Virus record (IMG/VR): IMGVR_UViG_3300029266_001422
Location: 1-35,652 of that record
Strand: one strand, 5' to 3'
Source of the DNA: a virus
DNA: 35,652 nt
Position numbers and translations under genes: made by a program
The notes under the pieces: model-generated
Database searches by the model: none
What the model was told of the DNA's origin: nothing
What the model saw: the letters and a program-made list of their open reading frames with translations, nothing else
Shown here: positions 1-35,652 of the stretch, piece after piece
How the letters are laid out: each line of letters starts with the position of its first letter
Position numbering within the stretch: position 1 is the first letter of the stretch

Positions 1-272
1 GGAACAAATCCTTTTAGTTCTGGCCCTGCCTCCACGTTGTAACGATTTGGAGACTCGCCGACTGCGTTAACCATGCTCCCTTCACCGCGTTCAAGCCAGT
101 AAGGGTTCACCCCGCAGTGCCGAGCGATGCTGGCTGTATGCGTAGATGACTGCGACTTGCCGCGCTCAAGGTCGGAAATCGATGTTTGATTTATGCCGAG
201 CCGCTTTGCCAGCTCAACCTGGGACAGGTTGGCGTGCTTGCGGGCGGCCTTGAGGCGTTGGCTGTATTCCAT
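1..272 (-). CDS. CI-like prophage repressor, N-terminal part (cut by window edge)
   Basis: The minus-strand reading frame starts at the ATG whose A is at 272 and runs off the left edge, giving about 90 residues. Residues 1-55 form a typical XRE/lambda-repressor helix-turn-helix: MEYSQRLKAARKHANLSQ, then ELAKRLGINQTSIS and DLERGKS, followed by a conserved NPYWLERGEG segment. That segment is common in phage CI and C2 repressors just after the DNA-binding domain. The C-terminal part, which in this family is usually a LexA/S24-type self-cleaving domain, is outside the window. It diverges from the Cro-like gene at 360 across a three-operator region. It has no Shine-Dalgarno, and the predicted transcription start falls on the ATG, so the message may be leaderless. 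Its job would be to hold the lytic operons silent in a lysogen. Confidence 0.88.
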   Translation of the reverse strand, partial: MEYSQRLKAARKHANLSQVELAKRLGINQTSISDLERGKSQSSTHTASIARHCGVNPYWLERGEGSMVNAVGESPNRYNVEAGPELKGFV

Positions 273-279
273 GCTTTCG

Positions 280-308
280 ATGATATGGGTTGCCCCATGC
301 TCTTGCAA
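280..308 (-). promoter_or_regulatory. Repressor maintenance promoter (pRM-like)
   Basis: On the minus strand, a -35 box TTGCAA (308-303) is followed after 17 bp by a -10 box TATCAT (285-280, five of six consensus bases). The start would be about 7-8 bp on, at the A of the repressor ATG (272). The same TTGCAA, being a palindrome, also serves as the -35 of the rightward promoter. Confidence 0.65.
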
Positions 309-346
309 ACGGGTGTTCCTATGGCCTACGATATGGGAACACCCAT
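285..346. promoter_or_regulatory. Three repressor operators, evenly spaced
   Basis: Three 14-bp dyads share the form ATGGG-N4-CCCAT. They lie at 285-298 (perfect arms), 309-322 (ACGGG-N4-CCTAT, one change in each arm) and 333-346 (perfect arms). Their centres are exactly 24 bp apart, so they lie close to the same face of the helix. They sit between the divergent CI-like and Cro-like genes, like lambda OR1-OR3. The first lies in the spacer of the leftward promoter, the second in the spacer of the rightward promoter, and the third covers its expected start. The palindromes and spacing are read directly; binding by CI and Cro is inferred. Confidence 0.82.
303..332 (+). promoter_or_regulatory. 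Rightward early promoter (pR-like)
   Basis: TTGCAA at 303-308 and TACGAT at 327-332 are separated by 18 bp. The operator at 309-322 lies in the spacer and the one at 333-346 covers the start, as expected for a promoter shut off by CI. It would drive cro and the early operon. Confidence 0.6.
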
Positions 347-359
347 TGGAGGGCGTTTG

Positions 360-578
360 ATGAATAGCATTTTTACCGCCCTGGTCGACCATTTCGGCGA
401 TCAGATTAAAACGGCCGAGAGACTCCGGGTTGATCAGTCGACTGTCAGCGGTTGGGTTCGTGGTCGCCATGGAATGGGTCCGCTTACTGCCCTCAGGGCT
501 GAAAAGGAAACAGGCGGGCTATTCAAGGCTGCTGATCTGTGTCCAGACATTGGCGACATTGCAAAGCCTGCTGCATGA
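360..578 (+). CDS. cro: Cro-like regulator
   Basis: A 72-residue protein starting at ATG 360, six bases after a clear GGAGGG (348-353). Upstream in-frame codons run through the operators and are not used. Residues 12-40 (FGDQIKTAERLRVDQSTVS then GWVRGRHGM) form a helix-turn-helix of the Cro/YdaS type found in many Pseudomonas and enteric phages. The short C-terminal part with LCPDI resembles the LRPDL-like ending common in this family. It is the first gene behind pR and diverges from the CI-like gene. Its expected role is to bind the same three operators and block repressor synthesis during lytic growth. The symbol is given by position and fold, not by close identity to lambda Cro. Confidence 0.8.
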   Translation: MNSIFTALVDHFGDQIKTAERLRVDQSTVSGWVRGRHGMGPLTALRAEKETGGLFKAADLCPDIGDIAKPAA

Positions 579-654
579 GGCTCCATTTTATTGGCTGGCC
601 CATATATGCGTCAGTGCGCTGAAAGTGCTGGGTTTTCATACAGGCAATAAAAAA

Positions 655-687
655 CCCCGGCTTTGATGGGTGGGGACCCAGCCGGGG
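655..687 (-). terminator. Hairpin with a T-run on the minus strand
   Basis: CCCCGGCT (655-662) pairs with AGCCGGGG (680-687), and a run of six A lies just before the left arm. Read on the minus strand this is a GC-rich stem followed by a T-run, the form of an intrinsic terminator. On the plus strand there is no T-run. It sits between cro and the antirepressor gene, yet no minus-strand gene feeds into it. Confidence 0.5.
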
Positions 688-706
688 CATACATGACGAG
701 GTGATT

Positions 707-1405
707 ATGACAACTGACATGATTTTGAGCAATAGCACCCGGGCGCTGACCATGAGCAGCACCGAGATTGCCCAGCTCACTGACAAGAAACACCCGCATG
801 TGCTGCGTGATATTCGCGCCATGCTGGACTCGCTAAAGGATGATCCAGATCTGGATCATGTCCGTGAAGAGCGGGACGCGCGCAATTACGTGGCCTGCAT
901 CTGGCTGCCGCGCACCCTGACCGAAGTGTTGATCACTGGCTACAGCGCTGCCTTGCGGTTGCGGGTGATCCGCCGGCTGCATGAGCTTGAGCAGCAAACC
1001 AACACGATCCCCCGCACTTTGCCTGAGGCCCTACGTCTGGCGGCTGATCTGGCCGAGCAGAACAACGGCCTGCGCCTGGTTGTGCAGCAACAGGCGCCCC
1101 AAGTGGCCGCGCTGAGCCGCATTGCAACGTCACGCGGGACCATGTGCCTGACGGATGCGGCCAAGCACCTGGGCGTGCCCCGCAAAGAGCTGTTGCATTG
1201 GATGGCAGAGAACCGCTGGATCTACCGGCGGGAAGGCTGCGCCCACTGGCTTGGCTTTGCACCGCGGCTGCAGGCGGGTCTGCTTGAGCACAAGGTGACT
1301 GTGCTGGGTACCGAGGATGATGGCCACCAGCGGTTGGCGTCACAGGTGCGTGTCACGCCCAAGGGTTTGACGCTGCTGGCGCAGAAAGTCGGGAGGGCAT
1401 TCTGA
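707..1405 (+). CDS. Phage antirepressor / Rha-type regulator with KilAC domain
   Basis: A 232-residue protein. ATG 707 is preferred over the in-frame GTG at 701 because GAGG (698-701) lies five bases upstream of it. Residues 10-95 resemble the Rha/antirepressor N-terminal domain (MSSTEIAQLTDKKHPHVLRD, with LTEVLITGYSAALRLRVIRR further on). From about residue 140 there is a KilA-C/ANT-type domain: LTDAAKHLGVPRKELLHWM, WIYRR, then VRVTPKGLTLLAQKV at the end. Such proteins are known in phages to interfere with repressors or to control lytic genes. It is the second gene of the rightward operon and overlaps the O-like gene by one base. The target is not visible from the sequence. Confidence 0.8.
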   Translation: MTTDMILSNSTRALTMSSTEIAQLTDKKHPHVLRDIRAMLDSLKDDPDLDHVREERDARNYVACIWLPRTLTEVLITGYSAALRLRVIRRLHELEQQTNTIPRTLPEALRLAADLAEQNNGLRLVVQQQAPQVAALSRIATSRGTMCLTDAAKHLGVPRKELLHWMAENRWIYRREGCAHWLGFAPRLQAGLLEHKVTVLGTEDDGHQRLASQVRVTPKGLTLLAQKVGRAF

Positions 1406-2175
1406 TGGCTGGGGACTGGATAAAAATGCGCACCAACTTGTGGGATGACCCGCGCGTGTCGAGCCTGTGCGACCTGACAGGCCAGCCGGAGGCCATGGTG
1501 ATCGGTGGCTTGTACTGGTTGTGGGCCATGGCGGATGAACACTCTGAGGACGGCTTTCTGCCGGGCATGACCCTTCGTGCCATTGACCGTAAAACCGGCG
1601 TGGCGGGCCTGGGTGATGCCCTGGTGCAGATCGGCTGGGTGTCCGCTCAGGATGACGGCGTGGCGGTGGTGAACTTTGATGAACACAACGGCGCGTCTGC
1701 AAAACGGCGCAGCATGGACGCAAAGAGAAAGGCAACTGTCCGCACTGTGTCCGCATCGGATGCGGACAAAATGCAGACGGAGTGTGGAGCTAGAATTAGA
1801 GAAGAATATATTAAACCCCAAACCCCCCCTGTATCCCCCCGTGGGGTGGATACCCCCCCAGCTGGGCAGGATGAGCCCAAGGCTGCGAAGTCCAAACGCA
1901 AGACCCGCATACCTGACCCGTTTCTGGTCAACACCCTGATGAGCCAATGGGCGCATGAGCGTGCACCGATGGTCGACCTGAACCGCGAGACCGAGAAGTT
2001 TGTGAATTACTGGCGCGGTGACGGTGGCACCAAGGCTGACTGGGTGGCTACGTGGCGAACGTGGATGCTGAAGGCTCAGGAATGGGCGCAGCGCTCACCC
2101 AACCGACAGGGCGCGGCAGGGCCAGGGCTGAACATGGACGACACCACATGGGCTGACAACCTGGGGGACCTGTGA
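1405..2175 (+). CDS. Replication initiator, lambda O-like
   Basis: A 256-residue protein starting at ATG 1405, which shares one base with the stop of the antirepressor gene. The first 100 residues look like the winged-helix N-terminal domain of phage replication proteins (DWIKMRTNLWDDPRVSSL, then LYWLWAMADEHSEDGFLP). A basic, proline-rich linker spans about 110-175. The C-terminal part has FVNYWRGDGGTKADWVATW, a pattern seen in DnaT-like and phage replication proteins that bind single-stranded DNA or helicase partners. The next gene is a P-like helicase loader, so the pair matches lambda O and P. The linker-coding DNA carries repeats and an AT-rich stretch, as in lambda O. The family call is firm; the exact partner contacts are inferred. 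Confidence 0.8.
   Translation: MAGDWIKMRTNLWDDPRVSSLCDLTGQPEAMVIGGLYWLWAMADEHSEDGFLPGMTLRAIDRKTGVAGLGDALVQIGWVSAQDDGVAVVNFDEHNGASAKRRSMDAKRKATVRTVSASDADKMQTECGARIREEYIKPQTPPVSPRGVDTPPAGQDEPKAAKSKRKTRIPDPFLVNTLMSQWAHERAPMVDLNRETEKFVNYWRGDGGTKADWVATWRTWMLKAQEWAQRSPNRQGAAGPGLNMDDTTWADNLGDL
1737..1852. other. Candidate replication origin inside the O-like gene
   Basis: TGTCCGCA occurs at 1737-1744 and again 11 bp later at 1748-1755, with the inverted copy TGCGGACA at 1761-1768. The last two form a 19-bp perfect palindrome core around 1758. A relative (TGTCCGCT) lies at 1640-1647. An AT-rich stretch follows at 1791-1815, then C-runs and an imperfect 21-bp palindrome at 1832-1852. In lambda the origin is likewise iterons plus an AT-rich segment within the linker-coding part of O. 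The repeats are seen; origin function is inferred. Confidence 0.5.
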
Positions 2176-2852
2176 TGAAACACGTGACCACCACCGCGCA
2201 AAAAGCATTGGCTGCTGGCCTTGCCACGGTGCCTGCAGCGCCCCGCGAGATTGATCAGGACTCTGCTCTGGTTGTGAACAAGCTGTTCCGTGAGCTGCAG
2301 GCGATATTCCCGGCATGGAAACAGGCCTGGCCGGATGACGCGGCACTTGAAACCGCCAAGCGCAGCTGGACCAAGGCCTTCATGGCGGCCGGCATCACGC
2401 GGGTTGAGCAGATCCGCTTTGGTCTGGCGGCAGCGCGTACCAACGGCGGGGATTTTATGCCCAGCTCGGGCAAGTTTGTGAAGTGGTGCACACCCAGCCC
2501 TGAGCAGCTTGGTTTGCCCTCTGGTGACAGGGCATTCCGTGAGGCTCTGGCCATGGCACACCCGGCAATGGCGGCCCGCATCGATGACGCCAGTGCCTGG
2601 AGCCACATTGCGGTGCGCCATGCAGCACTTGAGGCGGGCTTGTACACCCTTGGCCGGTTGCAGATGGACCCAGCCCGCAAGCTGTTTGATCGGGCGTATG
2701 AACTCACCTGCAAGATGGTGTTGGCTGGTGAGCCGTTGCGCGAGATACCCAAGGCCTTGCCTGCCCATGCCACGGTGCCAGCTGACCCCGCCAAGGCCCG
2801 TGAGGCGCTGCAGGCCATGCGGGCGGCGCTGGCAGGGGGTGCGCGGCCATGA
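2175..2852 (+). CDS. Replication protein P-like (helicase loader)
   Basis: A 225-residue protein. ATG 2175 overlaps the O-like stop; a GTG one codon earlier is possible. Features of the lambda P family are visible. Near residue 30 is VVNKLFRELQAIFPAW, followed by WTKAFMAAGI. Around residues 75-105 are IRFGLAAARTNGGDFMPSSG and KFVKWC, the conserved F-x-P-S-x-G-x-F-x-x-W-C pattern. In lambda, P brings the host DnaB helicase to O bound at the origin. The C-terminal half (HIAVRHAALEAG, then an Ala-rich tail) is less conserved. The neighbour order O, P supports the call. The host helicase interaction is known for the family and not shown here. Confidence 0.85.
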   Translation: MKHVTTTAQKALAAGLATVPAAPREIDQDSALVVNKLFRELQAIFPAWKQAWPDDAALETAKRSWTKAFMAAGITRVEQIRFGLAAARTNGGDFMPSSGKFVKWCTPSPEQLGLPSGDRAFREALAMAHPAMAARIDDASAWSHIAVRHAALEAGLYTLGRLQMDPARKLFDRAYELTCKMVLAGEPLREIPKALPAHATVPADPAKAREALQAMRAALAGGARP

Positions 2853-3100
2853 CCCCAGAGCAGCGCGAGTTGGTACGCAAAACAATCAACCTTGCCACCT
2901 TGCCGGCCGATGTGCGGGCCGCGCTGGATGCTGAGCGCGCTGCCGCATTGGCGCGGGTGGGGCAGGTGAACGCCCATGCCGAGCGGATATTCCAGATGCG
3001 GGCCAACCGGATTGGCGCTGAGCGTGAGCTGGGCCTGCTGGGTGACCTTGAGGCCCCTGTGCGGGCAAAACTGAACAGAATGCTGAGGGCGAACCGATGA
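2849..3100 (+). CDS. Small helical protein of unknown function
   Basis: An 83-residue protein whose ATG overlaps the P-like stop by four bases. It is rich in Ala, Arg and Glu and is predicted to be largely helical (LPADVRAALDAERAAALARV, then ANRIGAERELGLLGDLEAP). No known domain was recognised. Overlaps on both sides place it firmly in the replication operon, where small accessory proteins are common. Coding is supported by the start-stop overlaps and by codon use like the neighbours. Confidence 0.7.
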   Translation: MTPEQRELVRKTINLATLPADVRAALDAERAAALARVGQVNAHAERIFQMRANRIGAERELGLLGDLEAPVRAKLNRMLRANR

Positions 3101-3282
3101 CCAACCAGGAACAACAACAGGCGCGCATCGAGCGCCGCATGCAGGACCACCTGCGGGCCTTGATCGAGCGCAAGCGCGGTGAGGGCTGGGAGGTGGTAGC
3201 GCGTGATCCGCTGACCCTTGGGCGTGTTGGTTGCAAGCAGCAGTACCAGGTGAGCCGGTCTGGCTTGTTGGTGGCGGCATGA
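3097..3282 (+). CDS. Small basic protein of unknown function
   Basis: A 61-residue protein that starts in a four-base overlap with the preceding gene and ends in one with the next. The N-terminal 30 residues are Gln- and Arg-rich (NQEQQQARIERRMQDHLRAL) and likely helical; the rest is a short beta-like segment. No family was recognised. The tight coupling in the replication operon is the main support. Confidence 0.65.
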   Translation: MTNQEQQQARIERRMQDHLRALIERKRGEGWEVVARDPLTLGRVGCKQQYQVSRSGLLVAA

Positions 3283-3467
3283 TCGACCAGTTGAGAATGG
3301 CAAAGCTGACAGGTAGAACCCGCCACCGTCATGGTGAAAATGGTTGCTTGATTCTGCAGGTTGAGTACCGGGTAAGCAGTATACCTGTGGATCGCTGGCG
3401 GGACGCGCGGATTGAAGACATGGCCTTTGTTGTAAACGCTGATCGGTTTTACATGGTGAGCCAATGA
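3279..3467 (+). CDS. Small protein of unknown function
   Basis: A 62-residue protein starting at ATG 3279, which overlaps the upstream stop. An earlier in-frame Met exists but would overlap the upstream gene by about 50 bases. The sequence (MIDQLRMAKLTGRTRHRH, then ILQVEYRVSSIPVDRWRDA) has no recognised domain. It overlaps the recombinase gene by four bases, so it is translated as part of the same polycistron. Confidence 0.6.
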   Translation: MIDQLRMAKLTGRTRHRHGENGCLILQVEYRVSSIPVDRWRDARIEDMAFVVNADRFYMVSQ

Positions 3468-4477
3468 AGACAACCGCCGAGGTCATTCTCTGGTGGTTAA
3501 GCCGCATCGAGGGCGACCGCACCCGCTCGGAGAAGTACCGGGCCAGCATGGGCAGCCTGATGCGCCGGCATGTGGTGCCCAAGATCGGCAAGGTGGCTGT
3601 GCGCAAGCTGGACCGCGTGGTGCTGGATGACCTGCTGGTGTTCCCTATGCACCAGGAGCTGGCGCCGCGCACGGTGCAGAAAGCGCTGCAGGGCATGGGG
3701 CAGGCGTTCCGCATGGCGTTTGAGCAAAAGCGCATCGCTTCCAACCCGCTGAAAGGCATCACCTTCCGCAACTTCTACAAGGGCAAGATGCGGCCCAAGC
3801 CGGCGGCGCTCTCGCGTGTTGATCTGGCTGATCTGGTGCAACACCTGGTGCAGACCTTCAATGATGACCCGACCAAGGGGATGCTGCCGCTGATGATGCT
3901 GGCTCACGGTACCCGCATTGCTGAAACCCTGATGGCGCGCTGGGCGCATATCTCGCTTGATGAGCGGGTGTGGGTGATACCAGAGGCCAACACCAAGAGC
4001 CGCCGTGAGCATGTGCTGCCGCTGACGCCACAAGTGCTGGGATTGCTCGACCGCTACCGCAAGGCCCTGCCAGATCCGCGCCTGAAAGCGGCCTGGCTGT
4101 TCCCGGTGCGTGGTGGCGGCAAGATGGCGGACACCAGCGCCCATGCCTTGATGCGTGAGGTCAGCGGCAGGCAGTGGACAAGCCACGACCTGCGCAAGCT
4201 GATGCGCTCCAGCCTGGCCGACATTGGCATTGATCACATGGTGGGTGAGCTGCTGATCAACCACACCCTGGGCGTGACCACCGAAACCTACCTGACCCGT
4301 GACGTGATGGAGCGCCGCCGGGCTGCTCTGGAGCGCTGGCATAACAGGCTGGATGAGCTGGGTTTTGCGGATGCGCACGGGGTAAAAGTAGCTGTTCCTG
4401 CATTTCTGCCGAATGGCGCAATGGCAGGCATGGCGGGCGGTTCAGCGTTTTCCTGCGTTTCTCAACGGGGAGGGTGA
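3464..4477 (+). CDS. Tyrosine recombinase in the replication operon
   Basis: A 337-residue protein with all catalytic residues of the tyrosine recombinase family: Arg151 (HGTRIAET), Lys178 (NTKSRREH), His241 and Arg244 (TSHDLRKLM), His267 (LINHTLG) and the nucleophile Tyr276 (TTETYL). Residues 1-100 match a core-binding SAM-like domain. It lacks the long arm-binding N-terminus of a lambda-type integrase and is not next to the attachment site. A second, standard integrase is present at 28100-29239. The gene is embedded between replication genes and a DUF1064 nuclease-like gene. It may resolve genome multimers or assist recombination rather than integrate the phage, but that is inference. The last 30 residues are low-complexity and may be unstructured. 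Confidence 0.87.
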   Translation: MKTTAEVILWWLSRIEGDRTRSEKYRASMGSLMRRHVVPKIGKVAVRKLDRVVLDDLLVFPMHQELAPRTVQKALQGMGQAFRMAFEQKRIASNPLKGITFRNFYKGKMRPKPAALSRVDLADLVQHLVQTFNDDPTKGMLPLMMLAHGTRIAETLMARWAHISLDERVWVIPEANTKSRREHVLPLTPQVLGLLDRYRKALPDPRLKAAWLFPVRGGGKMADTSAHALMREVSGRQWTSHDLRKLMRSSLADIGIDHMVGELLINHTLGVTTETYLTRDVMERRRAALERWHNRLDELGFADAHGVKVAVPAFLPNGAMAGMAGGSAFSCVSQRGG

Positions 4478-4482
4478 AGATA

Positions 4483-4839
4483 GTGAGAAAACAGGCAAAT
4501 CCGCTCAAAAGAATGCAGGCGCTGGGCAGGCTCAGGGCCGGCAAGATGAACCAGACCGAGGCCGCTTATTCACGGCGCCTTGAGTCCCTGAAGGCCGCTG
4601 GCGAGATTCAGTGGTTCAGCTTTGAGGGCATGAAGTTCCGTCTGGCAGACAACACCTTTTACACCCCGGACTTCCCGTTGATGCGCGCTGACGGGCTCAT
4701 TGAGATACATGAGGTCAAGGGCCTGTGGACGGATGACGCCAGGGTGAAGATCAAGATGGCGGCCGAGTTGTTCCCGTTCCGCTTTGTGGCTGTGAAGAAA
4801 GGGAAAGGGGGGCAGTGGAGCTATGAGTATTTCGATTGA
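4483..4839 (+). CDS. DUF1064 family nuclease-like protein
   Basis: A protein of 118 residues from GTG 4483, which sits ten bases after GGAG. GTG 4474 is in frame but overlaps the ribosome binding site. It fits DUF1064, a small phage family with a restriction-endonuclease-like fold. TEAAYSRRLESL comes first, then the beta strand IQWFSFEGMKF, TFYTPDFPLM with the acidic Asp, and IEIHEVKG, which supplies the E-x-K of a PD-(D/E)XK site. Members often sit among replication and recombination genes where a junction resolvase such as RusA would lie. A resolvase-like role is therefore plausible, but activity for this family is not established to my knowledge. Confidence 0.8.
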   Translation: MRKQANPLKRMQALGRLRAGKMNQTEAAYSRRLESLKAAGEIQWFSFEGMKFRLADNTFYTPDFPLMRADGLIEIHEVKGLWTDDARVKIKMAAELFPFRFVAVKKGKGGQWSYEYFD

Positions 4840-5023
4840 GTGGGAGCGCGTCGAGCCGGGGCTGGATGTGTGGGAGACAGAGGACGGCTACCGCCTCGAG
4901 GTGTACTCAGCAGGGTCAGGGCAGCAGTTTGTGTGCAAAGCCCCGGATGGCTCCACCTTCTACAGCCTCGACACGGCAGACATTAACCGCTGCGTCTGGA
5001 TTCACAGGGAGGATGCCTCTTGA
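4823..5023 (+). CDS. Small acidic protein of unknown function
   Basis: A 66-residue protein whose start overlaps the DUF1064 gene by 17 bases. The sequence has alternating beta-like segments (LDVWETEDGYRLEVYSAG, then FVCKAPDGSTFYSLD) and no recognised family. It ends in an overlap with the next start codon. A second frame open over the same bases lacks a good start and looks like a shadow. Confidence 0.6.
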   Translation: MSISIEWERVEPGLDVWETEDGYRLEVYSAGSGQQFVCKAPDGSTFYSLDTADINRCVWIHREDAS

Positions 5024-5313
5024 GCAAATCAGGCCCTGACTTTGTGAAGACGCTGCCAAGGCTCGATCGCTGCCAGCAGTGCCGTGGCAAGGGCGTGGTG
5101 AGTGGCGTGTTTTATCAGCTGGATTGCATGGACTGTGACGGGGTGGGCTGGTTGCCGGTGGCGGGCATTGATCTGACCAAGCAGCTGGGCAGGGCTCTGG
5201 CGGCAGCGCTCAAGGTCAATGCCGAGCTGCGCAAGAACAGCAGAGGCAGTGGCAGCCAGTACCACCCAGAATCTAACCGAGCGGGCTTGCGCGGTAACTT
5301 TGTTGGCGACTGA
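5020..5313 (+). CDS. Small zinc-finger-like protein (DnaJ-type CxxCxGxG)
   Basis: A 97-residue protein using TTG 5020, seven bases after a strong AGGGAGG (5006-5012) and overlapping the upstream stop. Residues 18-45 hold CQQCRGKG and CMDCDGVGW, two CxxCxGxG knuckles like those in the central zinc-binding region of DnaJ. This suggests one bound zinc ion. A helical stretch follows (QLGRALAAALKVNAELRK). Single-finger proteins of this kind occur in phage early operons; their partners are unknown. The zinc site is inferred from the four cysteines. Confidence 0.68.
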   Translation: MSKSGPDFVKTLPRLDRCQQCRGKGVVSGVFYQLDCMDCDGVGWLPVAGIDLTKQLGRALAAALKVNAELRKNSRGSGSQYHPESNRAGLRGNFVGD

Positions 5314-5323
5314 GGGCGGAACA

Positions 5324-5851
5324 GTGACGGTATATAAGAACGCAGCGCACTGCATAGCAAGGTGCATGAGCATCGAGACCAACGATGGCACGGCCAAGTC
5401 AGGATGGCAGATGCGCTATCAGGCCGGCTTCCCAGAAACCCCCGGTGAAGGTTCTGGCCTGAGTGCCGAGGAAAGGCTCACTCAGGACGCCATGACCCGC
5501 GCCATGCTGCACAGGGAGCTAACAGACCTGCAGTGGAACGTGATTGTGGCCAAGTACAGCATCAATGACTTTGAGGTGGCTGACGCGGTGCGCTGGCTGA
5601 TCCCTCGGGTGGAGTCACCGGCGCATCGGCTATTCGTGACCAAGGCCGTGACAGCTTGGGCAATCCCGCGCCGCCTGCCGGAAGGGTTCTATGTGCTGCA
5701 TAGCTGGGATGCGGACGGCACTCCAGATCGCACGCTGAGAGGCTGGAGGCAGAAGGTGAACCGGTGGCTCGAAGAGGGTGTGAACGCAGCGTATTCGAGG
5801 GCTGAGCAGGCATTGCTGGATAATGGGTTGCTGATCGACAAGGCGGCGTAA
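5324..5851 (+). CDS. Unknown protein at the place of a Q-type antiterminator
   Basis: The reading frame is open from 5219, but GTG 5324 follows GAGGGCGG and clears the upstream gene, giving 175 residues. An ATG at 5366 is another option. The conserved-looking part is AMLHRELTDLQWNVIVAKYS, followed by VADAVRWLIPRVESPAHRLF and VTKAVTAWAIPRRLP. A Trp-rich C-terminus follows. I recall similar unnamed proteins in Pseudomonas phages at this position, the last gene of the early operon before the late promoter region, where lambda has Q. There is no zinc finger and no clear antiterminator motif. A role in late control is inference from position only. Confidence 0.6.
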   Translation: MTVYKNAAHCIARCMSIETNDGTAKSGWQMRYQAGFPETPGEGSGLSAEERLTQDAMTRAMLHRELTDLQWNVIVAKYSINDFEVADAVRWLIPRVESPAHRLFVTKAVTAWAIPRRLPEGFYVLHSWDADGTPDRTLRGWRQKVNRWLEEGVNAAYSRAEQALLDNGLLIDKAA

Positions 5852-5876
5852 CCCGACGAACGGTATCAATCTCTTC

Positions 5877-5905
5877 TGGACAGGCGCAACGATTGCGCAT
5901 ATAGT
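5877..5905 (+). promoter_or_regulatory. Strong sigma70 promoter with palindrome in its spacer
   Basis: The -35 box TGGACA (5877-5882) and the -10 box TATAGT (5900-5905) are exactly 17 bp apart, each with one mismatch to consensus. The spacer holds a perfect dyad GCGCAA-CGA-TTGCGC (5884-5898), well placed for a repressor that blocks polymerase. The first gene starts 49 bp past the -10 box. The unit downstream ends with an Aca1-like protein, a family known to repress its own acr promoter at inverted repeats, so this dyad is the natural candidate operator. Confidence 0.78.
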
Positions 5906-5953
5906 TCATACATGCCCAGCGAGAAACGCAGGGCGAACCCAAGGAGATACACC

Positions 5954-6142
5954 ATGATCCGCCCAAGCAAGCAAAAAGCACAGCAAGCCGCTCTGACCGA
6001 AACCCACAAAGCCGCGCTGGCAGAACTGGAAGCTCGCCGCCACGAAGAAGGTCATGCCGCCCGTGTTGACGCATTCAACGCAATGATCACCGCTGACCTT
6101 GGCGCCGAGAATGTCGGCTTCATCGTTCGCAGCTACAACTGA
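5954..6142 (+). CDS. Candidate anti-CRISPR protein 1 (62 aa)
   Basis: A 62-residue protein starting at ATG 5954 after AAGGAG (5941-5946), the first gene behind the promoter at 5877. An upstream in-frame ATG at 5912 would lie within the likely leader and lacks a ribosome site. The sequence begins with a long basic, Ala- and Gln-rich helix (KQKAQQAALTETHKAALAEL), then ARVDAFNAMITADLGAENVG. No known family was recognised. It is listed as a candidate anti-CRISPR only because of context: a tiny protein in a unit that ends with an Aca1-like regulator. The coding call is much firmer than the functional one. Confidence 0.7.
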   Translation: MIRPSKQKAQQAALTETHKAALAELEARRHEEGHAARVDAFNAMITADLGAENVGFIVRSYN

Positions 6143-6151
6143 GGTCGGACT

Positions 6152-6322
6152 ATGAAAACCGCACAAGACATAATTGATCTGATCAAAGAAGCCGGCGCTG
6201 AAAATGCGAAAGAGATCCGAGAGACCCTGGAAGATGGTGCGGCCCTGGCTTCGCTTGGCATTACCGACGAAGATCAAGAGGCTGTCGAAGTAGCCCATGA
6301 TAGCGTCAACCGTGAAGCCTGA
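6152..6322 (+). CDS. Candidate anti-CRISPR protein 2 (56 aa, acidic)
   Basis: A 56-residue, strongly acidic protein from ATG 6152, nine bases after the previous stop, ending at TGA 6320-6322. It reads MKTAQDIIDLIKEAGAENAK at the start and continues with EIRETLEDGAALASLGITDE; it is likely helical. The acidic surface is typical of several known small anti-CRISPRs that mimic DNA or bind basic Cascade surfaces, though many unrelated small proteins are acidic too. It overlaps the Aca1-like gene by 26 bases, so the two are probably coupled in translation. I do not recognise it as any named Acr. Acr function is inferred from neighbourhood. Confidence 0.7.
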   Translation: MKTAQDIIDLIKEAGAENAKEIRETLEDGAALASLGITDEDQEAVEVAHDSVNREA

Positions 6323-6521
6323 CGCCTCCAATCACAACCCTGACCCCGCATACCTGCGGGGCTTGAGGGAGCGGGCCGGACTATCACAGGCAGCGCTTGC
6401 CGAGCGGCTTGCCATATCCCGACGCATGATCCAGTACTACGAGGCGGAAGAAGGCGAGCCCAGCCACCGGACAGCGCCGTACTTGTATCAATTCGCGCTG
6501 GAGCGATTAGCAAACAGTTGA
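6297..6521 (+). CDS. aca1: Aca1-like anti-CRISPR-associated regulator
   Basis: A 74-residue helix-turn-helix protein. It closely resembles Aca1 of Pseudomonas phages such as JBD30 as I recall that sequence. Shared features in order are the N-terminal PDASNHNPDP, YLRGL, an AG(I/L)SQ turn, a YY pair in the recognition region, and the ending APYxxQFALExLAN. The helix-turn-helix lies at about residues 22-50 (RERAGLSQAALAERLAISRR). Aca proteins bind inverted repeats in the acr promoter and shut it down after early expression. Here the gene is last in a three-gene unit with its own promoter, palindromic operator and terminator, exactly the known acr-aca layout. Its start overlaps the previous gene and has little ribosome site of its own, fitting coupled, low-level synthesis. 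Confidence 0.85.
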   Translation: MIASTVKPDASNHNPDPAYLRGLRERAGLSQAALAERLAISRRMIQYYEAEEGEPSHRTAPYLYQFALERLANS

Positions 6522-6571
6522 CAGCCGAGCCAACTGGCCGCAGGATGTACCAATATGCGGTTTTGCCGCTC

Positions 6572-6602
6572 AAAAAGCCCTGTCCTTGTGACGGGGCTTT
6601 TT
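6572..6602 (+). terminator. Strong intrinsic terminator after the aca1-like gene
   Basis: A 13-bp stem (6572-6584 with 6590-6602, one G-T pair) has a five-base loop and ends in five T; the 5' A-run makes it nearly symmetric. It closes the unit begun by the promoter at 5877, so the acr-aca genes form a separate transcript. If the late transcript also starts upstream, it must be antiterminated here. Confidence 0.85.
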
Positions 6603-6658
6603 CGTTTCCAGCAGGCGAAAGACAGAAAGACCCTCCTGCACATCCCGAGGACTCTGAA

Positions 6659-6898
6659 ATGTCTCAACGCATGCGCTGCAAAATGACCTGTCATTCCGTC
6701 ACCCCAAACGAGCATAGCGCCGGCAAGCTCTGCACTGTTCGGCTGGGTGCGGTCTATTCAGAAGTCAAAACCTCCGACGATTACATTTACGGCCAGTACA
6801 CGCCATACGGCGATTTCACGGCCGGGATCGTCACAGAGGTAGCCGAGAAGATGGAAGTGGGTAAAGCCTATTATCTGGACATCTTCCCAGCAGAGTAG
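6659..6898 (+). CDS. Conserved-looking phage protein of unknown function
   Basis: A 79-residue protein starting at ATG 6659, eight bases after GAGG (6647-6650). The longer open frame from 6518 runs through the terminator and is not used. The pattern MRCKMTCHSVT, then TVRLGAVYS, YGQYTPYGDFTAG and KAYYLDIFPAE recalls a small phage family I have seen near lysis genes, without a known function. It lies alone between two intrinsic terminators (6572-6602 and 6936-6959). It may belong to the late leader, or could be a small independently expressed gene; no clear promoter was found in the 56 bases before it. Confidence 0.72.
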   Translation: MSQRMRCKMTCHSVTPNEHSAGKLCTVRLGAVYSEVKTSDDYIYGQYTPYGDFTAGIVTEVAEKMEVGKAYYLDIFPAE

Positions 6899-6935
6899 AA
6901 ACATGAAATCCCCAGCACAGTGAGCCTATGCTTTT

Positions 6936-6959
6936 GCCGCTCTCCATTGCGGCTTTTTT
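6936..6959 (+). terminator. Intrinsic terminator before the holin gene
   Basis: GCCGC (6936-6940) pairs with GCGGC (6949-6953) around an eight-base loop, followed by six T (6954-6959). The stem is short, but the T-run is good. It separates the 79-residue protein from the lysis cassette. Confidence 0.7.
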
Positions 6960-7046
6960 ATTCCCTTTTCCGGCCATCCACCACGCCTCCGCTTAAAGCA
7001 GGCCGTGACAGTGCGCGTGGCCGGGATCTAACCCTAAGGACGCTTT

Positions 7047-7397
7047 ATGCCAGACCCACATCAGGCGGTAACCGATGCCGTCAAGACGGTGGCTGATCTG
7101 CCGCTTTGGTTGGTCATCATCCTGGTCATGGCCAGTGGTGTGTCTGGTGAGATGTTGCGCGCTTCATCGATTGTCGATATGACGTGGAAGCAGATCGCCG
7201 CCCGCATCCTGATGCGCTTTGGTGCTGCCGGCCTAATTGGCCTCGGCCTGTTCATGGTGGTCATGTCTTTTGACTACCACGTGTATCTTGCTGCTGCCAT
7301 GGGCATCTTTGCTGCTGTGTTGGGTGGTGACGTGGCATCAGGTCTGATTGAGCGCTTTGCTGCAAAGAAGATCGATAAGGTTGTCGACAAGGTATGA
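7047..7397 (+). CDS. Holin
   Basis: A 116-residue membrane protein starting at ATG 7047, seven bases after AAGGA. Three hydrophobic segments are visible at about residues 18-34 (LPLWLVIILVMASGVSG), 55-73 (MRFGAAGLIGLGLFMVVM) and 78-97 (VYLAAAMGIFAAVLGGDVA). A short charged C-terminal tail follows (AAKKIDKVVDKV). This fits a class I-type phage holin. It is directly followed, with overlap, by the endolysin gene, and the cassette ends with Rz/Rz1. The holin would form inner-membrane lesions that release the endolysin at the end of infection. The exact holin superfamily was not assigned. Confidence 0.85.
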   Translation: MPDPHQAVTDAVKTVADLPLWLVIILVMASGVSGEMLRASSIVDMTWKQIAARILMRFGAAGLIGLGLFMVVMSFDYHVYLAAAMGIFAAVLGGDVASGLIERFAAKKIDKVVDKV

Positions 7398-7783
7398 GCC
7401 GCTTCAACCTGAGCAGCCGAAGCCTTGCCAGGCTGAACGGCGTGCATCCTGACCTGGTTGAAGTGGTAAAGCTGGCTATAACCCTGACCGAGGTTGACTT
7501 CGGGGTGACTGAAGGTGTGCGAGGCATCGAGCGGCAAAGAGCATTGAAGGAAGCCGGCGCAAGCAGGACCATGAACAGTAGGCACTTGACAGGCCACGCG
7601 GTTGATCTGGTTGCCTATGTCGGCGCCACTGTCAGCTGGGACTGGCCGCTGTATTACAAGATTGCTGATGCCATGAAGCGCGCAGCCCATGCCCTAAGCG
7701 TGCCGATTGTCTGGGGTGGTGACTGGATGACCTTCAAGGACGGCCCTCACTTTGAACTGGACCGCAGGAAGTACCCAGCATGA
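7394..7783 (+). CDS. Endolysin, M15 (VanY-like) peptidase
   Basis: A 129-residue zinc peptidase. The M15 signature S-x-H-x-x-G-x-A-x-D is at residues 62-71 (SRHLTGHAVD), giving zinc ligands His64 and Asp71, and the third ligand is His119 in GPHFEL. Proteins of this size are common phage endolysins that cut the peptide part of peptidoglycan, in known cases the L-Ala-D-Glu bond. There is no signal peptide, so export depends on the holin. The start overlaps the holin stop and the stop overlaps the Rz start by four bases. The family and zinc site are clear; the exact bond cut is inferred from relatives. Confidence 0.9.
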   Translation: MSRFNLSSRSLARLNGVHPDLVEVVKLAITLTEVDFGVTEGVRGIERQRALKEAGASRTMNSRHLTGHAVDLVAYVGATVSWDWPLYYKIADAMKRAAHALSVPIVWGGDWMTFKDGPHFELDRRKYPA

Positions 7784-8259
7784 ACCGCGCGCTGATCATC
7801 GCGCTGTCAGCCATGGTTGCTTTGGCTGCTGTGCTGTATTGGCGGCTGGACGTGAAGACCGAGCAGGTGGGCGCAATAACCCAGCAGCTCGATGAGCAGC
7901 ACAGAATCAATACCGGCTTGCGTGAGTCTATCCGCAAGCAGCGTGAACTGACCAAGCAGGTGCAAGAGCTGGACCGCATCGCCACCCAGGAGCTGACCAA
8001 TGCCCAAGCTGAGAACGCCCGCCTTGCTGCTGCCGTTGCTGCTGGTACTCAGCGCCTGCGGGTCCAAGCAGATTGCCCAAGAGTGCCAAACACCACCGGC
8101 ACCACCAGCATGGATGATGCAGGAACAGCCGAGCTCTCTGCCGCTGCTCGACAGGATTATCACGCCCTCAGACAGCAACTGACTACCACTGAGGCTGCAA
8201 TGGCTGGGCTGCAGGAGTATGTGAGCGGCGTCTGCCTGAGCGATCCAAGTGCCCTGTAA
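7780..8259 (+). CDS. Rz-like inner membrane spanin subunit
   Basis: A 159-residue protein with a single N-terminal membrane segment (ALIIALSAMVALAAVLYW, about residues 4-21) followed by a long coiled coil (EQVGAITQQLDEQHRIN, then QKRELTKQVQ-type heptads to about residue 95) and a C-terminal region with further helix. This is the layout of i-spanins such as lambda Rz. It contains, in another frame, a complete lipoprotein gene of the Rz1 type, which makes the call firm. The pair would fuse inner and outer membranes in the last step of lysis. Confidence 0.9.
   Translation: MNRALIIALSAMVALAAVLYWRLDVKTEQVGAITQQLDEQHRINTGLRESIRKQRELTKQVQELDRIATQELTNAQAENARLAAAVAAGTQRLRVQADCPRVPNTTGTTSMDDAGTAELSAAARQDYHALRQQLTTTEAAMAGLQEYVSGVCLSDPSAL
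8000..8182 (+). CDS. Rz1-like spanin lipoprotein, embedded in Rz
   Basis: A 60-residue protein fully nested in the Rz-like gene in the +1-shifted frame. ATG 8000 follows AGGAG (7988-7992) by seven bases. The N-terminus is a lipoprotein signal (LLLPLLLVLSAC, lipidated Cys20). The mature part is short and proline-rich (CQTPPAPPAW), as in other Rz1 proteins. Gly at +2 fits outer-membrane sorting. It would pair with the Rz-like protein across the periplasm. Confidence 0.9.
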   Translation: MPKLRTPALLLPLLLVLSACGSKQIAQECQTPPAPPAWMMQEQPSSLPLLDRIITPSDSN

Positions 8260-8321
8260 TGGATGCGCCAGGCGGCGTGAGTGGATAGCCAAGTGGGCAC
8301 GCATAGCATGGGAGAGAGCAC

Positions 8322-8468
8322 ATGGAAGACCTGCTGATGCAGATGCTCGAAGAGCAGCGCAAGACCAACGAACTCCTGCTGACACTGATCAACGCTCTGG
8401 GTGATGAAGAGCCCGAAGACCCTGACGCGCAACCAGAGACTTACATGGATGGCACCCGCGTTAGGTGA
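8322..8468 (+). CDS. Small acidic protein of unknown function (48 aa)
   Basis: ATG 8322 follows GGGAGAG and the frame ends at TGA 8466-8468. The first half is a Leu-rich helix suited to a coiled coil (MEDLLMQMLEEQRKTNELLL) and the second half is acidic (LGDEEPEDPDAQPE). Small proteins with this N-terminal pattern are common in phages after the lysis genes. No function is known to me. Confidence 0.65.
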   Translation: MEDLLMQMLEEQRKTNELLLTLINALGDEEPEDPDAQPETYMDGTRVR

Positions 8469-8564
8469 ATTAAAGGTATACTGAGGGCTCAGAAACAAGC
8501 GAGCCCGGCACTGCGTCAACAGTACCAGGCTCTGACCATCACCTGATCTATAGGGGATCACGGC

Positions 8565-9326
8565 ATGGCTGAAGCCAATCATACGCTACTTACCAAGACA
8601 TGTACTCAGTGCCTGGAGAATCATCCGGCAACGCCCGCTTTCTTTTCGCCTATGAAGTCCGGGCTGTTCGGACTACAAGCTTGGTGCAAGTCCTGCGCTG
8701 CCAGGCGAAAGAGAGAGGATAGGGCGGCCAGACCCGAACACTATGCAGCGCTTGAGAAGAAGCGCCATAAGCGGGACAAAGAGAAGCGCCAGGCTCTTAG
8801 TCGTGAAATGTGGGCGAAGAACGATAAGTATAAGCAGGCCGCCGCAGCGCGACGCGCGTTGATGCGTGAGGTCTACAATGCTAATCGAAGAGCATCCCAT
8901 GCAGAAAACCCAGAACAGGCAAGGGAGCGCCAAAAGCTGCACAGGCTTTCCAACCCTGAGAAGTACGCAGCCTACCACCGCAAGGCATGGTCAAAGGCTG
9001 GCAGGGCTCAAAGGCTCAGGTCCTCAGTAAGCTCAGGCATATCACACAGCATCAAAGGATCAACCAAGGGTGGTAAGAGGTGGGAGTCACTGGTTGGGTA
9101 TAACACTACCGACCTGATGGCACACCTTGAGCGCCAGTTCCTCAAAGGAATGACATGGGACAACTATGGCGAGTGGCACATCGACCACGTTATACCGGTC
9201 GCATCGTTCGCTATCGACAGCCCCGAATGCCAGGACTTCAAAGCATGCTGGTCGCTGTCTAACCTGAGACCGCTTTGGGCTCGGGACAACATAGTGAAGA
9301 GCGACAGCATCACACACCTGATTTAA
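8565..9326 (+). CDS. HNH endonuclease-like protein with zinc knuckle
   Basis: A 253-residue protein starting at ATG 8565 after a GGGGA ribosome site. Residues 12-48 carry CTQCLENHPATPAFFSP and CKSCAARRK, a zinc knuckle seen in many phage HNH proteins. A long basic helical middle follows (KRHKRDKEKRQ, AAAARRALMREVYNANRR). The HNH core is near the C-terminus: WHIDHVIPVASF, then CWSLSNLRPLWARDNIVKSD, with His-Asp-His, Asn and the later Asn. A -10-like TATACT at 8477-8482 lies upstream without a good -35. It may be a free-standing homing-type endonuclease or a packaging helper; the standard packaging HNH is the next gene, which favours the former. Confidence 0.8.
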   Translation: MAEANHTLLTKTCTQCLENHPATPAFFSPMKSGLFGLQAWCKSCAARRKREDRAARPEHYAALEKKRHKRDKEKRQALSREMWAKNDKYKQAAAARRALMREVYNANRRASHAENPEQARERQKLHRLSNPEKYAAYHRKAWSKAGRAQRLRSSVSSGISHSIKGSTKGGKRWESLVGYNTTDLMAHLERQFLKGMTWDNYGEWHIDHVIPVASFAIDSPECQDFKACWSLSNLRPLWARDNIVKSDSITHLI

Positions 9327-9339
9327 AGCGAGCCTGCCA

Positions 9340-9696
9340 ATGGCCATGCGACCAATGAAGCCCTGCTGCGCTCCGGGCTGTGGGGCGCTCGCCAGAGGCG
9401 CCAGATACTGCGAGAAGCACAAGCGCCTTGGCGATGCATGGGCGACCAGTAAGCGGGCAGAGAAGGCCTTGAGCGGCAGGCCATGGCGTCGGCTACGGGA
9501 TCGGATACTGAAGCGTGATGGCTACCTGTGCCAATACTGTCTACAGAACGGCAGGCCCGAGTCGGCGACAGAGGTTGACCACCGGCTGGCTGTAGCGTTC
9601 GGCGGGGATGACAGCGAGAACAACCTCGTTGCGAGTTGTGCCAAGTGCCATGCCGAGAAGACTCAGGCAGAGGCGAAGCGTGCAAGAACTGGCTGA
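9340..9696 (+). CDS. HNH endonuclease next to terminase
   Basis: A 118-residue HNH protein. Zinc-binding cysteines are at the N-terminus (CCAPGCG, YCEKH) and in the core (LCQYCLQNG, CAKCHAEK). The HNH residues are in TEVDHRLAVAFGGDDSENN. Such small HNH proteins lie directly before the small terminase in HK97, D3 and many cos phages. In HK97 the homologous gp74 is known to be required for packaging together with the terminase. The position here is identical, so a role in cos cleavage is likely. Confidence 0.88.
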   Translation: MAMRPMKPCCAPGCGALARGARYCEKHKRLGDAWATSKRAEKALSGRPWRRLRDRILKRDGYLCQYCLQNGRPESATEVDHRLAVAFGGDDSENNLVASCAKCHAEKTQAEAKRARTG

Positions 9697-9800
9697 AAAT
9701 TCACGCGCAAAGGGAGGGGGAGGGTCAAGAGTTCACACCTTTTGGCCGGACACCGCATGCTCAAGTCTTTTTTTACTTCCACAAAATTCAGGTTTCGAAA
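9697..9800. other. Likely cos region (inferred from position)
   Basis: The 104 bp between the HNH and small terminase genes contain a purine-rich block of G-runs (about 9711-9727), a GGCCGG-type site and a T-tract (about 9768-9775), but no gene. In HK97-type cos phages the packaging site lies in this interval. The exact cut cannot be read from the sequence. Confidence 0.4.
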
Positions 9801-10184
9801 ATGGCCAGGCCAAGAACTCCGACTAACGTGCTGGATGCGAGAGGTGCGTTCGACAAGAACCCCAATCGCAAGCGCGAAGATCCGGAAGTCGCTGGTCCGC
9901 TGAAAGGTGCGCCCGGGTATTTCGATGTCGACCGGGTTGCGATCTGGAAAGAGATTGTTAAGGCTGCGCCGAAGAACGTGGTCACTGAGTCCGACCGGTT
10001 CGCGCTGGAGATTACGGTTCTGCTGCTGCAGGAATTCCGGTCATCCCCTGTCGACTTCACTGCGGCCAAGCTGGTTCGCCTCGAAACACTGCTCGGCAAG
10101 TTCGGCATGACTCCATCTGATCGCGCCAAAGTGGCTGGACCTGTATCGAAGAAGCCAGGCGGCAACCCATTCGCTGATTTGTAA
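9801..10184 (+). CDS. terS: Terminase small subunit
   Basis: A 127-residue protein starting at ATG 9801; the open frame extends upstream to 9636 but crosses the HNH gene. It fits the P27-type small terminase family: PEVAGPLKGAPGYFDVDRVA, then IWKEIVKAAPKN, a central helical part (DRFALEITVLLLQEF) and the ending LLGKFGMTPSDRAKV, where G-x-T-P-x-x-R is characteristic. It would recognise the cos site just upstream and recruit the large subunit. Its stop overlaps the large subunit start. Confidence 0.85.
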   Translation: MARPRTPTNVLDARGAFDKNPNRKREDPEVAGPLKGAPGYFDVDRVAIWKEIVKAAPKNVVTESDRFALEITVLLLQEFRSSPVDFTAAKLVRLETLLGKFGMTPSDRAKVAGPVSKKPGGNPFADL

Positions 10185-11887
10185 TGGCCGCAAAACCTGA
10201 CTATCCGCTGGTGGCGAAGGCGGAGGCCTACGCGCGCGAGGTCATATCCGGCAAGATCGTGGCCTGCAAGTGGATCAAGCTGGCTTGCAAGCGGCACATG
10301 TCGGATGTGCGCAAGTCCCGCAGCAAGGCATTTCCGTACAAGTTTGACCCGGCCAAGGCCGAGAAGGTCGCTCGGTTCCTGCAGCTATTGCCGCACACCA
10401 AGGGCAAATGGGCCAGCAAGCGCGAACGCATCACCCTGGAGCCGTGGCAGTTGTTCGCTGTCTGCATCCCTTTCGGGTGGGTGCAGAAGAAGGACGGCAA
10501 CCGCCGGTTCCGCACCATCACCGTGTTCGTGCCCAGGAAGAACGGCAAGTCGATCATCGGCGGCGGTGTCGGCGTCTACATGTTCGCCGCGGACAACGAG
10601 TTCGGCGCCGAGGTCTACTCAGGCGCCACGACAGAGAAGCAGGCCTGGGAAGTATTCCGCCCGGCCAAGCTAATGGTCGAGCGCACCCCAGCCCTGCAGG
10701 AACACTACGGCGTCGACGTGAACGCCTCCAATATGTTCCGCATGGAGGATGGGTCGAGGTTCGAGCCTGTCATCGGCAAGCCTGGTGATGGCTCAAGCCC
10801 GTCATGCTCCATCGTTGACGAGTACCACGAACACCAAGACTCCACGCTATTCGACACAATGGAAACCGGCATGGGTGCCCGCGAGCAGCCGATCATGCTG
10901 GTGATTACCACGGCTGGCTCCAGCATCGGCGGGCCATGCCATCAGTTGATTCGCGATTGCGAGCGCATGCTCGAAGGTGCGATCGAGCGCCCCGACCTGT
11001 GGGCCATGCTTTACACAATCGACGATGGCGACGACTGGACAGATGTTAAGTCCCTGATAAAGGCCAACCCGAACTACGGAATCAGTATCAGCGGCGACTT
11101 CCTCGAAGCCCGTCAGCGTGACGCTATGCAGTCCGCAGCCAAGCAGACCACGTTTCGTACCAAGCACCTTAACCAATGGGTCGGGGCGAAGAACGCGTGG
11201 ATCAACATGCTGCGATGGAAGCAATGCCCGAAGCGCAAGAGCCTCAGTGAGCTGGAGGGCAGGCCCTGCTATATCGGCCTGGACTTGGCCAGCAAGATCG
11301 ACATCGCCGGCAATATGCTGTTCTTCCCGCCAGTGGAAGGCGACCCGCTTTGGCATCTGCACGGCAGGTACTACCTGCCCGAAGCTAGGGTAATCGAAGA
11401 GCTCGACAGCAATACCAGCCGGTATCGCGAGTTCGATGCGCTTGGCCTGCTGACGCTGACCGATGGCGAGGTGATCGAGTTCGAGGTGATCAAGGATGAC
11501 TTGCGAGAGTTCGCCGGGCGCTTCGATGTTCAGGAGGTTGCCTATGACCCCTGGCAGGCCACGCAGCTTGCACAAGAGATGCAGGCCGAAGGAATGCTGA
11601 TGGTCGAGGTGCGCCAGACCGTGCAGAACATCAGCGAGCCTATGAAGGAGTTCGAAGCCCTGGTACTGCGCAAGGTGCTGGCGCATGGCGACTGCCCCGT
11701 TCTGACATGGATGGCCAGCAACGTCATAGCCAAGACGGACGCGAAGGACAACATCTACCCGAACAAAGAACGACCCGAAAACAAGATTGATGGTGTTGTC
11801 GGGGCGATCACCGCATTAAGCAGAGCAATCGCAGGCGAGCAATCAGCCGACCTGTCCGACTTCATTGGGAGCCCGATTATCGTATGA
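10184..11887 (+). CDS. terL: Terminase large subunit (HK97 type)
   Basis: A 567-residue packaging motor. The ATPase domain has the Walker A variant VPRKNGKS (about residues 116-123), Walker B SIVDEY with catalytic Asp212-Glu213, and the coupling motif ITTAGSS (241-247). The C-terminal RNase H-like nuclease starts at YIGLDLASKIDI with Asp367; further acidic residues lie at VAYDPWQA and near DGVVGAITALSRA. Length and motifs fit the HK97/D3 family. It couples ATP hydrolysis to DNA translocation through the portal and cuts the concatemer. The start overlaps the small subunit stop and the end overlaps the portal start. Confidence 0.95.
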   Translation: MAAKPDYPLVAKAEAYAREVISGKIVACKWIKLACKRHMSDVRKSRSKAFPYKFDPAKAEKVARFLQLLPHTKGKWASKRERITLEPWQLFAVCIPFGWVQKKDGNRRFRTITVFVPRKNGKSIIGGGVGVYMFAADNEFGAEVYSGATTEKQAWEVFRPAKLMVERTPALQEHYGVDVNASNMFRMEDGSRFEPVIGKPGDGSSPSCSIVDEYHEHQDSTLFDTMETGMGAREQPIMLVITTAGSSIGGPCHQLIRDCERMLEGAIERPDLWAMLYTIDDGDDWTDVKSLIKANPNYGISISGDFLEARQRDAMQSAAKQTTFRTKHLNQWVGAKNAWINMLRWKQCPKRKSLSELEGRPCYIGLDLASKIDIAGNMLFFPPVEGDPLWHLHGRYYLPEARVIEELDSNTSRYREFDALGLLTLTDGEVIEFEVIKDDLREFAGRFDVQEVAYDPWQATQLAQEMQAEGMLMVEVRQTVQNISEPMKEFEALVLRKVLAHGDCPVLTWMASNVIAKTDAKDNIYPNKERPENKIDGVVGAITALSRAIAGEQSADLSDFIGSPIIV

Positions 11888-13155
11888 AAGACAAGGCGAA
11901 AAAGCCGGGCCGCTTGAAGTCCGCCGTCATTGGTTGGCTGGGTCTTAGCGATATGTCCCAGTGGGCGACATGGCAAGGCCGCGAGGCGAAGTCCGGCGTC
12001 ACTGTTACATCTGAAAAGGCGTTGAGCTTGTCCGCGGTGTGGGCCTGCACTCGCCTGGTTTCGCAGACGATCGCCACACTACCGCTCGGTCTGTACGAGC
12101 TAAAGTCAGACGGCAGCCGCAAGCTAGCGGACAGCATAAGCATAGCTCGGCTGATCCACTCAAAGCCGAACGCCGACATGATGGCTGTGACGTTTTGGGA
12201 GTCAATCATCGGCGCCGCGCTTCTGCACGGTAACGGCTTTGCCGAGAAGAGGCGCAGCGGTGGTCGTATCGTCGCCCTCGACCTGCTCATCAGCGAGCGC
12301 CTGACCTGGCGCCGGCTTGAGTCTGGCGCATACCGGTTCAGATACACAGACGATGACGGCACGCCTCGCGATATTGAGGAAGACGACATCTTCCACCTGC
12401 CCGGCTTTACGCTCCATGGCCGCTTCGGAATGTCCGTTGTCCGCTACGGCACAGAAGTGATCGGCGCAGCGCTGGCTGCTAACGATGCAGCAAGCAGCAC
12501 GTTCAAGAACGGACTGATGCCTACCACCTACTTCAAGATGGAAGGGACTGTTCGAAGGGAGCAGCGCGAAGAGCTGAAGAAAAGCATGCAGGATGTATCC
12601 GGATCGCTGAACGCCGGCAAGTCTCCGCTGCTTGAAGGTGGGATGACGATAGGCGAAGTCGGTATCAATCCTGATGACGCGCAGCTGCTCGAGTCGCGCG
12701 TGTTCAGCATTGAAGAGATTTGCCGCTGGTTTGGGGTTCCCCCTTCTATGATCGGCGCAACTGACAAGGCCTCAAGCTGGGCCAGCTCAAGCGAGAGCAT
12801 CAATCTTTGGTTTCTCCAGTACGGTCTGCGTCCCTGGCTCAAGCGAGTAGAGCAGGCGATATGGGATCAGTTGCTGACCCCTGTTGAGCAGATGAAGTAT
12901 TACGCCGAGTTCAGCGTCGAAGGCCTTCTCCGCGCAGACACAGCCGCCCGCACTACTTTCTACGCAAGCGCATTGCAGAACGGCTGGATGAACCGCAACG
13001 AGGTTCGCATCCTCGAGAACCTGCCGCCCATCAAGGGTGGCGACATACACACCGCTCAATCAAATCTGTTGCCCCTGGACATGCTGGGAGGCGGCACAGA
13101 GTCGCAAGCCGTAAAAGCTGCGCTGATGCACTGGCTGAAAGAGGATGACCAATGA
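11884..13155 (+). CDS. Portal protein (HK97 family)
   Basis: A 423-residue protein with the features of the HK97 portal family. Near the N-terminus is VTSEKALSLSAVWACTRLVS followed by QTIATLPLGLYE. DIFHLPGFT lies near residue 175. Then come SRVFSIEEICRWFGVPPSMIG near 280-300 and WDQLLTPVEQMKYYAEF further on. It forms the dodecameric ring at the capsid vertex through which DNA enters. Four-base overlaps link it to terL before and to the protease after, the standard HK97 order. The length is typical. Confidence 0.95.
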   Translation: MKDKAKKPGRLKSAVIGWLGLSDMSQWATWQGREAKSGVTVTSEKALSLSAVWACTRLVSQTIATLPLGLYELKSDGSRKLADSISIARLIHSKPNADMMAVTFWESIIGAALLHGNGFAEKRRSGGRIVALDLLISERLTWRRLESGAYRFRYTDDDGTPRDIEEDDIFHLPGFTLHGRFGMSVVRYGTEVIGAALAANDAASSTFKNGLMPTTYFKMEGTVRREQREELKKSMQDVSGSLNAGKSPLLEGGMTIGEVGINPDDAQLLESRVFSIEEICRWFGVPPSMIGATDKASSWASSSESINLWFLQYGLRPWLKRVEQAIWDQLLTPVEQMKYYAEFSVEGLLRADTAARTTFYASALQNGWMNRNEVRILENLPPIKGGDIHTAQSNLLPLDMLGGGTESQAVKAALMHWLKEDDQ

Positions 13156-13856
13156 AGATCAAGACAGGCGCGATGCAACGCAAGGCAACGCCTATACGCA
13201 CCAAGCACATCGACGTTCCGCTCGAGATCAAAGCCATCAACGAAGACGGCAGCTTTTCAGGCTACGGCTCTGTGTTCGGCGTCAAGGATAGTTATGACGA
13301 GATAGTCGCACCGGGCGCATTCACCGAAAGCATCCAGGGCCGCATGCCTTCATTGCTGTGGCAGCACCGCAGCAGCGAGCCGATCGGCGTGTATACCTTG
13401 GTCAAAGAGGACGGTGTCGGGCTTTACGTCGAAGGCCAGCTGGCACTCAAGACCGCGCGCGGCGCGGAGGCATACGAGCTGATGAAGCTCGGCGCTATAT
13501 CCGGCATGTCCATCGGGTTCTATACCCGCGAGGACAGCTACGACAACGTGACCGGCATCCGCACCTTGAAGAAGGTTGATCTGTGGGAAGTGTCCCTGGT
13601 GACCTTCCCGGCCAACGAGGCCGCGCGGATCACTGGCGTCAAAGAAATTGTCGAGGAAGGCAAGCTGCCGTCCTTGAAAGATTTTGAGAAGTTCCTGCGC
13701 GAGGCAGGCTTTTCGAAAACGCAGGCCACTGCTGTCGCCAGCAAAGGCCTTGCACATCTGCTTCGGAGTGAGTCCGACGCACCGGCGAAAGATGAACTTG
13801 CAGACATTCTGGCTGCTATCAAATCCGCCCCGCGTTTCTCGGGCACACAGGAGTAA
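13152..13856 (+). CDS. Prohead protease (HK97 family)
   Basis: A 234-residue serine protease of the U35/HK97 gp4 family. The catalytic triad can be placed at His72 (LLWQHRSSEPIG), Ser120 (ISGMSIGFY) and an acidic residue near 146 (DLWEVSLVTFPAN). The N-terminal FSGYGSVFGVKDSYDE and APGAF are also typical. It would remove the capsid delta domain during maturation. The C-terminal 60 residues (KDFEKFLREAGFSKTQATAV) resemble the tail that is common in this family and is itself processed. The order portal, protease, capsid is canonical. Confidence 0.95.
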   Translation: MKIKTGAMQRKATPIRTKHIDVPLEIKAINEDGSFSGYGSVFGVKDSYDEIVAPGAFTESIQGRMPSLLWQHRSSEPIGVYTLVKEDGVGLYVEGQLALKTARGAEAYELMKLGAISGMSIGFYTREDSYDNVTGIRTLKKVDLWEVSLVTFPANEAARITGVKEIVEEGKLPSLKDFEKFLREAGFSKTQATAVASKGLAHLLRSESDAPAKDELADILAAIKSAPRFSGTQE

Positions 13857-13861
13857 CACCA

Positions 13862-15226
13862 ATGCGACACTTCAAACTTTCGGCAGTATTTATGCTGCTG
13901 GTTGTATCTCTGCTGGCCATGACCCCTATGGTCTTCGGCCTTTCCATCGAAGCTGCCGGCGCGTCAGTCGCCATTGTGGCCATCGCCGCCATGTTGCTGG
14001 AGAAGGCGCCCGAAGGCTACCAAGCCCGCACCTCTTCGCAGCGAGGCGAAGTCGGCGAGCCGTCCGTCAAGGACGCCGTACTTGAAGCAATGAAGAGCCA
14101 TTCATTAGAGCTGACCAACGCTATTGCCAAGACTGAGACGGACGTCAAGGAATACGGCAAGGTCCTGGACTCCACCAAAACCGAAATCGTGACTCTGAGC
14201 GAGAAGGGCAAGGAGTTCGAAGCTCGCCTGGCTGCTGTTGAGCAGAAGTCCGTTCGCGACAAAGGCGTCCCGGAGAAGCAGAAGTCCCTTGGCGAGATGT
14301 TCGTCGAGTCGGATGCGTATAAGCAGTACGCCGGCAAGCAGTACCACAAGGGCCAGTCCGCCCCGATGGAGATCAAGGACATCACCTCTGGCGGCGCTTC
14401 TGGCGGCCCAGGTATCTGGTCGTTCCGTGATCCGGAAATCGTGACAGACCCCTACCGCCCGCGCATGCTGCGCAGCCTGATCCCCACGGTTCCGGTTGAC
14501 AGCAATCTGGTCGAGTGGGTACGGACCAACGTCCGCACCAATGCCGCGGCCACCGTTGCAGAGGGTGGGCTCAAGCCCAAGTCTGATCTGACCTACGAGC
14601 GGAAGGAAACCGCTGTTCGCAAGATCGCGCACTACTTCAAGACCAGCTCTGAAGTGCTGTCCGACTTTGCCCGCCTGCAGGCCGAGATCAACAACGAAGG
14701 CTTCGAGATGCTTCGCCAGGTCGAGGAAGACCAGCTCATGGCCGGTGACGGCACTGGCACCAACCTGCTCGGCCTTGTGCCGCAGGCTACTGCCTACAAC
14801 GTGGCCGCCACTGTAGTGGGTGATCAGCAGGTCGACGTGCTTCGCCGCGCCATCCTGCAGGTTCGCCAGTCTTACTACGGCGCCACCGGCATTGTGCTGA
14901 ACCCTGCTGATTGGGCGGCCATCGAGCTGCTGAAGGACAGCCAGGATCGCTACTTGTTCAGCGGCTCCGCTGCTGGCGCTCCGGCTCGCTTGTGGGGTCT
15001 GCCTGTTGTTGAGTCTGACGCTCTGGCGGCTGGCGAGTTCATGGTTGGCGCGTTCTCTACTGCCGCGACCATCTACGACCGCATGAATTCGGCGGTCTTC
15101 ATGTCCACCGAGAACGAGGACGACTTCATCTACAACATGGTTTCGATCATGTTCGAAGAGCGTCTGGCTCTGGCGGTCAAGCGTCCTCTGGCATTCATTC
15201 ACGGCAACCTGTCCGGCGCAGCATAA
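13862..15226 (+). CDS. Major capsid protein (HK97 fold) with hydrophobic N-terminus
   Basis: A 454-residue protein from ATG 13862, eight bases after GGAG. Residues from about 150 match HK97-type capsid proteins: LVEWVRTNVRTNAAATVAEG, KIAHYFKTSSEVLSDF, ADWAAIELLKDSQDRYL and the ending FEERLALAVKRPLAF. A delta-like coiled coil at about 60-115 (KTETDVKEYGKVLDSTKTE) acts as built-in scaffold; no separate scaffold gene exists. The odd part is residues 6-46, which form two strongly hydrophobic segments (LSAVFMLLVVSLLAMTPMVF and ASVAIVAIAAMLL), the first looking like a signal peptide. I know of no such anchor in HK97 itself. The protease would be expected to remove this region with the delta domain. 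Confidence 0.93.
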   Translation: MRHFKLSAVFMLLVVSLLAMTPMVFGLSIEAAGASVAIVAIAAMLLEKAPEGYQARTSSQRGEVGEPSVKDAVLEAMKSHSLELTNAIAKTETDVKEYGKVLDSTKTEIVTLSEKGKEFEARLAAVEQKSVRDKGVPEKQKSLGEMFVESDAYKQYAGKQYHKGQSAPMEIKDITSGGASGGPGIWSFRDPEIVTDPYRPRMLRSLIPTVPVDSNLVEWVRTNVRTNAAATVAEGGLKPKSDLTYERKETAVRKIAHYFKTSSEVLSDFARLQAEINNEGFEMLRQVEEDQLMAGDGTGTNLLGLVPQATAYNVAATVVGDQQVDVLRRAILQVRQSYYGATGIVLNPADWAAIELLKDSQDRYLFSGSAAGAPARLWGLPVVESDALAAGEFMVGAFSTAATIYDRMNSAVFMSTENEDDFIYNMVSIMFEERLALAVKRPLAFIHGNLSGAA

Positions 15227-15242
15227 CCGGCGCAACCTGATA

Positions 15243-15262
15243 GGCGGGGCTTCGGCCCCGTC
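15243..15262 (+). other. TTCG hairpin after the capsid gene
   Basis: CGGGGC (15245-15250) pairs with GCCCCG (15255-15260) around a stable TTCG tetraloop, extended by two more pairs. There is no T-run, so it is not a typical terminator. It may protect the 3' end of capsid mRNA or reduce read-through into the smaller genes downstream. Confidence 0.6.
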
Positions 15263-15276
15263 GATCTGGAGGCTTT

Positions 15277-15498
15277 ATGAGCACTAAGGTAGCAGTAACA
15301 AATCGCCCATTTCAGCGAAGCGACACCAAAGAATATGTGAAGGCTGGCGCCAAGATCGAAGGCGCGGCTGGGTATATCGGCGAGCTCATGGCTAACGGCC
15401 TTGCTCGCGAAGTAAAAGTGCAACGGGAAATGGAGACCAAAACTCCGGAGCCCAAAGCCAAGCCAGCAGCCAAGCCTGCCGCCAAGAAGGCTGAATAA
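15277..15498 (+). CDS. Small head-region protein of unknown function
   Basis: A 73-residue protein with GGAGG before ATG 15277. The first 50 residues are compact (VAVTNRPFQRSDTKEYVKAG, then GYIGELMANGLA); the last 25 are a Lys-Ala-Pro tail (KAKPAAKPAAKKAE) that is probably unstructured. Similar small proteins often lie between the capsid gene and the head-tail connector in HK97-like phages. No function was recognised. Confidence 0.7.
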   Translation: MSTKVAVTNRPFQRSDTKEYVKAGAKIEGAAGYIGELMANGLAREVKVQREMETKTPEPKAKPAAKPAAKKAE

Positions 15499-15500
15499 TC

Positions 15501-15977
15501 ATGTCCGTGATCGCTATCGAATCGGCAATGGAGCACACCTACGCAGAGCCCGAGGACCAGGCCATTGTGCAGCGGTGCCTGGATGCTGCCGAGGATAGCG
15601 CCAAGGACTTTATCCAGCGCAACTTCTATGTGGACCAGACGGCGCTTGATGCGGCGCTGGCGACTGTGCCGACTTTGCGAACTGCAGCGCGTACAGCCTA
15701 TAGCGGCGCGATTGAGGCGGCGGCATCGATCACAGACCAAGAAGTGCGCGACGAAGTTATCAAAGATGCTCAGCGTATCCTGGCTGACAAGCTGGCGGCG
15801 GCCATGAGAATACAGAACGGGATTGTTATCAAGCCTGCCATTGTCTCGGCCTGCCTGCTGATCTGCGGCCATTTGTACGCCCATCGTGAAGACGTCGTGG
15901 CCGGCGTTTCAGTTGCTGCCCTGCCGAACGGCGCCGAGTCGCTGCTTTGGCCATCACGAATCGGGCTGGGTATCTGA
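15501..15977 (+). CDS. Head-tail connector (gp6-like)
   Basis: A 158-residue protein with the helical layout of HK97 gp6-like connectors. AEPEDQAIVQRCLDAAEDSA opens the first helix, FIQRNFYV follows, a long Ala-rich middle helix region is next, then ACLLICGHLYAHREDVV and the closing LPNGAESLLWPSRIG. The LLxPxR ending and the His-x-Tyr-x-x-Arg-Glu helix are hallmarks of the family. It binds the portal ring and extends the DNA channel. It overlaps the next gene by one base. Confidence 0.85.
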   Translation: MSVIAIESAMEHTYAEPEDQAIVQRCLDAAEDSAKDFIQRNFYVDQTALDAALATVPTLRTAARTAYSGAIEAAASITDQEVRDEVIKDAQRILADKLAAAMRIQNGIVIKPAIVSACLLICGHLYAHREDVVAGVSVAALPNGAESLLWPSRIGLGI

Positions 15978-16312
15978 TGCAAGCCGGAAAACTCCGCCAG
16001 CGCGTCACCTTCCAGTCGCCCGGCACAACACAAGATCCCGTGACCGGTGAAATGGTTCAGGGCTGGGCCACGGTATGGGACAAGGTGCCGGCGTCCGTTG
16101 AGCCGCTGTCGGTCAAGGACTTCATTGCGTCGAGCGCCACACAGTCATCTTTGTCAGCGCGCATTGTGATCCGCTACCGGACAGGCGTGCTGCCCTCAAT
16201 GCGCATATTACACCGAGGCGCAATCTACAACATTCAGGGCGTAATGCCTGATGCTGATAGCGGTCTAGAGTATCTGACGCTGGCTGTCTCTGCCGGGGTG
16301 AATGATGGCTGA
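15977..16312 (+). CDS. Head-tail adaptor / head closure protein
   Basis: A 111-residue protein from ATG 15977, which shares a base with the upstream stop. It has the head-tail joining family pattern: MQAGKLRQRVTFQSPG at the start, TGEMVQGWATVWDKVPASV in the middle and RIVIRYRTGVLPSMRI with LHRGAIYNIQGV near the end. Such proteins (SPP1 gp16, HK97 gp9 type) close the portal channel and dock the tail. Position after the gp6-like gene supports this. Confidence 0.85.
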   Translation: MQAGKLRQRVTFQSPGTTQDPVTGEMVQGWATVWDKVPASVEPLSVKDFIASSATQSSLSARIVIRYRTGVLPSMRILHRGAIYNIQGVMPDADSGLEYLTLAVSAGVNDG

Positions 16313-16793
16313 TGGTGTTGAGTTCTCCCTGACCGGCATAGATGAGCTGCTGGGCAAGCTGGATGCCGTGACCTATGACGTGAAGCGCAAGGGCGGCCGC
16401 TTCGCTCTGCGCAAGGCGGCGCAGATTGTTGTTGATAAAGCCAAGCGTAATGCAGAGCGGATTGATGACCCCGGAACTGGCCGAGCCATTGCAGACAACA
16501 TTGCAATGCGGTGGAACGGCAGGCTGTTCAAGCGCACCGGTGATCTTGGTTTTCGTGTTGGCGTATTGACCGGCAGTACAAAGAATCTGCAGCCCGGCAA
16601 CCCAGACACAGGGCAGGGCGGGGCAACACCTCACGCCATGCTGGTAGAGCTTGGAACCTCCAAGGCTAGGGCGCAGCCGTATATGCGTCCAGCCATGGAA
16701 AACAGCATCAACGAGATTACAAACGAGTTCCTGAGCCAGTACGACAAGGCGCTGACCCGAGCGATCAAGAAAGCCAATAAGGCCAGGAGCTGA
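16305..16793 (+). CDS. HK97 gp10-like tail completion protein
   Basis: A 162-residue protein; ATG 16305 is favoured by the GGGG about six bases upstream, and ATG 16302 is also possible. Features of the HK97 gp10 family are FALRKAAQIVVDKAKRNAER, a central beta region (FKRTGDLGFRVGV) and HAMLVELGTSKARAQPYMRP, the conserved E-x-G-T-x-x-x-x-x-P-x-x-R-P signature. These proteins form a head-tail joining layer and are needed for tail attachment. Overlap with the upstream gene places it in the head operon. Confidence 0.87.
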   Translation: MADGVEFSLTGIDELLGKLDAVTYDVKRKGGRFALRKAAQIVVDKAKRNAERIDDPGTGRAIADNIAMRWNGRLFKRTGDLGFRVGVLTGSTKNLQPGNPDTGQGGATPHAMLVELGTSKARAQPYMRPAMENSINEITNEFLSQYDKALTRAIKKANKARS

Positions 16794-16794
16794 A

Positions 16795-17172
16795 ATGTTC
16801 GCACCGATATTCCAGACAGTCGCCGCATCATCTGCGGTCACTGCTTTGCTCGGCACCGCCCCGGTCAGGTTCTGGCCGTTTGGTGATGCGCCGGAGCCGA
16901 CTCAGCAAGGCTATGCGCTTCCGTATGCGACATGGCAGACCGTCTCTGGCATCCCTGAGAACTACATCAACCAAGTGCCAGACCTCGACAGCTACACGCT
17001 GCAGGTCGATGTATACGCCAGCACAGGAACAAGCGCACGCGCCGCAGCCGAAGCGCTCAGGAATGCAATCGAGCCGCACGCACACATAGTCGCGTGGCGC
17101 GGTGAAAGCCGCGAGAAGGATACCAAGCTGTACCGCTATTCATTCGACGTCAACTGGCTGGTCCAGCGATAA
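16795..17172 (+). CDS. Tail terminator-like protein (DUF3168 type)
   Basis: A 125-residue protein that fits the DUF3168/tail terminator family: MFAPIFQTVAASSAVTALLG at the N-terminus, LPYATWQTVSGIPENYI, DLDSYTLQVDVYA, then ARAAAEALRNAIE and a C-terminal beta strand (YRYSFDVNWLVQR). In related phages it caps the tail tube at the head-proximal end. It is followed by a strong terminator and then the tube gene, as usual. Confidence 0.82.
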   Translation: MFAPIFQTVAASSAVTALLGTAPVRFWPFGDAPEPTQQGYALPYATWQTVSGIPENYINQVPDLDSYTLQVDVYASTGTSARAAAEALRNAIEPHAHIVAWRGESREKDTKLYRYSFDVNWLVQR

Positions 17173-17189
17173 CCAGAGCACCACACCAC

Positions 17190-17211
17190 AACCCGCTTCG
17201 GCGGGTTTTTT
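17190..17211 (+). terminator. Intrinsic terminator between head and tail genes
   Basis: AACCCGC (17190-17196) and GCGGGTT (17201-17207) pair around a TTCG loop and run into a T-tract (17206-17211). It separates the head genes from the tail tube gene and could set their ratio. Confidence 0.88.
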
Positions 17212-17240
17212 ATTGCCCAAAAACCCGTAGGAGTTAAACC

Positions 17241-17738
17241 ATGCCGATTCTCGCTCAAGGCACCCAGATCTATGCACTGGTGCCAACCGTTGCCGATCCC
17301 GATGTGCTCGAAGTCATCGAGATCGAATGTGCAACCGCATTCAACCCAGGCGGCAACCCTGCCGACCAGATCGAAACCACCTGCCTTGATGCCAGCGTGC
17401 GCACTTATCTGCGCGGCCTTCGCACCCCTGGTCAGGCATCCATGACCCTCAACGCCGACCCGCGCAACGATTCACATGTGCGCCTGCATGAGTTGAGTGA
17501 AGACGACACCATTGAAAATATCATGTGGGCTGTCGGCTGGTCTGATGGCAAGGACATCCCGCCGACCATCAACGTGGCCGGCGATGACTTTGAACTGCCA
17601 ACCACCCGCACCTGGTTCGTGTTCGAAGGCTACGTCTCTGACTTCCCGTTCGACTTCGCAGCCAATACTGTTGTCACCACGGCGGCTACTATCCAGCGCT
17701 CTGGCGGCTCCGCCTGGATTCGCAAGGCGGCTGTTTAA
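17241..17738 (+). CDS. Major tail tube protein
   Basis: A 165-residue protein with GTAGGAG before ATG 17241. The pattern [14 protein letters not shown], then [48 protein letters not shown] and a closing [20 protein letters not shown] fits phage tail tube proteins of the lambda gpV/HK97 gp12 group. It polymerises into hexameric rings around the tape measure. The strong separate translation start after a terminator suits an abundant product. Confidence 0.88.
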
Positions 17739-18091
17739 TGGACCTGTCCATCGACTCACTCGCCAAGCTGGGGGCCTTTACCGGCGCCCCAGTTGAGCGC
17801 GAGATCACCTGGAAGCATGGCGACGAGGACGTAACCGCGACGGTTTACGTTCGCCCGCTGTCCTACAACTCGGCAGTCGGCGATATCTTCGCGGCAAAAA
17901 ACAAAACTGACCCGGTTGCAGCGCGTATTGCTCACTCGATTTGTGACGCTGCCGGTAAGCCAGTTTTTACCCCGGCCGATATTACCGGTGAAGCGGATCC
18001 GGATCGTGGGCCGCTTGATGGCGCTCTGACCATGGCCTTGCTGACCGTTATCGGTGAGGTCAACGGCATGGGAAAGACTCAAGCGAGCTGA
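17738..18091 (+). CDS. Tail assembly chaperone (G-like)
   Basis: A 117-residue protein overlapping the tube gene by one base. FTGAPVEREITWKHGDEDVT and VYVRPLSYNSAVGDIF are typical of HK97 gp13-type chaperones. It ends shortly after a GGGAAAG slippery site (18070-18076), from which a -1 shift would join it to the downstream frame. In lambda the G and GT products coat the tape measure and recruit tube subunits. The arrangement between the tube gene and the tape measure is canonical. Confidence 0.85.
   Translation: MDLSIDSLAKLGAFTGAPVEREITWKHGDEDVTATVYVRPLSYNSAVGDIFAAKNKTDPVAARIAHSICDAAGKPVFTPADITGEADPDRGPLDGALTMALLTVIGEVNGMGKTQAS
18070..18076 (+). promoter_or_regulatory. Programmed -1 frameshift site GGGAAAG
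   Basis: In the chaperone frame the bases read G GGA AAG, the X-XXY-YYZ form. It is the same heptamer used by lambda G/GT. It lies four codons before the zero-frame stop. Confidence 0.87.
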
Positions 18092-18381
18092 GCACTGACG
18101 AAGAGATCTGGCACGAGCTTGTTCTAAACGGAATTGGTGGGTGTACGATTGCCGAGGCCAAGGAGCGGCTGACGCTTGCTGAGTTCAATTCCTGGGTGCG
18201 CTACATCAACAAGCGCGGATCGCTTCATGTCGGCCGGCACGTTGAGCGCGGGTCTGCTTTGCTCGCCACGCTGTATTCAAACATGCACAGTCGGGATGGG
18301 GGTTATAGGTTGTACGACTTCATGCCGCATGAGCCAGAGCCAGAGCTGACGCTGGAAGAGGCGATGAAACAGTGGGCGTGA
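18076..18381 (+). CDS. Frameshift extension of the chaperone (T-like, makes GT)
   Basis: After a -1 shift at 18070-18076, translation continues for 101 codons to TGA 18379-18381. The fusion protein would have about 214 residues. The extension reads DSSELSTDEEIWHELVLNG, then EAKERLTLAEFNSWVRYINK and a C-terminal acidic tail (PHEPEPELTLEEAMKQWA). The frame has no good start of its own near its beginning, so it is expected only as a fusion. It shares the EFxxWxxYxxxRG pattern of other phage T-domain proteins. This domain would contact the tube protein. Confidence 0.82.
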   Translation, partial: DSSELSTDEEIWHELVLNGIGGCTIAEAKERLTLAEFNSWVRYINKRGSLHVGRHVERGSALLATLYSNMHSRDGGYRLYDFMPHEPEPELTLEEAMKQWA

Positions 18382-18385
18382 TCCT

Positions 18386-18394
18386 TGCTATACT
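18386..18394 (+). promoter_or_regulatory. Extended -10 promoter for the lipoprotein gene
   Basis: TGC followed by TATACT (18389-18394) is an extended -10 element; the -35 region (near 18365-18371) is weak. It lies 28 bases before the lipoprotein start, and the gene is closed by its own terminator, so independent expression from a prophage is likely. Confidence 0.6.
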
Positions 18395-18422
18395 TTCGGG
18401 CCAATAACCCGAGGGACCACAC

Positions 18423-19019
18423 ATGCTGATAAGTCGCCACACATGCGCCGCAATAGCCGGCGCGCTTCTTCTTTCGGCCTGCGCATCACAAGGCAGGATG
18501 CCAGTTCTTAACCAATACAATGCAGAGTTCTCGCCCTGGGCATCGTCCGAGGCAGTTTCTGCAGTCGCATTCACAAGGTCGGGCGGGCCTGGAGATATAC
18601 CGGGCTGCGTTGCGGCCACCGTGAGCAATCAGGGCCAGACGCTTTCTGACTCCAGCGGCAGCTTTTTCGGGGCCTATACCGGTAATTATTACCGCTCTGA
18701 ACAGAGCAGCCAGGTTGCAGGCGGCAGCGTGATCGAATACGTCGCACCTGATGGCGGCTCAGTGGTTGCCAGCGGTTCAACTGAATACAGTGCTGGCGCC
18801 CTAGTATCAAGGGCTGTGCGCTTCAAGCTGTCAGTCAAGCAGCAAGGTGACGGCAGGAAGTACCGTTACACAGGAATACAGCAGGCCCAGAGCAATACAG
18901 GGGCGGCCGCCAATACTGGGTTCACGCCAGTGGGCGCTTGGGCTGGCGCTAATCCTGATATGGCCTTGGCCAGCCTTGAGAGGCTGACAGATAGCATCGA
19001 GTCCTGCATAGGCAGGTAA
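18423..19019 (+). CDS. Phage-encoded lipoprotein, likely moron
   Basis: A 198-residue protein with a lipoprotein signal (AAIAGALLLSAC, lipidated Cys20; Ala at +2 fits outer-membrane sorting). The mature part is Ser- and Gly-rich with a repetitive beta-like middle (SSGSFFGAYTGNYYRSEQ, then VIEYVAPDGGSVVASGSTEY). No family was recognised. It has its own promoter and terminator and sits between the chaperone and tape measure genes. That is the place of HK97 gene 15, whose membrane product blocks superinfection. A surface-modifying or superinfection-exclusion role is therefore the leading guess; a structural tail role is unlikely for a lipoprotein. Confidence 0.82.
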   Translation: MLISRHTCAAIAGALLLSACASQGRMPVLNQYNAEFSPWASSEAVSAVAFTRSGGPGDIPGCVAATVSNQGQTLSDSSGSFFGAYTGNYYRSEQSSQVAGGSVIEYVAPDGGSVVASGSTEYSAGALVSRAVRFKLSVKQQGDGRKYRYTGIQQAQSNTGAAANTGFTPVGAWAGANPDMALASLERLTDSIESCIGR

Positions 19020-19035
19020 CATCAATACCAAACAG

Positions 19036-19059
19036 AACCCGCCTTGAGCGGGTTTTTTT
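19036..19059 (+). terminator. Intrinsic terminator after the lipoprotein gene
   Basis: AACCCGC (19036-19042) and GCGGGTT (19048-19054) pair around a five-base loop and continue into a T-run to 19059. It ends the lipoprotein transcript just before the tape measure gene. Confidence 0.88.
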
Positions 19060-19075
19060 ATGCCCAGGAGAAACC

Positions 19076-21232
19076 ATGGCCAGTAAATCGCTGGGCACGC
19101 TGACGCTTGATCTGATTGCCAAGATCGGCGGCTTTGAGCAGGGCATGGATAAGGCGTCCCGCAAAGCCAAGAAGACCAGCGACGATATCAGCAAGTACAG
19201 TAAAGCCATTGGTGTTGCCGTTGCTGCAGGTGCCGTTGCCGCCGTTTCGGGTGTCGCCATCATCGTTAGCAGGCAAAGCGAACTGATTGATCAGAACGCC
19301 AAGTTGGCACAGTCCCTTGATACGACTTACGAAGGGCTTGCGGTCGCCCAGCGCGCTGCAGAGCTTTCCGGCGTATCCATGTCCGGACTTGAGCAGGCCA
19401 CCAAAGATCTGACGCGCCGTCTGTCTCAAGCAGCAGCTGGCGCAGGTCCAGCAAAGGATGCTTTGGAGCGCCTGGGACTGACTGCAAGCCAGCTGCAGAT
19501 GCTGCCGCTCGATGAGCGGATCAGCAAGATCAATGGCGCTATCACAGAGTTTATCCCCTTTGCCGAGCGTGCTGCTGTTGCCGGCCAGCTCTTTGGCGAA
19601 GAGGGCTCACTTGCCATCAGCCGCATGTCTCCAGACACAATTGCTGAGGCAGCGCGCCAGGTAGAGATATTCGGACTGAACCTGTCTGATGTTGATGCGG
19701 CCAAGGTTGAAATGGCCAACGATGCCATGAGCACGTTCGGCATGCTCACAGACGGGGCTGGCAAGCAGCTGACTGTTCAGCTTGCCCCGATTCTGACCGC
19801 TGTTGGCAACCTGTTCCTTGATACTGCCGATGATGCTGGCGGTATGGGGACCGCCGTTGAAAGGGCTGTCAGTAGCGCCGTTGATGCCCTGGCGTTCCTC
19901 ATTGACGCTGTTGACGGCGTAGGGCGGGTTTTCACCATTGTGACCTCTGGCGCCGCCATGGGCCTTGCCAGGCTGATCAAACCGATCATTGACGTACAGC
20001 TGGCGCTGGTAGAGCTATCGAACGCCATACCCGGCATGGCCAGAATCACAGCGGGGCCGATTGCAGCGCTTGAGGAAATGAGCTTTGCAGCCCAGGCCGT
20101 GATTGATGCCAATGCTGCCAAGATCGATGCCGCGCTCAATGAGCCGCTGAAGGGTGACGCTTTCCGTCAGTTTGTTGCCGAGGCTCAGCTTGCCGGTGAA
20201 GAAGCAGCGCAGGCAGCCGTCACCGCCCGCCGCGAAGTGCGCGAGCTTGGTATGGCCTATGTTGAAACAGGAGAGGCCGCCAGCGACTCTGCAGACAAGG
20301 CTGCCGAGGCAATCGAAAGCCAGCTCACCGCGCTTGAGCGCGCTGCCATCACATGGGGCATGGCTGCCGATGAGGTCAAGATATACGACCTGTCTGTGAT
20401 GGGCGCCAGTGAAAGCCAGCTGGCCTACGCGCAGAGCCTGCTTGATACAGTCTCTGCATTTGAGGCGGCGCAGGAAGCCGAGAAGGCCTATCAGGAAGCG
20501 ATCAGCGAGGATACCAAGGCTGTCTCGGGGGTTATGGATTACCTCAAGACGGAAGAGGAAAAGCTGGCCGAGTCATACGAAAACCGACGCCAGATCGTGA
20601 TGGACAGCATCACGCTGATGGAGGAAGAGAAAACCGCGCTGCTGCTCGAGCTCGAGGCAGACCGGCAGGCACAGCTGGCGGCGCTTGAGTCCGAACGTAC
20701 TTCGGCAATGATGACGCAGTATCAGACCTTGTTCGACGGTCTGGGCGGTCTTGCTGAGCAGTTTGCAGGCAAGCAGACCGGTATCAGCCGTGCCATGTTT
20801 GCCGTGTCCAAGGGCTTTGCCATTGCAGATGCAATCGTGAAGATTCAGCAGGGTATTGCCTCGGCAGCAGCGATCCCTTTCCCCGCAAACATCCCTGCCA
20901 TGGCATCTGTTGCCGCAGCCACTGCCGGTATTGTGTCTACCATCCAAGGCACACAAATGACCGGCATGGCGCATGAAGGCCTCGACAGCGTGCCAAAGAC
21001 CGGCACCTGGCTGCTTGAAAAGGGCGAGCGGGTAACCACGGCCAACACCAGCGCCAAACTGGACGCCACGCTTGATCGAGTTGGCCGGGCCATGGGAGGA
21101 AAGTCTGCCGCAATGGGTGGCGGCGTGAACCAAACCATCTACGTCACCGGCTCGGTCGACAAGCGCACATCCAGCCAACTGGCCAGCGATGCTGCGCGCA
21201 AACAAAAACAAGTCCAAGCGAGGTTCGGTTAA
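19076..21232 (+). CDS. Tape measure protein
   Basis: A 718-residue, Ala-rich helical protein with AGGAG before ATG 19076. The N-terminal part has the usual features (LDLIAKIGGFEQGMDKASRK, then a hydrophobic stretch IGVAVAAGAVAAVSGVAIIV). A coiled-coil region lies at about 480-560 (LKTEEEKLAESYENRR, MEEEKTALLLELEADRQ). The C-terminus holds the typical GMAHEGLDSVPKTGTWLLEK followed by GERVT, common to HK97/lambda-type tape measures. It sets tail length; at roughly 1.5 Angstrom per residue the tail would be about 100 nm, which is short for a siphophage. A membrane-insertion role during DNA entry is usual for the family. Confidence 0.92.
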   Translation: MASKSLGTLTLDLIAKIGGFEQGMDKASRKAKKTSDDISKYSKAIGVAVAAGAVAAVSGVAIIVSRQSELIDQNAKLAQSLDTTYEGLAVAQRAAELSGVSMSGLEQATKDLTRRLSQAAAGAGPAKDALERLGLTASQLQMLPLDERISKINGAITEFIPFAERAAVAGQLFGEEGSLAISRMSPDTIAEAARQVEIFGLNLSDVDAAKVEMANDAMSTFGMLTDGAGKQLTVQLAPILTAVGNLFLDTADDAGGMGTAVERAVSSAVDALAFLIDAVDGVGRVFTIVTSGAAMGLARLIKPIIDVQLALVELSNAIPGMARITAGPIAALEEMSFAAQAVIDANAAKIDAALNEPLKGDAFRQFVAEAQLAGEEAAQAAVTARREVRELGMAYVETGEAASDSADKAAEAIESQLTALERAAITWGMAADEVKIYDLSVMGASESQLAYAQSLLDTVSAFEAAQEAEKAYQEAISEDTKAVSGVMDYLKTEEEKLAESYENRRQIVMDSITLMEEEKTALLLELEADRQAQLAALESERTSAMMTQYQTLFDGLGGLAEQFAGKQTGISRAMFAVSKGFAIADAIVKIQQGIASAAAIPFPANIPAMASVAAATAGIVSTIQGTQMTGMAHEGLDSVPKTGTWLLEKGERVTTANTSAKLDATLDRVGRAMGGKSAAMGGGVNQTIYVTGSVDKRTSSQLASDAARKQKQVQARFG

Positions 21233-21826
21233 ATGTTCAACGAGTCCCGCCTGCTTGACTGCGTGAGCTATGGCTCAACCTTTGGCATGGAGTTCAAAAC
21301 CCGCATCAAGACGCTGCAGTCTGGGGCGGAGCGCCGGAATGCCGACTGGTCTACGCCTCTTTTTCAGGGCGCGCTGCTGTACCAGAATCTTCGACCAGAA
21401 GATCATGCCCTTGTCCGTGATGCGCACATGGCCTGCATGGGATCGCTGGTTGCTTTCAGGTTCAAGGACTGGACCGATTACCGAGCTGAAGCTGAAGTAA
21501 TAGGCGAGGGCTCCGGAGTCGAGCAGACGCTGCAACTGGCCAAGGTCTATTCATTCGGCCCGCTGGATATGTCGCGCCCGATCAAGAAGCCGGTCAGCGG
21601 AACGGTCACGATCTTTGAGGATGGTGTTGCCGCTTCTGCTGCCATCGACTACACGACCGGGCTGGTAACGCTCACCGCGACACCTGGCGCAGTCATCACC
21701 TGGTCTGGCGAGTTCGACGTTCCTGTCCGGTTTGTATCTGATCGACTGGACAGTGATCCGGTCGCGCGCCGGCAGAATGGCTTTATCCTCAGCTCCAATG
21801 TGGATCTGATCGAGGTGCGCCTGTGA
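21233..21826 (+). CDS. Distal tail protein (DUF2460 type)
   Basis: A 197-residue protein immediately after the tape measure. FGMEFKTRIKTLQSGAERRN and WSTPLFQGALLYQNLR start the domain. VRDAHMACMGSLVAFRFKDW and DYRAEAEVIGEGSG follow, and VDLIEVRL ends it, fitting DUF2460. In gene transfer agents and related phages this protein is the distal tail (Dit-like) ring to which the hub binds. It starts a run of four genes in gene-transfer-agent order. Confidence 0.87.
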   Translation: MFNESRLLDCVSYGSTFGMEFKTRIKTLQSGAERRNADWSTPLFQGALLYQNLRPEDHALVRDAHMACMGSLVAFRFKDWTDYRAEAEVIGEGSGVEQTLQLAKVYSFGPLDMSRPIKKPVSGTVTIFEDGVAASAAIDYTTGLVTLTATPGAVITWSGEFDVPVRFVSDRLDSDPVARRQNGFILSSNVDLIEVRL

Positions 21827-22740
21827 GCCGCAACATCCCCGCGGCGCTGCGGGCTCATCTGCAGCAGCCTGTCACCACGACCTGCCGGCTGCTTCGCTTC
21901 ACGCTCAAGGATGGGCGAGAGTACGGCATGACCACGCTCGACCGTGATGTCGAATACCTGGGCGTCACCTATAGCGCCATCAACGGATTTGATCCCTCGA
22001 TCATTGCCACTGATACCGGACTGTCAGTTGATAACGCCGAGGCCTATGCCCTGCTGTCTGCAGACGTGCCTGGCATCACGGTTGAGATGGTCGCCGCTGG
22101 TGAGCTGGACGACGCGCAGTGGCAGATGATGTTGGTCAATTGGGCTGACCTGTCCATGGGCCACATGATCATTGATGCCGGTGATGTGGGTGAGGTGAAT
22201 ACAGAGGACGGCGTGGTGTTCATGCCAGAGCTGTTGAGCTATGCCATGCGCCTTCGCCAGCCGATTGGGCATTTCTGGTCGCGCAATTGCCGGGCAACCT
22301 TTGGCACCGAACCGAACGGCCAGACAGGCTGCGGCGTAGATGCCGATGCGCTCTGGCAGTCCGGCATTGTGACCGGCGTATCCGATGAGCCGTTCCGCGT
22401 CTTTGCTGATTCCGCCTTTGCCATCGACCCCATCCCAAACACCGCCAGGGTGCAGTGGCTAACCGGCCCGAACGCAGGGCAGCGCTTGTATCAGGTTGAA
22501 GGCTTTGGGCCGCTCACGGGCACTATTGCGCTGGTTGAGCCAGCCCCGTTCCAGATAGCCGCTGGGCATGAGTTCCGCTTTCGACCTGACTGCGACAAGA
22601 CGCCGGCCAACTGTGAGGCATACGGGAACTTTCTGAATTACAAAGGTGAGCCGCTCATTCCGGTAGGAGAGGGAACCGCAGTCCTGTCACCGCAGGCCAG
22701 CATCCCTGGCGGATTCCAGGGCAGCGAGGTGATCGAATGA
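21823..22740 (+). CDS. Tail hub protein (DUF2163 with BR0599-type C-terminus)
   Basis: A 305-residue protein using GTG 21823 in a four-base overlap. The N-terminal part (AHLQQPVTTTCRLLRFTLKD, VTYSAINGFDPSII, MLVNWADLSMGHMIIDAGDV) is DUF2163-like. The C-terminal domain has cysteines in WSRNCRATFGTEPNG, TGCGVD and DCDKTPANCEAYGNFLNYKG. In the Rhodobacter gene transfer agent and lambda L-type proteins such cysteines bind an iron-sulfur cluster in the tail hub. The four Cys here allow the same, but this is inferred. The gene order DUF2460, DUF2163, NlpC/P60 supports the call. Confidence 0.88.
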   Translation: MSRNIPAALRAHLQQPVTTTCRLLRFTLKDGREYGMTTLDRDVEYLGVTYSAINGFDPSIIATDTGLSVDNAEAYALLSADVPGITVEMVAAGELDDAQWQMMLVNWADLSMGHMIIDAGDVGEVNTEDGVVFMPELLSYAMRLRQPIGHFWSRNCRATFGTEPNGQTGCGVDADALWQSGIVTGVSDEPFRVFADSAFAIDPIPNTARVQWLTGPNAGQRLYQVEGFGPLTGTIALVEPAPFQIAAGHEFRFRPDCDKTPANCEAYGNFLNYKGEPLIPVGEGTAVLSPQASIPGGFQGSEVIE

Positions 22741-23156
22741 TCCCGGCTCAACTTTGCGTTGCCGAGGCCCGCAAGTGGATCGGGACAAAGTGGCGGCACC
22801 GTGGCAGAACGCCTTTCGGTATCGACTGTATTGGTCTGATCGTTCATTCCGTTGCCGCTGGCGGTATTGATATGCGCGACCGGCGTGATTATGGCAGGGA
22901 GCCGTGGAAGGACGGCCTGCAGCGTGAGCTTGACGAGCATTTTGGACAGACCGTTGATGATATGCAGCCTGGCGACGTTGTGCTGATGCAGTGGCACAAC
23001 CAGGCAGGGCCAGGCCATGTCGGCATCATCGGAGATTACTGTCACGGGGGCTTGTCACTGATTCACTCTTACTCGCTGACGGCTGTTTGTGAGCATCGGA
23101 TTGATGGCGAGTGGTTGGCTCGGATTGTTGGAGTGTATCGCCCATGGCTTCGATAG
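22737..23156 (+). CDS. Tail-associated NlpC/P60 peptidase
   Basis: A 139-residue cysteine peptidase with catalytic Cys31 (FGIDCIGLI), His94 (GPGHVGII) and a third polar residue at His110 (LSLIHSY). MQPGDVVLMQW precedes the His, as usual. It belongs to the tail-tip peptidase group found after the hub gene in gene transfer agents and phages. It would cut peptidoglycan peptides during DNA entry. It overlaps both neighbours. Confidence 0.92.
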   Translation: MIPAQLCVAEARKWIGTKWRHRGRTPFGIDCIGLIVHSVAAGGIDMRDRRDYGREPWKDGLQRELDEHFGQTVDDMQPGDVVLMQWHNQAGPGHVGIIGDYCHGGLSLIHSYSLTAVCEHRIDGEWLARIVGVYRPWLR

Positions 23157-24091
23157 TAATCGCGCCGTTTACTGGTGTTGCCAAGCTATTCGGCCTTGGT
23201 CCTACAGAGCTTCCGGCCCAGCGCCTGGGGGAGATTGCCCAGCAGACAGCCAAGGAGGGCGAGCCGCGCCAGATCGTATTCGGAATCGTTCGGCCAATTG
23301 GCGGCAATATCGTTGCGGTACAAGAGCCACCCAGAATCCAGAGAAAAAAACAAAGTTCTGGCGGTAAGGGTGGCGGCGGTAGCGAGCAGACCGTGGAGGT
23401 TCCCCGTCGAACCTATGCAGTCGGCATCTGTGAGGGGCCTGTCACCGGCATTCGCAGGGCCTGGCGCAATAACAAACTGATCTATGACGGCAGGCCGAAC
23501 AGCGAATGGGGCAGAAAGAACAACGGCACATTCCTGCGCCGCTTTACCTTCTACCTGGGCGAATGGGACCAGTTGCCTGATCCATCGCTTGAGGCGGTTT
23601 TCGGTGCCGGTCAGGTTCCCGCCATGCGCGGCACCTGTTACATGGTGGCCCGTGACGAGGACTTGCAGGACACGGGCGGCGCTGTGCCTCAGTGGATATT
23701 TGAGGTCGAGCGGGCTTATGGGGAGAGCCTTACATCAAAGCCTTACGCTGTTGAGCTAGACGATTCAATTAACGCCGAGCCCCAGGCTTTGCGCATAAGT
23801 GAGTTCAGGGCTCAGATAGACAACCTTGATGTTGGGGCTTCTGTAACCAGCCTTGACCTCATTGCATATGAACCGCCGAGCTTTAGTTACCAAGAGGACG
23901 TTGATGTTGGTGCGCTGGTTCAAGCTTTAGAGCTTGTTGCTGAACTTCCTCCTGAGTACGAGCTGCAAGAGGGGGTTGATGTTGCTGTAAGCGTTACTGG
24001 CTTACAGCTCAAACTTATTGCTAGGCGCTACACGCTAGACCCTGACGGGCTTGATATTGGCGCTTCAATTACAGGATTGACATTGGCATGA
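23144..24091 (+). CDS. Tail tip protein, N-terminal J-like part with repeat tail
   Basis: A 315-residue protein from ATG 23144, ten bases after GGAG. Residues 1-205 match the N-terminal part of J-like tail tip proteins: GPTELPAQRLGEIAQQTAKE, PIGGNIVAVQEP, a Gly-rich loop, then RTYAVGICEGPVTGIRRAW, NNKLIYDGR, PAMRGTCYMV and WIFEVER. In a full J-like protein the hub domains would follow. Here the sequence changes at about 205 to four degenerate repeats of the type LDVGASVTSLDL, spaced roughly 28-32 residues, and stops. Codon use becomes AT-richer at the same point. The missing part seems to be the gene at 25589. Similar repeat segments occur in phage tail cassettes, so this may be a natural modular design. 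Confidence 0.82.
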   Translation: MASIVIAPFTGVAKLFGLGPTELPAQRLGEIAQQTAKEGEPRQIVFGIVRPIGGNIVAVQEPPRIQRKKQSSGGKGGGGSEQTVEVPRRTYAVGICEGPVTGIRRAWRNNKLIYDGRPNSEWGRKNNGTFLRRFTFYLGEWDQLPDPSLEAVFGAGQVPAMRGTCYMVARDEDLQDTGGAVPQWIFEVERAYGESLTSKPYAVELDDSINAEPQALRISEFRAQIDNLDVGASVTSLDLIAYEPPSFSYQEDVDVGALVQALELVAELPPEYELQEGVDVAVSVTGLQLKLIARRYTLDPDGLDIGASITGLTLA

Positions 24092-25002
24092 GCAAAATTA
24101 AAGAGATGGCTTTAACTCCTAAGGTGGGAATGGAGCTTGGCGGCTGGTTCAAGTTTGAAGCGGTACGCCCTGACGGAGCGCGCAGGCTTTTAAGTGATTG
24201 GCAGCCTAACCTGATACTCAATCAGGGATTAAATAGAATGGGTTCTGGATCCTTTATTCAAGGTTGCCAGGTCGGCACTGGCAGCACAACGCCAGCGGTT
24301 ACGGATGCTGCTCTTGCTGCATTCTATGCAAGGCAGTCTTTTGGCGCACAGTCAAATGGTGCTCAATCGACTGAGCCTTACTATTCATGGCGCCGCTGGG
24401 AATTCACTTTTTCAGCCTTTGGCACCAACCAAAACATAACTGAAGTTGGTATCGATTGGGCCTCTGGCGCTAATCTTTTCAGTCGCGCGTTAATTAAGGA
24501 CAGTGAGGGCGACCCGGTTGCCTTGACCGTTCTTGGTGATGAGCAGCTCATTGTGACCTATGAACTGCGAATCTATCCTCCACTGGCTGACGTTACAGGC
24601 ACGATAAGCGGATACGACTACACCCTGCGCGCATGCAATGTGACCGCGTCATCACTTGGTGTCGGTTGGAACACCGCCGTCACCGCCGTTGCAGCGCCCG
24701 CAGGATCAACGCAAGCGGTTGCTTATGACGGAGCGATGGGTACGATCACAGGTCAGCCGACAGGAACGGTCGGCGCAGCTGGCAACCGCAGCAGTGCTAC
24801 AGACGCTGCTTACGGCTCAGGTAATTACTACCGAGACATGGCTATACTGTGGAACCTGACCGCCGGGAACTTCAATATTCTTTCCATGCGGTTTGCTTGG
24901 ACGCTCGGCACTTTCCAAATCCAGTTCAGCCCAGCAATACCCAAGACAGCAGACTTTAACTTGACCTTCACTCCAAGAATAACTTGGGCTCGGAGGGTTT
25001 AG
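24088..25002 (+). CDS. Tail fibre-type protein
   Basis: A 304-residue protein overlapping the previous gene. The start VGMELGGWFKFEAVRPDGAR followed by LILNQGLNRMG resembles a group of phage tail or fibre proteins I have seen beside the repeat-bearing protein. SWRRWEFTFSAFGTNQNITEVGI is also conserved-looking. The middle (from about 175) is rich in Ala, Gly and Thr, typical of a beta-structured fibre; the end (IQFSPAIPKTADFNLTFTPR) repeats the motif of the first part. A role in receptor contact is inferred. Codon use is AT-richer than in the head genes. Confidence 0.65.
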   Translation: MSKIKEMALTPKVGMELGGWFKFEAVRPDGARRLLSDWQPNLILNQGLNRMGSGSFIQGCQVGTGSTTPAVTDAALAAFYARQSFGAQSNGAQSTEPYYSWRRWEFTFSAFGTNQNITEVGIDWASGANLFSRALIKDSEGDPVALTVLGDEQLIVTYELRIYPPLADVTGTISGYDYTLRACNVTASSLGVGWNTAVTAVAAPAGSTQAVAYDGAMGTITGQPTGTVGAAGNRSSATDAAYGSGNYYRDMAILWNLTAGNFNILSMRFAWTLGTFQIQFSPAIPKTADFNLTFTPRITWARRV

Positions 25003-25004
25003 CC

Positions 25005-25592
25005 GTGGCAATGCCAGAGGATGCTCTTTCAAGTGAGCGCGTTCCTGCACTGCTTGTTGGGGCGCGGGCTTTGCCCGTCACTCAATATGTTGACTATGAG
25101 GACGGGGGCGTTGCCATCCAAGACCCCTCGCAAGGCCTTAACTTTCAGGTATGGCGCGCCCGGATCATTGGCAATCAGATAATTATTGACGCGCCAAGCG
25201 TAGATCCTTTTGTGATCTACGAGGCCGTAGAAGAGCTTGCGCAGGTCAGTCTTTCTTTTGATCAGAACATGCAGCCAGTTCTTGCCTTCACTGAGGGCGA
25301 GGTAACAAAACTACGTTGGTTTGATAGCCTGCCAAATAGCTTTGTTATAACCGAGTTCCCCGGACTTATAACCCCAAGGGTTTTTCTTGATGACAAGCGC
25401 GAGGCGCAGTCGGCAATTTCTGATGTCTTGTTCGCTTACATTAAGCCGGATAAGTCGCTGGCGCATAGAAAACAACGTGACCGGTATTTAATTGAATATC
25501 CGCTTGATCCTGGCCCATGGGATCGGCTGGTAAAAATAGGATTTAATCGCCAGCTCAGGGTTCAGTTCATAGCCAAGAGGCCAAATTCGTGA
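25005..25592 (+). CDS. Tail module protein of unknown function
   Basis: A 195-residue protein from GTG 25005, eight bases after GGAGG (24992-24996); ATG 25011 is an alternative. NFQVWRARIIGNQIIIDAPS, VDPFVIYEA, then VSLSFDQNMQPVLAF and a closing AHRKQRDRYLIEYPL form a pattern I recall from many phage tail modules next to fibre genes, without assigned function. LAYIKPD-like beta segments suggest a lectin- or propeller-like fold, but this is not shown. It is the last gene of the inserted cassette and overlaps the next gene by four bases. Confidence 0.68.
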   Translation: MAMPEDALSSERVPALLVGARALPVTQYVDYEDGGVAIQDPSQGLNFQVWRARIIGNQIIIDAPSVDPFVIYEAVEELAQVSLSFDQNMQPVLAFTEGEVTKLRWFDSLPNSFVITEFPGLITPRVFLDDKREAQSAISDVLFAYIKPDKSLAHRKQRDRYLIEYPLDPGPWDRLVKIGFNRQLRVQFIAKRPNS

Positions 25593-27223
25593 GCCTATCA
25601 GACATTGTATCTGGAATAATTGGCGCAAACTTCAATCGCCCAGGACTGTCCTATGACCCTCTTGAGGCAAGCTGGCCAGTTGCTGACGTGGTTGCTGAGA
25701 TTTGCCTGCGTGCTGGGCTGCCTTTTGACCGGATCAACCTTCAGGGGCTGGAAGGCTCGGTTGACGGTTTGCCGGTATCACCAGCGGATGCTGCGTTCAG
25801 CCACATAGAAACTCTGGCACAGATATACCTGTTCGACGCATCCAACTTCGACGGCGATATTCATTTCGTACCCCGTGGGGGTGACGTGGTTGCCGAGCTG
25901 ACGCTTGATGATCTGATCGATGATGGCAAGGAAGGTCGCAAGCTCAAGCGCAAGGACTCGATCACGGTTCCCCGTGTCCTGCATCTTGAGTATTACGACA
26001 TTGACGGCGGGCTGTCGGCAGACAAGCAGACCAGTGACCGCAGCTTAGATAACCGAGCGACTGCTGAAACCAAGGTGCAAACGAAGGTCATCATGCGCGC
26101 CGATGATGCTGCAAGGGCTGCAATCATCACCCATAAGATCAGTATCGAAGAGCAGCGCGGGGACTGGGAGTTCAGCCTGCCAGACTCTTATATCTGGCTA
26201 ACCGATGGCGACATCATCACCCTTGAGGGCGAGCGGCTGCGCATTATCGAGACGGAGATCGACGAGGGTCAGCAGAACTACAAGGCCCGCTATGATCGCC
26301 GCAGCGCTTACCAGTCCGCTATTCAGGGCGTGCCGGTGCAGAAGCCTATCGACCCGCCGTCGCTGATTATCGGTGAAACCGTCCTGCATTTCATCGACAG
26401 CCACATCATCCGCGATGCAGACGACCGGCTGGGTTATTACGTTGCGGTCGGCAGAGCATCAGACAGCTGGACCGGCGCGCTTGTGGAACTATCCACGGAC
26501 GGCGGTGAGAACTACATAGACTCTATCGAGGTTCAGGCTGAAGCCACCATCGGTGAGCTGGTAGACCCTCTGCCAGCGCATTCGGCTTATTACCCTGACA
26601 CGGTGAACATCGCCCGCATCCAGCTTGTGCTTGATGACGAGCTTGAATCCGCGACTCTGGCGGGAATGATGAACCGGGCAAGCCTTGCGCTTATTGGTGA
26701 CGAGCTGGTCAACTTGGGTGACGTTGAAGAGGTTGAACCCAAAGTCTGGCAGGTGTCCAGCTGGCTGCGTGGCCGTAAAGGATCGCCAATCGTATCCCAT
26801 CCTGCCGGAACCCGATTCGTGCTGATGCAGCGCCAGTTCATGTTCTTCATTGATGCCGAGCTGTTCGAGCTGAACCGCGAGCTGACTTTCCGCGTCACGT
26901 CCTTTGGCTCGGATCAAAGCCATGTCAAGACCGCGACCTTCACCGGACAGTCACAGCGCGAGCGCAAGCCGGGTTATCTGCGAGCGAAGCGGGCGGGCGG
27001 GAACCTTACCATTACCTGGCAGGGCGCGGGGCGTCTCGGCGGTAGCACGCAAATAGGCATGGGTGCTCTGTTCGATGGCTATCAGGTGACGATAGGCGGC
27101 ACAGTGCACAGCACCCAGAACCAGTATTTTATCATTGCAGAACCAGCGGCCAATACACTGGTTCGCGTGCAGCAACTCAACAGATTGACCGGCGCAGGCC
27201 CGGCAGCAGAGGTGACCGTATGA
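25589..27223 (+). CDS. Tail tip / baseplate hub protein, C-terminal J-like part
   Basis: A 544-residue protein that starts with GTG 25589 in an overlap. Its beginning (VSGIIGANFNRPGLSYDPLE, then VADVVAEICLRAGL and FDRINLQGLEGSVDGL) corresponds to the hub domains that in other J-like proteins follow the N-terminal part found at 23144. Later come YLFDASNFDGDIHFVPRGGD, HLEYYDIDGG, the WLTDGDIITLEG strand region and WLRGRKGSPIVSHPAGTRFV. A fibronectin-like segment closes the protein (PGYLRAKRAGGNLTITWQGA). It thus appears to be the second half of a split tail tip protein. It would form the central spike complex that contacts the cell. Confidence 0.85.
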   Translation: MSLSDIVSGIIGANFNRPGLSYDPLEASWPVADVVAEICLRAGLPFDRINLQGLEGSVDGLPVSPADAAFSHIETLAQIYLFDASNFDGDIHFVPRGGDVVAELTLDDLIDDGKEGRKLKRKDSITVPRVLHLEYYDIDGGLSADKQTSDRSLDNRATAETKVQTKVIMRADDAARAAIITHKISIEEQRGDWEFSLPDSYIWLTDGDIITLEGERLRIIETEIDEGQQNYKARYDRRSAYQSAIQGVPVQKPIDPPSLIIGETVLHFIDSHIIRDADDRLGYYVAVGRASDSWTGALVELSTDGGENYIDSIEVQAEATIGELVDPLPAHSAYYPDTVNIARIQLVLDDELESATLAGMMNRASLALIGDELVNLGDVEEVEPKVWQVSSWLRGRKGSPIVSHPAGTRFVLMQRQFMFFIDAELFELNRELTFRVTSFGSDQSHVKTATFTGQSQRERKPGYLRAKRAGGNLTITWQGAGRLGGSTQIGMGALFDGYQVTIGGTVHSTQNQYFIIAEPAANTLVRVQQLNRLTGAGPAAEVTV

Positions 27224-27684
27224 GCACTATCAACAACAACATACCCCTAGTGCCAGAGAACACCACTGACCCAGCGGCGGGTCTTAACCTTTCTCTGAAT
27301 CATATTGATGCGCTGTTGCAAGTTCGGGTGCAAACGGTCGGAGAAAACACGCCACCAGCCGGTGTAGAAGGGCAGCGACATATTGTCGGCACCGCACCAA
27401 CCGGAGCATGGGCTGGTCAGGCAAACAAGCTGGCACGCTATCTTGACGGAGCTTGGTCTTTTTACGACGCCAGATTCGCGATTAACGTTGCAGATGGTCG
27501 CTTCTATATTCGACCGTCATCGGACTGGATTGCATACGGCGGCTCTGACTCTGGATGGACGGCAGGAACCGGCACCCCCAGCAAGACGGCATTTAATGCA
27601 GGCACTGCAACTTTGGCTGATGTTTCTGCCAGGGTACTGGCACTAGAGCAAGCCCTTTTTGCAGTTGGATTGATAAAGGCATAA
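27220..27684 (+). CDS. DUF2793 tail fibre-associated protein
   Basis: A 154-residue protein overlapping the previous gene. It matches DUF2793: IPLVPENTTDPAAGLNLSLN at the start, QRHIVGTAPTGAWAGQANKL, YLDGAWSFYDAR and a C-terminal segment that ends in a coiled-coil-like helix. Proteins of this family lie at the end of tail operons in gene-transfer-agent-like and D3-like phages and are thought to be fibre or spike parts. It is the last late gene before the attachment region. Confidence 0.85.
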   Translation: MSTINNNIPLVPENTTDPAAGLNLSLNHIDALLQVRVQTVGENTPPAGVEGQRHIVGTAPTGAWAGQANKLARYLDGAWSFYDARFAINVADGRFYIRPSSDWIAYGGSDSGWTAGTGTPSKTAFNAGTATLADVSARVLALEQALFAVGLIKA

Positions 27685-27702
27685 TGCCGGGACTGCTTAA
27701 CG

Positions 27703-27762
27703 CGGCGTGGCACAAACTTGCCCCACTTCCGTGTGGATGCGGGGCAAGTTTGTGCCACGCCG
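27703..27762. repeat. Perfect 22-bp inverted repeat
   Basis: Bases 27703-27724 pair without mismatch with 27741-27762 around a 16-base loop. No T-run follows on either side, so it is not a standard terminator, although it could act as one or stabilise the 3' end of the late mRNA. Each arm holds GGGCAA next to a GTTT or CTTT-like stretch. It thus resembles the 11-bp repeats at 28056-28088, which raises the option that it is an integrase arm site. Confidence 0.75.
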
Positions 27763-27919
27763 GGCAGGGTGATGCGTTGAACTGAGTCACAGAAATGGGA
27801 TTTGGATTTGGCCAGAACGGCCGAGAGCACTGTAGGAAAATACAGTGTGTAACTTATTGATTCTTTTATGATAGACTGCGCGCTCTTCGGCCTCGGCTGG
27901 AACCGTGTTTTCATTTGCA

Positions 27920-27932
27920 TATCAAGGATTTA
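27920..27932 (+). promoter_or_regulatory. IHF binding site by the attachment core
   Basis: TATCAAGGATTTA fits the IHF consensus WATCAANNNNTTR at every fixed position. It lies 15 bp from the tRNA-derived core. IHF bends attP DNA in lambda-type integration. Confidence 0.65.
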
Positions 27933-27946
27933 GGCTGCAAGCAGCC

Positions 27947-27997
27947 ACCACCTTGACATGGTGGGGGTCGTTGGTTCGAATCCAATCGTGCCTACCA
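27947..27997 (+). other. attP: Attachment core: 3' part of tRNA-Val(GAC)
   Basis: The 51 bases read as tRNA positions 26-76. There is an anticodon stem CCACC/GGTGG (27948-27952 with 27960-27964) and a loop with anticodon GAC (27955-27957). A five-base variable loop follows, then a T arm GTTGG/CCAAT with TTCGAAT (27970-27986), the acceptor strand CGTGCCT, discriminator A and CCA (27995-27997). The 5' acceptor and D arm are absent; upstream bases cannot pair with CGTGCCT. It is therefore not a working tRNA but the usual footprint of a phage that integrates into this gene and restores its 3' end. It lies next to the integrase gene, with phage genes on both sides, which marks it as attP (or a junction of tandem copies). 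Confidence 0.85.
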
Positions 27998-28025
27998 AAC
28001 AAAACCCGTACTGCGCGGGGCTTAC

Positions 28026-28054
28026 AGGGCGATTCCGGAAGGGTCGCCCTTTTT
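28026..28054 (+). terminator. Intrinsic terminator after the attachment core
   Basis: AGGGCGA (28026-28032) pairs with TCGCCCT (28044-28050) around an 11-base loop and is followed by five T. After integration it could end the tRNA-Val transcript of the host; in the phage it would stop late transcription before the integrase. Confidence 0.72.
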
Positions 28055-28055
28055 G

Positions 28056-28088
28056 TTTGGGCAAACTTTGGGCAATCATTGGGAAAAC
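28056..28088 (+). repeat. Three tandem 11-bp repeats, likely integrase arm sites
   Basis: TTTGGGCAAAC (28056-28066), TTTGGGCAATC (28067-28077) and ATTGGGAAAAC (28078-28088) follow each other without a gap, one helical turn apart. They lie about 60 bp from the core and end 12 bp before the integrase stop. Arm-type sites of tyrosine integrases have this form and place (compare lambda P'1-3). Confidence 0.65.
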
Positions 28089-28099
28089 GTGCCACCAAG

Positions 28100-29239
28100 T
28101 TAAAGCTTTAACCCGGCGGACACCTTCACGTATTCCACTGTTTTCTCGCCATGGCCGCTCTGGTAGTAAGTAGTCATCTTCTCGTCGGCATGACCCAGCA
28201 GCGCCTGGACGTACTCGGTCGGGAATCCTTGCTGTTCGTATAGCCAAGCGCCCAGCGCACGCAGCTCATGCACTGAGGGGCGTGCGCGGGGGTTCTCGAT
28301 GTGGTCATATGATCCGCAAGCATCGCGGGCCTTCGCAAATTCCTTTGTCAGGTAGTCGACGGTTACAGCTGACCAATGGGCTTTGGCCTGTATCTGCTCG
28401 CGGCGTCTTGCCCTGGGTTGGTAGCAAAGGAGATAGGGACTGGCAATCGGTACTGACAGGCACTCGCGTACCACCTGGCGCAGGTCGGCCCCCATTTCAA
28501 TTTCAAGGTTGATCGGGCTGGCATAGTTCTCGGTCTTGCCCGGGCTGACGCGCAGCGTGTTGACTTCTACGTCCGCGGCTGACCTTTCCCACTTCACCAG
28601 ATCCTCTCGGCGCTGGAGCGACAACAGGGCAAGCCGTATGGCGCGCTTGAGCCAGTCCGGAGTGGTGCTGGCGCTGAGAATGGCGTCTACGCCTTCCTTG
28701 GTGTGGCGCTGGCGCACCTTCACGCCTTCCTGTTTCACCAGTGTCATATCAGCGGCGTTGCGATCAGCTAAGCCCTTGGCCACGGCAAACGTAAATATCT
28801 GGATCCAAAGCCCGCGGTGCTTGGTGTAGGCGTTACCGGTGAACGCATCGAGGTATTCAGCCAGAGCCAGCACGTCCAGTTGCCCGATCATCATCTTGCC
28901 CAGATCGACCCGGTACCGGTTCAGCTTTATCCGGATCTCGCTCAACGTGGATGCAGCCAGCTTTCGATCAGGCAGCCACTCCATTTCAAAGCGGTCGATC
29001 AGCATCTTGACGGTGGGCGCCTGGTCGCCGGTGATCATCTCCAGCAGTCGCTCATCAGCTGCCAGCGGCAGAAGCTTCGCGTTGGCTGCCCGCGCGAGCT
29101 TGATTGCATCGCCCAGCGGTCGGTTGATACTGGTCTTCTTTCCGGTGATCGGGTTGCGGTACTGCCAGTATTTACCGTTGGGGTACAGGTTCGGCGGCAG
29201 ATCACGGTTGGTGACCGTCCGTTTGCGTGGCGGCGCCAT
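28100..29239 (-). CDS. int: Phage integrase (tyrosine recombinase)
   Basis: A 379-residue lambda-type integrase. The start is the ATG at 29239, which overlaps the stop of the excisionase-like gene. The N-terminus has an arm-binding domain (LPPNLYPNGKYWQYRNP, then ITGKKTSI). A core-binding domain spans about 75-165. The catalytic domain has Arg210 (LLSLQRREDL), Lys235 (VSPGKTENYA), His324 and Arg327 (SVHELRALG), His350 (ALLGHADEK) and Tyr358 or Tyr359 (MTTYYQ). The gene ends 103 bp from the tRNA-Val core, typical of an int-att pair. It catalyses integration into, and with the excisionase removal from, the tRNA gene. It is the last gene of the leftward operon. Confidence 0.95.
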   Translation of the reverse strand: MAPPRKRTVTNRDLPPNLYPNGKYWQYRNPITGKKTSINRPLGDAIKLARAANAKLLPLAADERLLEMITGDQAPTVKMLIDRFEMEWLPDRKLAASTLSEIRIKLNRYRVDLGKMMIGQLDVLALAEYLDAFTGNAYTKHRGLWIQIFTFAVAKGLADRNAADMTLVKQEGVKVRQRHTKEGVDAILSASTTPDWLKRAIRLALLSLQRREDLVKWERSAADVEVNTLRVSPGKTENYASPINLEIEMGADLRQVVRECLSVPIASPYLLCYQPRARRREQIQAKAHWSAVTVDYLTKEFAKARDACGSYDHIENPRARPSVHELRALGAWLYEQQGFPTEYVQALLGHADEKMTTYYQSGHGEKTVEYVKVSAGLKL

Positions 29240-29472
29240 CAGGCACAAGCCAGCATTTTGGCAAGCAGATGATCGCTGGAGCCCAGCAGCTCGGCTTGCA
29301 GGTCTACGAAATACATTCCGTCTTTTACCTCGCCCACGACTACCCCCTCATCAATCCACTTCTTCAGCTTCTGTAAGCTGGGCTCCTTTCCAGCATAGCG
29401 CAGCTTGCGATACTCCCCGAGTTCCATCAGGCGGGGCATGTTGACTGTGTTGTGCGTGATGACTTTTGGCAT
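29239..29472 (-). CDS. Putative excisionase / DNA-binding protein
   Basis: A 77-residue protein from ATG 29472, six bases after GGAGG. The middle SLQKLKKWIDEGVVVGEVKD and MYFVDLQAE has the winged-helix pattern of small excisionases, in which a helix with K-x-x-x-W-I-x-E-G is followed by a hairpin wing. It overlaps the integrase start by four bases, exactly where xis lies in many phages. Xis would bend attachment DNA and direct Int to excision. The family fit is moderate; the neighbour is the best support. Confidence 0.7.
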   Translation of the reverse strand: MPKVITHNTVNMPRLMELGEYRKLRYAGKEPSLQKLKKWIDEGVVVGEVKDGMYFVDLQAELLGSSDHLLAKMLACA

Positions 29473-29473
29473 G

Positions 29474-29575
29474 TTATGCCTCCGGTTCGTTGTCGTCACT
29501 GGCTGCCTTTACCAGCAGCCAGGCAATGAAAAGGCTGGCCAGAAGGATCAGGCCGGGGATGTAGTATCCGTTCAT
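29474..29575 (-). CDS. Membrane microprotein (33 aa)
   Basis: ATG 29575 overlaps the upstream stop and TAA lies at 29474-29476. Nearly the whole chain is one membrane helix (GLILLASLFIAWLLVKAA) followed by an acidic tail (SDDNEPEA). Its last codons overlap the ribosome site of the excisionase-like gene, which fits coupled translation. Function is unknown. Confidence 0.6.
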   Translation of the reverse strand: MNGYYIPGLILLASLFIAWLLVKAASDDNEPEA

Positions 29576-29763
29576 GGATCGTCCCTCTGCATTGCTCGGG
29601 TAAGCGTGAATAAACGATCCTTCCAGACCTGACCATCAGCATGAGCCTTATCCCGTTCGCTCGATGCCTCGTCATAAGCAACCCGGGTGTGGTAAAGCGC
29701 ATACAGCAGGACCAAGTTCAGGCTGATGCTGCCGATGGCGATTAGTGCGGTGAGGTAGTCCAT
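29572..29763 (-). CDS. Small membrane-anchored protein (63 aa)
   Basis: From ATG 29763 after GGGAG. The N-terminal helix (LTALIAIGSISLNLVLLYAL) spans the membrane, and a charged helical tail faces one side (DEASSERDKAHADGQVWKDR). The longer open frame upstream crosses a G-tract and lacks a start signal. No family was recognised. Coding is supported by overlap with the next gene. Confidence 0.62.
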   Translation of the reverse strand: MDYLTALIAIGSISLNLVLLYALYHTRVAYDEASSERDKAHADGQVWKDRLFTLTRAMQRDDP

Positions 29764-29799
29764 GGTTATGGCTCCCGGCGTATAGGGTGATGAAGGGGT

Positions 29800-29809
29800 G
29801 GGGGGGGGG
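29800..29809. repeat. Ten-base G homopolymer
   Basis: Ten G in a row follow GGGGT in the short gap between two leftward genes, directly beyond the TAA (29810-29812) of the 141-residue protein. Such tracts change length easily in replication and in sequencing. It lies in the leader of the 63-residue protein. Confidence 0.9.
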
Positions 29810-30235
29810 TTATTCGTCGTCGGCAGTGAAGTCATCCAGATCCACCCGCCAATTCTCGATCTGGCCGGCACCATCGATTTTCATAATGATGTAGTCACCA
29901 TATCCGTTACCGCCTGGGCAAAGGATGTCTGGCACATAGCCGTCCTTTTCCACCAGGACATTGCGGTCGACATCAAGAAGTCGATAGCAGCCCTGGTCGC
30001 AGACTTTGTAATGGATGTCAGCAACCAAACCTTCCGGCCAGTCGATCACTTTGCCAGTTTCCAGTTCGATGGTCGGGCACCAGACTCGACCGATAAGGAA
30101 AGGCACCTTGGGCTCTTCGTAGCTGTCCTCGGCACCATTCAGCTTGGCGTCTTCGTAATAGCGAGCTTCTGCATCTACCTTCAGGAAAACAGGGTTGATT
30201 TTCTTGCGTTCGGTAATCTCGATTTCAATTGGCAT
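29810..30235 (-). CDS. Unknown phage protein (141 aa, acidic)
   Basis: A protein from ATG 30235 with GGAGAAG about ten bases upstream. The sequence is acidic and beta-rich: PIEIEITERKKINPVFLKVD, VPFLIGRVWCPTIELETG, a central WPEGLVADIHYKVCDQGCY with two close Cys, and the end WRVDLDDFTADDE. No family was recognised. It is the first of a block of small unknowns in the leftward operon. Confidence 0.7.
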   Translation of the reverse strand: MPIEIEITERKKINPVFLKVDAEARYYEDAKLNGAEDSYEEPKVPFLIGRVWCPTIELETGKVIDWPEGLVADIHYKVCDQGCYRLLDVDRNVLVEKDGYVPDILCPGGNGYGDYIIMKIDGAGQIENWRVDLDDFTADDE

Positions 30236-30308
30236 GAAAATACTTCTCCATCCCGCATAGCGGGCAAAGGTGGTAGGGGGTATCTATTTCCCGAAGGTGG
30301 GAAGTTGG

Positions 30309-30437
30309 TTACTTGCTGCGCTCGAACCGCTCACACTTGACGACAATGGTGCCGTCAGCGTCTTTTCCGATTGGGCGCATCTGCGCGAATGGCAGGGTAG
30401 AGCAGTCATTGCGCTTTCGGGTGCAGGTGGCACACAT
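30309..30437 (-). CDS. Small Cys-rich protein (42 aa)
   Basis: The frame runs from ATG 30437 to TAA 30309-30311. It holds MCATCTRKRNDCS at the start and VVKCERFERSK at the end, giving four Cys that could bind a metal or form a small knuckle. It fills an otherwise empty gap between two genes in the same direction. Similar tiny zinc-ribbon-like proteins occur in phage early operons. Function is unknown. Confidence 0.55.
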   Translation of the reverse strand: MCATCTRKRNDCSTLPFAQMRPIGKDADGTIVVKCERFERSK

Positions 30438-30457
30438 GCTGCCTTTTGGGCGGTGAA

Positions 30458-30853
30458 TCACTCTCCACCTTCCTTGCCCAGCCGGGCCAGGGTGGCGTCG
30501 ATTGTTTCGCGAATCAGGTGTAGCTGCCTGGATATCGCTTCGGCTTCACCTACCGAATAGCAGGCCTTTTCGCGGACATCCCGCAACAGCCCCAGCAGTT
30601 CGGCCTTCTCTTCGCGCAACTGCTCGACATAGCGCTTCGAGTGCCGCGCCAACCGAAACGGATCATCAAGCTGCCCCTCCAGCTCCGCAATTCGCGCCGC
30701 CGACAAGGCGCGGGCCGCTTCGTGGTCGGTGAGGCGGATGAGTGGCTCGACCGTTTCGCCGTCAGTAATCAGCTTTTCAGCGCCGCCCGGATCGACCGTT
30801 ACCTGCTTTCCATAAGCCATCCAAAGCCACGCCAACACCTCCGGCTTACTCAT
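30458..30853 (-). CDS. Unknown coiled-coil protein (131 aa)
   Basis: From ATG 30853, seven bases after GGAG. The N-terminal part (MSKPEVLAWLWMAYGKQVTV) is followed by a coiled coil from about residue 45 to 125 (LSAARIAELEGQLDDPF, VEQLREEKAELLGLLRD). Phage proteins of this form with a W-rich start and a helical tail are common in leftward operons of Pseudomonas phages and have no known role. It overlaps the upstream gene by four bases. Confidence 0.7.
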   Translation of the reverse strand: MSKPEVLAWLWMAYGKQVTVDPGGAEKLITDGETVEPLIRLTDHEAARALSAARIAELEGQLDDPFRLARHSKRYVEQLREEKAELLGLLRDVREKACYSVGEAEAISRQLHLIRETIDATLARLGKEGGE

Positions 30854-31041
30854 GGCTGTTGCTCCTTTTCAGGTCGAAACTCAGGTTCATGCATTACCTG
30901 TGGGTCAGCAGTCCGAGAAGCACGAGCCAGCGCTCTTGCTAGGTCTGACGGTGTTTGGTTGGCTATGGCTTCGGGCGAAAACTCTCGCTTGCAAAGCCTC
31001 ACAAAATAGTCCACGTCTAGACCAAACTGATTAGTTGCCAT
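30850..31041 (-). CDS. Small protein of unknown function (63 aa)
   Basis: From ATG 31041, with a GGGAGGGG ribosome site about nine bases upstream. Sequence ATNQFGLDVDYFVRLCKREF, then SPSDLARALARASRTA-like helix. No family was recognised. It ends in a four-base overlap with the next gene and starts just after the long protein at 31045. Confidence 0.62.
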   Translation of the reverse strand: MATNQFGLDVDYFVRLCKREFSPEAIANQTPSDLARALARASRTADPQVMHEPEFRPEKEQQP

Positions 31042-31044
31042 CCC

Positions 31045-32136
31045 TCACCCCTCCCTGTTCTGGTGGGCGGCGAGGGCGGTATTCAATGCTCGCTGGTGCG
31101 GAGCAAGTCGATCCATCATCCTCTGGTCAAAATCACTCCACTCTGGTGCCGGGGAGCCACAGCACTCCATTCCGGGCCGACCGCAGCACACAGGCTCTGC
31201 GCTGTTGTAAGCCTCATGCATGATGGATTCTATCTCCAGCAAGGCGTTGTGAGCAGCCTTCACCAGCCTACTAACGTCAGGGGCTGGCGGGGCTGACTTG
31301 CAAAGCTCCCGGATTCGCATGCACTCATAAACAACGTCAATATCATCGCCAGTTTCGTAGCACGTCATGCCTTGTGCCTTGCGAAGTATCTCAGCAATGT
31401 GGAATAAGATGCTGTCTTTCTTGCTCGCCTCCACCGCTTGCTCTGCCTGTTGGGCTGCTGCGAACAGGCCGAGGATTGCATCAGCCGTGACGCCAGCAGA
31501 TAGCCCCGTAGTGGACATCAAGACTTCGATTATTTCCTTACGATCTACCGCCACCGCTTGCTCTGCCTGTGTAAACACTGGCTCGCCAAAGCGAACGGGC
31601 CCGTTATCAGCGTTAAGCGCATCAACAAGCCCATCAATGATCTGATCCTGCTCGCGTATCCGTTGCTCTGCTTCCAATGCGCGCTTTTTCCAGATAGCCA
31701 TTTCCTCGCGGGCACCCTGATAGGGTGCGCCGAACTCTGGGTTCTGCTCTGCCTTCGGGGCTGCTGCGAGCATGGCGCGGAGTTCGTCTTGCGCGGCCCA
31801 AGTGTCTCGGCGCGAACCCTCATCAAGCAAACGCTCTAGCAGGTTTCGCCCAACCAACACACACCCACTCGGCACCGCTTGCTGGCGGGCTGCTTGCCAA
31901 GCGTCCTGCCACGCTTCCCAGCTTGCGGCTGTATTCATAAGCCGATAGCCGCCGTCCGCATTCTTCTCAATTGCTTTCGGCCATTCGCCTTGTGAGGACA
32001 TGCTTTCTTCAAAGAAAGCCCGCATCAAATCCTGTTCATCACTCATAGCCTTCATCCTCGTTGCGCTGTAGCAGCCTTCGCGCTGGTTGCATTCGGTCAG
32101 CCACTTCTGGCAGCCGCAGTTGCGGGGGTTATTCAT
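31045..32136 (-). CDS. Large phage protein of unknown function with helical repeats
   Basis: About 363 residues from ATG 32136, six bases after GGAGG; a second good start (MSDEQDLMRAF) lies about 27 codons later, so the Cys-rich first part (CGCQKWLTECNQREGC) may belong to an alternative form. AFFEESMSSQGEWPKAIEKN followed by AASWEAWQDAWQAAR is a pattern common in tailed-phage early proteins. The middle is mostly helical (MAIWKKRALEAEQRIREQD). Two segments repeat (TQAEQAVAVDRKEII and QQAEQAVEASKKDSI), encoded by a 20-bp exact repeat 120 bp apart. The C-terminal part has PVCCGRPGMECCGSPAPEW. Function is not known. Confidence 0.72.
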   Translation of the reverse strand: MNNPRNCGCQKWLTECNQREGCYSATRMKAMSDEQDLMRAFFEESMSSQGEWPKAIEKNADGGYRLMNTAASWEAWQDAWQAARQQAVPSGCVLVGRNLLERLLDEGSRRDTWAAQDELRAMLAAAPKAEQNPEFGAPYQGAREEMAIWKKRALEAEQRIREQDQIIDGLVDALNADNGPVRFGEPVFTQAEQAVAVDRKEIIEVLMSTTGLSAGVTADAILGLFAAAQQAEQAVEASKKDSILFHIAEILRKAQGMTCYETGDDIDVVYECMRIRELCKSAPPAPDVSRLVKAAHNALLEIESIMHEAYNSAEPVCCGRPGMECCGSPAPEWSDFDQRMMDRLAPHQRALNTALAAHQNREG

Positions 32137-32323
32137 GGCCATCCTCCGGGTAACTCCGCATTCCTGTGATACCCGAATCAAGATCGATCCGGATCTGCTT
32201 TACCGTGCGGGCCAGCGCTTCAAGATCCTGACCTGCGTATACCTCAGACGGCACGCCAGACAGGACCGCTACCGGCTTGCCGTCTGAGTCAGTGCCGAAG
32301 GTGGCTGTTAGTTGTGGGGTCAT
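32129..32323 (-). CDS. Small protein of unknown function (64 aa)
   Basis: From ATG 32323 in a four-base overlap with the methyltransferase stop; it ends eight bases into the next gene. [20 protein letters not shown] and EALARTVKQIRIDL suggest a small alpha-beta fold. No family was recognised. Confidence 0.62.
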   Translation of the reverse strand: MTPQLTATFGTDSDGKPVAVLSGVPSEVYAGQDLEALARTVKQIRIDLDSGITGMRSYPEDGHE

Positions 32324-33432
32324 TGGGGTGCCTCTAAGTACGATTCGATGAAGACTTGCGCCGCTTGGGCATTGATTGCATTGCCGTAACCGCGCAGTCG
32401 TCCCACTCTGGCGGCAGCCCCATCAACCAGCGGGAATGTGCCGGGTTCAACTGGCCTCCACTTGCCATCCCGGCAGAAGAGCCAATCAGCATCTGACCAG
32501 AAGCCGTTAACCGGGCCGGCTGATCCGGCTTGCAGCAATCCACTGTCTTTCGGCTGCTGTCGTTGTTGCCCGCTGCGTTGTTCCCGTTCTGGGCTGGGGT
32601 GCCTGCCATTGGGGTGGGCCAGCCTGCCAGATACGCCTGCCGCGGCAGTTGGTCGTTCCGGTCCTTTCCGTCCCGTTGCGCCACCATCCCGGGAGTGTCC
32701 TTGTGATCCCGGGATGTCGGTGTGGTCCACCCCGACAAGCAAGCGGCCGCCGCCAGGTCCGGCCCATGATTGCGCATCGCTTCCGCAAGGCCGCCCTCTA
32801 ATGTCCGAACACCCTTGTCCGCCAATGCCGCTGTCGGAGTCGGCCACGCTGACAGCTGCGCCGAGGTGTGCAAGGCCATTCCACCTTGCCTGTTTGCCGA
32901 GTTTCCCGGCCCATTCGTGTCGGTGGCTTTCGGAGTCGGCCAGCCAGTAGAGTCGGTCGCGGATATGCGGCGCACCGACGCCCGCAGACGGGAACGGGAC
33001 AGCCCCGAAGGCGTAACCCATGGCTTCCAGGTCAGCGTGTACAAGGTCGACCCAAGGCTCGACAGCTTTGCTTGCAACCTGTTCTCCAAAGATGACTGCA
33101 GGCTTGCACTGCTCGATGAGCCAAGCGAACGAGGGCCAGAGGTGGCGCTCATCATCAAACCCGCCGCTTTTGCCTGCCGCGCTGAAAGGCTGGCAGGGGC
33201 AACTGCCGGTCCATACAGGCAAGTCATCTGGCCACCCTGCTCGACGAAGAGCGAGGGACCAGACACCAACGCCTGCAAAGAAGTGGCACTGGGTAAACTC
33301 TGCAATTTCGTCAGGGATGACATCTTCGATACTCCTTTCGTCCACGATGCCGGGCGCTATGTGCCCGGCCTTGATGAGATCGCGAAGCCACTGGGCCGCG
33401 AACGGGTCGATCTCGTTGTAATAGGCGGTCAT
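32320..33432 (-). CDS. DNA C5-cytosine methyltransferase
   Basis: A 370-residue enzyme from ATG 33432, which overlaps the endonuclease gene stop. Motifs are clear: I ([14 protein letters not shown], about 49-62), IV with the catalytic Cys80 ([13 protein letters not shown]), VI (IFGEQV, with EQV in place of ENV), VIII (IRDRLYW, about 147) and X ([11 protein letters not shown] near the end). The stretch between motifs VIII and IX is a variable target recognition region of low-complexity type ([17 protein letters not shown]). It methylates cytosine in DNA, most likely to protect the phage from host restriction or to mark its DNA. A second long frame is open through most of the gene (see the entry at 32334). 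Confidence 0.92.
32334..33227 (-). CDS. Overprinted gene inside the methyltransferase (WPTP-repeat protein)
   Basis: A 297-residue frame on the same strand, shifted from the methyltransferase frame and almost fully within it. The suggested start is the ATG at 33227 (MTCLYGPAV); the open frame reaches 33323. It is not a random shadow. [20 protein letters not shown] then [18 protein letters not shown], repeated GWPTP/AWPTPT units, and [19 protein letters not shown] near the end match a family I recall in many phages. There it accompanies, overlaps or is fused to cytosine methyltransferases. Its function is unknown to me. Two proteins would thus be made from one DNA segment. Translation signals for the inner start are modest. 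Confidence 0.68.
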
Positions 33433-33851
33433 GGGCTGATCCCCAGGTACTCCATGGCTTTGGCGCGCCATTCAAGGTCATCCCAGCCGCCAAGCCTGAT
33501 ATTGCATTTGTGGCATAGCAGGCCTCGGACTTGGCCCGTGTTGTGGCAGTGATCAACGCAGGGGCGCTTCAAGGCGATGGTGCAGATCGCGCACCGTCCT
33601 GCCTGGGCGATAAGTGCGTCGTGATACTTCTCCATGGTGAGTCGGTAGCGTCCCGCCATGTGCCACTTGATCTTGTTCGCCGCCGAGTACTCTCGCTTAC
33701 GCTTAGCCCGGAGCATGGTGTTCGTGCATGGCTTACACCAACTGGCTCGGCCATCACTGGCTTTGCCGGAGCGGTGATATTCAGTTAAATGCTTCCTCTC
33801 CCTGCATTTACTGCAAAGCTTTGCCGGCACCGAGCCGAAGGTTAATGTCAT
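33429..33851 (-). CDS. Endonuclease VII-like HNH nuclease
   Basis: A 140-residue protein from ATG 33851, seven bases after GAGG. The N-terminal zinc knuckle is CSKCRERKHLTEYHRSG with CKPC. The catalytic part has CAICTIALKRPCVDHCHNTG and VRGLLCHKCNIRLGG, which is the recombination endonuclease VII pattern: two CxxC pairs around D-H-C-H. T4 endonuclease VII resolves branched DNA before packaging; many phages carry such stand-alone copies. It overlaps the methyltransferase start by four bases. Confidence 0.88.
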   Translation of the reverse strand: MTLTFGSVPAKLCSKCRERKHLTEYHRSGKASDGRASWCKPCTNTMLRAKRKREYSAANKIKWHMAGRYRLTMEKYHDALIAQAGRCAICTIALKRPCVDHCHNTGQVRGLLCHKCNIRLGGWDDLEWRAKAMEYLGISP

Positions 33852-33863
33852 GCTGCTACCTCG

Positions 33864-34055
33864 TTATGCATCAAGCAAGGTACGCGCCCGGCGGTGTGCC
33901 ATGTTCTTGCGGAATGCCCTGCGCTCGAGTCTCACGTCCTGCCATGTGCCGCTGGCTTTGGCGTAGCGCATCAGGACCAGATTCAGGCGGGCACGCTCTG
34001 ACCAGAACGTGTGATTGGCGATAGGGCATGCGCTGAGCTCTTCGAGGGTGGTCAT
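33864..34055 (-). CDS. Small basic protein of unknown function (63 aa)
   Basis: From ATG 34055 in a four-base overlap with the methyltransferase at 34052. TTLEELSACPIANHTFWSER and LNLVLMRYAKASGTWQDV are followed by an Arg-rich C-terminus (RLERRAFRKNMAHRRARTLL). No family was recognised. The basic tail suggests binding to nucleic acid. Confidence 0.62.
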   Translation of the reverse strand: MTTLEELSACPIANHTFWSERARLNLVLMRYAKASGTWQDVRLERRAFRKNMAHRRARTLLDA

Positions 34056-34549
34056 GGGTCGCCATCCTTCATAAACACAAGCCAATGAGTCAGACCCTTG
34101 CGTCCGGACAGGTGGCCGAACAGCGGATCAATGGGGATCAGGGCAAGCACCTCGCCGACCTTCACCTGTGTCTCGTTCCACTTGAAAACCAGAGTTCCAC
34201 CGGGCTTTAGTACCCGTAGGCATTCGGCAAAACCCTGGCGCAGGTCCTCTCGCCAATCACTGCCGAGCTTGCCGTACTTGGCCGCTAGCCAGCTTCGCGG
34301 GCCGGCCCGCTCAAGGTGGGGAGGATCAAACGAAACAAGCAGGAATGAGTTGTCAGGAAAGGGCAATGCTCGGAAGTCCATCTGCACATCCGGTTCGATC
34401 TGCAGGGTTCTGGTTCCATTCTCGCGACCGTGTGACCGGTCTGTAACCGTGATGGACTCGCGCCGAAGATCACCGAACACCACGTCCGGGTTACTACGGT
34501 CCAGCCACATCATGCGGCTACCGCAACAGGGGTCTAGTATCGCCTTCAT
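34052..34549 (-). CDS. SAM-dependent methyltransferase (phage DNA methylase type)
   Basis: A 165-residue protein from ATG 34549, which overlaps the upstream stop. Motif I is ILDPCCGSRMMW, and the acidic end of beta 2 is VVFGDLRRE. The catalytic-like motif IV is VSFDPPHL, where DPPH replaces the usual DPPY of adenine methylases. AECLRVLKPGGTLVFKWNE follows, and the protein ends with a short HWLVFMK segment. The group is common in phages and is often annotated as DNA methylase or class I methyltransferase. The substrate may be adenine in DNA, but the changed motif leaves this open. Confidence 0.85.
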   Translation of the reverse strand: MKAILDPCCGSRMMWLDRSNPDVVFGDLRRESITVTDRSHGRENGTRTLQIEPDVQMDFRALPFPDNSFLLVSFDPPHLERAGPRSWLAAKYGKLGSDWREDLRQGFAECLRVLKPGGTLVFKWNETQVKVGEVLALIPIDPLFGHLSGRKGLTHWLVFMKDGDP

Positions 34550-35004
34550 GCTGCATTCTCCTGCCTCTGCCAGCACCCAACAGCCTCAAACACCTTGGCC
34601 GCCTGTTCCTCGGTAAGCGATTCACCAACCGGGCTGGCAATCCAGCCATACCCGGTGACGTGCGCCGGGTTGCAGGTGGCTATCAGGGCCTCATGGTGGT
34701 GAACGATTACCTCGGTCAGTTGCCCTGAGCGGTAGCGTCCGATTGGCTCGACCTCTTGTGCCTTGATGTACTGCTCACCGGTCTGGCTGCGGCAGAACAC
34801 GGCCAGATAGATCGTCCACTGGTGTGGCAGGTCGCAGACGCCATCTACCAACTGGCGGCCGGCGTTCACCGACTTGCAGTTCTTCCAGTTGAGCAAGCCC
34901 TGCTTGTCTGCCGGGTGAATGTCTACGATGACAATGTGATGCTGGCGCAGCAGTGCGTCAGTTGCCCGCAGCAGGCGCCGCTGGGCGTTGTTCTTTTTGC
35001 GCAT
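34546..35004 (-). CDS. Unknown phage protein (152 aa)
   Basis: From ATG 35004, six bases after GGAGG. The N-terminus is basic (MRKKNNAQRRLLRATDALLR), then a beta-alpha fold with IVIVDIHPADKQGLLNWKNC, VDGVCDLPHQWTIYLAVFC and a conserved-looking VIVHHHEALIATCNPAHVTG. The C-terminal part ends in TEEQAAKVFEAVGCW. I do not recognise the family. It is between a helix-turn-helix-like protein and a methyltransferase. Confidence 0.68.
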   Translation of the reverse strand: MRKKNNAQRRLLRATDALLRQHHIVIVDIHPADKQGLLNWKNCKSVNAGRQLVDGVCDLPHQWTIYLAVFCRSQTGEQYIKAQEVEPIGRYRSGQLTEVIVHHHEALIATCNPAHVTGYGWIASPVGESLTEEQAAKVFEAVGCWQRQENAA

Positions 35005-35351
35005 CACAGCCTCCCCCTGAACTTGACGCCATTGCGCTTGGCCAAGTGCGCTACCTGGTCCTTTGTCAGGTTCATGCACATGGCTGCATAGCGCATGCTG
35101 CAGCCTCGGCGGGCCAGTGAGCGGAGTTCGCCCAGCTTGACCTGTTCGGGGTGGGGATCGGTGCGCGGTGGGGCCGGTACGTATTTGAAGCCGGGCAGGG
35201 TGGTTATCTGGCCGCTGAACTGGCTGACAGCCGCCGCAATGCGGGCAGCCTCAGCCGCCCGTGATGCTGGGATGGATTGTTCAAGCATGGGGTTTATGCT
35301 CCGATAATGCTCAAGCTCTTCAATGCTTAATCCATTCAAAGGTAAAGGCAT
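35004..35351 (-). CDS. Possible DNA-binding protein (115 aa)
   Basis: From ATG 35351, six bases after GGAGG. The C-terminal part GELRSLARRGCSMRYAAMCM followed by LTKDQVAHLAKRNGVKFRG looks like a helix-turn-helix of the resolvase or homeodomain type. The N-terminal half is helical (LSIEELEHYRSINPMLEQS). Its partners are unknown. A role in regulation of the leftward operon is possible but not shown. Confidence 0.65.
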   Translation of the reverse strand: MPLPLNGLSIEELEHYRSINPMLEQSIPASRAAEAARIAAAVSQFSGQITTLPGFKYVPAPPRTDPHPEQVKLGELRSLARRGCSMRYAAMCMNLTKDQVAHLAKRNGVKFRGRL

Positions 35352-35391
35352 GTTCGCCTCCGTTATTTGTTTGCGTGACACATCGCCGTGA

Positions 35392-35640
35392 CTAAGGCCG
35401 GCTCAACAACTCGGCCAGCTGCTCGTCTGTCATGTCGGCAGTGCGGTTGATCAATCGGGTGATTACGTCCTGCGGCTCTTCGATCTGCGCCACGGCCATG
35501 CAGCGGCCTATGTGAATGGCGGTGCCTTTGAAAACGTCGAGCTTTAGGCGGTAGGCGAGTAGGGCAGCAAGGCGCTGCTCTTCTTTGAGCTTGTCGCGCT
35601 CACGCTGGGCGGCTTTGCGTTCGGCTGCTGTTTGCGCCAT
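35392..35640 (-). CDS. Unknown helical protein (82 aa)
   Basis: From ATG 35640; the ribosome site GGAGG is at the very edge of the window (35648-35652). The N-terminus is a highly charged helix (AERKAAQRERDKLKEEQRLA), followed by FKGTAIHIGRCMAVAQIEEP and a second helix (MTDEQLAELLSRP). No family was recognised. It is the first visible gene of the leftward operon, whose promoter lies outside the window. Confidence 0.65.
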   Translation of the reverse strand: MAQTAAERKAAQRERDKLKEEQRLAALLAYRLKLDVFKGTAIHIGRCMAVAQIEEPQDVITRLINRTADMTDEQLAELLSRP

Positions 35641-35652
35641 GCGTTCGCCTCC

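Follow-up and report, generated by a model that had tools for sequence, protein, structure and literature searches.

Does the compact plus-strand transcription unit spanning positions 5853–6605 of the viral contig IMGVR_UViG_3300029266_001422 (35,652 nucleotides, hereafter termed the window) encode inhibitors of host immunity, as its resemblance to the anti-CRISPR operons of Pseudomonas phages would imply? The first-pass annotation had read it as an acr-acr-aca unit, that is, two small proteins followed by the regulator Aca1. The most likely answer is that the cassette joins the acr-aca1 operons as a new member and encodes one or two new candidate families of anti-CRISPR, or other anti-defence, proteins; the operon type is already known, and it is the payload families that appear to be undescribed. 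The carrier is a lambda/D3-like temperate phage of a Pseudomonas-type host, with an antirepressor gene (Ant, phrog_63) in its early region at 701–1405 and a DNA methyltransferase gene, possibly serving counter-restriction, on the minus strand at 32320–33471 (phrog_363, E = 3e-89).

Inspection of the unit located each of the elements initially claimed, namely a promoter of its own, small proteins of 62 and 56 residues and a strong terminator (Table 1). The aca1 homologue is the last gene, downstream of the two small open reading frames with which it shares the operon, and the proposed layout gained further backing from the operator, the leader, a mosaic pattern of exchange and the fact that ORF2 recurs among Aca1 operons, each of which is considered below.

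Table 1. Features of the cassette, by position in the window.
Feature	Positions	Strand	Remarks
11-bp motif CCGACGAACGG	5853–5863	+	5' of promoter; candidate cassette edge or recombination site
Promoter	5877–5905	+	-35 TGGACA 5877–5882; 17-bp spacer; -10 TATAGT 5900–5905
Putative Aca1 operator AGGCGCAACGATTGCGCAT	5882–5900	+	19-bp imperfect palindrome within the -35/-10 spacer
Leader mRNA hairpin GCCC-A-GCG-AGAAA-CGC-A-GGGC	5914–5934	+	Predicted fold
Shine-Dalgarno AAGGAG of ORF1	5941–5946	+	7 nt before ORF1 ATG
ORF1, 62 aa, candidate anti-CRISPR/anti-defence protein	5954–6142	+	94% homologue heads another Aca1 cassette
ORF2, 56 aa, acidic 'LEDG' family, candidate anti-CRISPR/anti-defence protein	6152–6322	+	Family recurs beside aca1 or other HTH genes
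aca1 homologue, HTH repressor, probably 69 aa from GTG 6312	6312–6521	+	ORF opens at ATG 6297
Intrinsic terminator	6572–6602	+	Folds at -19 kcal/mol, z -3.8

Searches with the 6297–6521 protein confirmed the claimed relationship to Aca1, with significant matches to chains from Aca1 crystal structures (7vjn, 7c0g and 7fa3; E = 6e-20 to 1e-19, over 67 of 74 residues), to PHROG 3865 (E = 5e-22) and to 130 phage records, all but one of them named Pseudomonas phages and each less than 60% identical (54–59% among the 60 of the 130 matches listed); the homology extends over the whole of this small HTH protein. The claimed length of 74 residues stood only in so far as the reading frame does open at ATG 6297. 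Translation most likely starts at GTG 6312, giving 69 residues, because relatives begin M-KPDASNHNPDP and the nearest cassette relative, designated L015 (IMGVR_UViG_3300030202_004216), has a GTG at that point and does not conserve the ATG. Three arginines of Aca1, R33, R34 and R44, serve as DNA contacts, R44 being a key residue among them; the regulator keeps R44, although R33 and R34 are replaced, and because of these replacements we go only so far as to infer binding to its divergent operator. The regulators of the window and of a second cassette, L002 (IMGVR_UViG_2778261610_000004), share SRR(M/L)IQYYEA where SDRVMRYYLS is common and also share a GCGC-type operator, a pairing that agrees with co-evolution of repressor and site.

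The promoter, close to consensus, is the sole sigma-70-like site in 5800–7000 (10 of 12 matches, with 0.4 such sites expected), and its spacer is occupied by AGGCGCAACGATTGCGCAT, in which seven of the nine half-site pairs match. Comparison of 14 promoters in all placed this inverted repeat within the core promoter of its own operon and centred like the other operators, the best palindrome lying at approximately the same distance from the CATGCC leader in nearly all other aca1 operons compared; those of BUCT566 and L051 are weak, and TC7 has two copies, of which the stronger is further upstream. Inverted repeats inside core promoters are reported to mediate Aca repression (PMC9410906), and the JBD30 counterpart of the palindrome is the published Aca1 probe (PMC9410881); by analogy with relatives that have been studied, the regulator would repress its own synthesis. 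The operator-like site occurs once in the window, and Aca1 should therefore control its own operon only. The same layout of promoter and leader is common to JBD30 (AcrIF1), BUCT566 (AcrIF2), L069 (AcrIF3, 90%), L133 (AcrIF2-like, 57%) and L002 (AcrIF5 homologue, E = 1e-7).

Transcription is predicted to start near 5911–5912, which places the 5' end of the mRNA about 2 nt ahead of the leader hairpin beginning at 5914. Other aca1 leaders fold as GCC-A-GCC-loop-GGC-GA-GGC; the third inner stem pair is G-C in the window and L002 and C-G in the others, equivalent to one compensatory change, the loop sequence varies freely, and in L005, alone among ten leaders, the outer stem is partly lost. A 5'-terminal hairpin was recorded in the leaders of the window (5914–5934), L002, L003, L004, L015, L051, L133, JBD30 (L032), L044, L014 and L043. 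The ORF2-family operons of Aeromonas phage phiA005 and of an A. caviae plasmid have leaders of similar plan in other letters (GGU-GA-GGC-loop-GCC-RA-GCC or close), as does a Shewanella plasmid gene for the type of extra domain described below for L015. Taken together, these comparisons, which include few independent changes, suggest that the 5'-terminal structure has a role, whether in stabilising the mRNA or as an RNA-level target for the regulator, the former being put forward because 5'-terminal stem-loops are known to affect mRNA stability; the hairpin could also be conserved in part as a point of exchange. It does not belong to a known Rfam family, since a search of 5800–6700 returned nothing above threshold, and the leader pattern was not found in 369 genomes of one class, a sample not centred on Pseudomonas. 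A conserved leader peptide from ATG 5912 was considered and rejected, the frame relative to the first gene differing between operons.

The window cassette lies between a phrog_3412 gene, at the antiterminator position, and a holin gene, and these flanking genes put it in a place matching that of the L015 cassette, which is flanked by a Q-like antiterminator gene and a holin gene and is encoded on the strand opposite to that of its neighbours. In L053 and L054, where the phrog_3412 proteins are respectively 81% and 78% identical to that of the window, no aca1 or ORF2-family gene was found nearby; L069 has a phrog_3412 relative behind which, on the other strand, are acrIF3 (90% to JBD93 AcrF3) and aca1. 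Compared along its length, the cassette resembles L002 over the promoter (85% identity) and the leader's 5' half (95%) but L015 over the leader's 3' half (96%), ORF1 (89%) and ORF2 (75%); the regulator protein is 68% identical to that of L002 and 60% to that of L015. On these alignments the cassette is a mosaic, with promoter, operator and regulator of one type and the payload of another. Given an L002-like promoter and regulator combined with an L015-like payload, operator and repressor therefore appear to have been kept together and the payload swapped, exchange having probably taken place within the leader and the start of aca1, both of which are conserved.

The 11-bp motif CCGACGAACGG, present as a single copy in the window, precedes the leader by 48–72 bases in six cassettes, in some of them forward and in others reversed, and the 369 kb of loci compared contain no further exact copy (approximately 0.2 expected by chance). 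Sites were noted at window 5853–5863, L002:280, L003:4693, L015:4887, L034:2134, L041:8338 and L133:400, the last being reversed and in a locus found by searching for this motif. A 15-bp stretch, CCGACGAACGGTATC, is exactly inverted between the window and L015. The motif is possibly a recombination site, a cassette edge or an activator site, and both this invertible element and the conserved leader hairpin may be unreported, as far as the open-licence literature shows.

Neither small protein had been recognised at the outset as a named Acr, and at the sequence level this holds, searches of PDB, Pfam, NCBIfam, PHROGs, PADLOC and the annotated phages (50,697 genomes) having linked neither of them to a named Acr family. 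Since many Acrs belong to no known family at the time of their discovery, the lack of such homology does not exclude the function. ORF1 gave no match in PDB, Pfam, NCBIfam or PADLOC, no significant PHROG and none among the 50,697 phage genomes; IMG/VR holds one relative, 94% identical, which is the first gene of the Aca1 cassette in the 48.9-kb contig L015, where the surrounding genes otherwise differ from those of the window. Its predicted model was poor (pLDDT 70, pTM 0.38). Small genes directly before aca1 in other loci are likewise candidate Acrs (L003:4786–5001, L005:4783–5004, L051:3290–3514 and the first genes of L036 and L040), and those of L003, L005 and L051 matched no curated NCBIfam family.

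Equivalent searches with ORF2 gave no match in Pfam, NCBIfam, PADLOC or PDB, no significant PHROG, and one match among the 50,697 phage genomes, in phiA005 (E = 7e-4). A profile built from four members was used to find others, and thereby defined a family of small, acidic proteins with the consensus LEDGxALxxLGxTDEDQxxVExAH, in which 12 residues (L, E, D, G, A, L, G, D, D, Q, V and E) are invariant in seven members; the six members measured have net charges of -9 to -17 and pI values of 4.05–4.23, that of the window being net -10. Most AcrIC proteins are acidic (PMC7913775). The family occurs in three Aca1 operons with differing partners. In the window ORF2 ends at the start of aca1 after 56 residues, and in L015 the homologue (79% over 53 residues) is fused to about 68 further residues, giving 121 in all, before aca1; the third operon, L051, consists of the leader, an ORF2-family gene (72 aa), an unrelated 74-aa gene and aca1. 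The ORF2-family genes of phiA005 and of the A. caviae plasmid each overlap or abut a small non-Aca1 HTH gene. Short stand-alone forms (59–72 aa) are present in L050, L051, phiA005 and A. caviae, and L049 has a long form with a C-terminal domain of the kind seen in L015. That domain was located at L015:5360–5565, L049:3180–3360 and L043:2992–3204, fused in two phages and alone in the Shewanella plasmid (38%, E = 5e-5). To judge by these arrangements, the partners of the ORF2-family domain would be interchangeable.

The predicted model of ORF2 consists of four helices (mean pLDDT 94), its nearest structural neighbour being an uncharacterised phage protein, A0A8S5R153 (42% identity, TM 0.76, E = 0.01), and a fold search returned no significant PDB match. 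Three other resemblances were discounted: E. coli YmgB (the best VIA-align result: Z 6.0, rmsd 2.5, 50 residues) is within chance for helical bundles, the FtsZ matches of the profile (hmmsearch, E = 0.07) were weak and taken as chance, and a relation to AcrIE4 received an hhalign probability of 0.1 against the L037 protein, which we take to be AcrIE4. Association of one payload with several unrelated Aca-type regulators is a pattern on record for known Acrs such as AcrIF17, which pairs with different Acas (PMC9410906). A tentative extension, which we regard as doubtful, is that LEDG constitutes a new and widely distributed acidic anti-defence domain, acquired time and again by different HTH-autoregulated cassettes and fused to interchangeable partners, and that the conserved 5' hairpin of aca1 operons functions as an RNA element, either stabilising the mRNA or offering Aca a second target at the RNA level, which acr operons have in common even where their Aca-type regulators are unrelated.

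With regard to function, we consider it rather probable that at least one of ORF1 and ORF2 is an Acr, an estimate based on the published base rate, the presence of two payload genes, the close operon context and the recurrence of the family. We hold with similar confidence that the cassette is an autoregulated counter-defence moron in which ORF1 and/or ORF2 inhibit host immunity, mainly type I CRISPR-Cas being expected; CRISPR inhibition, its type and its mechanism are proposed here by association. Upon infection, with Aca1 still absent, the strong sigma-70 promoter would fire and an mRNA capped by the 5' hairpin would direct synthesis of ORF1 and ORF2. As the product of the last gene, Aca1 would then accumulate, dimerise on the spacer palindrome and shut the promoter, thereby keeping late transcription undisturbed. 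The target of ORF1 and/or ORF2 would be a host defence complex, in all likelihood type I CRISPR-Cas, which they would bind and so inhibit; the strong acidity of ORF2 would be compatible with blocking the Cascade complex from DNA.

Besides the Aca1 homology, the shared layout of promoter and leader, the recurrence of the ORF2 family and the acidity of the payload, the acr reading is favoured by the identical order of the payload in L015, an otherwise different phage in which the cassette is on the other strand and also beside Q and holin genes, and by the acrIF3-aca1 pair behind the phrog_3412 relative in L069. Counting against it, only a minority of the 27 aca1- or aca4-linked candidates of Leon et al. 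were I-C inhibitors (six, with one more gene active against I-E only; PMC7913775), Aca-like genes are also encountered where no known acr gene is present (PMC9410906), neither payload protein was linked to a known Acr by sequence, nor the ORF2 model by fold, the ORF2 domain is also found in longer proteins away from aca1 (L049), and two of the three DNA-contact arginines of Aca1 are replaced in the regulator.

In what we judge to be an unlikely, though still the most serious, alternative, an Aca1-controlled moron acts on a non-CRISPR defence (restriction, CBASS, Thoeris or similar) or on the host in some other manner, only the regulatory chassis being acr-like. Anti-defence genes of different kinds cluster together, as one published account reports (PMC7648647), neither ORF1 nor ORF2 resembles any Acr in PDB, and the ORF2 family spans genera (Pseudomonas-type phages, an Aeromonas phage and plasmid, other phages) as well as regulators, which would suit a broad target; however, the aca1 operons inspected that have identifiable payloads carry AcrIF1, AcrIF2, AcrIF3 or AcrIF5-like proteins. 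It is improbable that ORF1 and/or ORF2 are decayed or inactive passengers, ORF2 having lost its C-terminal domain and the operon being perhaps partly inactive. The disparity in length between the ORF2 proteins of the window and L015 would be consistent with such decay, but the existence of stand-alone short forms, and of the extra domain by itself in the Shewanella plasmid, identifies the short ORF2 as a normal architecture; moreover, its frame is open, its start and Shine-Dalgarno sequence are intact and its key residues are conserved. That the HTH protein regulates another phage circuit and simply resembles Aca1 is very improbable: PHROG 3865-like HTH genes do occur in many phages beside unrelated neighbours (L007, L008 and L017), but the regulator retains its nearly full-length identity of some 54–59% (among the matches listed) and its operon-final position, and the palindrome, the only one of its type in the window, is correctly placed in the promoter of the regulator's own operon.

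On the preferred acr-aca1 reading, the cassette contributes two compact candidate inhibitors of undescribed families, one of these families being found beside several regulators; if confirmed, the payloads would enlarge the set of CRISPR off-switches. It also indicates that phages may exchange acr payloads without parting an operator from its matching repressor, and that the conserved 5' mRNA hairpin of aca1 operons may provide a second layer of control or stability.

Of known systems, the acrIF1-aca1 operon of JBD30 and the related acrIF2- and acrIF3-aca1 operons resemble the window cassette in their Aca1-family last gene, spacer-filling palindrome, CATGCC hairpin leader and one or few small genes in front. 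They differ in that their payloads are unrelated in sequence to ORF1 and ORF2, in their operator half-sites and Aca1 recognition region, from which those of the window have diverged, and in location, which is among the head genes of a Mu-like phage as opposed to the gap between late regulator and holin genes in a lambda/D3-like phage. L002 has the closest regulator, promoter, operator and 5' leader (68% for the regulator, 85–95% for the others), but carries another gene before aca1, an uncharacterised candidate of 131 aa at L002:395–790, and an AcrIF5 homologue after it at L002:1021–1254 (E = 1e-7 to 7eqg). L015 shares the payload order (ORF1 94%, ORF2 79%) and the Q/holin location, and differs in the extra ORF2 domain of approximately 68 residues, a regulator of another Aca1 subgroup and a cassette strand opposite to that of its neighbours. 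Further afield, gp12-gp13 of Aeromonas phage phiA005 and QSO25200-QSO25201 of A. caviae plasmid pSS332-218k present the same order of an acidic ORF2-family protein followed by a small HTH gene, behind a 5' hairpin leader, although in both the HTH protein falls outside the Aca1 family and the leader sequence is unlike that of the window.
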